From NCBI GenBank assembly GCA_017546245.1, contig JAFYXI010000041.1, forward strand, positions 1 through 64,000: a stretch of DNA of 64,000 bases, read 5' to 3'. Positions 1-64,000 of this stretch are shown here, one piece after another; position 1 is the first letter of the stretch; each line of letters opens with the position of its first letter. Source of the DNA: Clostridia bacterium (GTDB lineage: Bacteria > Bacillota > Clostridia > UBA1381 > UBA9506). The position numbers and the translations under genes are program-made. The notes under the pieces are model-generated. The model had not been told where the DNA came from. It saw only the letters and a program-made list of their open reading frames with translations, and searched no databases.

Positions 1-154
1 GGAACTCACCGAGATTATAAAAGAAGTGATTTCCGAAACAGGTGCGCAGTCGATGCGCGACATCGGAAAGGTAATGGCAGCCGTTCGTCCTAAAACTAAA
101 GGACGTGCTGACGGAAAACAAATTAATGCCATTGCCAAAGAATTATTATCTTAA
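1..154 (+). CDS. yqeY: GatB/YqeY-domain protein, C-terminal end (partial)
   Basis: An open frame enters from the left edge (first full codon at base 2) and ends with TAA at 152-154. The visible 50 residues contain SETGAQSMRDIGKVM and end in KQINAIAKELLS. This is the characteristic end of the YqeY family, a small helical domain related to the tRNA-binding tail of the GatB amidotransferase subunit. Its cellular role is not well defined. The start and most of the protein lie outside the window. A hairpin terminator follows directly. Confidence 0.85.
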   Translation, partial: ELTEIIKEVISETGAQSMRDIGKVMAAVRPKTKGRADGKQINAIAKELLS

Positions 155-177
155 AAGAACGTTCGGATTATTCCGAC

Positions 178-210
178 AAAAAGGTCTGACCATTTGGTCA
201 GACCTTTTAT
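178..210. terminator. Bidirectional intrinsic terminator
   Basis: A 12-bp perfect stem (AAAGGTCTGACC, loop ATTT, GGTCAGACCTTT) is flanked by A-rich and T-rich tracts. It lies between the plus-strand yqeY end and the minus-strand cyclophilin gene, so it can stop both convergent transcripts. Confidence 0.85.
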
Positions 211-212
211 TT

Positions 213-1460
213 TTATTTCTTTTTAATTATCTCTGCTTTTTTAATTTTAATCGGTGTTACAGGAGTCGAAAGCTCGCCTGTTGCATCTGCGGTTCTTTCA
301 ACCTTTAAAAATTCTTCAACTGTGCTCATACCCTTTGTTACTTTACCGAATGCTGCATATTCACCGTCTAAAAAGCTTGCAGCATCATAACAGATAAAGA
401 ACTGGCTTGTCGCAGAGTTAGGATGCTGAGTTCTTGCCATTGATACAGTACCCTCTTCATGCTTTAATTCATTTTGTGTAAAGCCATTACTTAAAAACTC
501 ACCATATACCGCTCCGTCAGAACCGCCTGTTCCGTTTCCGTCAGGATCTCCCCCCTGAGCTACAAACCCTTCTACTATTCTGTGGAAGGTAAGTCCGTCA
601 TAAAATTTATCCTTAACAAGCTTTATAAAGTTAGCGCAGGTTTGAGGTGCATATTCAGGATAAAGAGTTATTTCGAACGTCTTTCCGTTTTCCATAGTAA
701 ACTTAACGACAGGATTCCCCTCAGGAATTTCTGTATAAGTAACTAAGCTATCATCTATCGCCTTTTCATAGGCCTCTTGTTCTGCCTGCTGCTGGGCCAT
801 AATTGTTTCATGATACTCAATTATCTGCTCAACAAATTTCATTGTGCGGTTTACCAAAGCAACTGCCTCTGCTCTTGTTCCGCTGTTTGCTGCATTAAAG
901 TTGCCGTTTTCATCACCTTTAACAATTTCCATACCTACTAAACTGCCTATCGCTGCACCGATTTCTGAGTTGTATGTTTCTTTTATAGAATCAATATCAT
1001 TAGTTGTGCCCTCTGCCCTTGTGCCAAACACGTTTACAAAAGCGCTGTCAATTATATATGCCATTTCCCAACGCTTAATCGGCAAATCATAATTTTCTTT
1101 TGACATAACTGCCGGAGATATGCCGTCATAGCTTACCGACTTATCGGTTGAAAGATATGCCTGAATTGCAAAATTATAATATTTGTCTGCCCAATGCTCT
1201 GCTTTTTCCAAATCAGGAATATTGGTCTGGAATTTTTCAGCAAGCATTGCTGTTACCATTTTCATAAACTCGGCTCTTGATATATTATCATTCGGACGGA
1301 ATCTGCCGTCACCGTCGCCGCTTATAATCTTATTAGTGTGCGCATTTAATATTTCTTCAGCCGCCCAATGACCCTCTATATCTGAAAATACCTGCGCAAA
1401 AGCAGCAATACTCGAAAACACAAGTAATAAGGTCAACAAAACAGAAATTAACTTTTTCAT
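213..1460 (-). CDS. Secreted SLH-domain cyclophilin-type peptidyl-prolyl isomerase
   Basis: Extracytoplasmic foldase fused to a cell-wall anchor. Residues 1-23 are a signal peptide (hydrophobic core ending AFA). An SLH repeat follows at about 26-70 (FSDIEGHWA and FRPNDNISRAEFMKM), with weaker SLH-like segments to about 210. A helical linker leads to a complete cyclophilin domain at about 250-410 with FHRI, GFVAQGGDP and the SQFFICYD core. It should catalyse cis-trans proline isomerisation of exported proteins at the wall. The second ATG (1460) is chosen because AGAGGG touches the upstream ATG at 1469 but is well spaced for this one. Single-gene unit between terminators. The fusion architecture is clear; the client proteins are unknown. 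Confidence 0.92.
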   Translation of the reverse strand: MKKLISVLLTLLLVFSSIAAFAQVFSDIEGHWAAEEILNAHTNKIISGDGDGRFRPNDNISRAEFMKMVTAMLAEKFQTNIPDLEKAEHWADKYYNFAIQAYLSTDKSVSYDGISPAVMSKENYDLPIKRWEMAYIIDSAFVNVFGTRAEGTTNDIDSIKETYNSEIGAAIGSLVGMEIVKGDENGNFNAANSGTRAEAVALVNRTMKFVEQIIEYHETIMAQQQAEQEAYEKAIDDSLVTYTEIPEGNPVVKFTMENGKTFEITLYPEYAPQTCANFIKLVKDKFYDGLTFHRIVEGFVAQGGDPDGNGTGGSDGAVYGEFLSNGFTQNELKHEEGTVSMARTQHPNSATSQFFICYDAASFLDGEYAAFGKVTKGMSTVEEFLKVERTADATGELSTPVTPIKIKKAEIIKKK

Positions 1461-1534
1461 TATATTCATCCCTCTTTTATAAATATTTAATTTAAGTATA
1501 GCACATAAGTTTCAGTTTGAAAAGCACTTTATTA

Positions 1535-2341
1535 TTACATTTGTGGGACAACGCTCACTTCCCCGCCCGAAAGCGCTAAAACCTTGCCGTCTTTTGTTTC
1601 AACCACAAGCTGTGCCTTTTCATCTATATCCTTAACTGTTGCATAATATTGCTCGTTATGTATTGGCATAACTACAACTTTTTTACCGATTAAACAGGAT
1701 TTTTTTCTGTACTCTACTAAAAATTCTGCTTTTTCCAAATCATTATATAATATATCAAACTGATTTACCACCTCAGCCGCTATACGATTTCGGCTTACAT
1801 CATCAGCCAAAGAAATAGCACCTGCCTTATCTTTTATATCATCAGGAAAGCCGCCTTTTGGCATACTCACATTTATGCCGATACCCAAAACCGCATTTAA
1901 AATTTTGCCGCTGTCGTTTTCAAAAACAGCCTCAGTTAAAATTCCGCAGACTTTTTTTCCTTTATAATATATATCGTTTACCCACTTTATCTCGGTATCT
2001 GCATTAAAAAGCAAATCAAGTGCGCGCGATACCGCAACCGCCGCCGCAACAGTAATAAGCACCGACTTTTCTGCTGAAATCTTTGGTTTTAAACCAATGC
2101 TCATATAAATTCCGCAGCCGTCAGGAGAAAAAAAGCTTCTTCCCATTCTGCCTCTGCCTGCCGTTTGACTTTCGGCCAAAAGCAATGCACCGTCTTCCTC
2201 TGATTTTAAAAGCTCTTTTGCTAACGTATTGGTAGATGTTACTTCATCAAAAACTATAATTTTTCTTTTGGTATTTCTTTTTAAAAGCTGCCTTATTTTG
2301 CTTTCTGAAAGCTTTTCGTAACCATTAAATTCTTTATCCAT
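1535..2341 (-). CDS. birA: Biotin--[acetyl-CoA-carboxylase] ligase
   Basis: Attaches biotin to biotin-dependent carboxylases through biotinyl-AMP. The 268-residue protein shows the ATP/biotin loop AGRGRMGRSFFSP, the core KWVNDIY and GIGINV, and a C-terminal SH3-like domain. There is no N-terminal helix-turn-helix, so it looks like a monofunctional (class I) ligase rather than a BirA repressor. The start at 2341 (MDKEFNGYEK) has AGAGGTG about eight bases upstream. The longer open frame to 2425 would overlap the ribosome-binding region of divergent spoIIP and its extra residues look non-coding. It is divergent from spoIIP across only about 67 bp. Confidence 0.93.
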   Translation of the reverse strand: MDKEFNGYEKLSESKIRQLLKRNTKRKIIVFDEVTSTNTLAKELLKSEEDGALLLAESQTAGRGRMGRSFFSPDGCGIYMSIGLKPKISAEKSVLITVAAAVAVSRALDLLFNADTEIKWVNDIYYKGKKVCGILTEAVFENDSGKILNAVLGIGINVSMPKGGFPDDIKDKAGAISLADDVSRNRIAAEVVNQFDILYNDLEKAEFLVEYRKKSCLIGKKVVVMPIHNEQYYATVKDIDEKAQLVVETKDGKVLALSGGEVSVVPQM

Positions 2342-2408
2342 ATAACACCTCTTAGGAATATTTTTAAGACAAGCCGCATATACATATATAAAACAGGAGG
2401 TAATTGCC

Positions 2409-3548
2409 ATGCATACGGGATACAATCGCAGAAAACAACGTTTTTTAAGCAGAACTTACACTTTTCGCCATTTAAAACGTTCTTTTTATGCGATTATTTT
2501 TATTATTTGCTCGATTGTGTCAATTCTTCTTTTTTCATCTGCAACGCATAAGACAAGCTTATGGGCAAATACCAACGCGCTAACCCTTTGTCTGCGTTCG
2601 GTTTTTCCTATGCTGCCCGATAATTCTAAAATCGTTTTGCCAAATAAATACGATATTATAAATTCTGTTTTTCCCGTTATCACTTCAAACGATGCGATGG
2701 CAAAAAAATATGCCGCCAAGTGGGATATGAGCATAAGAGCCAAGCGCACGAATAAAAAGAACAGCGAAATCGAACAAAAAACAGAACAAATCAACAATAT
2801 AAAGGTTCAGACCTTAAGTATGGCTGCAAAGGGGCTTACATTTAATAATGCAACAGAATATGCCGTTGATGCAAACACACTTTTAAACACACCTTTAAGC
2901 TTTGGTTCTAAAAAAAACGAGCCGCGTGTTTTAATCGTACATACACATACATCAGAGGCATATGCCGACAGTCCCGGCGGACGCAGTACTGACGACAGTC
3001 AAAATGTCGTCAGAATAGGTAAAGAAATAGCAGATTCGCTTAACCGCGCAGGAATTATAACCATTCACGACACAACTAAAAATGACCAGCCGGACTATAA
3101 CGGTTCATATAAAAACGCATTGAGTGTTATACAAAAAAATCTGCTTGCACATCCGTCATTAGAAATAGTTTTGGATATCCACCGCGACTATACGGTGCGC
3201 GATTCAGGAACTCCGTCGGAATTACACCTAAAGCCAACCCAAACCGAAAACGGTAAAAATGCCGCACAAATTATGTTTGTTGTAGGGACTGATGCTATGG
3301 ATTTACACCATCCCGACTGGCGGCACAATCTTAGCTTTGCCACAAAAATTCAAAACAGATTAGATGAAATACATCCGAATCTGTGCAGACCGATAAACGT
3401 TCGCACAGAACGTTTTAATCAGCATATGACAAAAGGCTCTATAATTATTGAGGTCGGTTCAAGTACTAACACGCTAAAAGAAGCAATACGCGCAGGCGGA
3501 TATATTGCCGAAGCAATAGCAGATGTCATAAACAAAAGTGATAATTAA
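2409..3548 (+). CDS. spoIIP: Stage II sporulation protein P (peptidoglycan amidase/endopeptidase)
   Basis: Septal peptidoglycan hydrolase of the SpoIID-M-P engulfment complex, expected in the mother-cell membrane. An N-terminal membrane segment lies at about 25-50. The SpoIIP catalytic domain begins at about 175 with RVLIVHTHTSEAY (zinc-binding His), followed by LDIHRD and the terminal IIEVGSSTNT. The ATG has a strong AGGAGGT site. Length (379 aa) fits the family. It is not next to gpr, its usual partner in many Bacilli; it stands alone, convergent with the small DUF3343 gene. Confidence 0.93.
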   Translation: MHTGYNRRKQRFLSRTYTFRHLKRSFYAIIFIICSIVSILLFSSATHKTSLWANTNALTLCLRSVFPMLPDNSKIVLPNKYDIINSVFPVITSNDAMAKKYAAKWDMSIRAKRTNKKNSEIEQKTEQINNIKVQTLSMAAKGLTFNNATEYAVDANTLLNTPLSFGSKKNEPRVLIVHTHTSEAYADSPGGRSTDDSQNVVRIGKEIADSLNRAGIITIHDTTKNDQPDYNGSYKNALSVIQKNLLAHPSLEIVLDIHRDYTVRDSGTPSELHLKPTQTENGKNAAQIMFVVGTDAMDLHHPDWRHNLSFATKIQNRLDEIHPNLCRPINVRTERFNQHMTKGSIIIEVGSSTNTLKEAIRAGGYIAEAIADVINKSDN

Positions 3549-3682
3549 ATTCACACTAACAATATTATATGCTAATTCAATTTTAAAATCATCATGGCTT
3601 CGTTCAGCATGCCATCTCACTCAAATGAACTAATTATATCACAAACGACCTTAGTATGCAATATTGCGTTCTTGCAAATCTT

Positions 3683-3718
3683 AAAATGCGGTGCCGGAAT
3701 TTAGGCACCGCATTTTTT
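3683..3718. terminator. Bidirectional intrinsic terminator
   Basis: The stem AATGCGGTGCC / GGCACCGCATT with loop ggaattta has T- and A-tracts on both sides. It sits between convergent spoIIP and the DUF3343 gene, overlapping the stop codon of the latter. Confidence 0.85.
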
Positions 3719-3980
3719 AATAAAGCTCATAGCTTTTTGTTCCGTCAGGACTTATTAATTCTCTGTAAATATTAGTATAATTTAATCCGTATTCATCTGC
3801 TAATGATTTTAAAACCGAAAGAACACTTGTCGGACATTTAAGCGCATACGAGCATCCGTTTTTAGAAACCGATTTTGGTGTCTGAACAACCCCGGCAGAA
3901 TTAATTCCTGCTTTCGATGCCAGTCGTTTTAATCTTGATGCAGCGGTCGATGAAGAAAAAACAATAATGGCATATCCCAT
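3717..3980 (-). CDS. DUF3343 (putative Se/S carrier-like) small protein
   Basis: An 87-residue protein starting MGYAIIVFSSSTAA, with a conserved-looking core VVQTPKSVSKNGCSYALK. This pattern (an N-terminal beta strand, a PTPR/PTPK-like turn, then a Ser/Cys-Gly-Cys region) matches the DUF3343 family, annotated as putative Se/S carrier proteins. Only two cysteines are seen. A strong AGAGGGGG site precedes the ATG. No selenium or cysteine-desulphurase gene lies beside it, so its job cannot be inferred from context. Confidence 0.72.
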   Translation of the reverse strand: MGYAIIVFSSSTAASRLKRLASKAGINSAGVVQTPKSVSKNGCSYALKCPTSVLSVLKSLADEYGLNYTNIYRELISPDGTKSYELY

Positions 3981-4083
3981 TTTATTACCCCCTCTCTTAA
4001 AGAGTTTTATGTCTTTTCTTTATTACCATTATATTCAATTTATATTTTTTCGCTATAATTCTGATAAAAAATAAATAAATAGG

Positions 4084-4112
4084 TTGAATTTTTGTTATAA
4101 AATGTGTAAAAT
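4084..4112 (+). promoter_or_regulatory. Predicted sigma-A promoter of pyrE
   Basis: TTGAAT (4084-4089), a 17-bp spacer, then TAAAAT (4107-4112), 44 bp ahead of the pyrE ATG. Spacing is ideal and the boxes each differ from consensus by one base. Confidence 0.6.
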
Positions 4113-4156
4113 AGAAGATATGAGTATAAACAGACATCAAAGAAAGGATTGAAATT

Positions 4157-4738
4157 ATGATAACCAAAGAAAGAGTTTTAGAAATTTTAAAAGAGGCTGA
4201 TGTTCTGCAGGAGGGTCATTTTCTTTTGACCTCAGGCCGTCATTCAGACAAATATTTACAGTGCGCAAAAATCTTTCAGTACACAAAATACAGCGAAGAG
4301 CTTTGTGCTGCATTGGCTGAAAAGTTTAAAGATAAGGGCGTTGAGCTTGTTATCGGACCTGCTATCGGTGCAATTCAGATGAGCTACGAGGTTTCCCGTC
4401 ATTTAGGAGTTAAAAACATTTTCGCAGAACGCGAAAACGGTGAAATGACTCTTCGCCGCAACTTTACAATTGAACCGGGACAAAAAGTTTTGGTTGTTGA
4501 AGACGTTGTTACAACCGGCGGTTCTGTTCGCGAGGTTATCGACATCGTAAGAAAGCACGGCGGTGATGTTGTCGGCTTGGGCGTTGTTGTTGACCGCACA
4601 GGCGGCAAAATTGATTTTGGTGTTCCGCTTGAATCTGTAATTTCAATGGAAGTTATTTCTCACGAGCCGGACGATTGCCCGTTGTGCAAACAGGGGCTTC
4701 CGCTTGTTAAACCGGGAAGCCGTAATTTAAAGGTTTGA
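4157..4738 (+). CDS. pyrE: Orotate phosphoribosyltransferase
   Basis: Converts orotate plus PRPP to OMP in pyrimidine synthesis. The 193-residue protein contains [11 protein letters not shown] near the N-terminus, the catalytic-loop region [11 protein letters not shown], and the PRPP-binding motif [13 protein letters not shown] at 111-123. The C-terminus carries an [12 protein letters not shown] segment seen in the longer clostridial-type PyrE. AAAGAAAGG lies before the ATG. No other pyr genes are adjacent; radC follows after 19 bp and probably shares its transcript. Confidence 0.96.
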
Positions 4739-4757
4739 TTTTTTAGGAGCATTTTTT

Positions 4758-5429
4758 ATGACACACGACGGACACAGACAGCGTATGAAAAGCCGCTATA
4801 TGAAAGAAGGGCTTGACAGCTTTGCTCCGCACGAGGTATTAGAGCTTTTGCTCTATTATGCCATTCCGCGTAGAGATATTAACGAGCTTGCCCATCGTTT
4901 AATAAATCACTTCGGTTCTGTCGCAAACGTTTTGGATGCCGATGTCGAGGATTTAAAACAGGTAGACGGAATCGGTGAAAACGCGGCTGTTTTGCTTAAT
5001 CTTATACCAAGTTTAAGCCGTGTATATACTTCATCTAAATGGGACAGAAACACATCGCTATTATCCACAAAAGCTATTGGCGAATATGCCGTATCTATGT
5101 ATGTCGGCAAGAAAAACGAAGAGTTTGGCATTATTTGCCTTGATTCTAACCGACGTATTCATTATAGCGGTATAATTATTAAAGGTACTGTAAATCAGAC
5201 AGAAGCATATCCGCGAGTTGTAGTAAGCGAGGTTTTAAAACACAACGCTGTAAATGTTGTTTTAGTGCATAATCATCCGAGCGGCAGTCTTATCCCATCG
5301 CCAAGCGACCGCGAGGCTACCAAAAACATTGTAACAGCCCTGGAAGCTATCGATGTTCATGTAATCGACCACATAATTGTGGCAGGCGACCGCTTTAACT
5401 CAATGAGTAATCTTGATATGCTAAGATAA
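4758..5429 (+). CDS. radC: RadC-family JAB/MPN-domain protein
   Basis: The 223-residue protein has a helix-hairpin-helix region at about 55-75 (LKQVDGIGENAAVLL) and a C-terminal MPN/JAMM metalloprotease-like domain with HNHPSG at 171-176 followed by SPSDREAT, the canonical zinc ligand set. Historically called a DNA-repair protein, but a direct repair role is doubtful and the true activity is unsettled. AGGAG precedes the ATG. It is the second gene of the pyrE unit and converges on spoVAE, leaving only 6 bp between the stops. Confidence 0.93.
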   Translation: MTHDGHRQRMKSRYMKEGLDSFAPHEVLELLLYYAIPRRDINELAHRLINHFGSVANVLDADVEDLKQVDGIGENAAVLLNLIPSLSRVYTSSKWDRNTSLLSTKAIGEYAVSMYVGKKNEEFGIICLDSNRRIHYSGIIIKGTVNQTEAYPRVVVSEVLKHNAVNVVLVHNHPSGSLIPSPSDREATKNIVTALEAIDVHVIDHIIVAGDRFNSMSNLDMLR

Positions 5430-5435
5430 AAGGTG

Positions 5436-5795
5436 TTATTTTTTCTCTTTCGGTTTTGCTATAAGTGCAACTAAGTATCCGAAAAATACTGCGGCAGCGA
5501 TTCCTGCCGAAGCGCCTGTAACACCGCCGGAGAAAATTCCCCAAAAGCCTTTTTCGGCAACTCCTTTAGCCGCTCCTTTAGCTAAGCAGTAGCCAAAACC
5601 TGTCAGCGGTACAGTTGCTCCGCATCCGGCAAAATCAACTAAAGGCTCGTAAACACCGATAACAGTTAAAACAACACCTGCCGTAACATAAATTACCAGT
5701 ATGCGAGCAGGGGTAAGCTTGCATTTATCAATTAAAATCTGTGCGATTGCGCAAAGCGCACCGCCAACTAAAAAAACCCATAAATATTGCAACAT
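5436..5795 (-). CDS. spoVAE: Stage V sporulation protein AE (dipicolinate channel component)
   Basis: A small polytopic protein of 119 residues with four hydrophobic segments. Family hallmarks are CKLTPARILVIYVTAGVV, YEPLVDFAGCGATVPLTGFG and a C-terminal KPKEKK. SpoVA proteins form the inner-spore-membrane route for Ca-dipicolinate. In most sporeformers spoVAE follows spoVAC and spoVAD. Here it stands alone: yebC lies on one side and radC on the other. AC and AD must be elsewhere if the system is complete. Confidence 0.88.
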   Translation of the reverse strand: MLQYLWVFLVGGALCAIAQILIDKCKLTPARILVIYVTAGVVLTVIGVYEPLVDFAGCGATVPLTGFGYCLAKGAAKGVAEKGFWGIFSGGVTGASAGIAAAVFFGYLVALIAKPKEKK

Positions 5796-5904
5796 AAAAA
5801 ATCTCCTTTCGGAATTTTAAGGCTTAAATTTATTATTTCAAAGCCAAAAAAAATTATGCAAAGGATAAATATTAAATTGTTATAAAAGTCAGGAGTGAAT
5901 AATA

Positions 5905-6633
5905 ATGTCAGGACATTCCAAATGGTCCACCATTAAAAGAAAAAAAGAAAAAACAGATGCAGCAAGAGGTAAAATTTTTACCAAAATCGGTCGTGAAATT
6001 ACCGTTATTGTTAAAGCAGGCGGTCCCGACCCCGATTCTAACGCAAAGCTGCGCGATGCTATTGCCAAAGCAAAGGCAAACAATATGCCTAACGACAACA
6101 TTATGCGTTGTATTAAAAAGGCATCCGGCGCTAACGATTCAGACAACTATGAAGAAATAACATACGAAGGCTATGGTCCGAGCGGCGTTGCAGTCATCGT
6201 TGAAACTCTTACTGATAACAGAAACCGTACCGCAGGTGATATGCGCCATTACTTTGATAAATTCGGCGGCAACCTTGGTCAGTCGGGATGCGTAAGCTTT
6301 ATGTTCGATGCTAAAGGTGTTATAATCATTGACAATGAAGAGGGCGATTTAGACGAAGATACCGTTATGATGGATGCTCTCGATTCAGGCGCAGAAGATT
6401 TTTCTGCTCAGGAAGGATGCTTTGAAATTCTTACCGTTCTAGACAGTTTAGGCACTGTTCGTGATGCTTTAGAAGAAAAGGGTTACACCTTCGCTTCTGC
6501 CGAAGTTGAAAAGCTTCCTCAGACAACAGTAGCACTTACTGATGAAAAAGATATTTTGTTTATGACAAAGCTTATCGATACATTAGAAGATAACGACGAT
6601 GTACAGAATGTTTATCACAACTGGGAAGAATAA
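5905..6633 (+). CDS. yebC: YebC/PmpR (TACO1) family protein
   Basis: The 242-residue protein opens with the invariant [19 protein letters not shown] and continues with [12 protein letters not shown] and [16 protein letters not shown]. Acidic central and C-terminal alpha/beta domains follow. The family was named as transcriptional regulators; the mitochondrial homologue TACO1 and bacterial YebC members are linked to translation, including polyproline stretches. A CAGGAGTG site lies before the ATG. It is transcribed alone and its 3' end runs into the palindromic repeat element. Confidence 0.95.
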
Positions 6634-6702
6634 TTTTCTTTAGTGTTGGATTTAGCGCAGAGCGTTTAAATGTAAAATTGTTAAATTATAAAATTAAATA
6701 AC

Positions 6703-6858
6703 AAAGAGGCTGTCTTGATAATCATTTTTTATAAATATTTATGCACGAAATATTGTAGGGAACGCATTAATGCGTTCCGCGGAATGGATAAATCCATTCC
6801 CTACAACCAAGCATTGCATAATTATTCGCTATATACGATTATTGAGACAGCCCCTTTT
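6703..6858 (+). repeat. MITE-like nested palindromic element, copy 1
   Basis: Ends are inverted repeats (GGCTGTCTTGATAATC at about 6708-6723 and GATTATTGAGACAGCC at about 6837-6852). Inside lies a 10-bp inverted pair TTGTAGGGAA/TTCCCTACAA. This encloses two back-to-back 20-bp palindromes, one perfect (GGAACGCATTAATGCGTTCC) and one with 9-bp arms (GGAATGGAT-AA-ATCCATTCC). The outer arms are also partly complementary, so the whole unit can fold on itself. A second copy, about 95% identical by eye and inverted, lies at 39302-39452. The terminal hairpin followed by CCTTTTT could also terminate transcription. No protein is encoded. Confidence 0.85.
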
Positions 6859-6863
6859 TATTT

Positions 6864-8432
6864 TTACGCTCTTGGAATCAATAATTTTTGACCTGCAAAA
6901 ATTTTGTTTGCATCATCTATTTTATTAGCCGATATTATTTTGGCAAATGTGGTTTTATATCGTTTTGCTATCTCCCACATTGTATCTCCCGGCTGAACAA
7001 AATAAATTATAAGGCCGGGCATTTGCTTTATTTTTTCATCTTCAGCATCTTCTGCTACATCGCATCCGCAAACTACCTCTGCATCATAAGGGCAAAGTAC
7101 TCTTGTATAAAACTCTAAGCTATATCTTATTTCCACCTCATTTTGAGATGTCAAAGTGAATCCGGCAGATAAAACCGATACTTTAGCATCTGCTAAATGC
7201 TCATTTTTACAATTTTCAAGTGATATAACCTGTTCAAAAGGATATTCATTAACTAAAGCCGTAAGAGGCGTTTCACAGCCTTCAGATACATACAGTAAAA
7301 ATACCGCCGCATTACCTTTTATGTATAGCTTCGAGTCAACTATATCCGTTTCAGTAATTACGGGTTTTATGTCTATATTATAGACGGCATCAGCAGGCGG
7401 CATTCCTTCGGGCACAGACATAATTTCTTTTAACGAAAGTGTCGATACGCCCTCATTAATCAATTCGTTAAGCCGTAATGTTTCTTTAGTTAAACGAGTT
7501 GATGCTTCAGGGCTGTAGCAATCCTCCAACACACTCATTTCTGCCATATGTGACAAGCCGACACAAGCAACCGTCTCCGCTTCAAGCGCCACTATTCTCT
7601 GCTCTCCGTTTAAATCTGCTTTAGCCATAAATGATACATCTTTAACATCATAGCTTACATTGCAAATACAGTCTTCTGTTGCACCGTCGATATCTAAAAT
7701 TTCGGTAAAAGGAATTTCGTGCTCTATATTTACCAAAGAATATCCGTCAGACATAGCTGAATATAAGGTAGATACATTCAAAATTCCTCTTATCATAACC
7801 TTGTTATTCATAACCTTGCAGTCATTTTTTATAGCACGAATACTCATTTTTAATATTTCATCAATTTCAGGTTTAGACGGAGGCACTTCGATTGCCTCGG
7901 CAATAATAAGATTTTTTTCTGTATCTGCCACGCTGTTAAAAAGGCTTAACCTTTTCATTCTGTGTTCAAGCCCTGAATTTTCCGGAATATCTGTACAAAG
8001 GCTGAATGCTTTGTTAGCATAACCGCTAACCTTAATTGCTACTGCAATCTTCATATTTATTTTTCTTGAATTTATAACCGAAAGCTCAATATGCTCTGCT
8101 ACCGCCTGCGCACTTACAAAGCTGTCTGCCAGAGGACAGTCAACACTGTCACGGAATTCAAATTTAGCTGACATATTTTTAATTTTTGCCGAAGTTTCGC
8201 TATCTGTTTCAGGTGCGTACAGAATTTTTATTAAAACCTCTCCGCTAACCGAAAGCTTGCCCTTTGACAGCTCTTTTTTCGTAATTTTAGCAACTGCCTC
8301 GGCAACTAGAATTTCTTTAATATCCGGCTTTACATCGGGTACTATTACATCTCCGTCAACCATTATTACAGAAGATGTGCTCGCAGTTAATTCATTTAAA
8401 TTGACCTGTTCTTTTATCAAATCAATGGTCAT
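6864..8432 (-). CDS. DUF3794 repeat protein with C-terminal LysM domain (probable spore envelope protein)
   Basis: The 522-residue protein has no signal peptide. Three related beta-rich segments of about 120-150 residues (DUF3794/SipL-SPOCS type, with VPDVKPDIKEIL and VPPSKPEIDEIL as recurring openings) are followed by a single LysM at about 475-520 (YFVQPGDTMWEIAKRYKTT ... AGQKLLIPRA). In clostridia this architecture belongs to coat-anchoring proteins such as SipL, which binds SpoIVA, so mother-cell localisation to the forespore surface is the likely role. This is inferred from domain order. It is divergent from the small unknown gene at 8494, with a palindromic element just downstream. Confidence 0.85.
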   Translation of the reverse strand: MTIDLIKEQVNLNELTASTSSVIMVDGDVIVPDVKPDIKEILVAEAVAKITKKELSKGKLSVSGEVLIKILYAPETDSETSAKIKNMSAKFEFRDSVDCPLADSFVSAQAVAEHIELSVINSRKINMKIAVAIKVSGYANKAFSLCTDIPENSGLEHRMKRLSLFNSVADTEKNLIIAEAIEVPPSKPEIDEILKMSIRAIKNDCKVMNNKVMIRGILNVSTLYSAMSDGYSLVNIEHEIPFTEILDIDGATEDCICNVSYDVKDVSFMAKADLNGEQRIVALEAETVACVGLSHMAEMSVLEDCYSPEASTRLTKETLRLNELINEGVSTLSLKEIMSVPEGMPPADAVYNIDIKPVITETDIVDSKLYIKGNAAVFLLYVSEGCETPLTALVNEYPFEQVISLENCKNEHLADAKVSVLSAGFTLTSQNEVEIRYSLEFYTRVLCPYDAEVVCGCDVAEDAEDEKIKQMPGLIIYFVQPGDTMWEIAKRYKTTFAKIISANKIDDANKIFAGQKLLIPRA

Positions 8433-8493
8433 AACACGTTTTCCTCCCTTTTAATACCGCACAAACGGCATAAATACATTTTCATTTAAGAAT

Positions 8494-9120
8494 ATGCTTT
8501 TAAAAACAATAAAAGAACAAAACGCCATCAACTTTTTAAAATTAATGCGTTTAAAACGAATTAAAGAGAGCAAACTATTTTTACTAACGAAAAATATCGG
8601 GGTGTTTTTGTTGATAACTGTTGGAATTTGTGAATCTGACTTTAAAATAACACAGCTTGCCAATCACTTTTTTGCACATCACGGATTTATTTGCAATAAC
8701 ACCATCTGCGATTCTGATGCCGATTTTATTTTTGATAGCTTAAAAAAAGGGACGCATTATGACATTTTAATTGAAAACAAAACCTTAAACACACCTGTCA
8801 AGGCCAATTATATACATCTTTTAAACTCTGACGATGTGACGCTTACACCTTGCACATCTAAATGCATTTTTATTACCTATGGACTAAACAGTTTCGCAAC
8901 CGTAACCGCATCTTCAATTCATTATGATGATAATTGCCTTAAGTTTCAGTACTGTCTTCAGCGAAACATTGTAAATCTTAAAGGTGCTATTATAGAATGT
9001 CAGGAATTTCCCGTTTGCATTTATAATTCTTCATCCGTTATCCATAGCGCCCTTGCCTTTACAACACTTGCTTTAATAGCAGGATTTAATCCGCCTTTGT
9101 TAAAAGATATAAAAATTTAA
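8494..9120 (+). CDS. Unrecognised protein with faint Mur-ligase-like pattern
   Basis: An open frame of 208 codons that I cannot assign firmly. The first ~30 residues are Lys-rich, then a short hydrophobic strand FLLITVGICESD. The central IFITYGLNSFATVTASSI and the later EFPV...IHSALAFTTLALIAG resemble the order of strands in the central domain of Mur ligases, but no ATP P-loop is present. No good Shine-Dalgarno precedes the ATG at 8494; internal starts (ATG 8551, or GTG near 8601) are possible. It is followed at once by a terminator, which supports real transcription. Six cysteines are spread through the C-terminal half. Confidence 0.55.
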   Translation: MLLKTIKEQNAINFLKLMRLKRIKESKLFLLTKNIGVFLLITVGICESDFKITQLANHFFAHHGFICNNTICDSDADFIFDSLKKGTHYDILIENKTLNTPVKANYIHLLNSDDVTLTPCTSKCIFITYGLNSFATVTASSIHYDDNCLKFQYCLQRNIVNLKGAIIECQEFPVCIYNSSSVIHSALAFTTLALIAGFNPPLLKDIKI

Positions 9121-9146
9121 GCCGCAGAAAAATTCTGCGGCTTTTA
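9121..9146. terminator. Intrinsic terminator
   Basis: The stem GCCGCAGAA / TTCTGCGGC with an AAA loop and a TTTT tail begins at the base after the stop codon of the upstream gene. It separates that gene from convergent spo0A. Confidence 0.85.
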
Positions 9147-9177
9147 CGATTATAAAGGGGAAAAGATTTGATTTATT

Positions 9178-10014
9178 TTAGACTGCATTTTTCATTTTAA
9201 GGCGTATGCTGTCTGAAATCATTGCGATAAATTCTCCGTTTGTTGGTTTGCCTTTATTATTGTCAATGGTATAACCAAAAAGCTCTGTTAATACCTCTTC
9301 GCTCCCTCTGCCCCACGCCACTTCAATTGCGTGCCTGATAGCACGTTCAACACGCGATGAGGTGGTTTGATAATTCTTGGCAACCGTTGGATAAAGCATT
9401 TTTGTAATTGAATTTATAAATTCGCTGTCGTGAATACAAAGACCTATTGCCTCGCGCAGATAGTTATAACCTTTAATATGTGCAGGTACACCTATATCGT
9501 GTATAACTCCTGTTATTACCGCCTGCAGATTATCTTCATTAATTCCGTTCGGGATTCGGCTTTTACTGTCAGACACCGAGTTTTTAACAACTCCTGATGA
9601 TAAATTTGGACTACTGCTTTGAATGCCGTTTACGATTTTATATACCTGAACAATTTTCTTTGTTAAAACATCCATTTTTTCAAACGGCTTTACAATGTAA
9701 TAATGCGCCCCTAACTGCATTGCTTTTGTGGTAATACTGTCGTTTCCGACCGCCGATAACATAATATAGGTAATGTTTTTGTCAGGTTTCTGGCTGTTTA
9801 GCTTTTCTAACAGTTCAAGTCCGTCGACATTCGGCATCACTATGTCAAGCAGTGCCACATCAGGCTTTAACGAGCATAGCATTTCATAACCTGTTTCTCC
9901 GTCGTGAGCTACACCTATTACCTCGAGTTCATCGGTTTTTGAAAAATAATCAGTAATGTATTCGCAAAGGGGTTTGCTGTCGTCTACCAAGACAATAGAA
10001 ATTTTTTTATCCAT
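9178..10014 (-). CDS. spo0A: Sporulation master response regulator Spo0A
   Basis: The N-terminal receiver (1-~120) has the acidic pair at 11-12, the phosphorylatable Asp57 ([12 protein letters not shown]) and the KPF lysine. A hinge of about 40 residues leads to the Spo0A DNA-binding domain with [20 protein letters not shown] and the recognition helix region [19 protein letters not shown]. It ends [19 protein letters not shown]. It controls entry into sporulation. The ATG has an AGGAGG site. Unlike the usual clostridial order, spoIVB does not precede it; a hydrogenase gene is divergent. Confidence 0.97.
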
Positions 10015-10225
10015 TTTTTCCTCCTAGTTTTCCAATCATTTACCAAAATTGGATATTTTTTACAGTTGATGTTTACAGTATACCATTTATTTCCAGAAAA
10101 TGCAAGTGCTTTTTACCAATTTTTGTAAATTTTTTATTTTTAAGCTTTTTTACATAAAATTATGATTGAAAAATTATAATAAGTATAATAAAATAATTTT
10201 AACAAAATTTAGGGAGGAATATAGT

Positions 10226-11716
10226 TTGAGAGGAATTTTTACTCCGGTTACAAACATAAGAAGAAAGGTTTTTACCGAGGTCGCGCGCTTTGCGTTTGAA
10301 GAAAAGCCTTTTGAAGAAATAGATAAGCTTCCTTATAAAATAGTGCCCGGCGAAATTGCTCATTATCGCGACAGCGTATTTAAAGAACGTGCAATCGTAG
10401 GAGAACGCATAAGACTTGCAATGGGACTTAATTTACGCCCTGTTGACAAGCCTGCTCCGCTAAACGAAGGCATAGAAGAAAGCGCAATACCGGAAACCTA
10501 TTACGAGCATCCGCTTGTTAATGTAATTAAATTTGCCTGCGAGGCCTGCCCCGAAGATTCGTTCATGGTAACGAACAACTGCAGAGGGTGCTTAGCACAT
10601 CCCTGCACAGCAGTATGTCCGACAAACGCTGTAGGAATGAAAGACGGCTTTGCGGTAATTGATAAGGAAAAATGTATAAGATGCGGAAAGTGTAAAACCG
10701 CCTGCCCGTATAACGCAATAGTTCGTTATCAGCGTCCGTGCGCTCAGGCATGCGGTGTTGATGCTATTGAATCTGATGAATTAGGTCGCGCAAAAATTAA
10801 TTACGACAGATGTGTATCGTGCGGAATGTGTCTTGTAAACTGTCCGTTTGCGGCGATTGCCGATAAATCTCAGATTTTTCAGCTTATTCACGCACTAAAA
10901 TCAGATACTAAGGTCATTGCCGAAATCGCTCCGGCTTTTGTAGGTCAGTTTGATTCAATAAAAGACCCCGATAAGATAAAGCCAATTTTAAAGAAACTCG
11001 GATTTTATGATGTATATGAAGTTGCAGTCGGCGCAGACATTGGTGCAGTTGAAGAAGCAGAGCACTTTTTAGAAAGCGTACCCGACAAACAGCCATTTAT
11101 GGCTACATCGTGTTGTCCGTCCTGGGCAGTTATGGCAAAAAAGTTTTTCCCCGAAATTGCTCATTGCGTATCAGACGGTCTTACGCCTATGGTACTGACC
11201 GCAAGAATGATAAAAAAGGATTATCCTGATTCTAAGGTCGTTTTTATAGGACCATGTGCCGCAAAAAAACTTGAAGCAATGAGAAAAAGCGTGCGCAGCG
11301 ATGTCGATTTTGTAATAACCTTTGAAGAACTTTTGGGTATGATGGTCGCAAAAGGAATTGCGCCCGATGAAGATGTGGCGCCGGAGCCTCTTTGTGATGC
11401 AACAGCAGGCGGCAGGGGCTACCCTGTAACCGGAGGAGTTGCAAAGGCTATTGTCGATGTAATTCATACCAAACATCCTGATATGGAGGTTCCGGTTGAA
11501 AAAGCTGATTCTTTATCTGACTGCCGAAAAATGCTGACCTTGGCTAAAGCCGGCAAGAAAAACGGGTATCTTTTAGAGGGAATGGCTTGCCCCGGGGGTT
11601 GTATAGGCGGTGCAGGAACAGTTTTAACTACTGCCAAAGCAACTGCGGTAATTAAAAACTATAAAGAACAATCCGAAAAGAAAACCGCAGCTCAAAGCGA
11701 CTTTATAAATAAGTAA
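10226..11716 (+). CDS. [FeFe] hydrogenase, group-B type
   Basis: H2-forming/consuming iron enzyme of about 496 residues. Cys-rich ferredoxin-like clusters (CIRCGKCKTACP and CVSCGMCLVNCP) precede the H-cluster domain. Its three signatures are TSCCPSW (294-300), IGPCAAKK (about 341) and ACPGGCIGG (about 454). GPCAAKK instead of MPCTAKK and Ser in TSCCPSW point to the group B branch rather than classical monomeric Clostridium HydA. The start is a TTG at 10226: AGGGAGGAA lies 6-8 bases upstream, whereas the ATG at 10166 has no such site and adds non-coding-looking residues. The redox partner is not encoded nearby. Confidence 0.9.
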   Translation: MRGIFTPVTNIRRKVFTEVARFAFEEKPFEEIDKLPYKIVPGEIAHYRDSVFKERAIVGERIRLAMGLNLRPVDKPAPLNEGIEESAIPETYYEHPLVNVIKFACEACPEDSFMVTNNCRGCLAHPCTAVCPTNAVGMKDGFAVIDKEKCIRCGKCKTACPYNAIVRYQRPCAQACGVDAIESDELGRAKINYDRCVSCGMCLVNCPFAAIADKSQIFQLIHALKSDTKVIAEIAPAFVGQFDSIKDPDKIKPILKKLGFYDVYEVAVGADIGAVEEAEHFLESVPDKQPFMATSCCPSWAVMAKKFFPEIAHCVSDGLTPMVLTARMIKKDYPDSKVVFIGPCAAKKLEAMRKSVRSDVDFVITFEELLGMMVAKGIAPDEDVAPEPLCDATAGGRGYPVTGGVAKAIVDVIHTKHPDMEVPVEKADSLSDCRKMLTLAKAGKKNGYLLEGMACPGGCIGGAGTVLTTAKATAVIKNYKEQSEKKTAAQSDFINK

Positions 11717-11730
11717 CTATAAAAATAATA

Positions 11731-11766
11731 AATGAGTTGTTGCCTGTGGCAACAACTCATTTATTT
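11731..11766. terminator. Bidirectional intrinsic terminator
   Basis: The 13-bp perfect stem ATGAGTTGTTGCC / GGCAACAACTCAT has only a TGT loop, then TTTATTTAT. It lies between convergent hydrogenase and rapZ, and the final rapZ codons and stop are inside the right arm. Confidence 0.9.
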
Positions 11767-12611
11767 ATATCTCTGTGATTTACGACGGTAAAATAATTAT
11801 TCTTTAACAAATACTTTCCTAACGCTTCGGCAATCGTTACCGAGCGATGCTTGCCGCCCGTACAGCCAATGCTTATAACAAGCTGCATTTTTCCCTCTTC
11901 AGCATATTGCGGAAGCAAAAATTTTATCATTTCTTCCAACCTGCTTAAAAAATTCTGTGCCGCATCTGATTTTAAAACATAACTGCTGACCTCTTCAGTT
12001 AATCCGGTTAACTCTTTTAATTCAGGTTCGTAAAACGGATTAGGCAAAAAACGCACATCAAACATTAAATCGCTGTCAAGCGGTATTCCGTTTTTAAATC
12101 CAAACGATATAATATTTACGCTTATATTTTCGTATTTACGGCGTTCTTCGAACAATCCTAAAATCTGTTCGCGAAGCTGACGCGTTAAAAGTCCCGAGGT
12201 ATCTATAACATAATCAGCTTGCTCGCTTAACGAGCTTAACAAACGTCTTTCTTCTTTAATTCCGTCTTCCACTCTGCCGTTTCCTGCATGCGGATGCTTT
12301 CGTCGTGTTTCTTTGTAACGCTTTACAATATATTCATCACTCGACTCTAAAAAAAGAAGTTCGCATTTATGACCGCCTTTTTTTAAAGTAACAAGCTCAT
12401 CAGACAAATCAGAAATACGTTCTCCGCTTCGGGCATCTATTACAAATGCAATTTTATCCATTGAAAGACTTGAGTTCTGACAAAGTGATACAAAATTTGA
12501 AATTAAGCTCGGAGGCATATTATCAATGCAATAATATCCAATATCCTCTAAAATATGAGCAACACTTGTTTTGCCGGCGCCCGACATTCCGGTTACTATT
12601 ACAAATTGCAT
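11757..12611 (-). CDS. rapZ: RNase adapter / nucleotide-binding protein RapZ (YvcJ family)
   Basis: The 284-residue P-loop protein has Walker A GMSGAGKTS at 8-16, then IGYYCIDNMPPSLI. The C-terminal domain holds SFGFKNGIPLDSDLMFDVRFLPNPFY and ISIGCTGGKHRSV. In E. coli RapZ guides RNase E to the GlmZ small RNA and so controls glmS; in Bacillus the YvcJ homologue has GTPase activity and affects competence. Its position 330 bp downstream of glmS on the same strand is suggestive. The ATG follows AAGGGGG. Its usual clostridial neighbours (yvcK, whiA) are not here. Confidence 0.94.
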   Translation of the reverse strand: MQFVIVTGMSGAGKTSVAHILEDIGYYCIDNMPPSLISNFVSLCQNSSLSMDKIAFVIDARSGERISDLSDELVTLKKGGHKCELLFLESSDEYIVKRYKETRRKHPHAGNGRVEDGIKEERRLLSSLSEQADYVIDTSGLLTRQLREQILGLFEERRKYENISVNIISFGFKNGIPLDSDLMFDVRFLPNPFYEPELKELTGLTEEVSSYVLKSDAAQNFLSRLEEMIKFLLPQYAEEGKMQLVISIGCTGGKHRSVTIAEALGKYLLKNNYFTVVNHRDINK

Positions 12612-12651
12612 CTTCGTGCCCCCTTAAGCAATTATTTGCGAGTATTTTAAC

Positions 12652-12708
12652 AAAGCAGCAGCGAAAAATCGGACAGAACGATGTCTGATATTAACGCAGC
12701 TGCTTTTT
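12652..12708. other. Two-tier stem-loop between rapZ and the small Cys protein gene
   Basis: A 12-bp outer stem (AAAGCAGCAGCG with CGCAGCTGCTTT, one mismatch) encloses an 8-bp inner stem (ATCGGACA with TGTCTGAT, one G-U) with hexaloop GAACGA. On the plus strand it ends in TTTTT. On the minus strand, the direction of both neighbouring genes, it lacks a proper U-run. It could be a terminator, a processing site, or a leader of rapZ. Confidence 0.55.
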
Positions 12709-12710
12709 AC

Positions 12711-12926
12711 TTAATCTAAACTAAAATCCTCAGCCGAAAACTTGCCGGTATCTATATCCTTTTTGCGCCTTACTTCACGCGCCATAAGATTATATTTAAA
12801 TTTTTTGCACGAATGCTCTTTAGGCACAGCACCATACTTTGAACAAAGCATTTCTTCTGCATATGGAATTTTTTTTGCTCGGGTGCAAAAAAGGCACATA
12901 GGCTTGTGGTCAAATTTAAATTCCAT
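12711..12926 (-). CDS. Small four-cysteine protein, probable zinc-binding
   Basis: A 71-residue protein with CLFC near the N-terminus and two further cysteines (LCSKYG, SCKKFKY), a pattern that would suit one zinc ion. The rest is basic (REVRRKKD). I do not recognise a named family. The ATG at 12926 is chosen because GGAG lies eight bases upstream; the frame's earlier ATG at 12950 overlaps the end of glmS. It probably follows glmS on one transcript (17 bp gap). Confidence 0.65.
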   Translation of the reverse strand: MEFKFDHKPMCLFCTRAKKIPYAEEMLCSKYGAVPKEHSCKKFKYNLMAREVRRKKDIDTGKFSAEDFSLD

Positions 12927-12942
12927 TTTTAATCTCCACACA

Positions 12943-14742
12943 TTACTCAACAGTTACCGATTTAGCAAGATTTCTAGGCTGGTCAACATCGTTTCCGTTT
13001 AAGTTTGCCACATAATAAGCAAATAACTGAAGAATAGTTGCCGCAAGCGATGATGTAAACATTTTGTTTGTTTTGGGCAGATAGAAAACATCATCTGAGC
13101 ATTCTTCTATCTGTGTGTTTTCTTCTTCAACAATTGATAAAACAACTGCTCCGCGCGACTTTACCTCTTTAATGTTATTTAAGGTTTTTTCAAACAATTT
13201 TTCCTGCGTAGCTAAAGCAACAACAAGTGTTCCGTCTTCAATTAAAGATATAGGACCATGCTTTAACTCGCCTGCAGGATATGCTTCTGAATGAATATAC
13301 GATATTTCTTTAAGTTTAAGAGCACCCTCTAAAGACAGTGCATAGTCTATGCCTCTGCCTATAAAGAACACATTTTTAGCTTTAAAGTATTTAGAAGCTA
13401 AATCTTTAATTTTATCTTTCTGTTCAAGAATTTTATTAATTAAAGACGGAAGCTTAAAGAGTTCTTCTCCATAATACTTTTCAAGCTCAGGCGAAAGCTT
13501 GCCCTCGGCTTTTGCAAGGCTTAATGCAAGCATATAAACTGCCGCAAGCTGAGTCGAATACGCCTTGGTTGTAGCCACAGAAATTTCAGGTCCTGCCAAA
13601 GTATAAAGCACACGGTCAGCCTCACGCGCAATTGTACTGCCTATAACATTTACTATGCTTAAGGTTTCAGCACCTCTACGCTTAGACTCACGCAATGCAG
13701 CGAGAGTATCTGCTGTTTCGCCCGACTGGCTTATTACCACAACCAACGTATTTTTTGTAAGCAGAGCATCACGATAGCGATACTCAGATGCAGTATCAAC
13801 CTCTACCGGAATTTTAGCGATTTGCTCGATAATATATTTGCCTGCAACGCCAACATTATATGATGAACCACAGGCAACAATATTAATTTTGTCGGGTATC
13901 TTATCGATTTTCATCATTCCTTGCCCTACCATTTGAGAAACGGTATTTAAAATAGCCTGGGGTTCTTCCATGATTTCTTTAATCATAAAATGTTCATATC
14001 CGCCTTTTTCTGCTGCAGAAACATTCCAATTCACGTAAAACACCTCTTTATTAATATGTTCTAGTTCTGTATTGTAAAGCGCAACACCTTCACGCTTTAT
14101 GAGTGCAATTTCATAATCTTCTATTATATATACATTACGCGTATAAGGCAAAACCGCCGGTATATCAGATGCAATAAAATTTTCGCCATCACCCAGTCCT
14201 ATAATAAGCGGACTGTCTTTTTTTACCGCTGCAATTTCATCAGGTTTATCCTGCGAAATAATCTCCAGCGCATAAGAGCCTTTTAGCGTTTGCGTAAGCC
14301 TTGCAGTCATTTTTAAAAGGTCGCCTTTATAATAAAAATCTGCAAGGTGAGCTATTACCTCGGTATCGGTTTCAGATATAAAACGGTATCCTTTTTTAAT
14401 TAAAAAATCTTTAAGCTCAATATAGTTTTCAATAATTCCGTTATGGACAACAGCAATTCTGCCCGAACCGCTTGTGTGCGGATGAGCGTTTATATCAGAA
14501 GGTTTTCCGTGAGTAGCCCATCTGGTATGCCCTATTGCCGTTGTTCCTTTAACTGCGTTTCCGCCTTCAATTTTTTCGGCTAAAACATTAAGCTTTCCTT
14601 TGGTTTTTACAACATTTATCTTTTTACCGCTATTAACTGCAATACCTGCAGAATCATATCCTCTGTACTCAAGTCTTTTAAGTGCACCTATAAGCACAGG
14701 TGCTGCCTGTTTTTTGCCGATATATCCTACTATTCCACACAT
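12943..14742 (-). CDS. glmS: Glutamine--fructose-6-phosphate aminotransferase (isomerising)
   Basis: Makes glucosamine-6-phosphate, the first step to UDP-GlcNAc for the wall. The N-terminal glutaminase (Ntn) domain starts MCGIVGYIG with the catalytic Cys2 and has LEYRGYDSAG and HTRWATHG. Two SIS sugar-phosphate domains follow (VACGSSYNVG, VVVISQSGETADT) and the protein ends DVDQPRNLAKSVTVE. Length 599 aa is normal. An SD-sequestering hairpin lies in its leader; no glmS ribozyme is visible. The four-cysteine gene and rapZ lie downstream. Confidence 0.97.
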   Translation of the reverse strand: MCGIVGYIGKKQAAPVLIGALKRLEYRGYDSAGIAVNSGKKINVVKTKGKLNVLAEKIEGGNAVKGTTAIGHTRWATHGKPSDINAHPHTSGSGRIAVVHNGIIENYIELKDFLIKKGYRFISETDTEVIAHLADFYYKGDLLKMTARLTQTLKGSYALEIISQDKPDEIAAVKKDSPLIIGLGDGENFIASDIPAVLPYTRNVYIIEDYEIALIKREGVALYNTELEHINKEVFYVNWNVSAAEKGGYEHFMIKEIMEEPQAILNTVSQMVGQGMMKIDKIPDKINIVACGSSYNVGVAGKYIIEQIAKIPVEVDTASEYRYRDALLTKNTLVVVISQSGETADTLAALRESKRRGAETLSIVNVIGSTIAREADRVLYTLAGPEISVATTKAYSTQLAAVYMLALSLAKAEGKLSPELEKYYGEELFKLPSLINKILEQKDKIKDLASKYFKAKNVFFIGRGIDYALSLEGALKLKEISYIHSEAYPAGELKHGPISLIEDGTLVVALATQEKLFEKTLNNIKEVKSRGAVVLSIVEEENTQIEECSDDVFYLPKTNKMFTSSLAATILQLFAYYVANLNGNDVDQPRNLAKSVTVE

Positions 14743-14750
14743 TATAAATT

Positions 14751-14803
14751 CCTCCGTATATCATTTGTACATAATAATTTTAAATCATTATGTACTACGG
14801 AGT
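14751..14803 (-). promoter_or_regulatory. glmS leader hairpin occluding the Shine-Dalgarno
   Basis: In the mRNA, CUCCGUA (DNA 14796-14802) pairs with UACGGAG (14752-14758), which is part of the ribosome-binding site. Nested inside is GUACAUAAU / AUUAUGUAC (14787-14795 with 14767-14775), extending toward the loop. The structure starts about 9 bases before the ATG. The pairing is seen in the sequence; translational control is inferred. Confidence 0.65.
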
Positions 14804-14839
14804 ATTATTGCTGCAAAAAGCCAATAATAAAACTATTAT

Positions 14840-14867
14840 ATAATACAGTTTAACACATAATTATCAA
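14840..14867 (-). promoter_or_regulatory. Predicted sigma-A promoter of glmS
   Basis: On the minus strand TTGATA (14862-14867), 16-bp spacer, TATTAT (14840-14845). This places the start near 14833, giving a leader of about 90 nt that contains the hairpin at 14751-14803. Confidence 0.5.
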
Positions 14868-14972
14868 AAAGAAAAGACTTTTTTAATATATTTAAGAATT
14901 TTATATTATTTTATTAAATAAATTTGTTATAAAAAAATTAAGCTATTTAATAATTTTTGTCGTTTTTGCTTA

Positions 14973-15001
14973 TTGCATTCATAAAAAACTTGGTATATAA
15001 T
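14973..15001 (+). promoter_or_regulatory. Predicted sigma-A promoter of mnmA
   Basis: TTGCAT (14973-14978), 17-bp spacer, perfect TATAAT (14996-15001), about 35 bp ahead of the GTG start of mnmA. Confidence 0.65.
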
Positions 15002-15036
15002 AGTAATTAAAATATAACCTTAAAGGTGTGTAGTGC

Positions 15037-16086
15037 GTGAAGAAAAAAGTATTGGTAGGTATGAGCGGCGGTGTCGATTCTTCAGCTGCGGCTGCTCTTT
15101 TGCAAAAACAGGGATACGAAGTTTTAGGCATTACTTTTTTACTCTCACCCACAGGGTCTGACGCAAATGCAAAAGATGCAGAAACAGTCTGCAGCGAGCT
15201 TGGCATAAAGCACGAGGTAATCGACTTTTCAGAAGCCTTTAAGCAGGATGTTATGGATTACTTTGCTGACGAATATAAAAATGGACGCACACCCAATCCT
15301 TGTGTGGTTTGCAATAAAAAAATCAAGTTTGGAAGATTTTTAGAGCTTGCCGAAAGCAAAGATGCCGATTTTATTGCAACAGGACATTATGCACGGATAA
15401 TAAAAGATGATAAAAGCGATAAATATCATCTTTACACGTCAAGCGATAAATCGAAGGACCAAAGCTATTTTCTTTATAATATGACCCAAAAGCAGCTTGT
15501 GCACACACTTTTTCCGCTTGACAATATAACCAAAACCGAAACCCGAGCTTTAGCACAAGCACTTAATCTGTCGGTTGCACATCGCTCTGACAGCCAGGAT
15601 ATATGCTTTATACCTGATGGTGATTATATGCGTTTTTTAAAGGAATATGCAGGTTTTAAAGACCAAAAAGGTCTGTTCCGCTCTTTAAGCGGCGATATTT
15701 TAGGCGAACACAACGGCATTGCGCACTTTACCGTAGGTCAACGAAAAGGTCTTGGTGTAACATTCGGAAAGCCTATGTTCGTTACCGGTCTTGATGCAAA
15801 AACAAATACCGTTTATTTAGGCGAAAAAGGAACAGAGTTTTCGGAAGAATTTACTGCTGACAGTTTGCATCTTATTAATTCTGACGAACTTAAATCACCT
15901 GTTGATGCGCTTTGCAAAATACGTTATGCAGCACCTTTAGCACCATGTACAGTTACTCCTTTAGAAAACGGAAGAGTGCATATAAAAATGCACAATCCGG
16001 CAAGAGCCGTAACTCCCGGACAATCAGTCGTTTTTTATTCAGAAGAACGGGTAATCGGCGGTGCAGTAATCGAAAGTATATATTAA
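15037..16086 (+). CDS. mnmA: tRNA-specific 2-thiouridylase MnmA
   Basis: Adds sulphur to U34 of tRNA Lys, Glu and Gln. The protein begins MKKKVLVGMSGGVDSS with the PP-loop ATP site. One catalytic cysteine lies in NPCVVCNKKIKFG (about residue 90) and the persulphide cysteine in SDSQDICFIPDGDYMRF (about 190). The C-terminal beta barrel (HFTVGQRKGLGV ... PGQSVVFY) is complete. The start codon is GTG, with AAAGGTGTG upstream. The last four bases overlap the stop of the convergent small membrane protein gene. Confidence 0.96.
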   Translation: MKKKVLVGMSGGVDSSAAAALLQKQGYEVLGITFLLSPTGSDANAKDAETVCSELGIKHEVIDFSEAFKQDVMDYFADEYKNGRTPNPCVVCNKKIKFGRFLELAESKDADFIATGHYARIIKDDKSDKYHLYTSSDKSKDQSYFLYNMTQKQLVHTLFPLDNITKTETRALAQALNLSVAHRSDSQDICFIPDGDYMRFLKEYAGFKDQKGLFRSLSGDILGEHNGIAHFTVGQRKGLGVTFGKPMFVTGLDAKTNTVYLGEKGTEFSEEFTADSLHLINSDELKSPVDALCKIRYAAPLAPCTVTPLENGRVHIKMHNPARAVTPGQSVVFYSEERVIGGAVIESIY

Positions 16087-16427
16087 TCCATTTGTTTTAT
16101 CTCTATATATCTTAAGTATTCATCTTTAGAGAGCAAAACAACAGATTCATATTTATCGCACAGTTTTTGTGCCGTTTTAAATTTATCGCCGGATGCATTT
16201 TCATACATTATGACTATGTTGCTTAAGCTGCCGATTTCGTTTATTGCTTTTTTAACATGTAATTCTATGTTTTGAGTTTTATCGAGCAATATAACAAAAT
16301 GACTTACATTTTCTTTTTTACAAAGCAGTTTTTCTGACAGCCAGTCAGACAAGCTTATAAATATATCGAAAAGCGCATAAATAAGAAGAAACAAGATAAC
16401 GGAATCAGCTATAATCATACTAATCAT
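16083..16427 (-). CDS. Small single-span membrane protein of unknown function
   Basis: A 114-residue protein with one N-terminal transmembrane helix (ADSVILFLLIYALFDIFISL) and a cytosolic-looking alpha/beta domain containing HFVILLDKTQNIELHVKKAI and VVLLSKDEYL. I do not recognise a family. The start at 16427 has GAGGTGA six bases upstream; the ATG at 16445 overlaps that site and is unlikely. It converges on mnmA with a 4-bp overlap and is divergent from the ECF S-component gene, so it is a single-gene unit. Confidence 0.7.
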   Translation of the reverse strand: MISMIIADSVILFLLIYALFDIFISLSDWLSEKLLCKKENVSHFVILLDKTQNIELHVKKAINEIGSLSNIVIMYENASGDKFKTAQKLCDKYESVVLLSKDEYLRYIEIKQMD

Positions 16428-16498
16428 GTAAATCACCTCATACACATTGTATGAGCCAAAAAAAATATATGTTACTATTTAAACTTTGGAGGTTTATT

Positions 16499-17044
16499 AT
16501 GAACACAAAAGCAAGCAAAAGTATTAAATCACTAACCATCGCAGGTCTTTTAACGGCTCTCGCTATCGTTATTCCGCTGTTTATGCCAAAATTACCTGTA
16601 CCTCAGCCGTTTTCGGTTACACCGGCATCTCACTTAGCAGTTATTTTGTCAATGTTCGTTAATCCGTTTACCGTTGTTTGTACAGTTATCGGCAGCACAA
16701 TTGCATTTTTTGCAGTTTTAGGTCCGGTCGTTGCAATGAGAGCTTTTTCTCATATTTTATTTGCACTTGCAGGATGCTATATGCTTAAAAAACGTTATAA
16801 TCTTATTCTTACAATTATCGTTACCGGTATTTTGCACTCATTAGGCGAAGTTTTGGTTGTTTATGTATTTTCGCTTTTCGGCATGTCCGATGCAACAATG
16901 TACTTTATGTGGGGCGTTACCGGCGGAATTACGCTGCTTCACCACTTATTTGACTTTGCAATTTCGATGATTGTATATAAGGCACTCGTTATGGTTCCGG
17001 GTCTTGTAGACTTATCACCGGTTAATTTAAAATCATTTAAGTAA
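16499..17044 (+). CDS. ECF-type transporter substrate-binding (S) component-like membrane protein
   Basis: A 181-residue hydrophobic protein with about six membrane segments. The N-terminal ITIAGLLTALAIVIPLFMP-like helix (here LTIAGLLTALAIVIPLFM) followed by LPVPQPFSVTPASHLAVILSMF is typical of energy-coupling-factor S components. Substrate is unknown; no riboswitch or ECF ATPase/EcfT gene lies beside it. The start at 16499 has TTGGAGG upstream, so the 16 residues of the longer frame are not used. Shared ECF modules are usual in Firmicutes, so a solitary S gene is normal. Confidence 0.75.
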   Translation: MNTKASKSIKSLTIAGLLTALAIVIPLFMPKLPVPQPFSVTPASHLAVILSMFVNPFTVVCTVIGSTIAFFAVLGPVVAMRAFSHILFALAGCYMLKKRYNLILTIIVTGILHSLGEVLVVYVFSLFGMSDATMYFMWGVTGGITLLHHLFDFAISMIVYKALVMVPGLVDLSPVNLKSFK

Positions 17045-17073
17045 ATTATACATAATTAAAACATATAAAGACG

Positions 17074-17105
17074 AAAACCCACCAAAAAGGTGGGTTTTCT
17101 TTTTC
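17074..17105 (+). terminator. Intrinsic terminator of the S-component gene
   Basis: Stem AAAACCCACC / GGTGGGTTTT, loop AAAAA, then CTTTTT. It begins 29 bp after the stop codon. Confidence 0.85.
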
Positions 17106-17170
17106 GATATAATTGTGCCGCAACAAAAGAGCCTGCATGGTGTACCTTAATTTTATATGTAAAAAAATAC

Positions 17171-17344
17171 AAACAAAAAAAGGTGCACCGAAAGCCGATG
17201 CACCGAAAAATGCACAGCTCATAATGTCGCCAAACATAATTCAGATACAACTACTATTGTATGTGAAATAGAGCATGCATTTTTACCAGAAAGTATAAAA
17301 AAACACATACATAGCAGTTTAAAAATATGGAATTATGTTTGGCA
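17171..17344 (-). ncRNA. Candidate structured small RNA (unassigned)
   Basis: A minus-strand transcription unit of about 170 nt with no convincing protein. The predicted start near 17344 opens a 14-bp perfect stem (17330-17343 with 17229-17242). An asymmetric internal loop of 11/7 nt follows, then a second stem of about 15 bp (17304-17318 region with 17249-17265, including GTATGTG/CACATAC and G-U pairs). A 38-nt apical region closes the structure. An intrinsic terminator hairpin with T7 follows at 17174-17204. Closing stem, rod shape and separate terminator recall 6S-like RNAs, but no family is recognised. This sits in the otherwise gene-free stretch 17045-17550. Confidence 0.5.
17174..17204 (-). 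terminator. Minus-strand terminator of the candidate RNA
   Basis: The stem GGTGCATCG / CGGTGCACC (minus-strand view, one mismatch, loop GCTTT) is followed by TTTTTTTG and further T-rich sequence. Confidence 0.65.
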
Positions 17345-17350
17345 TTTTTA

Positions 17351-17379
17351 ATTATAGCATATGCAGAATAAAAAAGCAA
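17351..17379 (-). promoter_or_regulatory. Predicted sigma-A promoter of the candidate RNA
   Basis: On the minus strand TTGCTT (17374-17379), 17-bp spacer, TATAAT (17351-17356). The start would fall at the first bases of the 14-bp stem. Just upstream lies an inverted pair TAAATTTGGGTTTA (17387-17400) / TAAATCCAAATTTA (about 17450-17463), one mismatch, of unknown role. Confidence 0.6.
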
Positions 17380-17479
17380 GCGTAAATAAATTTGGGTTTA
17401 GCAAAGTGACCATAGGACATAATTACACTAAAAACACATCTTTGATATATAAATCCAAATTTATCTCCGTGTAATAGTA

Positions 17480-17510
17480 AACAGGTCGTGCTGTATAGCA
17501 CGACCTGCTT
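17480..17510 (-). terminator. Intrinsic terminator of the large SLH protein gene
   Basis: The 11-bp perfect stem CAGGTCGTGCT / AGCACGACCTG has tetraloop GTAT (or ATAC) and TTTACTATT on the minus strand, 40 bp after the stop codon. Confidence 0.75.
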
Positions 17511-17550
17511 TGGCGTTGTGTGATATATTAATTTGGTTGGCTGGCTTTAA

Positions 17551-20145
17551 TTATTTTACTATTACAATTTCCTGAACCGCATCTTTATAAATCTTTATAA
17601 ATACTCGGCTCTGGTCAAGCTCGTCATACTGAGCAATGTCGCCCGGTGTAACAACCTTGATTGCGTTATTGGTTTTTGCAGTATCAACCTCGTATACTTT
17701 TGCATCGCTTATAGAGTAGTTTTTAACCTTACCCTCTCCTACCTGAACGTTGATAGAGTTTGCAAACTTTTTAACAACTCTTCCGTATACGGTAAGCAGG
17801 TCTTCTGCAACCTGAGTTTCTGCCTCTGTACCTTTGTTAGCCACTTCGAACAGAACTCTGATGTTTTCAACCTCGTTTTTGCTGTTTAATTTAAACTGTA
17901 CGATGTCACCGCGTTTTAATGCAGCATCTTCGCCGTTTACTAATATTCCGTCTTCTGCGGTTACATAAGATACTCTTTCACCGTTTACATAAGCGTAAAC
18001 CTTCTGAACGTTTTCGTTATCGTCGTTGTTTACAGTTGTAATCTGGTCGATTACCGCAAGCGGTGCTTCAAGGTTTGCAACACCCTGAGAGTTGGTTACG
18101 ATTATAACCTTCGCAGTCATATCCTCACCGATGTCGTAGATAGATACGTTATATTCTGTGCCATCTTCGAACAAGTCAATGTTTCCGATTGCAAAATCGG
18201 TTGTATGAGTCTTACCCTCGGGGATGTCAAATACAATTGTGTTTGCATCTATATTATATTCGCCAAGCTTTTTAGATGCCTCTTTATATTTAAGGCTTGC
18301 CTGAACGTTTTTAGTGAATACGTTTTTGTTGATTTCTCCGCTTTCTGTCTTATCAACTGCAGTATTAAGCTGCGAAATTTCTCCGTCTTTGTTAAGCTCG
18401 AAGGTAACAAGCTGAGCTGCAACATTGCCGTCACCATCTTTTAAGGCATTAAGAGCTTCTTCTGCAAGCTTGCCTGACTTTCCGTTAAGCTTGATTTTTT
18501 CAGTTGAAGTAAGAACCTTTGTTTCGCCTTCTTTAGTGAACAGCTTAACTTCCAATACTTTATCAAAGCCTGATTTCATACCTGCCGCAGTAAGATATGC
18601 GTAGTTAGAAGACAGAGTTGCCGTTGCGTCTACCGCTGCAATTTTTCCTTCAACGTCAAGGTAGAATGTTCCCTCGTCGTTTAAGTTAATTGTTTCGGTA
18701 TAGTTTTTGGCAACCTTATATTCTTCACCGTTAATAAAGATTTTATCGCCGTCTTTTTCTGCCACCTTACCTGTAACGCTTTCGCTTGAAACTTCGATAT
18801 TGATGATTTTGCCGTCTTTACTTTTTGCAACTGACAATACATCCCACTCTTCGAGGTCAGAAACTGAAAGGAGCTGACCGCCGCGAGAAATTACAAATTT
18901 AATTTCTTCGTTTTTCGGGTCTAACACCAAAGACGGTTTGCCGTATTTATCGGTTATACGGTTACTGCTTGTAACAACCTCTTCTACAACATAGTTTTCG
19001 GTAGAAGTTACAAACACGATGTCGTAAATATCGTCGTTGTTGTGGTCAAGGGCAACAATACGACCAGCCTCCGGCTTAATAAGTGCCGCATCGAAGTCAA
19101 CAGCCTTGCCGTTATAAATCATTTTTGCATCAATTGCTATATCAATCTGCTGTGTGTCGCTGTCTTTATCTTTATCTAACCAGTAATCTAATGTGTGCAT
19201 AGTTTCGGTGCTTGTAACAGATTCAATATCGTCAGTGCTGATTTTAACTGAGTGATTCTTACTCTTTTCTGCGCGTGCTAAAATCAGTTTTTCATCGCCG
19301 TTATCAAACTCTTTTACATAACCTACTACATTAAAGCCTAAAAGATTTCTTACATCGTTTAATGCTTTGTCAGATACCTCGTAAACTTTTTCGCCCAGAC
19401 GAACTTCGTTGTCTTTAAGCGAGCTTGTTCCGTTAATGCTGCTTGTGCCTACCGCAGTAATCTGCGCGTATACCTTCTGGGTATCTAAGGTATCTTCAAG
19501 CAGAGTTTTGTCAACAACCTCGTATTTTACGTCGTTGCCGAAGCCTACCTGTTCCATAAGCTTAACGGTAAGGGCGTTAAAGGTCATCTGTGCTACCATA
19601 CCTCTTACAACTGCTTCGTTAGCATTTGCAGTTGCATTTTTGTTAATGCCGTTCTGCGAACCTACTACCAGATAGCCTGACGGAAATCCGCCTTTTGCTT
19701 CTGCTGACGGCTCGTGACCGATTATTCTTACTAAAATTGTCATTGCCTCTGCGTAAGTGATTGAATCATCGGGACGGAAGTTCTGCTGGTCGTCACCGAT
19801 AACAACACCCTGCTGAGTTGCTACGTTAATATATCCGTTTGCCCAGTGATTTTCTACCACATCAGGATATTTTGTTTTCTGTGTTGAGCTTTCTGCAACT
19901 GCACCAAGGCCCATAGCCTCGACTGCAACCTTTGCAAACTCTGAACGTTTAATCGGCGCCTCCGGTCTGAAGTTGCCGCTTTCTTCGTCACCGACCATAA
20001 TTTCCAAAGCTCCGAGAGTTTCGATTGCTTCTTCATAAGCCGACCCTACTGCGTCACCCGGAAGTGCAGCAAAAGATGTTAAAGACATTCCGGCTGTCAT
20101 AACTGCCGCTACGATGAACGAAGTAATTTTTCTCACTTTAGACAT
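17551..20145 (-). CDS. Large SLH-domain S-layer-type protein
   Basis: The 864-residue exported protein has a signal peptide (1-26, ending SFA) and SLH repeats at about 35-80 (ESGNFRPEAPIKRSEFAKV), 92-140 (NHWANGYINVATQQGVV ... FRPDDSITYAEAM) and a weaker third to about 200. About 650 residues of acidic, beta-rich repeat sequence without a recognised enzyme domain follow. SLH domains bind pyruvylated wall polymer, so this is likely an S-layer or cell-surface structural protein. SD AGGAGG precedes the ATG. A 260-bp leader precedes it, suggesting high, regulated expression. It shares layout with the SLH protein at 40377-43034. Confidence 0.85.
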   Translation of the reverse strand: MSKVRKITSFIVAAVMTAGMSLTSFAALPGDAVGSAYEEAIETLGALEIMVGDEESGNFRPEAPIKRSEFAKVAVEAMGLGAVAESSTQKTKYPDVVENHWANGYINVATQQGVVIGDDQQNFRPDDSITYAEAMTILVRIIGHEPSAEAKGGFPSGYLVVGSQNGINKNATANANEAVVRGMVAQMTFNALTVKLMEQVGFGNDVKYEVVDKTLLEDTLDTQKVYAQITAVGTSSINGTSSLKDNEVRLGEKVYEVSDKALNDVRNLLGFNVVGYVKEFDNGDEKLILARAEKSKNHSVKISTDDIESVTSTETMHTLDYWLDKDKDSDTQQIDIAIDAKMIYNGKAVDFDAALIKPEAGRIVALDHNNDDIYDIVFVTSTENYVVEEVVTSSNRITDKYGKPSLVLDPKNEEIKFVISRGGQLLSVSDLEEWDVLSVAKSKDGKIINIEVSSESVTGKVAEKDGDKIFINGEEYKVAKNYTETINLNDEGTFYLDVEGKIAAVDATATLSSNYAYLTAAGMKSGFDKVLEVKLFTKEGETKVLTSTEKIKLNGKSGKLAEEALNALKDGDGNVAAQLVTFELNKDGEISQLNTAVDKTESGEINKNVFTKNVQASLKYKEASKKLGEYNIDANTIVFDIPEGKTHTTDFAIGNIDLFEDGTEYNVSIYDIGEDMTAKVIIVTNSQGVANLEAPLAVIDQITTVNNDDNENVQKVYAYVNGERVSYVTAEDGILVNGEDAALKRGDIVQFKLNSKNEVENIRVLFEVANKGTEAETQVAEDLLTVYGRVVKKFANSINVQVGEGKVKNYSISDAKVYEVDTAKTNNAIKVVTPGDIAQYDELDQSRVFIKIYKDAVQEIVIVK

Positions 20146-20350
20146 GAAAGATTCCTCCTTGAATTTTAACTTGTTTCATCTAACTGTTATGTCAGTTCCT
20201 CTGCTGTGCTCTCTTTACTGCCTACACATAGTTAAACGTTAAAGATGCGCTATAAGTTCCTGAAAAATTGCAAAATATACATGGTAATATTTTCTCTTCA
20301 TTAAATAACATAAATAAAAAAATGCAATTTTTTTGTGTAAAAATACGCTA

Positions 20351-20379
20351 TTGCAAAAAAAATTTAAAAATAATATAAT
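20351..20379 (+). promoter_or_regulatory. Predicted sigma-A promoter of rhaA
   Basis: TTGCAA (20351-20356), 17-bp spacer, perfect TATAAT (20374-20379), 33 bp before the chosen ATG. Confidence 0.65.
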
Positions 20380-20412
20380 TAAATTATCACAAAAAAGCGA
20401 GGGTGAATGAAT

Positions 20413-21666
20413 ATGTTAGAAAAAAGTTATGAGATAGCAAAAGAAATGTATGCTAAATTCGGCGTTGATACCGATGCGGCAATTAAAACACTTAAAAACG
20501 TACCCATATCTATCCATTGCTGGCAGGGCGATGACGTAAAGGGCTTTGACCAGGATGGCCCTTTAACGGGCGGAATACAGACAACCGGTAACTATCCGGG
20601 AAGTGCCCGTACCCCCGAGGAGCTTATGGCTGACTTAGACAAGGCTTTGTCTTTATGCCCCGGAGCTAAAAAGATAAATGTTCATGCCTGCTATGCAATT
20701 TTTGAGAATGGTGAATTTGCCGACAGAAACGAGCTTGAACCAAAGCATTTTAAAAAGTGGGTTGAGTTTGCCAAAGAACGCGGCATGGGTCTTGACTTTA
20801 ACCCCACATTTTTCTCACATCCTAAGGTTAAAGATGGCTTGACTTTATCAAGTCCGGACGAAGCAACAAGAAAGTTCTGGATTGAGCACGGAAAAGCCTG
20901 CATAAGAATTTCGCAGTATTTTGCTGAAGAAACCGGCATACCATGCGTTATGAATATCTGGACCGGCGACGGCTATAAGGATGTTCCGGCTGACCGCATG
21001 GGTCCCCGTATAAGATATAAAGAATCAATCGAAGAAATTTTATCCGAGCCGTTTGACAAAAACAAGGTTAAGCCTTGCGTAGAATCAAAGGTTTTCGGCA
21101 TTGGTGTCGAATCCTTTACATCGGGCAGTGCAGAGTTTACTTTAAGCTTTGCCGCAACCCACGAGGGATGCCTGCCGTTAATGGATAATGGACACTATCA
21201 TCCGACCGAGGTTGTTTCTGATAAAATTCCTGCACTTTTGTGCTTCTTCCCCGAGATTGCGCTTCATGTAACACGCGGTGTCCGTTGGGATTCTGACCAC
21301 GTTGTTTTATTTGATGATGAAACAAAAGAAATTGCAAAAGAGATTGTAAGAAACGATGCTTTAGACCGAGTATATATCGCTCTTGACTTTTTCGATGCAA
21401 GCATAAACCGCATTGCAGCCTGGGCAGTAGGAACCCGCAGTATGCAAAAAGCTCTGCTTTCTGCTTTATGTACCCCTAATGCAATGCTTAAAAAGCTGCA
21501 GGACGAAAACCGCCTTACCGAGCTGATGGTTATGCAGGAAGAAATGAAAACAATGCCGTTTGGCGCAGTATGGGCAAAATACTGCTCCCAGTGCGGTGTT
21601 AATGCTGACAGCAGCTGGTATGATGAAGTTAAAAAATACGAAGACGAAGTATTATTAAAGCGATAA
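20413..21666 (+). CDS. rhaA: L-rhamnose isomerase
   Basis: Interconverts L-rhamnose and L-rhamnulose, using divalent metal. The 417-residue protein shows PISIHCWQGDDVKGFD near the N-terminus, the substrate region GGIQTTGNYPGSARTP, and metal-site segments KINVHACY, HEGCLPLMDNGHYHPTE and RWDSDHVV. The ATG at 20413 is preferred because GAGGGTGA abuts the ATG at 20407. It is a solitary gene with its own promoter and terminator; rhaB and rhaD are not in the window. It may serve rhamnose released from pectin- or ulvan-like glycans. Confidence 0.96.
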   Translation: MLEKSYEIAKEMYAKFGVDTDAAIKTLKNVPISIHCWQGDDVKGFDQDGPLTGGIQTTGNYPGSARTPEELMADLDKALSLCPGAKKINVHACYAIFENGEFADRNELEPKHFKKWVEFAKERGMGLDFNPTFFSHPKVKDGLTLSSPDEATRKFWIEHGKACIRISQYFAEETGIPCVMNIWTGDGYKDVPADRMGPRIRYKESIEEILSEPFDKNKVKPCVESKVFGIGVESFTSGSAEFTLSFAATHEGCLPLMDNGHYHPTEVVSDKIPALLCFFPEIALHVTRGVRWDSDHVVLFDDETKEIAKEIVRNDALDRVYIALDFFDASINRIAAWAVGTRSMQKALLSALCTPNAMLKKLQDENRLTELMVMQEEMKTMPFGAVWAKYCSQCGVNADSSWYDEVKKYEDEVLLKR

Positions 21667-21670
21667 TTGT

Positions 21671-21705
21671 TAAAAAGGCTGTCGCTTCTGCGACAGCCTT
21701 TTTAA
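21671..21705. terminator. Bidirectional intrinsic terminator
   Basis: The 14-bp perfect stem AAAAAGGCTGTCGC / GCGACAGCCTTTTT, loop TTCT, lies between convergent rhaA and the toxin-immunity array. Confidence 0.92.
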
Positions 21706-22023
21706 CTAATTTTTGTCATTACTCTTTTCCCAAAGAATTTCTCCATTTTCAAACTCTATTCGTCTCGGCTCATTATATTCCGATAATTCAATATATTCCC
21801 CTATCTCTAAATCATCCTGATTTTGAACAATTTTCGAAACTTTTATACTACAAGCATAATACTCTAAATATCCCTCAGCATCACATTCTAATCCATTGTC
21901 AGTTTCATAAACGCCAATGTTACTATAGCTTTTAATAACAATACCATTTTCAAAAAATACCTTTATAGGAATTTTATTTTTACAAACATTCGATAATACT
22001 GACATCAAATTTGTATATTTCAT
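21706..22023 (-). CDS. Putative immunity protein for the Ntox50-type tail
   Basis: A 105-residue acidic, soluble protein starting MKYTNLMSVLSNVCKNKIP. It is beta-rich with no signal peptide or membrane segment. I recognise no named family. It lies 14 bp downstream of the Ntox50-type toxin tail on the same strand, the standard place for a cognate immunity gene. A good AAGGAG site is present. Function is inferred from position only. Confidence 0.62.
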   Translation of the reverse strand: MKYTNLMSVLSNVCKNKIPIKVFFENGIVIKSYSNIGVYETDNGLECDAEGYLEYYACSIKVSKIVQNQDDLEIGEYIELSEYNEPRRIEFENGEILWEKSNDKN

Positions 22024-22037
22024 TTTATACTCCTTCC

Positions 22038-22550
22038 TTATCGCATTCCTTTTGGATTTGCCGGAACAATATGGACACTACCTTTGCTATCGTAGTGAAT
22101 AATACCTTTTGTGGTATTCACATAAGTACCTGTATTAATATCATAATATTGTCCTATAACTTTACCAAAGTCTACCCATTCTTTGTTTTCTGTAATAAAT
22201 GTTCCTAAACCAGCATGTTCATCAAGCAAGTTTTGCGGATTTTCTTTCAGAATGCTACGTTTAACTCCATTTTTTAAACTTAAATTATAATTATTTGTAC
22301 CTACTATATGCTTATCCTGCTTTCCTAGGTTAATTTTGACATCATTGGGATTTATCTTAATATTTTCATCAAGGCTATCTGCTACAAAGTTTCTTGTCTC
22401 ATTGCTATTTCCAGCAACAACCTTACCTGCTTTATATGCACCTACAACCATTCCGGCAAGCTCTGCCGAGTTAAGCCAATGCTCCAGCGACAGCGGTTCG
22501 TCGGGATTAATTATCCTTGCAAAACAATTATACTTTCTTTGATTAATCAA
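22038..22550 (-). CDS. Orphan polymorphic-toxin C-terminal cassette (Ntox50-type)
   Basis: A 170-codon frame. Residues 14-37 (INPDEPLSLEHWLNSAELAG...) are identical to the pre-toxin segment of the gene at 22987. After this the sequence diverges into a C-terminal domain with KQDKHIVGTNNYNLS, DEHAGLGTF, VDFGKVIGQYYD and GIIHYDSKGSVHIVPA. These features match the bacterial toxin 50 (Ntox50) domain, a predicted RNase. The start is a TTG overlapping the upstream stop (TTGA), with no Shine-Dalgarno. This suggests a silent orphan tail that becomes expressed after recombination. The first 13 residues look like filler. Confidence 0.75.
   Translation of the reverse strand: MINQRKYNCFARIINPDEPLSLEHWLNSAELAGMVVGAYKAGKVVAGNSNETRNFVADSLDENIKINPNDVKINLGKQDKHIVGTNNYNLSLKNGVKRSILKENPQNLLDEHAGLGTFITENKEWVDFGKVIGQYYDINTGTYVNTTKGIIHYDSKGSVHIVPANPKGMR
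22441..22512. repeat. 72-bp direct repeat, copy A (orphan cassette junction)
   Basis: Seventy-two bases identical to 23402-23473, same orientation, ending at the same codon phase. It encodes the 24-residue pre-toxin joint INPDEPLSLEHWL...GMVVG. Sequence diverges immediately on both sides. Confidence 0.95.
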
Positions 22551-22975
22551 ATTATATGTACATTTTCACAAGCAATCGCAACTACTTCATCACCCGCGAC
22601 ATAAAAGCTACATTCACCCGAAACATATTTTTTATCCGCTTTTTCTTTATCATTCAGAATTAATATTAATTTCTCATCTTCAATCGCAAACGTCGCATTT
22701 TTATCTTCAAAATTAACCATTACTGTAGGAGTACCATAAATTGTTTCCATTTCATCGCAATTATAAGCCTTAGTATTTTTTATCTCTATTGGATATATAA
22801 TCTCAATCTCTCCTATATATTTTTCAATCAAAAACACCATACAACCGGTTGATTCTTCATATGGTTTGCATTCATCATTCATAATGTTTGACTCAATATT
22901 AATCACTCGTGCAGAACGATTATAGATAGCTTTATAGTTTATTTTTTTATTTGTGCATTCAATTATTTTTATCAT
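22547..22975 (-). CDS. Putative immunity protein for the upstream toxin
   Basis: A 142-residue soluble acidic protein (MIKIIECTNKKINYKAIYNR ...), predicted mostly beta, with no recognised domain. It starts 11 bp after the toxin gene at 22987-23679, with AGGAGG in that gap. Its stop overlaps the TTG of the orphan cassette by four bases. Position and size fit an immunity gene; direct evidence of function is absent. Confidence 0.65.
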   Translation of the reverse strand: MIKIIECTNKKINYKAIYNRSARVINIESNIMNDECKPYEESTGCMVFLIEKYIGEIEIIYPIEIKNTKAYNCDEMETIYGTPTVMVNFEDKNATFAIEDEKLILILNDKEKADKKYVSGECSFYVAGDEVVAIACENVHII

Positions 22976-22986
22976 TTGCTTTCCTC

Positions 22987-23679
22987 CTATTCTTTAAAAT
23001 CTGACGGCCAAATACCAACTATTTCATTTGTTTGTATATTAACAAAAACTCTCGTGCCAGTCGTCTCATTTATGTATTTAATACTTCCGGGTTGACCTTG
23101 AATACGTTTTCCTTTAACCGCATCAAATATATCATCGGGCATAATGTCTTTTCTACCCGATTTAAACATACTGTTATATGCATGTTCGTTTAATGTATAA
23201 TAAACCCCATCTATTTCAAAACCATTTTTATATAGTTCATCATAAAGCGCGCGCCGTTTAGCACGCAAATCCAAATTCCCCTGAGCACTATAAATCGGCT
23301 CATAATAATTCTGTGTTTCTCCCTCATCTAATATGGATTTTTTGGGGACATTTTTGGTTGTTATACTATTTACGCCACTATTCTTACCAAATTCATATCC
23401 GCCTACAACCATTCCGGCAAGCTCTGCCGAGTTAAGCCAATGCTCCAGCGACAGCGGTTCGTCGGGATTAATTGCACCCTTTGCAGTATCAAGCAAGCCC
23501 ATAGTAAGCCAGTTACCGACATTATATACCGAAGGATTTTCAAGCATTTTATAAGTTCGTTGCTGCATTCCCTGCCAAGCTCCGCTTACCATTCCCATAG
23601 TTACCCAATCAAGAAAGCTAAGCGGATTTTTTATTTTTTTCGCACGTTCAATTTGAGCATTATAGAAAGTCTTTAGCAT
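22987..23679 (-). CDS. Polymorphic toxin, pre-toxin segment plus C-terminal toxin domain
   Basis: A 230-residue protein in two parts. Residues 1-95 (FLDWVTMGMVSGAWQGMQQR ... NWLTMGLLDTAKGAINPDEPLSLEHW) form the conserved helical region found just before toxin tips in Firmicute polymorphic toxins. From about 145 a small domain begins: LNEHAYNSMFKSGRKDIMPD, then RIQGQPGSIKYINETTGTRVFV and VGIWPSDF. The spaced His/Arg/Tyr pattern resembles DUF4258/RelE-like RNases. There is no signal peptide, LXG, Rhs or other export module, so it looks N-terminally truncated or a stand-alone tip. The Shine-Dalgarno is poor. Confidence 0.7.
   Translation of the reverse strand: MLKTFYNAQIERAKKIKNPLSFLDWVTMGMVSGAWQGMQQRTYKMLENPSVYNVGNWLTMGLLDTAKGAINPDEPLSLEHWLNSAELAGMVVGGYEFGKNSGVNSITTKNVPKKSILDEGETQNYYEPIYSAQGNLDLRAKRRALYDELYKNGFEIDGVYYTLNEHAYNSMFKSGRKDIMPDDIFDAVKGKRIQGQPGSIKYINETTGTRVFVNIQTNEIVGIWPSDFKE
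23402..23473. repeat. 72-bp direct repeat, copy B (resident toxin junction)
   Basis: Identical to 22441-22512. Offset 961 bp; codon phase in the two genes is the same, so a crossover would fuse the orphan tail in frame and delete the resident toxin domain plus its putative immunity gene. Confidence 0.95.
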
Positions 23680-23763
23680 TTCTATAATATCATATACCTT
23701 AAAAGTTGTCTATAATACGAATGTATCATTTATTAAAAAACAATAAATTTATATAAATCCTCA

Positions 23764-23793
23764 TTGCACTTTAAGCATATGTTATGCTATAAT
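23764..23793 (+). promoter_or_regulatory. Predicted sigma-A promoter of cdaA
   Basis: TTGCAC (23764-23769), 18-bp spacer, TGC then perfect TATAAT (23788-23793), i.e. an extended -10. It lies 40 bp before the TTG start of cdaA. Confidence 0.65.
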
Positions 23794-23833
23794 AATTATA
23801 TATTACAATTCGTGTTAGAAAGGGAGTGCAATT

Positions 23834-24673
23834 TTGTTCGATTTTTTAAACACAGCTTTATATCCCTTTATAAGAAGTATTCGGCTGACCGATATTATTG
23901 ATATTATTTTAGTTGCGTTTATTGTTTATACCGTAATTAAATTTATCAGGCAGACCCGTGCCGCTCAGCTTTTAAAGGGTGTTGCGATTTTACTCGTGGT
24001 TATGTACTTATCTGATTGGTTTCAGCTTAATGTTATCAATTTTATTTTGCTTAACACTATGCAAATCGGTTTAACTGCACTTTTAATTATATTCCAGCCT
24101 GAATTGCGCCGTGCCCTAGAGCATATGGGAAGAAGCAAGTTCGGTAACATTCTTAATTTTGACGACAGCAGCTCTGATATTGATATGATTGACGAAATCT
24201 GTCTTGCGGTTAACAGTATGTCAAGATGCAAAACCGGTGCTTTATTGGTTTTCGAGCGTCACACCAAGCTTGATGATGTGCTTACCGGCGGAACATTTAT
24301 CAATTCTGATATTTCATCAGAGCTTGTAGAAAACATTTTTGTTCCCAACACCCCCTTACACGATGGCGCTGTAGTAATACGCGACGGAAAAATATATAAG
24401 GCCGCTTGCGTTCTGCCGCTTTCAAATAACAAAAATCTTAGCAAGGAATTTGGAACAAGACATCGTGCAGCTTTGGGAATAAGCGAACAGTCGGACTGTG
24501 TTTCTCTTGTTGTTTCTGAAGAAACCGGCAGAATTTCGGTAATGACAAACGGCGATATGATTCGCAATTTATCTGTATCCTCACTCAGCCGTCTGCTTAA
24601 CAAGCTGGTTTCTGAGCCTGAGCAGGACAAAACTAAAAACATTAAGTTTTGGAAAGCGAGGGACAGCAAATGA
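23834..24673 (+). CDS. cdaA: Membrane diadenylate cyclase CdaA
   Basis: Makes c-di-AMP from two ATP. Three N-terminal transmembrane helices (about 12-90, including IDIILVAFIVYTVIKF and TALLIIFQPELRRAL) precede the DAC domain, with DGA at 177-179 and RHR at 209-211, both catalytic motifs intact. The start codon is TTG with AGGGAG upstream. Its stop overlaps the cdaR start (ATGA), so the two are translationally coupled. The usual third partner glmM is absent, replaced by a terminator after cdaR. Confidence 0.96.
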   Translation: MFDFLNTALYPFIRSIRLTDIIDIILVAFIVYTVIKFIRQTRAAQLLKGVAILLVVMYLSDWFQLNVINFILLNTMQIGLTALLIIFQPELRRALEHMGRSKFGNILNFDDSSSDIDMIDEICLAVNSMSRCKTGALLVFERHTKLDDVLTGGTFINSDISSELVENIFVPNTPLHDGAVVIRDGKIYKAACVLPLSNNKNLSKEFGTRHRAALGISEQSDCVSLVVSEETGRISVMTNGDMIRNLSVSSLSRLLNKLVSEPEQDKTKNIKFWKARDSK

Positions 24674-25650
24674 AAATGAATTTTCGTGATGATATGGCAT
24701 TAAAAATTATATCCGTTTTAATAGCTATAGGCTTATGGTTTTATGTTGTTCAGGTGCAAAGCCCCGATATTGAAAGAACAGTTAAGGGTGTTCCCGTTGT
24801 TTTTTCTCAAAAGGATGCACTCGAAAAAAAGGGACTTAGTCTTTTAAACGACAAAGAAAACACCATAGATATTAAAATTAAAGGCAAGCGAAAATATGTT
24901 ATGGACGCATCCGCCGAAAACATAACCGTTTTAGCAGACGTAAGCGGAATTGGCGAAACCGGCAGTCATACGCTTTATACAAACATAGTGCTTCCTTATG
25001 CCAATCTTGAAATTATAAATCAAAATCCATCTGCGCTTAATATAACGGTGGATAAACTCGTAACAGTAAAAAAAGATATAATCGTCCGCACCGTCGGAAC
25101 ACCAAAGGAAGGATTTGCCGCAGGCAATATAACGTCAACTCCTAAAACGGTTACACTAAAAGGACCTAAAACAATTTTAGACGGTGTTTCTTCTGTTGTC
25201 GCAGAGCTAGACATTAAAGACAAGAGTTCTGACATTGAAACAATTCTACCTATTAAAATTTATGGTTCAAATGAAAAAGAAATAAAATCGACATATATCT
25301 CAACCGATATTTCTGAAACGGAAGTACGCTGTGAAATTTTAAAAACAAAACTGGTTGATCTTCAGCCGATTATAGAAGGCGCAGGACTTTTGGAGCACAG
25401 CGAATACCGCCTTGATGCCGCAAGCTTAAAGCAGGTAAAAGTTGCAGGCTCAGAAGAACAAATTGACGCTTTGGTTCAGATAAGAACCAAAAGAATTTCG
25501 CCAAGCAAAATTAAAGAAAACGGCGAGGTTACTGTTGAACTTGAACTGCCACCCGGAATACGTTCATTAGAAGGCGAGAGTTTTACTCTCAGATTGGTGC
25601 GTCAGGGTAATTCTCAAATGCAGCATCCGCAGCAGCCTCCGCAAAATTAA
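24670..25650 (+). CDS. cdaR: YbbR-domain regulator of CdaA
   Basis: Single-pass membrane protein that modulates CdaA outside the membrane. An N-terminal anchor (ALKIISVLIAIGLWFYVVQV) is followed by three to four YbbR beta domains up to residue 310 (repeated phrases such as VKGVPV, TVKLKGP-like TVTLKGPKTILDGV) and a short Gln/Pro tail (MQHPQQPPQN). The start at 24670 with GAGGGA upstream is chosen over the frame opening at 24649, because it gives the common 4-bp overlap with cdaA. Confidence 0.92.
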   Translation: MKMNFRDDMALKIISVLIAIGLWFYVVQVQSPDIERTVKGVPVVFSQKDALEKKGLSLLNDKENTIDIKIKGKRKYVMDASAENITVLADVSGIGETGSHTLYTNIVLPYANLEIINQNPSALNITVDKLVTVKKDIIVRTVGTPKEGFAAGNITSTPKTVTLKGPKTILDGVSSVVAELDIKDKSSDIETILPIKIYGSNEKEIKSTYISTDISETEVRCEILKTKLVDLQPIIEGAGLLEHSEYRLDAASLKQVKVAGSEEQIDALVQIRTKRISPSKIKENGEVTVELELPPGIRSLEGESFTLRLVRQGNSQMQHPQQPPQN

Positions 25651-25675
25651 CCGGTTATTGCTTAATTATTATTAT

Positions 25676-25720
25676 AAAAACGATGTTTTGTGTGTTTTGC
25701 ACAAAACATCGTTTTTGTTT
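25676..25720 (+). terminator. Intrinsic terminator of cdaA-cdaR
   Basis: A 17-bp stem AAAAACGATGTTTTGTG / CACAAAACATCGTTTTT with a 7-nt loop, then TTTTTG. Confidence 0.9.
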
Positions 25721-25790
25721 TTGTGTGATTTCATTAAATGCGTGAATTGAATAATTTTAAAAAAAGTGGTAATATATATACATACCACAA

Positions 25791-25817
25791 CTAACACAAC
25801 AAACAAACTTTTTTCAT
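25791..25817 (-). CDS. Possible 8-residue peptide ORF with a strong Shine-Dalgarno
   Basis: An AAAGGAGGG site four bases ahead of ATG opens MKKVCLLC and then a stop. Downstream on the same strand, GTGGTA...TACCAC (25766-25788) is followed by TTTTTTT, so this short stretch is bounded by hairpins on both sides. It may be a leader peptide, a remnant of a gene, or chance. No product can be named. Confidence 0.2.
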   Translation of the reverse strand: MKKVCLLC

Positions 25818-25844
25818 TTTCCCTCCTTTTTAATTAAAGGAAAC

Positions 25845-25880
25845 AAAAAAGCGTCCGACTTGTAACACGGACGCTTTTTT
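25845..25880. terminator. Bidirectional intrinsic terminator
   Basis: The 13-bp stem AAAAAAGCGTCCG / CGGACGCTTTTTT with a 10-nt loop ends the minus-strand SleB-like gene. Confidence 0.85.
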
Positions 25881-25910
25881 GTGTGCAAAAATAAATATGC
25901 TCTCTTAGTT

Positions 25911-26765
25911 CTATAAATAAAAATCATGATTTGCAATAGTAGTATGATAAATTCTGTTTTTAACAATCCACGAGCTTGTCGCAATGCGCGGATTTAAAAA
26001 ATAAAGACTACCCGAAACCTTGCTTTCGCCCCTTAATGCACGTTTTGCCGCAACTACACTATCCCCCAGCGGTGTCTGATAAATAGAGCCGTCTGACACA
26101 GGTGAAAACTGGGTTCCGTGAGTGCGGTCAAAAATAACACCATATATCGTGTTGGGGAACATTTTACTTTTAACTCTGTTTAATACAACGTTTCCCACCG
26201 CAATTTTACCCTCCATTGGCTCTCCCTGACTTTCTGCATGAATAATTTTAGAAAGCCAGTAAATTTCGTCATCGCTGTATCCTCTTTTTCCTATAAGATT
26301 TTGATTAACTACTACTCCGTCTTTATAAATTTCTACAGTATAGTTGCTGCTGTCCCAGCCGACATTACAGCCTAAATTTTCAGAAACAAATCTAACCGGC
26401 ACATATGTCCTGTCATTAACCAGCTTTACGCTGTGACCTACCGGCACTTTTTTGCCGTTTACGTATGCATATTTTTTCCCTGCCGGCAGTTCAATATTTG
26501 CTCCGTCATTTTTTATTTGCGCACTATTTTTTTCTGCATTCCAGTTAACCTCTGCACCCAGTGCCTCACTCACAAACCGAATGGGAACAAATGTTAATCC
26601 GTCAAATAAAAACGGCTCTGTGTCCATTTTTAAATAGACATCATTAACCGTAAGGCATATCGGCGTATCAAAATTTACCTTTTCTTCTTTTGCTTCTCCG
26701 GAATACGCCGACATAGTTATCAGGCTTATCACACAACACAAAAAAGCCAAAATTTTTGTTCTCAT
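25911..26765 (-). CDS. Secreted SleB-like cell-wall hydrolase with copper-amine-oxidase-N domain
   Basis: A signal peptide (1-21) is followed by a CuAO_N-type beta domain at about 40-150, with paired FVPIRFVSEALGAEVNW and YVPVRFVSENLGCNVGW. From about 165 a hydrolase_2 (SleB/CwlJ) domain runs to the end: IHAESQGEPMEGKIAVGNVVLNRV, GTQFSPVSDGSIY and SLYFLNP. The Glu of HAESQGEP is the likely catalytic residue. Probably a muralytic enzyme for spore cortex or vegetative wall; which of the two cannot be told. GGGAGGT precedes the ATG. Confidence 0.9.
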   Translation of the reverse strand: MRTKILAFLCCVISLITMSAYSGEAKEEKVNFDTPICLTVNDVYLKMDTEPFLFDGLTFVPIRFVSEALGAEVNWNAEKNSAQIKNDGANIELPAGKKYAYVNGKKVPVGHSVKLVNDRTYVPVRFVSENLGCNVGWDSSNYTVEIYKDGVVVNQNLIGKRGYSDDEIYWLSKIIHAESQGEPMEGKIAVGNVVLNRVKSKMFPNTIYGVIFDRTHGTQFSPVSDGSIYQTPLGDSVVAAKRALRGESKVSGSLYFLNPRIATSSWIVKNRIYHTTIANHDFYL

Positions 26766-26930
26766 GTTACGACCTCCCTACGTTTTACCAGTATAACACG
26801 AGATACATCGGGCATCAATGCAAAATTTCTGGAAAAGTTATGGAAATATTTTTAATTAACGCACAAAAACCGCTTTGTTATGCAGTTTATGTATATTGTT
26901 TTTTATATACAGTAATTTTTACCAAAAAAA

Positions 26931-26961
26931 TAAGAAGCAAAAACTAAGTTTTTACTTCTTA
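26931..26961. terminator. Probable intrinsic terminator
   Basis: AAGAAGCAAAAACT / AGTTTTTACTTCTT (one mismatch) is flanked by AAAAAAAT on the left and ATTTTTT on the right. It lies downstream of the 57-aa membrane-protein gene (minus strand). Confidence 0.7.
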
Positions 26962-27003
26962 TTTTTTATCTTTTTGCGTTCTGAATCATTTTTACATATA
27001 AAT

Positions 27004-27177
27004 TCAGTCTTTCATAATCATTGCGTCTAATACGCTACCCATAGTTTTAAACATATGACTTGATGATTTATGCATTTTTCTTCTTTGTTTATCACTTATC
27101 GGGTCGATAAACATTGTCACCGCTGAACCAACAACAGCACCTGCAATAATACCGCCAATAAAACTTAAGCTTTTCAT
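27004..27177 (-). CDS. Small YtxH-like membrane protein
   Basis: A 57-residue protein with one N-terminal membrane segment (IGGIIAGAVVGSAVTMFIDP) then a basic helix (SDKQRRKMHKSSSHMFK). This layout matches short YtxH-domain proteins, whose role is poorly known. GAGGTGG lies seven bases before the ATG. It is a separate unit from proC, which lies 78 bp upstream; a terminator follows its stop. Confidence 0.75.
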   Translation of the reverse strand: MKSLSFIGGIIAGAVVGSAVTMFIDPISDKQRRKMHKSSSHMFKTMGSVLDAMIMKD

Positions 27178-27255
27178 TATAATTCCACCTCTTTTAAAAA
27201 TATATTTTTATTATGTGGAATTTAAATCAATTTAAAACTGTCATTTATTAGAAAT

Positions 27256-28062
27256 TTATTTTGTGGCGTTCGATTTTTCGGTGCAGGCTTTCATAGCTTC
27301 TAAAACAGCATTTCTGAATCCGTTTTTTTCAAGCTCTGCAACTGCGGCAATAGTCGTTCCTTTTGGCGAACATACCATATCTTTAAGCTCACCGGGATGC
27401 TTTCCTGTTTCTAAAACCATTTTAGCAGAACCCAGCACCGACTGTGCAGCAAGACGATATGCTTTGTCACGCGGAATACCGTCACGAACCGCTCCGTCTG
27501 CCATTGCTTCAATAAGCATATAAATATAAGCAGGACTGCTTCCGCTTACTGCGATAACAGAATTTAAAAGGCTTTCGCTCATAACCTCAACCTCGCCGAT
27601 TGCCTCAAAAATTTGTTTTACAGCATTAAATTCTCCAACCGATGCAGGTGCACATTCGCTTGCCAAAACACTCATTCCTTCTAATACCATAGCAGGAGTA
27701 TTCGGCATTACACGCACAACTTTAGCATCAAAGCCAAGCCATTCTTTTACTTCATTTATTGTAACACCTGCTGCAATCGATACAAACACTTTATCTGCCA
27801 GTTCATTTTTATCAGCAGTATTTGCCAGTTCTGAAAGTGCCAAAGGATAAATAAACGGTTTAACTGCAAGAACTATAATATCACCGTTTAATGCATTTTT
27901 GCTGTCTGTCTCAGCACTCATACCCATTTTATTAAATTTTTCTAAAGCTAAAGCATTAGGGTCGCTTATGTATATATCCTCAGCCTTATATAAATCTGCA
28001 GCTAAAACACCGCACGCAATTGCATACGCCATGTTGCCGCCGCCAATAAATCCCAGTTTCAT
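27256..28062 (-). CDS. proC: Pyrroline-5-carboxylate reductase
   Basis: Last step of proline synthesis. The 268-residue protein opens with the Rossmann motif GFIGGGNMAYAIACG; the family signature appears near the C-terminus (SVLGSAKMVLETGKHPGELKDMVCSPKGTT region, split here) with the conserved MPNTPA loop at about 120. It starts 14 bp downstream of purB on the same strand and probably shares its transcript. No proB or proA is nearby. Confidence 0.95.
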   Translation of the reverse strand: MKLGFIGGGNMAYAIACGVLAADLYKAEDIYISDPNALALEKFNKMGMSAETDSKNALNGDIIVLAVKPFIYPLALSELANTADKNELADKVFVSIAAGVTINEVKEWLGFDAKVVRVMPNTPAMVLEGMSVLASECAPASVGEFNAVKQIFEAIGEVEVMSESLLNSVIAVSGSSPAYIYMLIEAMADGAVRDGIPRDKAYRLAAQSVLGSAKMVLETGKHPGELKDMVCSPKGTTIAAVAELEKNGFRNAVLEAMKACTEKSNATK

Positions 28063-28076
28063 TTTTTTCGCCTGCC

Positions 28077-29510
28077 TTACACGTTAATTTCGACTTTTAC
28101 ATCCATTTCGTCTTTGTATGCTTCAAGTATAGGAGCAACGCACTCATTTATAAATTCTTCGGTTTGCTGTGGTGCTCTGCCCACATAATCTTTTGGCTCT
28201 AAGAGCGTTGCAAGCTCTTTCTTATTTAAGTTAAATGCGCTGTCTTTTGCTATTCTTTCTAACAAATCGTTAGGCATACCCTCTGCTTTTACCATACGAG
28301 CCGCTTCCATAGAATGTTCACGGATTCTCTCGTGCAACTCCTGACGGTCACCGCCTTTTTTAACTGCCTGCATCATAATATTTTCGGTTGTCATAAAAGG
28401 AAGCTCGTCCATAATATGCTTGTTTATAACCTTAGGATATACAACCAAACCGTCTACAACGTTTAAATATATTGACAAAATTGCATCAACCGCCAAAAAT
28501 GCCTCCGGCACACTTATACGTTTGTTTGCCGAATCGTCAAGCGTTCTTTCAAACCACTGTGTTGATGCAGTAATTGCAGGATTTAAGCTGTCAACAATAA
28601 CATATCGGGCTAAAGCTCCGATTCGCTCGCTGCGCATAGGATTTCTCTTATATGCCATAGCTGATGAACCTATTTGTTTTTTCTCAAAAGGCTCTTCAAT
28701 CTCTTTTAAATGCTGCAAAAGACGCATATCGTTGCTGAATTTATATGCACTTTGTGCAATAGCACTTAATATGCTTAAAATCTGGCTGTCAAGCTTTCTT
28801 GAATATGTCTGACCCGATACTGCAAATACGTCAGAAAAGCCCATTTTTTCTGCAATCATTTTATCCGCTTTGCGTACTTTTTCGTGGTCAGAATCAAACA
28901 GCTCTAAAAAGCTCGCCTGTGTTCCTGTTGTGCCTTTTGAGCCTAAAAGCTTTGCTTTTTTTATCTGATGCTCTAAGTCCTCTAAATCCATAACCAAATC
29001 CTGAAGCCACAAGGTTGCTCTTTTGCCAACCGTTGTAAGCTGAGCCGGCTGAAAATGAGTAAAGCCTAAAGTAGGCATATCTTTATACTTTAATGCAAAA
29101 TCCGCAAGATGAGCTATAACACTAACCAGCTTTTTGCGTATTAACTTCATTGCCTGCGTCATAATTATAATATCGGTATTGTCACCGACATAGCATGAGG
29201 TTGCGCCTAAGTGAATTATACCCTTTGCCTTAGGGCACTGCACACCATATGCATAAACGTGCGACATAACATCATGACGCACCTCTTTTTCTCTTGCTAC
29301 GGCAACATCGTAGTTAATATCATCCTGATGTGCTTTAAGCTCTGCTATTTGTTCGTCAGTAATATTAAGACCCAGCTCTTTTTCCGTTTCGGCAAGTGCT
29401 ATCCACAGCTTGCGCCACGTTTTAAATTTTGTGTCTTCTGAAAAAAGTTCCTGCATTTCGCGACTTGCATAGCGTGATGTAAGCGGACTTTTGTATGTAT
29501 TTGTTGACAT
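28077..29510 (-). CDS. purB: Adenylosuccinate lyase
   Basis: Cleaves SAICAR and adenylosuccinate in purine synthesis. The 477-residue member of the fumarase/aspartase superfamily has the signature SSAMAYKRNPMRSERI, the T-H loop GFTHFQPAQLTTVGKR, and SKGTTGTQASF-like GSKGTTGTQASFLELF. The length and the N-terminal YASREMQELFSEDTKF agree with the longer clostridial/eukaryotic-like PurB branch. AAGGAGAT precedes the ATG. proC follows; the upstream neighbour asp23 is 68 bp away with a weak hairpin (29545-29568) between. Confidence 0.95.
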   Translation of the reverse strand: MSTNTYKSPLTSRYASREMQELFSEDTKFKTWRKLWIALAETEKELGLNITDEQIAELKAHQDDINYDVAVAREKEVRHDVMSHVYAYGVQCPKAKGIIHLGATSCYVGDNTDIIIMTQAMKLIRKKLVSVIAHLADFALKYKDMPTLGFTHFQPAQLTTVGKRATLWLQDLVMDLEDLEHQIKKAKLLGSKGTTGTQASFLELFDSDHEKVRKADKMIAEKMGFSDVFAVSGQTYSRKLDSQILSILSAIAQSAYKFSNDMRLLQHLKEIEEPFEKKQIGSSAMAYKRNPMRSERIGALARYVIVDSLNPAITASTQWFERTLDDSANKRISVPEAFLAVDAILSIYLNVVDGLVVYPKVINKHIMDELPFMTTENIMMQAVKKGGDRQELHERIREHSMEAARMVKAEGMPNDLLERIAKDSAFNLNKKELATLLEPKDYVGRAPQQTEEFINECVAPILEAYKDEMDVKVEINV

Positions 29511-29578
29511 ATTTTATCTCCTTGTTAATCCATATTAAAATATTTGGGCATGGCAAATTGCCACACCCTTAATTTTTA

Positions 29579-30100
29579 TTATTCATTACCTTCTGTTTTT
29601 TCCGCAGCATCTTCAGCACAAATTTCTTCTGCCAATTCTTCCGCTTTTTCTTCTGCTGCCTTTGCCGCCGCTTTTGCTGCTTTTTTCTCTTCTTTTGCAG
29701 CTCGTTTAGCTTCTTTAACATCAGGCTTAGGGTCACGTTCAATAGAAATTCCTTCAACAAAAATGTTAACACCTAAAACCGAAAGATTTGTCATTGTTTC
29801 GATGTTTTTCTTTACCGTTTCCTGCAGTTCCCATGCAACATCAGGAATTTTTATGCCGTATTCAACCACTACATGAACATCAACGCTAACCTCATTTTCG
29901 TTCATTTCTACACGTATGCCCTTGCTGTAGTTTTTCTTTACAAACTTTTCAACAATGCCATCTGTTATGGAGTTAGCAACTTCTACACCGTCAACCTCGC
30001 TGACCGCTAATCCTGCTACAACCGAAATAACATCTTCCGAAATTTTAACTTCGCCTAATTCTTCAAGCTCTTCTGTATTTATGTTTAATTCTTCTGCCAT
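29579..30100 (-). CDS. Asp23/Gls24 family envelope stress protein
   Basis: The 173-residue protein has an Asp23/Gls24 domain at about 10-125 (GEVKISEDVISVVAGLAVSEV, VEYGIKIPDVAWELQETV) then a charged Ala/Lys/Glu helix to the end. The family is abundant near the membrane in Firmicutes and linked to envelope stress. The helical tail is unusually long for the family. AAGGAGG precedes the ATG. In some clostridia this gene follows the spoIIIA operon, as it does here, 179 bp beyond spoIIIAH and separated by a terminator. Confidence 0.92.
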   Translation of the reverse strand: MAEELNINTEELEELGEVKISEDVISVVAGLAVSEVDGVEVANSITDGIVEKFVKKNYSKGIRVEMNENEVSVDVHVVVEYGIKIPDVAWELQETVKKNIETMTNLSVLGVNIFVEGISIERDPKPDVKEAKRAAKEEKKAAKAAAKAAEEKAEELAEEICAEDAAEKTEGNE

Positions 30101-30242
30101 TTTAAGTCCTCCTTAATTTATATTACCATATTATATCATATATTATAAAATTGATGCACAAATAAAATTCTGTATGAGTCAATTATACCACTTTCAATCT
30201 CAAATTACAATCGTTTTTTTAAAAAACAATACCAAACAGCAC

Positions 30243-30278
30243 AAAATGCCGCACATATTTAACCGTGCGGCATTTTTA
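30243..30278 (-). terminator. Intrinsic terminator of the spoIIIA operon
   Basis: Stem AAATGCCGCAC / GTGCGGCATTT with a 10-nt loop; T- and A-tracts are present on both sides. It lies right after the spoIIIAH stop. Confidence 0.85.
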
Positions 30279-30935
30279 TTATTTACTTATTTCTACAATT
30301 TTAACTTTATCTGCACTATAATCGGTTGCAGATATTACAATATCTAAAATCTGAGCGGCATCAATTTCGTTTAAGCCATTGCTTTCCAAAGCTATGCTTA
30401 CCAAATCTTCACTCATAAAAACAATGTTCTCGCCAAAATTTTTGGCACGTATCATATTTTCTATTGCGACCTCTTTTTCAGTATAGTCCGCCATTTTGTG
30501 AATCTGATCTTCTGCATTTTTTTTGGCATCTTTATCTGCGCCCTCGTTTTCTAAAAGCTGAGTGAGCATTTCCATTGCCTCGCTTCTTTTTACTTCTCTG
30601 TCGAGCTTTGCCTGCGCAAAATAATTATTTGTATTTTTAGCGGTTTGTTCTTTTTTCTCTGATTCATCACTTTTTTCTTCGCTGTCCGTTTTGTCAGCAC
30701 TTACCATTTGTGCTTCGCCTATTTTTTTTGCCGCTTCATTATACATTACAGCTACATCCGGGTCAACTGCGTCATTTTGAAAAGTCCAGTTTAAGTATCC
30801 TGCAACCCCTATCATCAGCATGAGCGAAACAGCCGCGATCTGTTTCTTGTGCAAGATAAGCATTTTGTTCTTTTTAGGACTTTTCTCTCTTTCTCTTTTA
30901 AAGATTTTTTTAAAGTTAACCTTTTTAAAATTCAT
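30279..30935 (-). CDS. spoIIIAH: Stage III sporulation protein AH
   Basis: Mother-cell half of the SpoIIIAH-SpoIIQ channel. A basic cytosolic start (FKREREKSPKKNK), one membrane helix at about 30-48 (QIAAVSLMLMIGVAGYLNW), an acidic low-complexity linker, and a C-terminal ring-building (YscJ/FliF-like) domain from about 105 (REVKRSEAMEMLTQLLENEGA ... IVISATDYSADKVKIVEI). Length 218 is typical. Last gene of the operon; TAGGAGG site. Confidence 0.95.
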   Translation of the reverse strand: MNFKKVNFKKIFKREREKSPKKNKMLILHKKQIAAVSLMLMIGVAGYLNWTFQNDAVDPDVAVMYNEAAKKIGEAQMVSADKTDSEEKSDESEKKEQTAKNTNNYFAQAKLDREVKRSEAMEMLTQLLENEGADKDAKKNAEDQIHKMADYTEKEVAIENMIRAKNFGENIVFMSEDLVSIALESNGLNEIDAAQILDIVISATDYSADKVKIVEISK

Positions 30936-30953
30936 TTTTTATCCTCCTAAATT

Positions 30954-31493
30954 TTATTTACTAAGCACAATAACTCTGTGCGCCTTTACGTTAAGTACGG
31001 CCTTTGCCGCATTTGCAAGATTATTTTTAATCTCTGATTTATCTGCCCCTTTAGCAGTTATTAAAACCCCTGATATTTCGGGCAGTTTATTTTTTATTAA
31101 AACAGCCGATTGTCCGCCGCCCTGATTATTTTTTAAAACATATGTACCTTCACTTGTACTGCTTTCTCCTCTCGGATCAGAGGTTTTGTTTTCACTTTTT
31201 TCATCACGCGCATACACGCTCTGACCTCCGTCTGATAAGGTAATCATAACCGACACATCAGACGCGCCATTAACCGAGGACAAAATTTTTGCAAGCCTAT
31301 GTTCTAAATCGGTTATGTACTCTGCGCCACTAATTAACTCTGCCTGATTTTTAGTTTCGCTTTCTTTTTTATTACTGCCGACCGGCATCCCCGAAAGCAC
31401 CAAAAGCACTACCCCTATCAATAATATGACAAGCAGGCTTTTGTTATTCGTTATTTTTTCAAAATATTTTTTATATGTATCAGAAAGCTTCAT
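30954..31493 (-). CDS. spoIIIAG: Stage III sporulation protein AG
   Basis: Ring-forming component of the feeding tube. One membrane helix at about 18-38 (LLVILLIGVVLLVLSGMPVG) and an extracellular ring domain with DVSVMITLSDGG, GTYVLKNNQGGGQSAVLIKNKLPEISGVLITAKGA (quoted in parts here) and a final VLNVKAHRVIVLSK. It starts one base after the spoIIIAF stop. Confidence 0.95.
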   Translation of the reverse strand: MKLSDTYKKYFEKITNNKSLLVILLIGVVLLVLSGMPVGSNKKESETKNQAELISGAEYITDLEHRLAKILSSVNGASDVSVMITLSDGGQSVYARDEKSENKTSDPRGESSTSEGTYVLKNNQGGGQSAVLIKNKLPEISGVLITAKGADKSEIKNNLANAAKAVLNVKAHRVIVLSK

Positions 31494-31955
31494 TTATTTT
31501 TTCTCCTCTACAATATCCGGTGTTACACCTGCAGTTTTGGCTATTATGTTTTTTATTTCTTCATCTAAAGGATATACCACTATTTTTTCTATTCCGGTTA
31601 TTTCTCCATTGTCGTTTGTGCTGACTAAAACTAATATTTCCGTTTTCTTTTTGCTCTTATTTAAAACTTCTTCTGACAGTCTTTGCGACAATCTTTTTTT
31701 AAATTCTTTGGTTACGTTATTACGATTTATATTTATTGATAAATCCTCATCGTCAATTACAGTTTCGGGCATTATAAATACATGATTTAGTTCACCGATT
31801 CCCGTAAGCGGTTTTATTATAATCAGCATAACAACAAGCCCTATTGTTACATTAATATATTTTTTATGATGTGTTTCAGGCAAAATATTTTCCAACAAAA
31901 TTGCAAGCACACACGCTGTAACAATTCCTGATATGTATTGATGTAAAAAATCCAT
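31494..31955 (-). CDS. spoIIIAF: Stage III sporulation protein AF
   Basis: The 153-residue protein has two N-terminal membrane segments (GIVTACVLAILLENILP and YINVTIGLVVMLIIIKPL) and a soluble domain ending in TAGVTPDIVEEKK. Membrane component of the SpoIIIA channel complex in the mother cell. It lies 12 bp downstream of spoIIIAE. Confidence 0.93.
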   Translation of the reverse strand: MDFLHQYISGIVTACVLAILLENILPETHHKKYINVTIGLVVMLIIIKPLTGIGELNHVFIMPETVIDDEDLSININRNNVTKEFKKRLSQRLSEEVLNKSKKKTEILVLVSTNDNGEITGIEKIVVYPLDEEIKNIIAKTAGVTPDIVEEKK

Positions 31956-31967
31956 AGCAATCCTCCG

Positions 31968-33098
31968 TCATTTCATCATCACAGGTATATTGGTTACCGC
32001 GCAAAGCATCGCGACACTTATAATAAACATTACGCAAACCATAAGCAAAATTACAAAGGTCTGGGTTATATTGCCTGCTAAATCTGACAGTAAATTTACT
32101 ATTCTTTTATCGGTTACCGGTTCTGATATTCCTGCAGCAAGCCTATACATAAGCGACAGAGTTAACAGCTTTATAAGCGGCATCGCACATATCGAAACAA
32201 GAGCTAACGCACCTGTTATGCCTACTGCATTTTTTACAATCAATGTACTTGCGCATACCGCCTCAATCGAATCAGACAATACTGCTCCTACTATCGGAAT
32301 AAAATTACATATGGCATATTTAACAGTTTTGCCCGCAACACCTCCGGCAAACGCAAACGAAAATCCCTGAATTCCTAAAAGTCCGATAAACACCGTAAGC
32401 AAAATACCTGTTGACCATTTAAGAAGCTGCCGCGCAAAGTCTATTAATCGTGTTATATGAAATCTTCCGCTTATGTTATTTACTACCGAAAGAGCCGTAA
32501 TTAAAAGAATCATCGGAAGAAACACACCTCTTGCAAGATTAGTTATCAGCTGCATACACAAAAACAGCGACGGACTTAGAGCTTGTCCCATCATTGTGCC
32601 GCCTGCCGCTACAACAGCAGATAACACAGGAATCAATCCCTGCATAAAAAGATTTAATCTGTCAATAGTGTCAATCGCTATATTTATTATTTGCGCAAGA
32701 ATATTTACTGCAAAATTTGAAATTACAACAAAGCAAGCTAAAAAGCTTATGGTTTTAACCCCTTCTTTATTAAACGCTCCCTGAAGATTACACAATACAC
32801 CTGTAAGAACGGCAACTATAACTATTTTTATTACAGACGATAGATTAGATTTAAACTCAGAAAAAAACAAATCAGCCAAACGTTCAAGCACTTCTTTTGG
32901 GTTTAACCACCACGTACCTTCCGAAACCTTCTGCGCTGTTTCTAAAAAGTCAAAATCACCTAAGTCAACACTATTTAGCTGTTCGGCTGTTGATTTTAAA
33001 AATTCCTGCTGAAGCTCCGCACTGTCTTGCGCAAGAACATTTGTGCACATACTTAAAACAAACAATAATACAAAAAAAGCTGATATTATTTTTTTCAT
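31968..33098 (-). CDS. spoIIIAE: Stage III sporulation protein AE
   Basis: The largest membrane protein of the operon, 376 residues: a signal-like N-terminus (1-23), a soluble stretch to about 80 with WWLNPKEVLERLADLFF, then about seven membrane helices with the conserved SLFLCMQLITNLARGV and CNFIPIVGAVLSDSIEAV. Belongs to the SpoIIIA-SpoIIQ assembly. It follows spoIIIAD by 19 bp. Confidence 0.95.
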   Translation of the reverse strand: MKKIISAFFVLLFVLSMCTNVLAQDSAELQQEFLKSTAEQLNSVDLGDFDFLETAQKVSEGTWWLNPKEVLERLADLFFSEFKSNLSSVIKIVIVAVLTGVLCNLQGAFNKEGVKTISFLACFVVISNFAVNILAQIINIAIDTIDRLNLFMQGLIPVLSAVVAAGGTMMGQALSPSLFLCMQLITNLARGVFLPMILLITALSVVNNISGRFHITRLIDFARQLLKWSTGILLTVFIGLLGIQGFSFAFAGGVAGKTVKYAICNFIPIVGAVLSDSIEAVCASTLIVKNAVGITGALALVSICAMPLIKLLTLSLMYRLAAGISEPVTDKRIVNLLSDLAGNITQTFVILLMVCVMFIISVAMLCAVTNIPVMMK

Positions 33099-33117
33099 AT
33101 GTATTCCTCCGGCTCAA

Positions 33118-33510
33118 TCAGATGTCAGGCAACAAATTTACCAAAAGATTCATAAGCTCTATTAAAATGGGCACGCTCAGCGCCACTATCATAATTTTGC
33201 CTGCCAGTTCTACTTTTGCAGCTATTGCATTTTGTCCTGCATCACGGCAAATTTCCGAGCCGAATTGCGACAAATAACTAATGCCTATCATTTTAAATAT
33301 CGCCGCTATGTATTCTGTGTTTAAGTCAAGCCCCGTTGCTGTTATTGTAACAACATTTAATACATATTCAACCTGCGACAAAACCATTAAAAATAAAACC
33401 ACCGCCGTAGCAATTGCGACAACTATCGCCAACTGCGGTTTATATTCTTTAAGAATTAAAGCAGATACCGCGCCAACAATTGCAACTCCCATAATTTTTA
33501 ATATTTCCAT
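33118..33510 (-). CDS. spoIIIAD: Stage III sporulation protein AD
   Basis: The 130-residue polytopic protein starts MEILKIMGVAIVGAVSALIL and contains YIAAIFKMIGISYLSQFGSE and CRDAGQNAIAAKVELAGK, hallmarks of the SpoIIIAC/AD family. About four membrane helices. It is a longer relative of adjacent spoIIIAC. Confidence 0.95.
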   Translation of the reverse strand: MEILKIMGVAIVGAVSALILKEYKPQLAIVVAIATAVVLFLMVLSQVEYVLNVVTITATGLDLNTEYIAAIFKMIGISYLSQFGSEICRDAGQNAIAAKVELAGKIMIVALSVPILIELMNLLVNLLPDI

Positions 33511-33523
33511 TTTAATACCTCAT

Positions 33524-33718
33524 TTAAAGGTTGAAAATTGTTTTAACTGTTTCAAATAAATAACTGATTTCGCCTATAATCATTAACAAAACTACTATAA
33601 GACCTGCCAGGGTTGTAAGCATTGCCTGCTCTTCTCTACCTGCACGTACTAAAACCTGATGAAGAACGCTGACCAAAATTCCTATTGCCGCTATTTTAAA
33701 AATTAAGTCTACACCCAT
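33524..33718 (-). CDS. spoIIIAC: Stage III sporulation protein AC
   Basis: The 64-residue two-helix membrane protein (DLIFKIAAIGILVSVLHQVL, then TTLAGLIVVLLMIIGEISYL) has the central AGREEQAM turn shared with SpoIIIAD. It lies 13 bp from spoIIIAD. Confidence 0.94.
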   Translation of the reverse strand: MGVDLIFKIAAIGILVSVLHQVLVRAGREEQAMLTTLAGLIVVLLMIIGEISYLFETVKTIFNL

Positions 33719-33730
33719 TTTTATCCTCCG

Positions 33731-34249
33731 TTATATAAATATTATTACAATAAAAATTCCTGCTAATATTCCGCTGCTTTTTAAAAGCTTTGAGTTTTTA
33801 GAAAGCTCTGCTTCTGCAAATTTTATTTCATCCTCCAACTCATCCGAAGCAGCTTCTAAAAATTCAATTTCTGCATTTTGCGCCATTTTACCCAAGTTTG
33901 CCCCCACATTATTGATTATTTTTATCGTTTTCGGTGATAAATTAAGCTTTTTAGCATATTCATCCACCACTTCGAACCATATTTGCGAAAGCTCGCGGTT
34001 TGTTCCATCCGTTAACTTTTCCGATACTTTATCAAACAATTCTGCAACATCGCCACAATCCTCTTTTGATAGTTTTTTCATAAGCGATGCAATCGGCTCC
34101 GACTCAAATTCCATTTTTTTTGCCATATGTAAAAATGCTTGTTTTAATCCTCTTATATTTTCTATCGCTTTGTTACTTTCAGCAATTTTTTTCATAGCAA
34201 ATGCACCACACGCAAAAATTACAAAAAATGCTCCAAGCACCGCTGTCAT
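33731..34249 (-). CDS. spoIIIAB: Stage III sporulation protein AB
   Basis: The 172-residue protein has N- and C-terminal membrane helices around a helical cytosolic domain (IRGLKQAFLHMAKKMEFESE ... LGKMAQNAEIEFLEAASDEL). It resembles a type II/IV secretion platform (GspF) module and pairs with the ATPase SpoIIIAA. It begins 4 bp after the spoIIIAA stop. Confidence 0.94.
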   Translation of the reverse strand: MTAVLGAFFVIFACGAFAMKKIAESNKAIENIRGLKQAFLHMAKKMEFESEPIASLMKKLSKEDCGDVAELFDKVSEKLTDGTNRELSQIWFEVVDEYAKKLNLSPKTIKIINNVGANLGKMAQNAEIEFLEAASDELEDEIKFAEAELSKNSKLLKSSGILAGIFIVIIFI

Positions 34250-34252
34250 ATA

Positions 34253-35170
34253 TCATTCACCTCGCAGTTTTACTATTTCTTTAACTTCAGGTATCCCGTT
34301 CTTTTTGGTAAGTACAACTGCGCAATCAAACATTTTAAGCATTTCTCTTCTCTCCTCCGACAGATTTTTGGTATCGTATCCGTGCATACTGGTTATAATA
34401 CGGCAACCTGCATTTAAAACACTTTTTACTGCAAAATAATCTTCTTTTCCGCCTATTTCATCTGTTATTATGACATCAGGCGAAAGTGAACGTATAGCCA
34501 GCAGCATTCCCATAGATTTCGGAAAACGGTCAAGCACATCGGTTCTTATACCTACATCAAACTGTGCCGTGCCGCCTTTTACCGCCGCAAGCTCTGAACG
34601 CTCGTCTATTATGGTAACTTTTTTATTCTGCGATATTAATCTTGCCATATCTCTTAGTATGGTTGTTTTACCACATTGAGGAGGCGAAATAATAATTATA
34701 TTAGCCGGTTCATTATCTGAAGCTAACCTTGCCAGAATGCTCTCTGCACACCCCTTAAACTCTTTTGCAATCCGCAAGTTAAGCCCAGAAATATCGGTAA
34801 CGTTAATAATTTTTCCCTCCGATAAAACGCATCTGCCGCTTATTCCGACACGATGTCCGCCCTTTATAGTCAAAAAGCCGTCACATATTTCTCTTTGATA
34901 AGCATAAACCGAATTTTCGCAAAATGCTGCTAAAAGCATTGCCATCTCTTCAGCCGATACCATATACGCACTTTCTCGGCTCGCTGTTGGCTTGCCGTTT
35001 TCTGCAATCATCATATCACCTGAATCGGTATGTATCATAAGAGGTTTTGCACACCTGAATCTGACCTCCTGAAGACCGTTAAAATCAACATCTGATAAAA
35101 CTGTTCGAAAACATACAGGAAGCTGCATTAAAATTTCTCTTTTTATTTGGGGGATGTCCATTCTTTTCAC
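34253..35170 (-). CDS. spoIIIAA: Stage III sporulation protein AA (ATPase)
   Basis: A secretion-ATPase-like protein of 305 residues. Walker A SPPQCGKTTILRDMARL at about 158-175, ERSELAA box, Walker B DVIITDEIGG at about 230. The N-terminal region includes QEVRFRCAKPLMI and the conserved GISGRCV. First gene of the eight-gene operon. SD GAGGTG. Upstream (35171-35263), the minus strand carries CATAATGAT, a possible sigma-E -10 element, but no clear -35 can be assigned. Confidence 0.96.
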   Translation of the reverse strand: MKRMDIPQIKREILMQLPVCFRTVLSDVDFNGLQEVRFRCAKPLMIHTDSGDMMIAENGKPTASRESAYMVSAEEMAMLLAAFCENSVYAYQREICDGFLTIKGGHRVGISGRCVLSEGKIINVTDISGLNLRIAKEFKGCAESILARLASDNEPANIIIISPPQCGKTTILRDMARLISQNKKVTIIDERSELAAVKGGTAQFDVGIRTDVLDRFPKSMGMLLAIRSLSPDVIITDEIGGKEDYFAVKSVLNAGCRIITSMHGYDTKNLSEERREMLKMFDCAVVLTKKNGIPEVKEIVKLRGE

Positions 35171-35263
35171 CTCAATCTATCATTATGCAATAAAGGATGA
35201 ATTTAGAACATAAATTAAGGTTACAATATAAATAACAAACAAGTTTTTAGTGGAGGATAAAAA

Positions 35264-36607
35264 ATGAAAGAAAGAAGTACCTTTTCAGGAAAGCTCGGAT
35301 TTGTTCTGGCCGCAGCAGGTTCTTCTGTAGGCTTAGGTAATATATGGAGGTTTCCGTATCTTGCCGCTAAATACGGCGGCGGATTATTTGTTTTAATATA
35401 TATTATATTAGTTGTAACTATCGGCTCAACTCTTATGCAGACCGAGGTAGCTTTAGGCAGACGCAGTCAATGCGATGTTTATAACACTTACAAAACGCTG
35501 GATAAACGTTTTACAATTTTAGGTATTATGGGAATTATTATACCTGTATTTATAGCAACTAATTATTCAGTTGTGGGCGGTTGGGTTATTAAGTATCTGA
35601 TAGAATTTGTATTAGGTAACAGCTCACAAACAGCATCACCGAATTACTTCAGCAATTATATATCGACCCCTGTTATGCCCATTGTATTTCATTCTGTGTT
35701 TATTCTGTTATCAATGCTTATTCTTTTATGCGGAGTAAAAAAAGGAATTGAACGCAGTAACAAAATTATGATGCCCGCACTTTTAATTCTGACAATTATA
35801 ATTTCAATAAAAGGCATTACTCTGCCCGGTGGACTTGAGGGGGTTAAATTCTATCTAGTTCCCGATTTTTCACGCTTTTCTTTAGTGTCAGTTTTAATGG
35901 CAATAGGTCAGGTATTTTACTCGTTATCGCTTGCTATGGGCATTATGATAACCTATGGTTCGTATATGGGCAAAGATATAGATATTCAGCACAGTATAAA
36001 AATGACCGAGTTTTTTGATACATCTGTTGCCATTTTAGGCGGTTTGATGATTGTGCCTGCTGTTTTTTCAGCATCAGGAGGAAACAGCGACGCAATCAAC
36101 GTCGGACCGGGATTATTATTTGAAACCTTGCCCGAAGTGTTTGAGCAATTTCCTTTAGGAAACTTGTTCGGTGCTCTGTTCTTTTTACTGGCACTGTTTG
36201 CCGCGTTAACCTCTATAATATCACTTATGGAGGTAATTATCGCCTGGCTAATTGATAGATTTAATATGAGCAGATTTAAGGCTACCTTCTTGGTTTCTCT
36301 AATACTGTTTTTAACCGGAATACCAAGCTCGTTGGGATTTGGTATTTGGAAAAACGTACTGATTTTTGATAAAAATATTTTTGACTTTATCGACTATACG
36401 GCAAACAGCATTTTAATGCCGTTAATCGCAATTGCGACTTGTATTTTTGTAGGATATTTTTTAGGAGTAAAAACTATTTTTGAAGAGGCTGAGCTTTCTG
36501 CCACATTTAAACACAAAAAGTACTATTCATTAATGGTTAAGGTTATTGTGCCGATTTGTATTGCAGCAATATGGATTAGCGCAGTTTTTAATATTCCTAA
36601 AGCATAA
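35264..36607 (+). CDS. Sodium-dependent (NSS/SNF) amino-acid-type transporter
   Basis: The 447-residue polytopic protein belongs to the neurotransmitter:sodium symporter family. TM1 carries the sodium/substrate motif AAAGSSVGLGNIWRFPYLA, and TM6 the unwound SLSLAMGIMITYGSYM. About eleven membrane segments, in line with short bacterial members (LeuT-like). Substrate (amino acid or amine) cannot be told. GTGGAGG precedes the ATG. Single-gene unit, divergent from spoIIIA across 93 bp. Confidence 0.93.
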   Translation: MKERSTFSGKLGFVLAAAGSSVGLGNIWRFPYLAAKYGGGLFVLIYIILVVTIGSTLMQTEVALGRRSQCDVYNTYKTLDKRFTILGIMGIIIPVFIATNYSVVGGWVIKYLIEFVLGNSSQTASPNYFSNYISTPVMPIVFHSVFILLSMLILLCGVKKGIERSNKIMMPALLILTIIISIKGITLPGGLEGVKFYLVPDFSRFSLVSVLMAIGQVFYSLSLAMGIMITYGSYMGKDIDIQHSIKMTEFFDTSVAILGGLMIVPAVFSASGGNSDAINVGPGLLFETLPEVFEQFPLGNLFGALFFLLALFAALTSIISLMEVIIAWLIDRFNMSRFKATFLVSLILFLTGIPSSLGFGIWKNVLIFDKNIFDFIDYTANSILMPLIAIATCIFVGYFLGVKTIFEEAELSATFKHKKYYSLMVKVIVPICIAAIWISAVFNIPKA

Positions 36608-36610
36608 AAA

Positions 36611-36646
36611 TAAAGCACATTCATTTTTGAATGTGCTTTATTTTTA
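36611..36646. terminator. Bidirectional intrinsic terminator
   Basis: Stem AAAGCACATTC / GAATGTGCTTT, loop ATTTTT, then ATTTTT. It lies between the convergent symporter and cpsB genes. Confidence 0.88.
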
Positions 36647-37351
36647 ATAGTTCAATCCTATTATATCATATACTTCATTTATTTGTTCTAAAAGCGATTC
36701 GCCATATAGCTCAGCCAGTCTTTTTGCCGCTGCACCTAGCTGACTTTTTCTGTTGTACATATTATGCGCATCCGAACCCAGAACACACGGGCAACCGGAT
36801 TTTAAAAATCTTTTTGTCCGGCCTTTCTCTTCAACAACAGTTTCGGCGTTAATCTGAAGAACTGCACCCATATCAAAAAACGGCTTTAGTCTTTTCATAT
36901 CCCAGGGCATTCGCACATACCGTTCAGGATGTGCCAAAATAACAGTCATTTGCCAGTCAGATATTACTCTCTCAACCTCGTTATATACCCATTCTCCCCA
37001 AGGTTCAAACGGCAATTCAAGCAAAATCAGATTACTGTCTTGTATACAAAGCAAATCTAAATTTTCACGTGCAGATATACCTCTTGTTAACGCGACCTCT
37101 GCTCCAAGCAATATTTTAGGAAGCTTTACCTTTTTTTGCAATGCTCTTTCGCATAAATTTAAAAACGCTTCTTCTCTTAGCTTAATAAAATCATCTATGG
37201 TTCTTTTTTTACCGTAATAATGCGGTGTTGCTGCAACAACCTCCACACCCTGACTGACCGAATCAGAAAGCATTTCAATTGATACATCACTATCTGCTGC
37301 ACCATCATCTATTCCCGGCAAAAAGTGACAATGAATATCTATTAAATTCAA
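36644..37351 (-). CDS. cpsB: PHP-type tyrosine-protein phosphatase (CpsB/YwqE family)
   Basis: Manganese-dependent PHP-fold phosphatase that reverses BY-kinase autophosphorylation. Metal motifs: IDIHCHFLPGIDDGA at the N-terminus, ATPHYYG, ILAHPERY and GSDAHN. Start is a TTG at 37351, with AGGGAGGGT six bases upstream. The ATG at 37378 would place nine unlikely residues before it and overlap cpsD's end. Third gene of the wzz-cpsD-cpsB unit. No glycosyltransferases follow. Confidence 0.9.
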   Translation of the reverse strand: MNLIDIHCHFLPGIDDGAADSDVSIEMLSDSVSQGVEVVAATPHYYGKKRTIDDFIKLREEAFLNLCERALQKKVKLPKILLGAEVALTRGISARENLDLLCIQDSNLILLELPFEPWGEWVYNEVERVISDWQMTVILAHPERYVRMPWDMKRLKPFFDMGAVLQINAETVVEEKGRTKRFLKSGCPCVLGSDAHNMYNRKSQLGAAAKRLAELYGESLLEQINEVYDIIGLNY

Positions 37352-37377
37352 GGAAATACCCTCCCTTAAAAAAGGCA

Positions 37378-38217
37378 TTACTTCTTTTTGCTGAGTTTAA
37401 ATCCTTTAAAGCTTTTCTTTTTTTCTTCTGTTTTTTTAGGCTTTGGCTTTCTGTCACCGTATCCCGGACCGTTTACATACTCATTATTTGCATAACTGCT
37501 ATAATCATAAGAGTATTTTTTGCGATAAGAATATGAATATGAATACTGTTTATCTTCAGATTCATTCATTAAAAAGCCCAGTATTTTAGCTTCAGCAAAT
37601 TCAAGCGACGAAATGGTTTTTTTCATTAAATCGCGAGGTGTTTCGTTCTGTTTTAAAACAATCAAAACACCGCTTGCGTGCTTTGCCATAACCAAGGCAT
37701 CCGCAACCAGATTCACCGGTGGACTGTCTAAGAATATGTAGTCATAAACCTCACTAAGCTCGTTAAGTGCCTGCTCCATTCTCGGTGTTGCCAAAAGCTC
37801 TGCCGGATTAGGCGGAATATGCCCTGCCGAAATATAGTCTATACCTTGCTTTTCGCTGTATCTTATAACATCGCTTATATCTACAAAGCCTGCAAGCAGA
37901 TCTGCTAAACCCTCTTCGTTTCTTTCCTCCATATACTGGTTAACCTTAGGACGACGAAGGTCGGCATCAATTAAAAGCACCTTAGCATTCATTTGTGCAA
38001 AGGTAACAGCAAGATTAATAGAGCTTGTTGTTTTTCCTTCACCGGCAACAGAGCTTGTTACTACAATTATTTTACAGCCCTTTTTGCCCGCCAGAGTAAA
38101 CATTATGTTAGTACGTGCAATTTTATATGCTTCGATTGCTCTGAATGAAACGTTTTCGCCTGTAATCAGTTTTGATGATATAGGTTTTTGAGCCTGTTTA
38201 TTCTGAAAGCTTTTCAC
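37378..38217 (-). CDS. cpsD: BY-type tyrosine autokinase (CpsD/CapB/YwqD)
   Basis: The 279-residue cytosolic kinase has Walker A SSVAGEGKTTSSINLA, Walker A' VLLIDADLRRPKV and Walker B YIFLDSPPV. A C-terminal tyrosine cluster (YSYSYSYRKKYSYDYSSY at about 232-249) is the autophosphorylation target, and a Lys-rich tail follows. It works with the membrane adaptor encoded just upstream to steer exopolysaccharide assembly. Confidence 0.94.
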   Translation of the reverse strand: MKSFQNKQAQKPISSKLITGENVSFRAIEAYKIARTNIMFTLAGKKGCKIIVVTSSVAGEGKTTSSINLAVTFAQMNAKVLLIDADLRRPKVNQYMEERNEEGLADLLAGFVDISDVIRYSEKQGIDYISAGHIPPNPAELLATPRMEQALNELSEVYDYIFLDSPPVNLVADALVMAKHASGVLIVLKQNETPRDLMKKTISSLEFAEAKILGFLMNESEDKQYSYSYSYRKKYSYDYSSYANNEYVNGPGYGDRKPKPKKTEEKKKSFKGFKLSKKK

Positions 38218-38244
38218 TATTGCCTCTCCAATCTAAAAAGTATT

Positions 38245-38919
38245 TTATAATTCAATATTCGGTATATTTCCTAAAATAGGATATTTGTATTCTTTTGTCA
38301 AATCATCTTCATTTTTAATGCGGTTATCAAGCAATTCCAAAAGCAAAATAATTCCCATTGCTACAGCAGCACCAAATATAGCTCCCACAACCGTGTTAAG
38401 CGGTATTTGAGGACTCGACGGTTTTTCCGGCAGATTGCCAAAATCAATAATCTCAACAGAACCACTTTTTATAATTCTGTCGATTTCTGAAGATGCGTTC
38501 ATCAAAATTGTATTTACAATAATCTGTGCTTCACTCGGGTCGTGTGCAACAGCTTTTATTTCCATAATTTCGGTTTCGTTTTTAGGCACCATCGACACCA
38601 TCCGCGATATTTGATCGCCTTCGTAACCCAAACCGCTTTTTTCTGCAACAACCGACATAAAGGTTTTACTCTGTAAAAGCTCAACATAGGTAAATACAAG
38701 CATCTGCGAAGTTGCCATATCTGCCATATTGACATTTTCAGACATTTTATCACGTATGTTATTTACGTAAAGCGAACCCGAAGATGTATATGTAGGAATT
38801 GTCAGATATTTGCTGTAAGAAAAAAACACCGATGCCCCTAAAATAAAAGCTATAAGAATAATCCACCATCTTTTCAGCATCATTCTTACTATGTCAATTA
38901 ACGTTAAATTTCTGCTCAA
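38245..38919 (-). CDS. Wzz/CapA-type polysaccharide co-polymerase and kinase activator
   Basis: The 224-residue protein has two membrane helices (WWIILIAFILGASVFFSY at about 15-32 and VVGAIFGAAVAMGIILLLEL at about 175-194) bracketing an extracytoplasmic Wzz domain. The proline-rich LPEKPSSPQIP just before TM2 is the family's mark. The short cytosolic tail should activate CpsD. AGGAGG site. First gene of the operon. Confidence 0.92.
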   Translation of the reverse strand: MSRNLTLIDIVRMMLKRWWIILIAFILGASVFFSYSKYLTIPTYTSSGSLYVNNIRDKMSENVNMADMATSQMLVFTYVELLQSKTFMSVVAEKSGLGYEGDQISRMVSMVPKNETEIMEIKAVAHDPSEAQIIVNTILMNASSEIDRIIKSGSVEIIDFGNLPEKPSSPQIPLNTVVGAIFGAAVAMGIILLLELLDNRIKNEDDLTKEYKYPILGNIPNIEL

Positions 38920-38988
38920 AGAAAATCCTCCTCTTAATAAGACAGCCTAATGCCTTTTTATCATTATAAAAAATATATTTTTTATTTT

Positions 38989-39017
38989 ATTATAACACTT
39001 GTATATAACTAATTCAA
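38989..39017 (-). promoter_or_regulatory. Predicted sigma-A promoter of the wzz-cpsD-cpsB operon
   Basis: On the minus strand TTGAAT (39012-39017), 17-bp spacer, perfect TATAAT (38989-38994), about 70 bp ahead of the wzz-type start. The rest of 38920-39117 is AT-rich with no feature recognised. Confidence 0.65.
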
Positions 39018-39117
39018 GTAAAAATTGTTTTTTCGTTTCTTTTTTTTAATTTGTTTATATAAATTTGTTTAATTTTAACACATTAACAAAACTTTTAAAT
39101 TTTTTTGCAAAAAAGGC

Positions 39118-39146
39118 TTGACATCTTTTCAGTTTGATGCTATAAT
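39118..39146 (+). promoter_or_regulatory. Consensus sigma-A promoter of tRNA-Tyr
   Basis: Perfect TTGACA (39118-39123), 17-bp spacer, perfect TATAAT (39141-39146), 24 bp before the tRNA. Confidence 0.85.
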
Positions 39147-39170
39147 AACAAAGTCGTCAAAATTGAATAC

Positions 39171-39255
39171 GGAAGGGTTCCCGAGTGGCCAAAGGGGGCA
39201 GACTGTAAATCTGTTGTCTTCGACTTCGATGGTTCGAATCCATCTCCTTCCACCA
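39171..39255 (+). tRNA. tRNA-Tyr (anticodon GTA)
   Basis: A class II cloverleaf with a 7-bp acceptor stem (GGAAGGG with TCCTTCC), GTA anticodon at 39205-39207 in loop CTGTAAA between CAGA and TCTG, a long variable arm, TTCGAATC T-loop, and an encoded CCA end. It stands alone, followed directly by its terminator. Confidence 0.96.
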
Positions 39256-39286
39256 AAAAGCACTTGCATCTGCAAGTGCTTTTTAT
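39255..39286 (+). terminator. Intrinsic terminator of tRNA-Tyr
   Basis: The 14-bp perfect stem AAAAAGCACTTGCA / TGCAAGTGCTTTTT with a 2-nt loop starts at the last A of the CCA end. Confidence 0.9.
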
Positions 39287-39301
39287 ATGCAAAATTTAAA
39301 A

Positions 39302-39452
39302 GCGCTGTCTCAATAATCATATATAGCGAATAATTATGCAATGTTTAGTTGCAGGGAATGGATTTATCCATTCCGTGGAACGCATTAATGCGTTCCCTAC
39401 AATATTTCGTGCATAAATATTTATAAAAAATGATTATTGAGACAGCACCTTT
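39302..39452 (-). repeat. MITE-like nested palindromic element, copy 2
   Basis: Inverted copy of the element at 6703-6858, with about seven or eight differences by eye over about 145 bp. Terminal repeats GCTGTCTCAATAATCAT and ATGATTATTGAGACAGC match perfectly. The same internal TAGGGAACGC/GGAATGG double palindrome is present. It sits between tRNA-Tyr and the 3' end of a minus-strand phosphatase gene. Confidence 0.85.
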
Positions 39453-39465
39453 TTGTATCATATCA

Positions 39466-40245
39466 TTATTTGCTTAAAACCGATTTTCCTTCCCACTCTC
39501 TTGCCGCCGGCACGTTCATAATCTCCGCAACAGTAGGGGCAATATCTAAAATACTAACACCCGAAAGCTCTTTTCCTGCCTCGAAATCAGGGCCGTAAAA
39601 TATCATCGGTATAGTCATATCCTCCGGCATATCAGTTCCGTGAGCTCTGTCGTGACCGCCGTGGTCAGCAGTAACAATAACCGTATATTCACCTTTTGTT
39701 GCTTCTATTACTTTTTTTACATTGTTTATAGCAAGATTTATTACATCTAAATATGCTTCGCTCATCCAGCCGTTTTCATGCCCACCCTTTTCATCTGTTT
39801 CAACCATATATAAAAACACAAAATCAGGCTTAGCCAATTTTATGTAGTCGAGTGCTTTGTCAGTAAGCATTGCATCTACATGGTCAAATGAATAAGCATT
39901 TATATATTCTGCCGCTTTTAACGATTCAGGTCGTGATACATCACGAATAGGTTCCCATCCGTAATACATAGCCGAAGTTTTGCCTGCATTTTTTATTTGT
40001 TCAAACAACCCGTTAACAGGTCTGACAGGCGGCATATATATATTGGTAGAAATACCGTGTCTTTCCGGAGGCACACTATGAAAAAGTGACATATGGCAAG
40101 GAAGTGTTACAGACGGAAACACAGTTTTTGCATCTAATGTGTAAGATGCCATTTTTTTAAGTTCATCAACATAAGGATTTTTACATTTAAGCAATCCGTC
40201 AGGTCTCATTCCGTCAATAGAAATTAATATAACTTTTTTATCCAT
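39466..40245 (-). CDS. Alkaline-phosphatase-superfamily (type I phosphodiesterase/NPP) protein
   Basis: The 259-residue cytosolic protein has the metal motif LISIDGMRPDG, a nucleophile Thr in PSVTLPCHMSLFHSV, and C-terminal TADHGGHDRAHGT with the second metal site. The pattern is that of nucleotide pyrophosphatase/phosphodiesterase-like hydrolases. Substrate is unknown. No signal peptide. It follows the SLH gene but is separated by a terminator and has its own promoter. Confidence 0.9.
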   Translation of the reverse strand: MDKKVILISIDGMRPDGLLKCKNPYVDELKKMASYTLDAKTVFPSVTLPCHMSLFHSVPPERHGISTNIYMPPVRPVNGLFEQIKNAGKTSAMYYGWEPIRDVSRPESLKAAEYINAYSFDHVDAMLTDKALDYIKLAKPDFVFLYMVETDEKGGHENGWMSEAYLDVINLAINNVKKVIEATKGEYTVIVTADHGGHDRAHGTDMPEDMTIPMIFYGPDFEAGKELSGVSILDIAPTVAEIMNVPAAREWEGKSVLSK

Positions 40246-40298
40246 TTTACCATCTCCGTTATTGTTTAAACTTTAAATATTATACCGAATCATTCATT

Positions 40299-40327
40299 AT
40301 TATACAAGAAGCTGTGAAAAATGTAAA
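40299..40327 (-). promoter_or_regulatory. Predicted promoter of the phosphodiesterase gene, inside a terminator
   Basis: On the minus strand TTTACA (40322-40327), 17-bp spacer, perfect TATAAT (40299-40304). The -35 lies in the upstream terminator stem, so termination of the polysaccharide operon and initiation here share DNA. Confidence 0.5.
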
Positions 40328-40345
40328 TACATTTTTCACAGCTTC
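40308..40345 (-). terminator. Intrinsic terminator of the SLH/lyase operon
   Basis: The 18-bp perfect stem GAAGCTGTGAAAAATGTA / TACATTTTTCACAGCTTC has a 2-nt loop. It lies 31 bp after the stop of the SLH gene. Confidence 0.8.
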
Positions 40346-40376
40346 TATAAAAACTTTTTTCATTTATTGCTATATA

Positions 40377-43034
40377 CTATGCAAGCAACACAACTGCAAG
40401 CATATCGCCGGATTCCATAAATACAACGGCTTGCGAGCAGTTATCTCCGACAGTCTTATAAGAAAGAATATCGCTTACACTACCCACTTTAACTTCGCCT
40501 TTTGTTGTATCATAAATATAAACACCGATTGAGCTTATAACAGGAAATACCTCCGGCTTGCTTAAAACGGTTGCATCGGTAGGCTTTGATGTTGACAACG
40601 TAAAGAACGAGCCATCGGTCTGATAAACCCAACCGCTAATGGTTCTTCTGCCGCTGCTGTAATAGCCTTCAAGCGACGGATTATCTGAAGAAAATACCTT
40701 GAGGTTTTCTGCCCCTCGGCATATAAGCTGAGAGTCTACAATCACGTTATCGCCATCTAACGCTATCTGAATCAGGTCACCGCACTTTAACGAATAGGTT
40801 TTTGTTGTGTCTGAATCATTAAATGCAGGCACCTGTGTTACCAACGTGTCGTCTTCTGCAATATAAGATACCTCTTCCCCGTTTACATATCCTGTAATGC
40901 GTTTAGTTGCATTTTTGTCGGAATCAAGTGCAGTGGTAATTTCTTTAACCATCATAACAGGTGATGAATCCTTAATGGCACTGCCTTTTGTGCTTGCTGC
41001 TTCAAATACTAAAATATCCGCAACAATTGCATCTTCATTTAATGCATAAGCATCAATCTTGTAACGAACAAAGTGTCTGCAGGCATTGTTTACATCAGAG
41101 CTTTTATATTTATTAACATCACCGTTATCAGGAATCATAAATACTGTTGTATCGCCCGTCGCGCCGACCTTACCTTCGAACAGACTGATACTGCTGTCCC
41201 ATGTAAGACCGTTTGCGTGGTCTGTGGCAGCATCATATTCATAGGTTTTTGTGAATCCTGCTGCAGATGTTTCGATTTTGCTGACCTTGCCATCGCTGTC
41301 TAACGCAAAACGAATCACTTCTTTTGCCAGAGCTTTAAGCGCAGTTTCAAGCTTGTCGGTATCTTTTTCTTTATAAGTTGTATTATCTATCTTTACATTG
41401 CCTGCACACTCATAAACGCTTAAAGATTTATCGCTGTCCTGCTCTAAAACCCGTATTTTAATTACGTTTTTAATTCCCTCTTCCGGAGGATTTACTCCTT
41501 CAAGATATGCCCACTTTGACTTTGTTATTTTGTCATCACGAACAACGCCTATTCTGCCGTTTGAATCAAGATAGCAAATTAACTTATCGCCAAGTTCCCA
41601 CTTTGCGCCGTAGTTCTGTAATTCAGCACAAACCTCGTATAGCTTTCCGTTAAGGGTAACATAAGTTTTGCCCTCTTCGGTGTAATATTCATCAACAACA
41701 CCAATAATCTCGTCTACAACCTCTGTGATTTCGGCATAGCTGCCGTCGCGGCTGATAATACAGCTTAAAAGACTGTCATATTCAAGATTATCAAGTTCAA
41801 TTTCATTTCCCTTGCGGCTTATAATGGTAATATCTGCATTTTTGCCTGCTTTACCAATATCGATAGGCGATTTTGCATCATACTCATCGTGAATAACCTG
41901 ATTGATGTAATCAATCTGTTTTGCATATACAATACGGTATTCAGTTGATTTAACAACATCATAATTGCCGTCTGCATCGTTATCAATAAGTACAACCTTG
42001 CCGTTTTTGATATGTATATCATTCTTGGTTATCGGCTTTGCAGGTCGGTTATTGTAAATAACATCGGTTTTAGCGGTAAGGTCAGCCTCTTCTTCTTTGC
42101 CGTTTTCGTCCTGATAATAAAGAGTCATTCCGCTAAAGTCTAAAATGTCTTTACTTTCAACCTCTAAAACATCATTTTTATCAGATATTTCTGCATAAAC
42201 AATGGTTTTGGCATTATAATCGTCGCTGTAATAATAATCAACAAGATAGCCGAGCATATCTTTCATATCGACAGCACCGGTAAAATATTTTACACCGTCT
42301 ATAATAACCTGACCGTCCGTTGTTCCTTTTGCAGTGGTAAGAGAAGAAAGCTCAGTTGCCTCTACGACACCCTTGCCCGATTTATACTTTAAAAATGCAG
42401 TTAAAACTGTATCCTTTTCGTTTACCTTAAGCTTCATTCCGTTGTCGACATATCCGTCTAAAGACAGAATTTCGGCATCTAATGAGTTATATAAAACAAC
42501 TGCCATAGTCGCTGTTGAGAACGGTTTTGCAAGAGGCATTTTTTCTACATTTTCAAAAAGGTCAAGCCCTGTTGCAATTTTAACGTAGCCTGCAGGATAT
42601 CCGCCTGCTCTTTCTGCCGGAACACCATAACCCATTGCACTTACAAGCATTTTAATAAATTCCTGAAGTGTCATCTGGCGGTCGGGTTCGAAAAGTCCGT
42701 TGCCCGAGCCTTTTATTATTCCCATATCTGCCATTGCGCCAATATCTTTAGCATACTCTGTCTCTTCGGTTACATCGGTAAACTGACCGACATTACCTAC
42801 GCCCGAAACACCTAAAAGCTTTGCTAAATTATGTGCCGCTACGCCTCGTGTTACTGTCTGCGCCATAGTTTCTTTGTCGATGTTGTCTAATACACCGATT
42901 GCCTCAAGAGTTGATGCCTGATAACTACAATCAGGTATATAAAGCTCTTCATCGACTGCAAAAACACCGGTCGGTATAATCATGCTGACAATTAAAAAAG
43001 CAACTATCAGCCTTTTTAAATCGCATAACTTCAT
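40377..43034 (-). CDS. Large SLH-domain surface protein
   Basis: The 885-residue exported protein has a signal peptide (1-27) and N-terminal SLH repeats at about 30-190 (FTDVTEETEYAKDIGAMAD, FEPDRQMTLQEFIKM, then a third degenerate repeat). A long beta-rich body without a recognised enzyme domain follows. Architecture parallels the protein at 17551-20145, including AGGYPAGYVKIA versus KGGFPSGYLVVG after the second SLH. The start at 43034 overlaps the previous stop as ATGA and has AAGGAG. Last gene of the polysaccharide operon, so a surface scaffold or glycan-binding role is plausible but unproven. Confidence 0.85.
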   Translation of the reverse strand: MKLCDLKRLIVAFLIVSMIIPTGVFAVDEELYIPDCSYQASTLEAIGVLDNIDKETMAQTVTRGVAAHNLAKLLGVSGVGNVGQFTDVTEETEYAKDIGAMADMGIIKGSGNGLFEPDRQMTLQEFIKMLVSAMGYGVPAERAGGYPAGYVKIATGLDLFENVEKMPLAKPFSTATMAVVLYNSLDAEILSLDGYVDNGMKLKVNEKDTVLTAFLKYKSGKGVVEATELSSLTTAKGTTDGQVIIDGVKYFTGAVDMKDMLGYLVDYYYSDDYNAKTIVYAEISDKNDVLEVESKDILDFSGMTLYYQDENGKEEEADLTAKTDVIYNNRPAKPITKNDIHIKNGKVVLIDNDADGNYDVVKSTEYRIVYAKQIDYINQVIHDEYDAKSPIDIGKAGKNADITIISRKGNEIELDNLEYDSLLSCIISRDGSYAEITEVVDEIIGVVDEYYTEEGKTYVTLNGKLYEVCAELQNYGAKWELGDKLICYLDSNGRIGVVRDDKITKSKWAYLEGVNPPEEGIKNVIKIRVLEQDSDKSLSVYECAGNVKIDNTTYKEKDTDKLETALKALAKEVIRFALDSDGKVSKIETSAAGFTKTYEYDAATDHANGLTWDSSISLFEGKVGATGDTTVFMIPDNGDVNKYKSSDVNNACRHFVRYKIDAYALNEDAIVADILVFEAASTKGSAIKDSSPVMMVKEITTALDSDKNATKRITGYVNGEEVSYIAEDDTLVTQVPAFNDSDTTKTYSLKCGDLIQIALDGDNVIVDSQLICRGAENLKVFSSDNPSLEGYYSSGRRTISGWVYQTDGSFFTLSTSKPTDATVLSKPEVFPVISSIGVYIYDTTKGEVKVGSVSDILSYKTVGDNCSQAVVFMESGDMLAVVLLA

Positions 43035-44809
43035 ACTGTTTTCTCCTTCCACTTATAAAGCTCAAACAGAATTTTAGCCGCCTGTGCTCTTGTTGCGTTT
43101 TGTTTAGGTGCAAAAGCTCCGTCGCCCATTCCTGAAATTATTCCGTTTGATGCCAAAGCACTAACGCTTTCTTTGGCATATTCCGAAACTTCTGCGCCGT
43201 CTGCAAATTCAGGAGCGTTGTTTGCCGCAGTAATTCCTGCCGCACGCGATGCCATAACTGCAATATCCTGTCTGGTAATCAGCATTCCAACACCAAAACG
43301 ACCGTCCCCCAGACCGTTTGAAATACCACAAAGCTGTGCCGAGCCAATATAGCTGTAATACCAGGCATTTTCATCAGCATCATTAAAATCTGCTTTTGCA
43401 TTTTCGTCGTACTCGCCCAAAAGGCAAACCAACATTTTAACAAATTCCTCACGGGTTACAAAGTCGCCCGGAGCAAAAGATTTGTCGTCCTTTCCGTTTA
43501 CTATACCTGCTTTATAAAGCTCAGAAACCGCTTCTTTTGCCCAGTCATAGCCTGCCATATCGCCAAACGGAAGTTCGGCATCTGCTGTGTCATTTGTTAT
43601 AGGAGGTGCAGTCAAGGCTGCTCCGCCGCCACGGTTGCTGCTGCTACCGCCACCGCCACCTGATGAACCGCCGCCATAGCCGCCGCCGTAACCGCCTTTA
43701 TCGTCGTCTTCATTTTCGATTAAGGCATTCATTTCGTCTGTCATATCACTAAGGCTTTCAAATGTCACTCCCACTATTTCTTTATCTATATCCGAAGTAT
43801 CCTCTAAATTCCAATATTCACTGTCAAGCTCTGTAAATGCTGCTTTGTTTGCTGTAAGTATGGGATTGATTTCTGTCCAGCTTTCTGCGGTTTTAACTGC
43901 GCATAAAATTACATTGTCGCCGAACAGTCTTTTAATTTCGTCAATATCATCACAGTCTGCAAAGCCTGCACAAGCTTCTAACACATCTTTTTGTTCTTTC
44001 GCACTTAGAATGTCGGTATATGTGCCATACTCACTCATTTCGCTAAGTGCCAGCAGGCTGCTGTGCTTTTCAAGCAGAGAGCTAAGCTTTTTGCTGTCGG
44101 CATTTTTAAGCTCGTAATATCCCATTGCTTCTGAAAATGCACCTTTAATATCACCTGCACCTGAAAAGCCTTTGCCGTTTTCAGCTTTAAGCTCTTTTGC
44201 TATGTTGTGCACATATGCCGAAACGGTCGCCTGTGCTTTTGAATCGAGCTTTTTATAGTCGGTTACGTCTATATTAAGCTCGCGCGATAAGCTGACAATT
44301 TTATTTGCCATAGCCGATGCATCTGTGCCGTTTACTGCATCTACTGCAAGAGCAACGTGCTCGGGAGTGCAGTAAAAGAACGGAGTAACTAACGCAAATT
44401 CATCTGCTTCGTTTTTTCTGTAGTTTAAAACTGCTCCAAAATCTCCGCTTACGGGAGCCGACATTTTAAAGCTTGTTTCAAAGCTTCCGTCAGCATTTGT
44501 GGTTATCTGACGGAACGAGTTTATAACATCTTTAAAATTTTCGTCATAAACCGTGTTTAACTTTTGCTGAGCTAAACTGGCAAGCAAAAAGTCAGAAAGT
44601 TCATAGGGGTTTTCTCCCAGCATTCCTGCATTTAATATAATTAAAGAAAGCTGAGTTTCGCCCGAAACGTCGATAGTACCGCTTATTGTAATTGTTTCGG
44701 TGTCGGTATCTACACTAACGTTACATGCCGGAGCGGCAAAAGCCGCTCCGCATGTTAAAAGCCCGTACAGCATAACCGTTGCTATACATAAGCATATCTT
44801 TTTTAGCAT
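43031..44809 (-). CDS. SLH-anchored surface protein with Gly/Ser-rich hinge
   Basis: The 592-residue exported protein has a signal peptide (1-26, AAFA), a beta domain (about 28-130), a helical middle region with repeated LSE/LLE phrases, a Gly-rich hinge at about 370-392 (GGYGGGYGGGSSGGGGG), then three C-terminal SLH repeats (PFGDMAGYDWAKEAVSEL; FNDADENAWYYSYIGSAQ; FADGAEVSEYAKESVSAL), each ending in a TREE/TRQD/TRAQ-type motif. It should bind the wall via the C-terminus and present the N-terminal part. Function of the latter is unknown. Translationally coupled to the next gene (ATGA overlap). Confidence 0.87.
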   Translation of the reverse strand: MLKKICLCIATVMLYGLLTCGAAFAAPACNVSVDTDTETITISGTIDVSGETQLSLIILNAGMLGENPYELSDFLLASLAQQKLNTVYDENFKDVINSFRQITTNADGSFETSFKMSAPVSGDFGAVLNYRKNEADEFALVTPFFYCTPEHVALAVDAVNGTDASAMANKIVSLSRELNIDVTDYKKLDSKAQATVSAYVHNIAKELKAENGKGFSGAGDIKGAFSEAMGYYELKNADSKKLSSLLEKHSSLLALSEMSEYGTYTDILSAKEQKDVLEACAGFADCDDIDEIKRLFGDNVILCAVKTAESWTEINPILTANKAAFTELDSEYWNLEDTSDIDKEIVGVTFESLSDMTDEMNALIENEDDDKGGYGGGYGGGSSGGGGGSSSNRGGGAALTAPPITNDTADAELPFGDMAGYDWAKEAVSELYKAGIVNGKDDKSFAPGDFVTREEFVKMLVCLLGEYDENAKADFNDADENAWYYSYIGSAQLCGISNGLGDGRFGVGMLITRQDIAVMASRAAGITAANNAPEFADGAEVSEYAKESVSALASNGIISGMGDGAFAPKQNATRAQAAKILFELYKWKEKTV

Positions 44810-44824
44810 AGGGGTTCACCTCAA

Positions 44825-46876
44825 TCAGTCAAGAGTAATCGGTGCTACATACGGTTTTAAGCTGCTGTAATTGTTCCAGACGTAAACTACCGGATAGTAA
44901 CTGCCGGCAGCAGGAACTGTTACTGTAAGAGTTTCGTCATAATCTGCTGTGTTAAGATATTTTACATCAAAATCTTTTAATTCTTTTGTTACAGAATCAT
45001 AAAGACCCATAAGTACTAAAATATCTCTTGCTGCGCCGTCGCAGCTTGTAATGTCAACAGTTGCGGTTAAGTCGCCTGCAACAAGTGCACCTTCTGATAT
45101 TGCACCGCCAAATACTACATCGTTAACTGTAATAACATCATCAGTTGTAAATGTAATTGTTTCGTTAACTGCTGCTGTATCACCAAATACGTCGGTAACT
45201 GTTCCGTTTGCTGTTAAGGTGTAGCTAGTAGCCGGTTTTAATTCTTCTGCAGGATAGAATGCAAGACCGCATCCGTCTGCTGTTAAGCCTGCTGTACCTG
45301 CAACTGTGGCACCGTCTTCATCTGTAAGAGTGAATATTTCTGCTACTTTAACAGGAGCGTTAAATGCGATTTCAGGTTTAACACTAACCGGCACTTTAGT
45401 TGCGTTGTTTGCAGGAGCAGCCTCTTCTGCAAACAGAGTTACAGAGCCTGTGCTTACGCTTGGGTTATCAAAGTATAATAAAGTATCTGCGTTTTTACCA
45501 TAAGGTGAGAATCTGATGAATTTAATATCAGTTAAAGCAGCGATATAGTTATCGGCAGCTTCCGGGTTTGTAGTATATGTAACTATGTCTGTCGGATTTG
45601 CTTCTGACCAGTATGAAAGTTCACCTGTATCTGCGTCCAAGTCAACAATAAGTCTGATTCTCAACCAGTCGGTTGTTTCAGGCTGAACTACCTGATAGGC
45701 TTCGTTTTTAATTGGTCCGTTAAAGGCATATGTGTGTCCTGTTGTATCCCAAGGATAAAGAACATCCTTACCAGTTCCTGCTGAATCCTGCAAATAAAGT
45801 CTTACCTGACCATCACCATTACCGGCATCTTTAAATGCAGACTCAATAACAACCTTGCCGGTTAATGCTGTAGATGGTGTATAGTTCATTCTGTATGGAT
45901 TATTTGCTTCGCCGGTAAGTTTGATTACATCTCCATGTCCGTCACCAGTTGAAACAACTTCGGTTATGTTTTTGCTGTAACCTGAATTAAACATCCATTT
46001 TTCAATTGTCCAGTTGCCGCTTGTCCAAGCATTGTTACCCATAGCAGCAGCATGACTACCTAAAGTTGAATTTTCGAAAAGCAATTCGTCTTTGGTTATT
46101 GCAGAGGTACTACCAATATTTGACAAGCTCATGCTTGCAATGTCAAAATCCCAACCTGCATCTACTGCCGCGTTAGATTCCCAACCAATCATTACGCCAG
46201 TGATTGTACCACTAACAGCGCGCATATCGTTTATTGTTACTGTTTCATCAATTGCGCCACCTTTTACTTTAAGTATCATAGTGGAGGTTTTTACATTGTA
46301 TGTAGTGGTAATATTATACCATACGCCAACTGCCGGATTAATATTTCTGTTGCTACTGGTTACTACTTGCGAACTACTACCCGCAGTATTGTAATAGTCT
46401 AAACGCTGACTTGAACGCCAAATACGAAAATAGTTATATGCCGTTCCGTTTGAATCAACCAACTTAAAATATAAGTCACCAGTAGATGATGCTTTTCTTA
46501 TATTCGTAGAAAATGTTAAAACATTATTCTGTCCTTCTGCAGCACCTACGTTAAGTTCAGCATTTGAAATTGAAATACCGCCTGTTATAGAACCTGCTTC
46601 AACAGGTGCAATTCTAATATACTCTGTGCCATCAGCATCTTTTTTCGGAGTTGCACCTGTACGAGCTACACCAACAGTTGCATCAGGTGCAGTTACACTT
46701 GCAGTTGTAAACTGATTTGTGCTTGTATATGTTGTTGCAAGCTGTTCTGCACTAAAGCCGCCAAAGGTTTCTGAAACCTTTACGGTTGCAGCCGAAGCTG
46801 AAAGCGGTACTAATGATACAAGCATCATTACCGCAAGGATTAATGAAAGAGTTTTTGCTGTTAATTTTTTTAACAT
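44825..46876 (-). CDS. Secreted concanavalin-like/Big_5 protein, paralogue of the lyase N-terminal half
   Basis: The 683-residue exported protein has a signal peptide (1-30, ASA), two lectin-like beta-sandwich modules of about 200 residues each, a Big_5 (SbsA Ig-like) domain at about 490-585 with ATKVPVSVKPEIAFNAPV and AFYPAEELKPATSYTLTANG, and a C-terminal beta module. This module order repeats residues ~40-700 of the neighbouring lyase. No catalytic domain is seen, so it is likely a glycan-binding surface protein. The start at 46876 has AGGAGG; the frame's first ATG at 46930 does not. Confidence 0.85.
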   Translation of the reverse strand: MLKKLTAKTLSLILAVMMLVSLVPLSASAATVKVSETFGGFSAEQLATTYTSTNQFTTASVTAPDATVGVARTGATPKKDADGTEYIRIAPVEAGSITGGISISNAELNVGAAEGQNNVLTFSTNIRKASSTGDLYFKLVDSNGTAYNYFRIWRSSQRLDYYNTAGSSSQVVTSSNRNINPAVGVWYNITTTYNVKTSTMILKVKGGAIDETVTINDMRAVSGTITGVMIGWESNAAVDAGWDFDIASMSLSNIGSTSAITKDELLFENSTLGSHAAAMGNNAWTSGNWTIEKWMFNSGYSKNITEVVSTGDGHGDVIKLTGEANNPYRMNYTPSTALTGKVVIESAFKDAGNGDGQVRLYLQDSAGTGKDVLYPWDTTGHTYAFNGPIKNEAYQVVQPETTDWLRIRLIVDLDADTGELSYWSEANPTDIVTYTTNPEAADNYIAALTDIKFIRFSPYGKNADTLLYFDNPSVSTGSVTLFAEEAAPANNATKVPVSVKPEIAFNAPVKVAEIFTLTDEDGATVAGTAGLTADGCGLAFYPAEELKPATSYTLTANGTVTDVFGDTAAVNETITFTTDDVITVNDVVFGGAISEGALVAGDLTATVDITSCDGAARDILVLMGLYDSVTKELKDFDVKYLNTADYDETLTVTVPAAGSYYPVVYVWNNYSSLKPYVAPITLD

Positions 46877-46939
46877 AATATAGTCCTCCTTGTGTTGTAA
46901 ATAATTTTTTATAAATGCGATAGTTCGCAAAATTTAACT

Positions 46940-47207
46940 TTAGTTAAAGCTTATAAAATAATAATTTTCTTTACCGTTTTTGCTTATTGTTACTCTTGCG
47001 CATCTGTTATCGGCTGTGGCAGGCTCTATGCTTATTTCGCCGTCGCCCTCTGCCGAAATTTCAGCCGACGAAACATCGCCTGAATATGCTAATGAGTAAA
47101 TCGTTTTATTAGGTTTAAATTCTGAAACATTTGCGCCGTTTACTGTAAGCTTGCTTAATTTTGGCAGCTCTGATGATTCAGGTAAGGTTAAGCTGTCGAT
47201 ATCTTTA
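46940..47207 (-). pseudogene. Frameshifted C-terminal domain of the adjacent lyase
   Basis: In a frame one base out from the upstream lyase, an uninterrupted stretch of about 87 codons ends in TAA at 46940-46942. Its translation (AKDIDSLTLPESSELPKLSK ... SAEGDGEISIEPATADN ... NGKENYYFISFN) matches the cadherin-like beta domain of the paralogue at 51698-55510 (DIDSWTLPQSEELPKLSG, AEGDGEISIEPISDN). It has no start or ribosome-binding site. Loss of one A in GAAAAGC (about 47208-47212) explains it. Confidence 0.85.
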
Positions 47208-50200
47208 GCTTTTCTGCAGGCTTAACTTCTTCGTCACCGCAAAGCGGAGTAAATATAAGCGCATATTCGGCACTCATTACTTTTTCAGAATGAATAACCA
47301 GCTTCCAGCGATGTGAATCGTCTTGTCCTGCGCCCAAAGCCAGAGTATTGGGTGATGTTTCAAGAGGTACGGCATTCATTTTCTCTAACTTTAAGCTTTC
47401 GTCGCCAACAAGCTGAACACTCATTTTGTTATTATCCATAACAATTACTGCGCTGCGTCCGTCTGGCGCAATTTCTGCCGTGCCGCCAAGATGCACAAAG
47501 CTGTAAAGCTCTGACGGAACAATAAATTTAATTTCGTCCTGCACTCTTGTGCTCATTGCGGTTTTGTCTGCCGTTACTGCTCTTTTAAAGCTTTTTACAC
47601 CTTTAAATGCATAAACATTTGTAAAATCAGTTTTCATAAAGGTGTATCGGTCGTTATACTTATACTCTTCAATATCTTTAAGTGCGTAATAGTTCTGGTC
47701 TTCGTAATAACCCGGGTTTACAACAATCGTGTTATGTCCCTCTGCTCTCATACGGTAATAATCTCTGAGTTTTACTCCCTCGTGAGAGCTGTATGTATCA
47801 CCCTCGGTACCCGAATCTACTATCCAGCGCTTGCCGAACAAGTCTATAATATAAGTTCCGGCATCCATATCAACCACGCGTCCGCCACCGTCATCAGCTC
47901 CGTGAAAGCCTACATAAAATTCCTCTTTGCCGTATCCTGTTCTGGTGGTTGCTATTGGCGATATTCTTGTATTAGTTTCGGTCGGAATACTGTCAAGCTC
48001 GCCTGCATATTCAGGAACATACCAGATTATGTCGTTAAAGCCTGCTCTGTATTTGTATTCTTCCAAGAACCAAGTTCTGTATCTTGCAAGTGCCTTGTCT
48101 TCATAACATTTTGACAACCACATAAACTGAGGACAGTCAATTGCGTTATAGTCAGAGTTTGCAAGGTCAAAGTTTGCAACCGATGCGGTCATACCTATCA
48201 TAAAATATGCTCCGTGGTGAAGTCCCGGTGATTTTGTAAGACCAAAATCTGTGCCGAGTGCAGTTGTTAACGAATCAATCGCAAACGATAAGTATTTGTA
48301 AGCATATCTCCAATAGGTCGGACCCTCTTTCCACGCTCCGTCAGGAGAGAATGCCGCAACCATATCTTTTTCTTTTTCTAAGCATTTAGAAAGAATATCT
48401 CCTGTTAATACTTTTAGTTCTTCGCTTTCATCGGCTACTGCCAACGCACCCAATATCAAGCTTCCTGAGCAAACGCTGACCCAGTTGCTCGGATAAATAT
48501 GACCGTTTGGATTTGCCCAATAGCCACTTGAATGAACTATGCCTTCTTTTAAGTCAAGCTCGTCAAGTCCCGGTTTTAAGCCTTTTTCGGTTACTCCGTC
48601 TATAATTATCTTTTTGTCAGCATCTGACAGATAATCATAACACCAGTCATATCCGAATCCGACTGCCGCCGTCATTTCGGCAACATCAAGCCAGTGATAC
48701 GGGTTCCAGTCAGGGAAGTTATCTCCGCAGACGTTAAGCAGCACCTGTCTTGCGCCCTCGGCATATTTTTCATCGCCTGTTGCTAAATATGCAAACGACA
48801 AATTCCATATGTAGTCGCATGCTTTTCTGCTTGTAACAAGCATTCTTATGCCGTCTGTTCTGCCCCACTTAAGCGGTTCTGCCTTAAGATACTCATCGCA
48901 AAGCTTAAGCAAATCTTCCATCCATTTAATGCATTTTGCATCTGTCTTAACCTTATTTCTGAGCTGTGGCAGACTGTCTTTTGTTATCATCAGTCTCGGA
49001 TGCGATTTTTCAGGATGGTTTTTCGTCAGCATCGAAATAATCTCGCTGCCTGATGCGGTATCGAAAAGAACATTGCGAACCGCTTTATCTAAAAGCTTTT
49101 TATCAAATTCGTCAGATACATCAAAGCTTTCTGCGCCATCGCCTATGATTACATATCCGCAGCTGTCATAAAACACATCTTTTTCGAAAATGGTTTTAAC
49201 CGCTTCAACAGGAACAAGCAGGTGTCCGTCTTTTTCTTTAGGAGCAACCTTAAGTGTATAGGTTTTTCCGTCTGATGTGTAGGCAGTTTCTTCCTTATTA
49301 ATAATACTTTCTTTCGAACCTGTCGAAACTGTCATTTTTCCGTTTTCATATTTTGCCGCTATACCCAACTGCTTTGCAACAAAATCAAGCGGAATCATTG
49401 CCGTGTCGTCAATTACCTCTGATGTAAAGTCCGGATTAGCAGAATCAAGCGGTACAATCTCATTATTTACCAACGCTTTTGAGCTTTCGGTCGTAAATAA
49501 AATTTTACCTGCCATTCGTTCTTCGACCTGTTCATCGGTAACCCTGACTTTTTCAACTGTCTCTACTCTTGCCTCGTTGTAATTTACCAATTCCATTTTA
49601 ATATCCCCTCCCATCGGGTGCATATATGGCCTTAATGTTTCTAATGTATCCCAAACAAAAATTTTAACATTATATTTTTCACCATCATTTGGAATATTAA
49701 TTTCTGTTATCAACTCATTTTCTAACGTTTGTGACATTTGTTCTATGCTGATGTCGTAGAGACTGCCATATTCACTGTACAGGCACATCAGCAATAAAAT
49801 ATCGTTTCGTTCGTTATATGTTTCGAGATTTATCTTTGCCGTTAATTCTCCGAATGTCAGCTTGTCAACCTTTTCGTTATTCTGATAAAACTCACAACTG
49901 TTTATGTGTATTTTATCATTCACGCTAAAGCTTATTTCTTTATCTATCTTAAGTGTCTGACCAAAAATATCTGTTACCGTGCCGGATGCTGACATTACAT
50001 AGCTTTCGTTATTATTTAAGTTTTCTTCCGGATAAAATACAATGCCGGTTCGACGCTCATTTAAAGCTATACTGCCTTTAATATCCGTTCCTTTACTGTC
50101 TTTAAGGTTTAACTTCACCGAATCAAGCGATTTATCTGCCAACGGCATATTAAACAACAGCGCAGGCTTTTCAACTCTTAAGGCATTTTTAAGCTGCGCC

Positions 50201-51633
50201 GCAGAAGGCACAGAACCAACGTAGCGCAAATCGGATTTTTTATACACTCTTAAGTCATCAACATACTCTGTGCCATCCCATTTGGTTAAGAATTTGTATC
50301 TGACAAGCGAAATCGATGTTACATCCGCAAGCGCAGTTGTGTTGGTAGCCGTTATAACATTAGTCGGGTCAGACTCTTTATAATAGGTAAGTGTTGCTTT
50401 GTCATTTGCCAAATCTAACACTATTTTAACATCTATCCACTCATTGGTTTGCCTTATAAAGGCGGATAACGGATTTCCGCTATCGTCCGTTTCCATTCCT
50501 AAAAAATTCAATTTCCATGAGCTTGTGCTGATATTTGATAAAACAGCTTTTTTTATAGTATCTCCGTTTGACTTACCCTCTATATTCACACCAAACTGAG
50601 AATACAAATCCTCTGTATACGAGCCTTCTATAACCAGCACATCATTTGCACCTATTGTATCTGTCGGCAATGTGTTGTCTATATACAAGTGATTTGTTTC
50701 GCCCGTTGTAAGCTTAAGCACCTTTTTATGTGAGGCATCACCGCTGTCTTCAACAAACATATTGTCTTTCCATGTAGAAATACGGTCTGACGGCGAGCTC
50801 CACTGCCCCTCACTCCAACTTGTTAAACCCGATTTAAGCGACGTACTTTCAAAGTCAAGTACACTATCATAGTCAAAACTGCCTGTATTGGTAAGCGCAA
50901 TATCTGCAAAATCAAACTGCTCTGTTCCGCTGTTTGCTCTTGCCGTTCCTACCTGCAATTTTGTATAAACAACACCATTTGCAGCAGGCGTACATTCGTC
51001 TGTAATGATGCTGTATGCTACACTTTTATAATCTCCGCCGTCGATAATGACCTTGCTGTAACCGGTCGACAAATCACAGGTCAGAGTTATCGTATACCAC
51101 ACATTATGCTCTAAGCCGCTTGTAAAACGCTTGTTCTGACCATTATAAAGCATAGCCGAACCCCACAAACGTGCTATATAATAGCTGCTATTGCCGTCCG
51201 AGTCAGTCAACCACCAATAAATCTGGTCATCGGGGCTCGTTCCTGAGCTTCTGAATGCAGTCTTTAAAGTGAGCATATTGTTAAGATTTTCGCCGTTACC
51301 CAGATTTAATTCTTCATTATAAAGAGTTAAGCCTCCAAAAACTGCTTTATCTGTTGCGTCAATAGATTTAAGTCTTAAAAAATCACCGACTGCCGCATCT
51401 GAATGCAAAGTAGCATTCAGATTGGCTGTGCAAGGCGCTGTTAAACCATTTACTGTTTTATACGGAGCTTTATATGTATAAGTCGTTTCAAGTTCCTCGT
51501 CCGTAAAGTTATTTAAAAGCTCAGCAGCTTCTGTAACAGCTAAGGCGGTCGACATTATAGGAAACAACACAGAGAATAATAACAATACCGATAACAATAA
51601 CGAAAGCATTTTTATTTTCTTTGTTTTAATCAT
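47188..51633 (-). CDS. Giant secreted heparinase II/III-like polysaccharide lyase (C-terminally frameshifted)
   Basis: About 1,481 residues: signal peptide, two lectin-like modules (to ~480), Big_5 (~485-590), a beta module (to ~700), a CuAO_N-type domain (~720-865), an alpha/alpha-toroid lyase domain from ~885 (PRLMITKDSLPQL, GYDWCYDYLSDADKK, YPSNWVSVCSGSLI, EGPTYWRYAYKYL) and a heparinase II/III-like beta-sandwich (VVDMDAGTYIIDLFGKRW, AEGHNTIVVNPG). Predicted to beta-eliminate uronate-containing polysaccharide. The frame ends early at ISTA, whereas its paralogue continues into a cadherin-like domain (see 46940-47207). Start ATG at 51633 with AAAAGGAT; the upstream TTG at 51642 is less likely. 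Confidence 0.87.
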   Translation of the reverse strand: MIKTKKIKMLSLLLSVLLLFSVLFPIMSTALAVTEAAELLNNFTDEELETTYTYKAPYKTVNGLTAPCTANLNATLHSDAAVGDFLRLKSIDATDKAVFGGLTLYNEELNLGNGENLNNMLTLKTAFRSSGTSPDDQIYWWLTDSDGNSSYYIARLWGSAMLYNGQNKRFTSGLEHNVWYTITLTCDLSTGYSKVIIDGGDYKSVAYSIITDECTPAANGVVYTKLQVGTARANSGTEQFDFADIALTNTGSFDYDSVLDFESTSLKSGLTSWSEGQWSSPSDRISTWKDNMFVEDSGDASHKKVLKLTTGETNHLYIDNTLPTDTIGANDVLVIEGSYTEDLYSQFGVNIEGKSNGDTIKKAVLSNISTSSWKLNFLGMETDDSGNPLSAFIRQTNEWIDVKIVLDLANDKATLTYYKESDPTNVITATNTTALADVTSISLVRYKFLTKWDGTEYVDDLRVYKKSDLRYVGSVPSAAQLKNALRVEKPALLFNMPLADKSLDSVKLNLKDSKGTDIKGSIALNERRTGIVFYPEENLNNNESYVMSASGTVTDIFGQTLKIDKEISFSVNDKIHINSCEFYQNNEKVDKLTFGELTAKINLETYNERNDILLLMCLYSEYGSLYDISIEQMSQTLENELITEINIPNDGEKYNVKIFVWDTLETLRPYMHPMGGDIKMELVNYNEARVETVEKVRVTDEQVEERMAGKILFTTESSKALVNNEIVPLDSANPDFTSEVIDDTAMIPLDFVAKQLGIAAKYENGKMTVSTGSKESIINKEETAYTSDGKTYTLKVAPKEKDGHLLVPVEAVKTIFEKDVFYDSCGYVIIGDGAESFDVSDEFDKKLLDKAVRNVLFDTASGSEIISMLTKNHPEKSHPRLMITKDSLPQLRNKVKTDAKCIKWMEDLLKLCDEYLKAEPLKWGRTDGIRMLVTSRKACDYIWNLSFAYLATGDEKYAEGARQVLLNVCGDNFPDWNPYHWLDVAEMTAAVGFGYDWCYDYLSDADKKIIIDGVTEKGLKPGLDELDLKEGIVHSSGYWANPNGHIYPSNWVSVCSGSLILGALAVADESEELKVLTGDILSKCLEKEKDMVAAFSPDGAWKEGPTYWRYAYKYLSFAIDSLTTALGTDFGLTKSPGLHHGAYFMIGMTASVANFDLANSDYNAIDCPQFMWLSKCYEDKALARYRTWFLEEYKYRAGFNDIIWYVPEYAGELDSIPTETNTRISPIATTRTGYGKEEFYVGFHGADDGGGRVVDMDAGTYIIDLFGKRWIVDSGTEGDTYSSHEGVKLRDYYRMRAEGHNTIVVNPGYYEDQNYYALKDIEEYKYNDRYTFMKTDFTNVYAFKGVKSFKRAVTADKTAMSTRVQDEIKFIVPSELYSFVHLGGTAEIAPDGRSAVIVMDNNKMSVQLVGDESLKLEKMNAVPLETSPNTLALGAGQDDSHRWKLVIHSEKVMSAEYALIFTPLCGDEEVKPAEKLKISTA

Positions 51634-51697
51634 TAAACACAATCCTTTTAATCATTGTTAGCTTTCTGTACGTTAATTGTAAAATATAGCTTGTTAT

Positions 51698-54600
51698 TTA
51701 TTTTGTAAAAAATCCTATTTCTGTTACATTAAACCAATAGTTTGATGAGTTACCGTATCCTATAAGTTTTACATAACGGGCATTTTGATTACCTACATTG
51801 TAAATTTCCATATCTGCCGTTCTTCCCGACGATGCTGCGGTGGTTATTACATCCCAGTTCTGACCGTCTTCAGAAAGCGCAAGTTTAAATAAATAATTTC
51901 TTTCTGTTCCTAAATAGAAACTCAGACCAACGTGTGAAAGATTTTTAACTTCTCCAAGGTCATATACTATGTCTGACATATATTCCGATGCCGTCCAACG
52001 AGTTGCATAATCTCCGTCAAGTGATGCTGCAGGCGGATTTTCCGGCTGTGGAATATAGTCTGTTTTAAAGCTTTTCGGTGTAATTCTTGTTAACCCTGTA
52101 TCATTTTCGCCAACAAACTCTGCTTTAACCTGCGGGAAATATTTTGCTGCATCCTCACGGGTTGCAAGCTCTTTGATGTTTACAAAATAGTAGTTTGTTG
52201 CTCCATTTTTAGTTATCGAAATTCTTGCGCAATAGTTATTGTCAGAAATAGGCTCTATGCTTATTTCGCCATCGCCTTCGGCAGTAAGCTCAGCCTCGAG
52301 CAAGTTAGCTCCTTTGCCGCCAACTGCCAATGGGTCATATAAAATGTTATAAATCTTTTTATCAGGTGAGAATTCTTCTATTAATTGTCCTTCTATCATA
52401 ATACCTGAAAGTTTTGGTAATTCTTCGCTTTGCGGCAATGTCCAGCTGTCAATATCAGTTATAGTATATTTGGTTTCAGCCGAACTTTCATTTCCGCAAA
52501 GAGGACTTATAACAACTGCATATTTTGCTTCGGTTAACTCTTCAGAATGAATCATCAGTTTCCATCTTGCCGAATCATCTGTTGCTGAATACGGCTTAGG
52601 TGATGTTTCAAGAGGTACTGCATTCATTTTTTCAAATCTTAAGCTATTATCGCCCACAAGCTGTACCTGCATTTTGTTCGAGCCCTGAGTGATAACTGCG
52701 CTGCGACCATCAGGTGCAATCTCAATTGTTCCGCCAACGTGTATAAACGAATAGAAATCAGACGGAACCGAAAGTTTTAATTCATCCTGAACGGTTGTTG
52801 TCATAGTAACCTTATCAACCATAACGCCTCGCTTAAAGCTTTTAGCACCCTTAAACTCATAAACATTTGTAAAGTCAGATGCCATAATTGTATAACGATC
52901 ATTATGTTCAAATCGGTCAATATTCTTTAGCTCATAAAAGTTCTGATCCTCATAAAAACTCGGATTTAAAACTATCGTGTTATGACCTTCGGCACGTGTG
53001 CGGTAATAGTCTCTTAAACCCACTCCTGCATATGAATAATAGGTTGCACCCTCTGTGCCCGAATCTTTTATCCAACGCTGACCGAACAAATCAAGAATAT
53101 ATGTTCCTGCATCCATATCAACTACACGGCCACCGCCGTCATCAGCTCCATGAAAGGCTACATAAAACTCTTCCTCTCCAAAGCCTGAACGTGTTGATGC
53201 AATTGCAAACTCACGGGTGTTGGTCTCTGTCGGTATAGCGCTTGAATTGTTTATGTATTTGGGATTATACCAGATAATATCATTAAATGCAGCGCGGTAA
53301 CCGAATTCCTCTAAAAACCATGTTCTATACTGTGCCAAACCTGCATCTTGATAGCATTTAGAAAGCCACATTAGCTGCGGAGCATTAAGTGCGGCATAAT
53401 CTGAGTTTGCCAAATCGAAATTTGCAACCGAGCCGGTCATTCCTATCATAAAGTACGCCCCTTGATGCAGACCGGGAGACTTAGTAAGCCCAAAGTCTGT
53501 TCCGAGCGCTGTTTGAAGCGAGTCAAATCCGAATGCAAAGTATTGATACGCATATCTCCAATACCCCGGACCCTCTACCCACGCACCATCAGGTGCAAAT
53601 TTTGCAAGAATATTTTTCTCATGCTCTAATGTTTTTACAATTACCTCGCTTGCAAGCTCTCCCTCCTCGGTGCTTTCATCGCCTATAGCGAGAGCAGCAA
53701 GAATAAGACTGCCTGAGCATACACTTACCCAGTTACTCGGATAAACTGCAGCGGCTGTATCCGCCCAGCCTCCGTCACCCGGGTTAACATTAAGCTCATC
53801 AAGTCCCGGAGCTAAGCCTTTGCTTGCAAGAGCTGTACGAATTATCATTTTTTCATACTCAGATAAATAATCATAGCACCAGTCATAGCCGATAGCAACC
53901 GCCGCCGCCATTTCGGCGGTATCTAAAAAGTGTGCCGGGTGCCAATCCGGGAAGTTTACTCCACAGACATTCATCAACACCGAAACTGCACCCTCGGCAT
54001 ATTTTTCATCGCCGGTAACCATATAGGCAAATGAAAGATTACTTATATAATCTAATGCGGTACGGCTTGTTGTCAGCATACGCACGCCATCTGTCAGACC
54101 ATATTTAAGAGGTGCTTTTGTCAGATAGCCGTCGCAGACAGACAATAAATCTTTCATCCACTCACGTGCAAGCGGGTCATTTTCAACCTTAGCTTTAAGC
54201 TCAGGCAAGGTTTTTTGTGTTACCATAAGACGCGGATGCGCTTTATTCGGATTTTGAGCTTTGAGCGCAGAAAGTACGTCTTCTTGAGTAGGATTATCGA
54301 AAATAACGTTTCTTACCGCTTTATCTAGAATCTCTTTATCTGCCTTATCCGAAACAGTAAAGCTTTCTGCATTTTCACCGATTACAATATAACCGCTTGT
54401 GTCATAAAATACTTGTTTATCTAAAATTTCAGCGATTGCGCGAAGCGGAACTAACAATCTGTCTGCTTTATTAAACGCCGGAACATCAAAGCTGCGTTCC
54501 TCACCGTTTACTGTGTAGCGCTTATCGCCCTGACGGATAATAATTGTTTTACCACTTGATGCAATAGTCGCTTCTCCACTCTTTGTATCATAATCAACAG

Positions 54601-55510
54601 TTGCACCGAATCCCTCGGATATAAATCTTAAAGGAACCATTGTGCGACCATCAACAACTTCTGCACTAAAGTCAGGATTGCTTTCATCAAGTGCTTTAAC
54701 TTTATTGTTTACCAAAGCTTTTGAGCTGTTAGTTGTCAGCAGAATGTGATTTGCCATTCTTTCGGCAACCATTTTATCTGTTACAAAAACAGTCGGCAGC
54801 TTTTTAGCTCTGCTTGCTGTTGTATCTTCGACAACCTGTTCGGCACTCACATCTTCTTTTTTGTCATCTTCTACCGCTTTTATACCGTAATAATTTACAT
54901 AAAAGAACTCAGTATCAGCTGTCATAGAAGTAAGGGCAAAACGCGAAGAATTTATGTTGGTAAGGCCATTAGGCAAAGCTCTTTCTAAAATCTGTGTTTT
55001 TCCGTTTATTTTAAGGTTGTACACTCCGCCAACAAAGTCCATTGTTATTTCAACATCAAAAAATATGCCGGGTCTTAATGTGCCAACTACTGTTCCGTCA
55101 TAAAGTTTAATGACTCCGCTTTTATCAGCAGACATAAACTTGCTGCTACTGCCGTTATCACCACTTAAGCTGAACAGCGTTCTGTTACTTGCAGGAATGC
55201 CCTCATAAGCAAACGAGCCTTCGATTACGACCTTTGATTTTGATGAAAAATCTGCCTGCATCCAGAACTGAGTTGCGTCTTTTGCAGTCTGAATCAAAAG
55301 GCTTTTGTTCTCTGCATCAGGAAACTCTGCCACAACAACCTGTTTTACACCTTGAGAAACGCAGTGCATATCAGGTGTTTTTCCCGTAGTAAAATCAGAA
55401 AAATTATAATATTCTACATATGAAGCACCAAATACGGGAATACACGGCAACATTGCCGCCAGCATAAACAGAAGAACAATCACAGATATACATCTTTTAA
55501 CACTTCTCAT
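51698..55510 (-). CDS. Secreted heparinase II/III-like lyase with cadherin-like and F5/8C domains
   Basis: The 1,270-residue paralogue of the previous gene has a signal peptide, one concanavalin-like module (~30-210), CuAO_N (~250-385), toroid lyase domain (~400-700: PRLMVTQKTLPEL, GYDWCYDYLSEYEK, YPSNWVSVCSGSLI), heparinase-like beta-sandwich (VDMDAGTYILDLFGQRW, AEGHNTIVLNP), cadherin-like domain (~1030-1130) and a C-terminal F5/8C-type discoidin domain (~1140-1270: SLDGDYATRWTAS, YVKLIGYG). Lacks an SLH or sortase signal. The two tandem lyases are close in sequence across the catalytic part, so they probably split one substrate class with different binding modules. Confidence 0.9.
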   Translation of the reverse strand: MRSVKRCISVIVLLFMLAAMLPCIPVFGASYVEYYNFSDFTTGKTPDMHCVSQGVKQVVVAEFPDAENKSLLIQTAKDATQFWMQADFSSKSKVVIEGSFAYEGIPASNRTLFSLSGDNGSSSKFMSADKSGVIKLYDGTVVGTLRPGIFFDVEITMDFVGGVYNLKINGKTQILERALPNGLTNINSSRFALTSMTADTEFFYVNYYGIKAVEDDKKEDVSAEQVVEDTTASRAKKLPTVFVTDKMVAERMANHILLTTNSSKALVNNKVKALDESNPDFSAEVVDGRTMVPLRFISEGFGATVDYDTKSGEATIASSGKTIIIRQGDKRYTVNGEERSFDVPAFNKADRLLVPLRAIAEILDKQVFYDTSGYIVIGENAESFTVSDKADKEILDKAVRNVIFDNPTQEDVLSALKAQNPNKAHPRLMVTQKTLPELKAKVENDPLAREWMKDLLSVCDGYLTKAPLKYGLTDGVRMLTTSRTALDYISNLSFAYMVTGDEKYAEGAVSVLMNVCGVNFPDWHPAHFLDTAEMAAAVAIGYDWCYDYLSEYEKMIIRTALASKGLAPGLDELNVNPGDGGWADTAAAVYPSNWVSVCSGSLILAALAIGDESTEEGELASEVIVKTLEHEKNILAKFAPDGAWVEGPGYWRYAYQYFAFGFDSLQTALGTDFGLTKSPGLHQGAYFMIGMTGSVANFDLANSDYAALNAPQLMWLSKCYQDAGLAQYRTWFLEEFGYRAAFNDIIWYNPKYINNSSAIPTETNTREFAIASTRSGFGEEEFYVAFHGADDGGGRVVDMDAGTYILDLFGQRWIKDSGTEGATYYSYAGVGLRDYYRTRAEGHNTIVLNPSFYEDQNFYELKNIDRFEHNDRYTIMASDFTNVYEFKGAKSFKRGVMVDKVTMTTTVQDELKLSVPSDFYSFIHVGGTIEIAPDGRSAVITQGSNKMQVQLVGDNSLRFEKMNAVPLETSPKPYSATDDSARWKLMIHSEELTEAKYAVVISPLCGNESSAETKYTITDIDSWTLPQSEELPKLSGIMIEGQLIEEFSPDKKIYNILYDPLAVGGKGANLLEAELTAEGDGEISIEPISDNNYCARISITKNGATNYYFVNIKELATREDAAKYFPQVKAEFVGENDTGLTRITPKSFKTDYIPQPENPPAASLDGDYATRWTASEYMSDIVYDLGEVKNLSHVGLSFYLGTERNYLFKLALSEDGQNWDVITTAASSGRTADMEIYNVGNQNARYVKLIGYGNSSNYWFNVTEIGFFTK

Positions 55511-55525
55511 CTACGCTCCCCCTCT

Positions 55526-56404
55526 CTACTCTTTAACCGCGCCGACCATTACACCTTTTACAAAATATTTCTGTAAGAAAGGATAAATTGCAAGAATCGG
55601 CAAGGTTGCAACCACTATAACCGCATACTGTACGGTTTCGGCTATTGCGTGCGAATCCTGTGCGGCAGTATCGCCGGACATCAGGTTCGTATCATTTGTG
55701 ATAAGGATTTCGCGCAGAACAAGCTGCAACGGGAATTTTGCTCTGTCACGCAAGTAGAGCATTGCATTAAACCATGAATTCCAATGTCCTACTGCATAAT
55801 AAAGAATAAGTACTGCAATAGTAGGCATTACGAGCGGTAAAACAATTTTTACAAGAACCTGAATCTGTTTAGCTCCGTCAATACAAGCTGATTCGATTAA
55901 CGATTCAGGTATTGACTGAATTGCCGTTCTCATAATAATCATATTATAAGCACTCATTGCGGTAGGGATGATAAGCGCTAAAAGCGAGTTATCAAGTCCT
56001 AACTGTTTAACGGTTAAATATACCGGGACCATACCGCCGCCAAAATACATGGTTATTACTATAAACAAAGTGAAAAACTTACGTAGTGCCAGTTTTTTTC
56101 TTGAAAGTACATATGCTGTAAGTGCCGTCATTGTCATATTAAGCAAAACGCCGCTTACAACAATGATTATTGTATTTACATATCCTGTAAAAATCATAGG
56201 ATTTTTAAACACCATCTGATATGATGCACCGGTCGGCTTAAGCGGATACAAAAGCGGACCCATGTGCTTAATCAATTCGCTTGATGTTGAAAACGAAGCA
56301 AGCACAACATACAGCATAGGATATAGCATAACAAGAATTATCAGGCACATAAAAATGTAGTTAAATACTGTAAATGCCTTATATCCTTTTCCGTTATTAT
56401 TCAT
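55526..56404 (-). CDS. Carbohydrate ABC transporter permease (LplC-like)
   Basis: The 292-residue inner-membrane permease has six helices. The EAA loop appears as ESACIDGAKQIQVLVKIVLP. It ends in QKYFVKGVMVGAVKE, the standard C-terminus of LplC/YtcP CUT1 permeases. Pairs with the LplB-like permease just upstream to import oligosaccharide released by the lyases. The ATPase is not in the window; shared MsmX-type ATPases are common for these systems. Confidence 0.94.
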   Translation of the reverse strand: MNNNGKGYKAFTVFNYIFMCLIILVMLYPMLYVVLASFSTSSELIKHMGPLLYPLKPTGASYQMVFKNPMIFTGYVNTIIIVVSGVLLNMTMTALTAYVLSRKKLALRKFFTLFIVITMYFGGGMVPVYLTVKQLGLDNSLLALIIPTAMSAYNMIIMRTAIQSIPESLIESACIDGAKQIQVLVKIVLPLVMPTIAVLILYYAVGHWNSWFNAMLYLRDRAKFPLQLVLREILITNDTNLMSGDTAAQDSHAIAETVQYAVIVVATLPILAIYPFLQKYFVKGVMVGAVKE

Positions 56405-56416
56405 TTTAATTCTCCT

Positions 56417-57367
56417 TTACCATAAAGCTGTGTCATTCACTTTTTTAGAAATCTTATTTGTTATCATCAAAAGTGTAAGGTTTATCGCAGAGTTAAACAG
56501 ACCAACCGCAGTCGAGAAGCTTAAATTCTGCTCCTGCAGACCTTTTCTGTATACAAAACTCGAAATAATATCTGCAGTTTCCATCGTCATCGGATTGTAA
56601 AGGAGTATAATCTTCTCATATCCAACGCTTAAAATTCTTCCCATACGCAAAATAAGCATGGTTATAATTGTAGGTAAAATACCGGGGATTGTTACATGAA
56701 TGGTCTGACGCCATCTTCCTGCACCGTCTATCATAGCTGCTTCATAAAGTTCCTGCGAGATACCCGAAAGCGCCGCCAGATAGATAATCGAACCCCAGCC
56801 TACACCCTGCCAGATATCGGATATAATGTAAACAGGAACAAAGTATTCGGGCTTATTCAAAAATGTTACTCTCTCGCCGCCGAATAATGCAACTATATCG
56901 TTTACTATACCTGTATCAAGTGTAAATTTTTTAATCATACCGCAGATTACAACAGTTGATATAAAGTGCGGCAGATATGACACAGTCTGAACGAGTCTTT
57001 TCATTTTCATATTTTGCAGCTCGTTAATCAAAAGTGCCAGAATAATCGGGGTAGTAAATCCGAAAAGAATCGAGTTTACACTTATAGTTACTGTATTTCG
57101 TATTACACGAACAAAGTAATAGCTCTTAAAAAAGTCCATAAAGTGCTTAAAGCCGACCCAATCGCTTCCCCATATGCCTTTAGCAGGTGCGTAGTTCTGA
57201 AACGCCATTAGTGCACCGTACATTGGCTTATATGAAAATATGAGGTAGTACACAAGCGCAGGCAAGAACATAATATAAAGCTCATAGTTCTCTCTCCACT
57301 CTTTGCCGATTCTTACTCCAAGCGTATTTTTCTTCGGCAATGTACCTATGCTAGTTTGTTTTTTCAT
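56417..57367 (-). CDS. Carbohydrate ABC transporter permease (LplB-like)
   Basis: The 316-residue permease has six helices and the EAA motif EAAMIDGAGRWRQTIHVTIPG. The N-terminal YELYIMFLPALVYYLIFSYKPMYG is typical of the LplB/YtcP family for complex polysaccharide breakdown products. It lies 12 bp before the second permease and 18 bp after the binding-protein gene. Confidence 0.94.
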   Translation of the reverse strand: MKKQTSIGTLPKKNTLGVRIGKEWRENYELYIMFLPALVYYLIFSYKPMYGALMAFQNYAPAKGIWGSDWVGFKHFMDFFKSYYFVRVIRNTVTISVNSILFGFTTPIILALLINELQNMKMKRLVQTVSYLPHFISTVVICGMIKKFTLDTGIVNDIVALFGGERVTFLNKPEYFVPVYIISDIWQGVGWGSIIYLAALSGISQELYEAAMIDGAGRWRQTIHVTIPGILPTIITMLILRMGRILSVGYEKIILLYNPMTMETADIISSFVYRKGLQEQNLSFSTAVGLFNSAINLTLLMITNKISKKVNDTALW

Positions 57368-57385
57368 ATTTTGTTCAATCTCCTC

Positions 57386-58984
57386 TTATCGTGTCTGATA
57401 TCTTTTTACCGCTGCGGTATAGCATTCTAACACCTGCGGAAGTCCGAGCTCATTGAGCTGGTCAACATATTTATCAAACTCTTCAAGCGAACGTTCACCC
57501 ATAATAAATGCATATTCTGATTCATATTTATATGTGCTGATTTCGGTTGCAACGCCTGAAATCTTTTCGCGTTCTTCATCGCTTAAAGTAATATGCGGTA
57601 ATTTGTGTTTTGCAACGTCAGTTTCCTGCCATACTTTAACCGCATCATTCTGCTGCTGATACGGACGGCGGCTTTCTACGATTTCTGTCCACTGAATAGA
57701 TGGTGCGCTGCCGCTTGTCATACAGTAAAGGCTAACCATTCTTTCTGCCTCTTCATTATCTGTAATCAGATCTGTAAATGCCGGTTTGCCATCTACCATT
57801 TCGTAGCTTTTGCCTTCTACGCCGTAGTTATATGTAATCTGACCTTTTTCGCCGTAACCATAGTCTAAAAATCTTGCTGCAAGCTCAGGATTTTTACACT
57901 GTGTGCTGATTGCCCATGCAGCTGTGTTTGTATACTGCCAATCCCACTGGGATGAAAATGGTCTGTCGCCCTTGTTTAAAACAGGGTAAGGCGCGCCCAC
58001 CAGATCAAATCCTTCGATATCTTTAGCAGAAGAAAGAAGTGTTCCCATAGCAGATGCGGCATAACCGCAGGTTGCACCAGTATTGCCGTTTAAGAAATAT
58101 CCGTTAAAGATTTTCATATCTGTAGACGGAAAGTTCTTATCTAAAAGACCTTCTTCGTACCATTTGTTCATTCTTGTTAAAAATTCTTTGTAGCCGGGTT
58201 CTGCAGGACCGTATTTAACTGTTCCGTCATCCGCAACAAAGTAATCGTCAACAACTTTGTATGCACCCGTTAAAAATCCGTGTGCAAAGTACTGCATACT
58301 TCCCATAGAAAGCGGAACGGTTGCTCCCAACTCGTCTTTAAAGCGACGAAGCATAACTTCCCACTCGTCAATTGTTTCAGGAACCGGCAAGCCGAGCTTA
58401 TCCAGCCAGTCTTTTCTTATGATAGGACCTGAAAACAGGCAAAGGCTTTCGTCACCTCTGATGAAAGGAAATACGCAAATATCACCTTCGTCAGTTTTAA
58501 TCTGTTTTGCAACCTCGGGATGCTCGTTAAGATATGCCTTATAGTTAGGTGCCCATTTGTCTATCACGTCGTTAAGTCTTAATATAAAGTTTTCGTTAAC
58601 AGCTTTTCTTACACCGTAATTATGCCAGTTATAACGAATGATGTCAGGCAGGTCGTTTGATGTAAGCAAAAGGTTAAACTGTTCGCCTACCATACCAGAG
58701 GCGGGATGTAAATACTCTATTTTTACACCGGTTTCTTTTTCAAGCTCTTTTGCTACATCTGTATCCCCAAAATCTGAGGTAGTTGTTGAAATACTTGTTG
58801 AAAGTTCCATCCAGAGTGTAAGTGTATCATCACACTGTACAGGATATACAGCATCACCGTTATAGGTTATTGCGCTAGCTGTGTTTTCTCCGTTTGTTTC
58901 TTTTGAGTTGGCACAACCTGCAAGACTGCTTATAAGCATTGCAGCTGATAAAATAATGCCAATGGCTCTCATTCTTTTTGACAT
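57386..58984 (-). CDS. Lipoprotein oligosaccharide-binding protein (LplA/LipO-like)
   Basis: The 532-residue lipoprotein has a lipobox SLAGC (Cys at 24) after a hydrophobic signal. A bilobed family-1 solute-binding protein follows, with the large-family phrases TDVAKELEKETGVKIEYLHP, LPDIIRYNWH, RKDWLDKLGLPVPETIDEWE and NPELAARFLDYGYGEKG. It captures oligosaccharides for the permeases downstream. The start at 58984 has AAGGATTG. The longer frame to 59212 overlaps the AraC gene's end and a terminator, so it is not used. Confidence 0.93.
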   Translation of the reverse strand: MSKRMRAIGIILSAAMLISSLAGCANSKETNGENTASAITYNGDAVYPVQCDDTLTLWMELSTSISTTTSDFGDTDVAKELEKETGVKIEYLHPASGMVGEQFNLLLTSNDLPDIIRYNWHNYGVRKAVNENFILRLNDVIDKWAPNYKAYLNEHPEVAKQIKTDEGDICVFPFIRGDESLCLFSGPIIRKDWLDKLGLPVPETIDEWEVMLRRFKDELGATVPLSMGSMQYFAHGFLTGAYKVVDDYFVADDGTVKYGPAEPGYKEFLTRMNKWYEEGLLDKNFPSTDMKIFNGYFLNGNTGATCGYAASAMGTLLSSAKDIEGFDLVGAPYPVLNKGDRPFSSQWDWQYTNTAAWAISTQCKNPELAARFLDYGYGEKGQITYNYGVEGKSYEMVDGKPAFTDLITDNEEAERMVSLYCMTSGSAPSIQWTEIVESRRPYQQQNDAVKVWQETDVAKHKLPHITLSDEEREKISGVATEISTYKYESEYAFIMGERSLEEFDKYVDQLNELGLPQVLECYTAAVKRYQTR

Positions 58985-59111
58985 AAAAATCAATCCTTTC
59001 TTAAAATAGTTTCTTCGCATTAATATAATGTCACAATTACATTTTACAATAATATTACCAATGCAACAACGTGGCAAAATTACAAAAAGCATACATAAAT
59101 TAAGAAAACAT

Positions 59112-59156
59112 AAAAAAGGCTGCTGCAACCCGCTTTCCTGTTGCAACAGCCTTTTG
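59112..59156. terminator. Intrinsic terminator of the AraC-type regulator gene
   Basis: AAAAAGGCTGCTGCAAC / GTTGCAACAGCCTTTT (one mismatch), about 12-nt loop. It starts right at the regulator's stop codon, so the transporter-lyase genes should have their own promoter in 58985-59111. Confidence 0.8.
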
Positions 59157-61394
59157 TCAATCCTTATTATTTTTTGATACAGTCTTATATGTACTGGGGG
59201 CAATACCTTCAATTCTTTTAAACATAATGTTTAAAGAACGTGTATCATTAAGACCAACTTTAACCGCTATATCTTTAAGCTTATAATCGGTATTTAATAT
59301 TAGTTCTTTAGCTTTTTCAACCCTTATTCTGTAAATATAATCCATCAGCCTTTCGCCGGTATATATTTTAAATTGTTTAGATGCGTAATATCCGGTAATA
59401 CCGATGTTTTCACCAATCATCTGAATGCTTAAATTTGCATCCTGATAATGCTTGTCAACATACTCTTTGATAAGATTTACAACCTGACCGCCGGTTTGTA
59501 TTTCTTCGTTGTTCCACAGACACAGTTTTTCGGCAATTTCAAGCAATGCTGTTTCTTTTGTGCCTATGTTACTGTCATTATCGAGCAAAGAATTTATTTC
59601 ATTTACAAGCATCGTGTAGTTTTCAGAAGAAAGCTCACGTTTTTCAGACAGTATTTTAACAAAAGTTCCGGCAAGGCCGAAAATAACACACGAAAGCTCG
59701 TTTCTTGACAGTTCGCGGTTTGATGCAAATATTTCTTTCAAGGTTTCTTTAGATAATTCAACATTACCGCTTGTTATATAATTTACCAGTCTGCTTTCTA
59801 ACATCTGCGGATAATGGTATCTCTCAGCGGATTGGCACGCCACATCTCTGTAAAGTTCCAAACCTTTAACATCAAACAAATCCATATGACCTATGACTTC
59901 TTTGGCTTCGGTATATCCTAAGTGTATTCCGTTTATACCCTTATTAATATTACTTACAGCACACTTTATGTCAAAATCAAAGTTTTCTTCTATCGCAACC
60001 ATACCGTCATCCAGCGAACTGCTTAAAAACTTCATATCAGAAACATCCTCGGTCATATTTACAATCGCCGCTTTAAAATCTTCCACATCAAAAAAGTGAC
60101 ATTTATAATGACGTGCAATAAATTCTTCCATTATATTTTCTGTTATAACACGTGACAGCTGATAACGTTCTTCGTTTGAAATATCATCCTCTTTAAACAG
60201 TTCCCCGACCTCTGTAATTTTAAACAGAACTACTGCAAAGCTTCCGTTTTCAATATCAATATCAGGATTAAGCCTTTTAAACTCACTCTCTGACGATACA
60301 GTACCGCTTTTTACTGCTTTTTCTAAAAAGTTTCTTCGCAGTTCTGAATCCTGTTGTTCAATTCTCGTAAGATTTCGCTGCTCACTCTTTAAAATATTTT
60401 CCATCGCAAGAGACAGATATTCAAATTCATCTGTACCCTCAGCACCCATTACCTGATTCTTTTTAACAATTTCTACCAAATCTTTAATGGGACTATAGCT
60501 TTTTTCTGTTGCTCTGTATATAAGAAAAATACCGGCAGCCAAAGTCAAAAGAACAATAACTGTTATTCCGAAATAAGCAAGATAAAGCATACCCCAATAC
60601 TCATTTTCAGGAGTATAAACTAAATATTGCCACCCTGTAACTTCTGAATTAATAGACGAAACAGTCATTTTTTTGTCTTTGTTTTCATTTATTTGAATTT
60701 GCAGCGGCAATTCCTGTTTTCCGTCAGAAACAGAAACCATTTTTCCCTCTTTTCTGAGTACTGTATCAACAGTATCGAAAAAAGAGCCTTTCATTACTAC
60801 AACTGCAGTTACCTTATTATTTCCGGTATGTACATTAGTAGGCAATGACCGTATATACATAATCCTTTTTTCTGCAACCTGTGTAGCTAAAAAGTCAGAG
60901 ATTACGAACTCCCCCTGCTGACATTTAATTACTTCATCTCGCCATTCTTCATAATTTCCGTTGCCGAAATTTATTCTGTACATCATTTTGCAATCAGTTA
61001 TTCCGTTACCGGAAAGCGCAATATCAATATCATGAAAAAACAAAATTATATTATCTGTAGCATTATTAAGCAATGCCATATTGTCAATCTGCGAGCTCAT
61101 TTTCATCACAAGCTGTCTGCGCTCTGCATCAGACAGCTTGTTTCTTTGCAGACTGATAATATCCTTATTTAAAGCTATTTGTGTATAAAGCACGCATTGA
61201 CTTTCTAAATCATCATCTATTTCACTTCGAATCATTCTTAAAAATGTTTCATTCGAACTGACAACTGTGCTGTGCAAATCTGCCGTAACAAAAACAGAAA
61301 GAATAACCGAAATTAAAAACGGTATACTCCATACAATAAAATATGTTTTAAGCAACTGATGCTTAACACTTGTATTATTTCTTTTAAGTCGCAC
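59157..61394 (-). CDS. Membrane-bound AraC/XylS-type transcriptional regulator
   Basis: The 745-residue sensor-regulator has TM1 at about 15-38 (TYFIVWSIPFLISVILSVFV), an extracellular sensory domain to about 275, TM2 (YLAYFGITVIVLLTLAAGIFL), a HAMP-like and central helical region, and a C-terminal AraC DNA-binding domain from about 645 (LSIQMIGENIGITGYYASKQ; IAVKVGLNDTRSLNIMFKRI). Such one-protein systems sit beside Lpl-type loci and respond to external glycan. The GTG at 61394 is chosen (GAGGTG six bases upstream) over the GTG at 61403, which overlaps that site. It presumably activates the adjoining operons. Confidence 0.9.
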   Translation of the reverse strand: MRLKRNNTSVKHQLLKTYFIVWSIPFLISVILSVFVTADLHSTVVSSNETFLRMIRSEIDDDLESQCVLYTQIALNKDIISLQRNKLSDAERRQLVMKMSSQIDNMALLNNATDNIILFFHDIDIALSGNGITDCKMMYRINFGNGNYEEWRDEVIKCQQGEFVISDFLATQVAEKRIMYIRSLPTNVHTGNNKVTAVVVMKGSFFDTVDTVLRKEGKMVSVSDGKQELPLQIQINENKDKKMTVSSINSEVTGWQYLVYTPENEYWGMLYLAYFGITVIVLLTLAAGIFLIYRATEKSYSPIKDLVEIVKKNQVMGAEGTDEFEYLSLAMENILKSEQRNLTRIEQQDSELRRNFLEKAVKSGTVSSESEFKRLNPDIDIENGSFAVVLFKITEVGELFKEDDISNEERYQLSRVITENIMEEFIARHYKCHFFDVEDFKAAIVNMTEDVSDMKFLSSSLDDGMVAIEENFDFDIKCAVSNINKGINGIHLGYTEAKEVIGHMDLFDVKGLELYRDVACQSAERYHYPQMLESRLVNYITSGNVELSKETLKEIFASNRELSRNELSCVIFGLAGTFVKILSEKRELSSENYTMLVNEINSLLDNDSNIGTKETALLEIAEKLCLWNNEEIQTGGQVVNLIKEYVDKHYQDANLSIQMIGENIGITGYYASKQFKIYTGERLMDYIYRIRVEKAKELILNTDYKLKDIAVKVGLNDTRSLNIMFKRIEGIAPSTYKTVSKNNKD

Positions 61395-61435
61395 AATCGT
61401 CACCTCTTCTCTATCGTCAAAACCGACATATACTA

Positions 61436-61464
61436 ATTATAATTTAACATCCCGAAAAAATCAA
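61436..61464 (-). promoter_or_regulatory. Predicted sigma-A promoter of the AraC-type regulator
   Basis: On the minus strand TTGATT (61459-61464), 17-bp spacer, perfect TATAAT (61436-61441), about 42 bp before the chosen GTG. Confidence 0.6.
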
Positions 61465-61723
61465 CAAAATTAATTTTGTAAAATTTTCTTAATTTTCTAT
61501 TTTTTATTATAAGACCATATGTATAAAAACGCAACGTATAAAAAGTTTAAAAAGCATACATATTTTTCAAAAAAACTTTTAATTCAGGCAAATATCTGTT
61601 TTTTTATTAAAATTAGTATGTTTTTTAAAAAATTGGGCGGTTTAAATAGCTTACAAGGTATGATAGAATGAAAACGTAAAATCTAACAAGACCAAAACAA
61701 ACCAGTCTTGAAAGGAGAAAATT
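61465..61723. other. Divergent intergenic control region
   Basis: AT-rich, no ORF and no RNA motif recognised. It separates the regulator (minus) from the GH88-type gene (plus). TTTAAA, 17 bp, TAGAAT near 61645-61675 is a weak candidate promoter for the latter. Regulator binding sites are likely here but not identified. Confidence 0.4.
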
Positions 61724-62860
61724 ATGGGAACTTATGAATCAATTATTTCAGCAAACAAAGCCTTTATTGATGAAACCTGGGAAAAGATTGATAAAAAGCT
61801 GCAGATTGTAGCTCCTAAAAATCGAGACAAGCTTCCTTCAATGTCAATAAACGGTAAATACAACGACCATTCTGAAGATATGCCCGATGCGTGGACAAAC
61901 GGTTTTTGGCCGGGTATTATGTGGCTTATGTATGCCGGAACAAAAAATGATATGTATAAAGATATTGCAATCCGCGGTGAAGAACTGTTAGAAACAGCTG
62001 CCGCAAATTATGATTGTCTTTATCACGATGTTGGCTTTATGTGGCACATATCAAGCGGTGCTCATTATCGTATAACAGGTGATTTAAAAGCCAAAAGCCG
62101 TGCTATGTATATGGCAGCAAGCCTTGCATCAAGATATAATATGAACACAAAAAGCATTCGCGCTTTTCAGGAAGAACACAGAGCGACCTGGGTTATAATC
62201 GACAGTCTTATGAATCTTCCTCTTCTTTACTGGGCAAGCCGTGAAACAAACGACCCTCGTTTTTCACTTTTCGCTCAGAGCCATGTAGATACCGTTCTTG
62301 AAAATCATGTGCGTAAAGACGGAAGCACCAATCATATTTTATCATATGATTTACATACCGGCGAGTTTTTAGGAGTTCTTCCGGGACAGGGCACAGGAGC
62401 TTTGGATTCTTCGTGGACACGCGGTCAGGCCTGGACTGTTTACGGACTAACTTTAAGCTATATTCATACTCAAAAAGAGGAATATTTAAATGCCGCAAAA
62501 AACGCCGCTCACTATTTTATTGCAGCAGTAAGCGACAACGACTATGTTCCGCAGTATGATTTCCGTCAGCCATACGACTGCAAGGATGTTGACACATCAG
62601 CCGGCGCTATTACCGCCTGCGGTTTGATCGAGCTTGCAAAGGTTGTTCCTGAATGCGAAAAAGCTATGTATTTAAATGCTGCAATCAAAATGGTAAAAGC
62701 ATTAGCAGAACGCTATTGTGACTGGACTGAAAATGACGATGCAATTCTGCAGGGAGTTGCCGCATCTTCAAAGGTTATGAATGTTTCTAATGTTTTCGGT
62801 GAGTATTATCTTATCGAGGCAATTTATAAATTAAAAGGCTTTGAGCCAATGTTCTGGTAA
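61724..62860 (+). CDS. GH88-type unsaturated uronyl hydrolase
   Basis: The 378-residue cytosolic alpha/alpha-barrel enzyme shows the GH88 pattern: DAWTNGFWPGIMWLMY, HDVGF with candidate catalytic Asp102, and IIDSLMNLPLLYWA with Asp160, both expected for vinyl-ether hydration. SSWTRGQAWTVYGL follows. It removes the 4,5-unsaturated uronate left by lyases on oligosaccharides. No signal peptide, so it acts after import. AAAGGAG precedes the ATG. GH105 (rhamnogalacturonyl type) is the main alternative, less likely from the motif details. Confidence 0.87.
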   Translation: MGTYESIISANKAFIDETWEKIDKKLQIVAPKNRDKLPSMSINGKYNDHSEDMPDAWTNGFWPGIMWLMYAGTKNDMYKDIAIRGEELLETAAANYDCLYHDVGFMWHISSGAHYRITGDLKAKSRAMYMAASLASRYNMNTKSIRAFQEEHRATWVIIDSLMNLPLLYWASRETNDPRFSLFAQSHVDTVLENHVRKDGSTNHILSYDLHTGEFLGVLPGQGTGALDSSWTRGQAWTVYGLTLSYIHTQKEEYLNAAKNAAHYFIAAVSDNDYVPQYDFRQPYDCKDVDTSAGAITACGLIELAKVVPECEKAMYLNAAIKMVKALAERYCDWTENDDAILQGVAASSKVMNVSNVFGEYYLIEAIYKLKGFEPMFW

Positions 62861-62882
62861 AATTATTAAGGAGGAAATAACT

Positions 62883-64000
62883 ATGAGTACAGTTAAAATT
62901 GGTGTGTTCGGAGCAAAACGCGGTATGGAAATGATAAATATGCTGATGGGGTATCCTGATGCAAAACTCGTTGCCATATGTGACAAGCATCAGCCTCTGC
63001 TTGATGAATGTGCTGAAAAAGCTCGCGAACACGGGTTAAAAATAGAACTTTTCGCAGACTTTGAAGACTTTTTTGAATGTGATATGGATGCAGTTGTTTT
63101 AGCTAACTACGCTGTTGAGCACGCGCCATATGCAATTCGCTTTATGAACTCAGGCAGACACGTTTTGTCTGAATGCTTGCCTGTTCAGACTATGAAAGAA
63201 GCCGTAGAACTGGCAGAAACAGTAGAAAAAACCGGTAAAATTTATGCTTTGGCAGAAAACTGCTGTTTCTTTAAAAATACTTTTGAAATGTACAGACGTT
63301 ACCGCCGCGGTGACATCGGCGAGGTTACATATGCCGAGGGTGAATATGTACATCCTTTTGAAACATTAAAAGAGATGGCAGGCTTTACATACGGCGATAA
63401 AAATCACTGGAGATATCATATTTATTCTACATATTATTGCACACACAGCTTAGGCCCACTGCTCTACATCACGGGATTAAGACCTGTACGGGTAATAGGT
63501 ATGGAAGTTCCGCCTACTGATTTTATGAATCAGGCAGGATATAATAAAGGTGTAGCCGGAGCAACCTTGATTCAGCTCGAAAACGGCGCTGTTATTAAAA
63601 ATCTTGTTGGTTCTTTAAGAAAGCTTCCTCTCATCTGGAACTATCAGCTTTACGGAACAGCAGGCTGTATGGAAACAGACCGTTGGAAACATCATATGCT
63701 TAATGTTTATACCGATAACGAGGTTGACGGCATAAAGGGCAGAAGCTATTATGAATGTAAGCCGGTATTTGAAAATGAGCTTACAGCCAAAGTTAAAGGA
63801 CATGGCGGCGCAGACTTTTATGCGACACATTACTTTATCCAGAGCATCTTAGGTGATGAAGAAGCACGCAAGCTTTCTGTCGACGTTTACAAAGCTCTTG
63901 ATATGACCATCCCCGGTATATTAGGATACCGCTCTATTTTAGGCGGTAATATTCCGATAGACATTCCTGATTTCCGTATCAGAGAGTGCCGCGAGCCTTT
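62883..64000 (+). CDS. Gfo/Idh/MocA-family oxidoreductase (partial, 3' end outside window)
   Basis: Starts MSTVKIGVFGAKRGMEMINM with an NAD(P)-binding N-terminus (VAICDKHQPLLDECAEKARE) and continues in frame to the window edge, 372 codons. RHVLSECLPVQTMKEAVELA and LAENCCFFKNTFEMYRR resemble the Gfo/Idh/MocA fold; the usual EKP is replaced by SECLP. It lies 22 bp after the GH88-type gene with AAGGAGG, so both are one unit. Likely handles a sugar or uronate product; substrate not determinable. Confidence 0.88.
   Translation, partial: MSTVKIGVFGAKRGMEMINMLMGYPDAKLVAICDKHQPLLDECAEKAREHGLKIELFADFEDFFECDMDAVVLANYAVEHAPYAIRFMNSGRHVLSECLPVQTMKEAVELAETVEKTGKIYALAENCCFFKNTFEMYRRYRRGDIGEVTYAEGEYVHPFETLKEMAGFTYGDKNHWRYHIYSTYYCTHSLGPLLYITGLRPVRVIGMEVPPTDFMNQAGYNKGVAGATLIQLENGAVIKNLVGSLRKLPLIWNYQLYGTAGCMETDRWKHHMLNVYTDNEVDGIKGRSYYECKPVFENELTAKVKGHGGADFYATHYFIQSILGDEEARKLSVDVYKALDMTIPGILGYRSILGGNIPIDIPDFRIRECREP

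Follow-up and report, generated by a model that had tools for sequence, protein, structure and literature searches.

Organization of the RNA Locus

The window, i.e., the whole stretch of DNA analyzed here (64,000 nucleotides of a Clostridia bacterium, contig JAFYXI010000041.1), carries on its minus strand, at positions 17379–17175, a promoter, a 14-bp stem, a second stem, a 38-nt loop, and a terminator with a T7 tail. The features of the locus are as follows:

17374..17379, minus strand: −35 box, TTGCTT (sequence; −35-like hexamers lie 16–18 nt from the −10 box in other copies)
17351..17356, minus strand: −10 box, TATAAT, with TGn upstream (here TGC) and a 17-nt spacer to the −35 box
17330..17343, minus strand: P1 5' strand, GCCAAACATAATTC, forming 14 perfect pairs with 17242–17229
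17304..17319, minus strand: P2 5' strand, AACTGCTATGTATGTG, pairing with 17265–17249 in a stem that includes a G-U pair and a single bulge
17303–17266, minus strand: apical loop, 38 nt
17297..17303, minus strand: U-run of the apical hairpin P3, whose U-A pairs are nearly invariant in 115 copies
17271..17284, minus strand: pseudoknot strand A, AAAAATGCATGCTC, in the apical loop, pairing with 17220–17206
17249..17265, minus strand: P2 3' strand (fold and covariation)
17229..17242, minus strand: P1 3' strand, GAATTATGTTTGGC, pairing with 17343–17330
17206..17220, minus strand: strand B, GAGCTGTGCATTTTT, in the linker, forming either the pseudoknot (with strand A) or the antiterminator (with the 5' arm of the terminator)
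17192..17202, minus strand: antiterminator 3' strand, TGCATCGGCTT, within the terminator 5' arm and loop (swap test)
17182..17204, minus strand: intrinsic terminator hairpin, followed by the T7 tail at 17181–17175
17117..17148, plus strand: partial inverted copy of the 3' part of the RNA (P1 3' strand, linker, start of the terminator; sequence)

An earlier sequence-only reading had proposed a minus-strand TTGCTT-17-TATAAT promoter, a start at a 14-bp perfect repeat, a nested second stem with G-U pairs, and a 38-nt apical loop followed by a terminator hairpin with T7. The promoter, the loop, and the terminator lie where they had been placed, the repeat is P1 with its 14 perfect pairs, and the nested stem is P2, which has one bulge besides. 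The promoter was missed by the strict rule of the promoter scan; a TGn-TATAAT-like −10 box lies at the equivalent place in other copies of the RNA, with 138 of 151 copies matching TATAAT at 5–6 of 6 positions and 118 having TGn. Folding of 17345 to 17171 yielded a minimum free energy of −54.3 kcal/mol vs. −31.5 ± 3.6 kcal/mol for shuffled sequences (z = −6.3), and none of the 200 shuffles was equally stable. A protein-coding ORF at this position was rejected, in agreement with the earlier reading, since the minus-strand ORFs of more than 60 codons traverse the terminator. It should be noted that, nearby, at 17440–17512 of the minus strand, Termite-leu was matched below its Rfam gathering threshold (27.6 bits against 51), and that the first hairpin of this segment resembles the terminator of the SLH-domain gene.

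Comparison with Rfam and the Literature

In the Rfam 15 scan of the window, only tRNA exceeded the gathering threshold, and nothing relevant was found at the RNA even at E ≤ 10. Nor did any Rfam 15 family match the copies above the gathering threshold in the window and in the dozens of copy-bearing loci scanned. In one of these loci (L035), an Rfam RT-17 RNA (49.5 bits) was found at 3266–3361 of the minus strand, about 480 nt upstream of a copy.

6S RNA was rejected as an identity: RF00013 does not match the copy, either at the gathering threshold or at E ≤ 10, and this reading is excluded because the 6S RNA of the same genome lies on another contig (G000:C47:66744-66928, 95.7 bits). The earlier reading had likewise recognized no 6S sequence here. 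The central bubble of 6S RNA, which resembles an open complex, is absent; P1 and P2 are long helices with a small internal loop between them, and the apical loop contains a hairpin and a pseudoknot strand.

No description of the RNA family was found in the reachable open literature, a scope that ends short of the 3,161 supplementary candidates of the human-microbiome survey PMC8040213, in which an unnamed version of the family may be held. As far as Rfam and the reachable open literature show, the family is a real, undescribed class of attenuating leader RNA.

Copy Number and Distribution of the RNA Family

A DNA search of relatives revealed that the window region is one among many copies with a conserved core and a common plan. 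A −35 box and TGn-TATAAT come first; P1 lies immediately past the start site and is followed by P2, a hairpin of a U-run and an A-run occupies the apex, and a short linker leads to the terminator. The core pattern was present in at least 119 stretches of GTDB species genomes, nearly all of which, among the matches listed, were gut Clostridia labelled Ruminococcus, Oscillospiraceae, Eubacterium, or Clostridia. One cyanobacterial match (L103) was discarded as due to chance, as nhmmer does not recover it. Three IMG/VR viral contigs (L199, L200, L201) also contained the core pattern. An nhmmer search over the fetched loci gave 199 matches, comprising 155 distinct near-full-length copies; in one locus (L183, 1–1100), five nhmmer matches (four covariance model matches) formed a tandem array with a spacing of about 200 nt.

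Plain MAFFT alignment of 20 copies followed by RNAalifold gave a poor consensus because P1 and P2 carry indels, and this was solved by a covariance model, R1, built from the well-aligning copies. R1 matches were found in 65 of the 95 genomes of the order and in 71 of the 291 sampled genomes of the class, with at least 11 matches in each of several class genomes and 18 in the genome of the window, which consequently has at least 18 copies. None were found in the 383 genomes sampled from the rest of the phylum, for which the number of candidates scored per genome was lower.

Conserved Stems and the Pseudoknot

In the 115 copies aligned to R1 (P1, P2, and P3), 94.0% of the cells were standard pairs vs. 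71.5% in shuffles, 34 of the 36 pairs changed on both sides, and doubly changed cells numbered 880 vs. 276 in shuffles, while slid structures were at most 57% paired. This alignment was fitted to the structure, which biases it in favor of pairing, but such fitting alone could not produce so wide a margin. All 14 model pairs of P1 changed on both sides (95.4% of cells paired), as did all model pairs of P2, in which 91.6–98.2% of cells were paired. The covariation and the conservation in relatives, which the earlier reading had named as checks on a structured RNA, are therefore strong.

The apical-loop sequence AAAAAUGCAUGCUC forms a 14-bp pseudoknot with the pre-terminator linker sequence GAGCnAUGCAUUUUU. 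This pseudoknot, absent from the model behind the alignment, had 96.1% of its cells paired and 8 of its 14 pairs changed on both sides, with 63 doubly changed cells vs. 24.8 in shuffles; slid versions were at most 61% paired. At one pair alone, 31 copies show a switch from GC to AU. Almost no variation was seen across the copies in the A-run and the two U-runs, which fits either a U·A-U triplex or one A-run pairing alternately with two U-runs; the U-run at 17297..17303, assigned above to P3, could alternatively be the third strand of such a triplex. It should be noted that, with a rod of about 28 bp and a linker of only about 8 nt, formation of the pseudoknot would call for bending at the internal loop between P1 and P2, which counts against the attenuator reading.

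Alternative Pairings of the Terminator Region

Strand B is complementary not only to strand A but also to the 5' arm of the terminator. The pairings were assessed by a swap test, in which the strands of each copy were compared with strands exchanged among 149 non-redundant copies. For the pseudoknot, a copy's own strands gave −11.25 kcal/mol vs. −10.16 kcal/mol for swapped strands (z = −9.0), and for the antiterminator the values were −13.85 and −11.17 kcal/mol, respectively (z = −14.5). The z-value for P3 was −8.6. The control combined strand A with the arm of the terminator, which are not predicted to pair, and gave a z-value of −1.2. A terminator and an antiterminator that exclude each other, as in an attenuating leader, are thus present (z = −14.5 for the latter), and the pseudoknot and the antiterminator are likewise mutually exclusive because both use strand B. 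Judged by the pairings, this shared-strand arrangement is that of a transcription attenuator.

Ribosome-mediated attenuation through a translated leader peptide was considered and rejected as unlikely, because the AUG in AAAAAUGC of the apical strand, present in 97 of the 151 copies, is missing from the other 54. The latter have AUAC, ACGC, or ACAC, which are compatible with the pseudoknot.

Genes Downstream of the Copies

A Shine–Dalgarno (SD) sequence and a start codon were found 10–45 nt past the terminator in 76 of the 151 copies, and any SD with an ORF within 110 nt was found in 104 copies, at a median distance of 21 nt; the same rule applied upstream and divergently as a control was satisfied at 29 of 155 sites. 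Signal/TM-like N-termini, called by a crude rule, were present in 37 of the 53 linked proteins of at least 120 aa vs. 102 of the 413 other ORFs of the same loci (70% vs. 25%, OR = 7.1, P = 1.6 × 10−10). BspA-type LRR_5 proteins accounted for 16 of the 88 downstream proteins, the remainder being varied (SLH, HTH, zinc ribbons, glycosyltransferase, and a family of 42–56 aa). No biosynthetic pathway stood out among the downstream genes, and the lack of a common one that would name a ligand counts against the attenuator reading. The 42–56 aa protein (MEETNYKELYYxLSxTVADxIExLTEKQxELEEMYI), for which there is no Pfam family, directly follows the RNA in several loci (L039 at 3651–3776, L202, L203, L204, L010, L047, and L126).

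In the genome of the window, 6 of the 18 copies are gene-linked, four preceding small MEETNYKELYY... proteins, one a secreted protein of 407 aa, and one a protein of 169 aa. The window copy retains all parts and has no gene after its terminator, so it does not occupy a 5' UTR position directly ahead of a coding sequence; it is an orphan lacking a target gene.

The same data bear on a stand-alone family of small RNAs, 6S-like or trans-acting, that would act on RNA polymerase or on mRNAs and whose nearby genes would be incidental. This is unlikely. Each copy comes with a promoter and a terminator of its own, the genus of the window is rich in orphans and tandem arrays, and the orphans retain their structure; nevertheless, start codons cluster 13–36 nt after the terminator, secreted proteins are enriched, a genuine 6S RNA is encoded elsewhere in the genome, and the covarying antiterminator would have no obvious use. 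The sequence-only reading of a new structured small RNA with its own promoter and terminator consequently holds as regards the structure and the lack of an Rfam 15 match, but not as regards a single stand-alone rod resembling 6S RNA: the family is large and multicopy, about half of the collected copies are 5' leaders, and both the 14-bp pseudoknot and the alternative antiterminator pairing of the linker strand had been missed. As the window copy is an orphan, "small RNA" is still a fair name for its predicted transcript.

Orphan Copies and Exchange of Rods

No obvious gene was found within 110 nt of 49 of the 151 copies, about a third, including that of the window. In the genome of the window, several of the copies without a linked gene sit between convergent genes, and many copies in its genus are orphans or form tandem arrays, with one promoter each. 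As a group, the orphans retain both the pseudoknot (z = −7.6) and the antiterminator (z = −8.0), pairings that a pure cis-acting switch would not need to keep in them, which counts against the attenuator reading; possible explanations are recent gene loss, a role in trans, or an undetected target.

In the second of these, the free strand A or B of an orphan would pair with the nascent B or A of another copy, imposing termination or read-through. We regard such action as improbable, more so than a stand-alone small RNA: A and B swapped between copies pair almost equally well (−10.2 vs. −11.3 kcal/mol), both kinds of copies coexist in the genome of the window, and A/B complementarity is kept in orphans (z = −7.6), yet intramolecular pairing should be faster and pairing within a copy is measurably preferred.

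The rod of L044 (3718–3854, P1 to P1') is 93% identical to that of L032b and 66% identical to that of the syntenic L037, and the rod of L042 (3384–3524) is 94% identical to that of the window copy and 66–69% identical to those of its syntenic copies. The rod is exchanged at these two orthologous loci (two congeners), at which the promoter, terminator, and flanks stay more local; transfer of rods from copy to copy thus seems to occur, probably through gene conversion. Partial inverted 3' copies follow the terminators of orphans in the window (17117–17148, plus strand) and in L036, L037, L038, L044, and L049, and in some cases their P1 sequence type differs from that of the adjacent RNA copy.

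A mobile or repetitive element, such as a MITE-like palindrome carrying the promoter and terminator along, would account for the high copy number, for tandem arrays such as that of L183 with its five nhmmer matches, for the replacement of rods at orthologous loci of two congeners, and for the partial inverted copies adjoining orphans. However, the promoter, pseudoknot, antiterminator, fixed orientation, and start-codon distance are conserved with compensatory changes, which a selfish repeat would not need, matches in viral contigs number only three, and no transposase was noted among the neighboring ORFs. This explanation is the least probable of those considered and, in view of the parts conserved with compensatory changes, was rejected as the sole one.

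Proposed Mechanism

The homology of the copies, their structure, the pseudoknot, the antiterminator complementarity, and the position ahead of genes are established at the sequence level, and the RNA of the window is probably an orphan of a new transcription-attenuating, riboswitch-like family of leader RNAs of Clostridia. We infer that the switch operates in cells, as well as its direction and its dependence on a ligand. Transcription would start a few bases before P1 from a sigma-A promoter at a fixed position, and the nascent RNA would fold into P1–P2 with the apical hairpin P3. Strand B, emerging just ahead of the terminator, would then have two possible partners. Joining the apical strand A in the 14-bp pseudoknot, to which the nearly invariant U-run/A-run/U-run may add a U·A-U triplex, would leave the terminator free to form, and transcription would stop; with the pseudoknot unformed, B would instead bind the 5' arm of the terminator to give the antiterminator, and RNA polymerase would enter the gene about 20–30 nt downstream. 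Which partner is taken would depend on a signal to the P1/P2/P3/pseudoknot domain; a small ligand is the most likely candidate, and a protein or RNA is possible. From the window copy, a short RNA of about 170 nt, ending at the terminator, would be expected.

A broader proposal, that this is a riboswitch class of gut Clostridia in which a signal sets the surface repertoire through a U·A-U-triplex pseudoknot, with orphans acting in trans and rods being exchanged, is doubtful as a whole.

An abundant regulatory RNA, present in 65 of the 95 genomes of the order and 71 of the 291 sampled genomes of the class, thus lacks an Rfam entry, and in gut Clostridia it precedes genes for secreted proteins, BspA-like ones among them. 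A ligand, if found, would name a signal used by these little-studied bacteria, and the R1 covariance model together with the copies makes the ligand idea directly testable.

Comparison with Known Regulatory RNAs

The family shares with 6S RNA (RF00013) a long rod-like RNA with its own promoter. What sets it apart is the pseudoknot and the antiterminator, together with the gene that lies downstream of half of the copies. Type III antitoxin RNAs are similar in that a pseudoknotted RNA and a terminator are followed by a gene; ToxI is a short tandem-repeat RNA before the toxN gene, and no toxN-like gene was found among the families listed (25 of 60) for the 88 downstream proteins. T-box leaders (RF00230) are terminator/antiterminator leaders of the same bacteria, but Rfam finds T-boxes separately in the same loci, none of them overlapping a copy.

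The c-di-GMP-I riboswitch (GEMM) occurs in many copies per genome and regulates surface and secreted proteins. The present family is similar in being multicopy and in its surface and secreted targets but differs in lacking an Rfam match and in its genomes: GGDEF proteins were present in 15 of the 19 motif-rich genomes and were not found in the other four, which are drafts, some near-complete, in which an absence of GGDEF is not final. On these counts, c-di-GMP is disfavored as the ligand and is unlikely as a general signal.

U·A-U triples are contained in the SAM-II and preQ1-II riboswitches. Compared with riboswitches having a terminator/antiterminator platform and a pseudoknotted aptamer, the family differs in lacking an Rfam match, in having mixed surface and secreted targets rather than a pathway, and in its many orphans, with up to 18 or more copies per genome; it resembles them in being a leader before an SD sequence and a start codon, in ending in an intrinsic terminator, and in the mutual exclusion of the pseudoknot-linked and antiterminator pairings.
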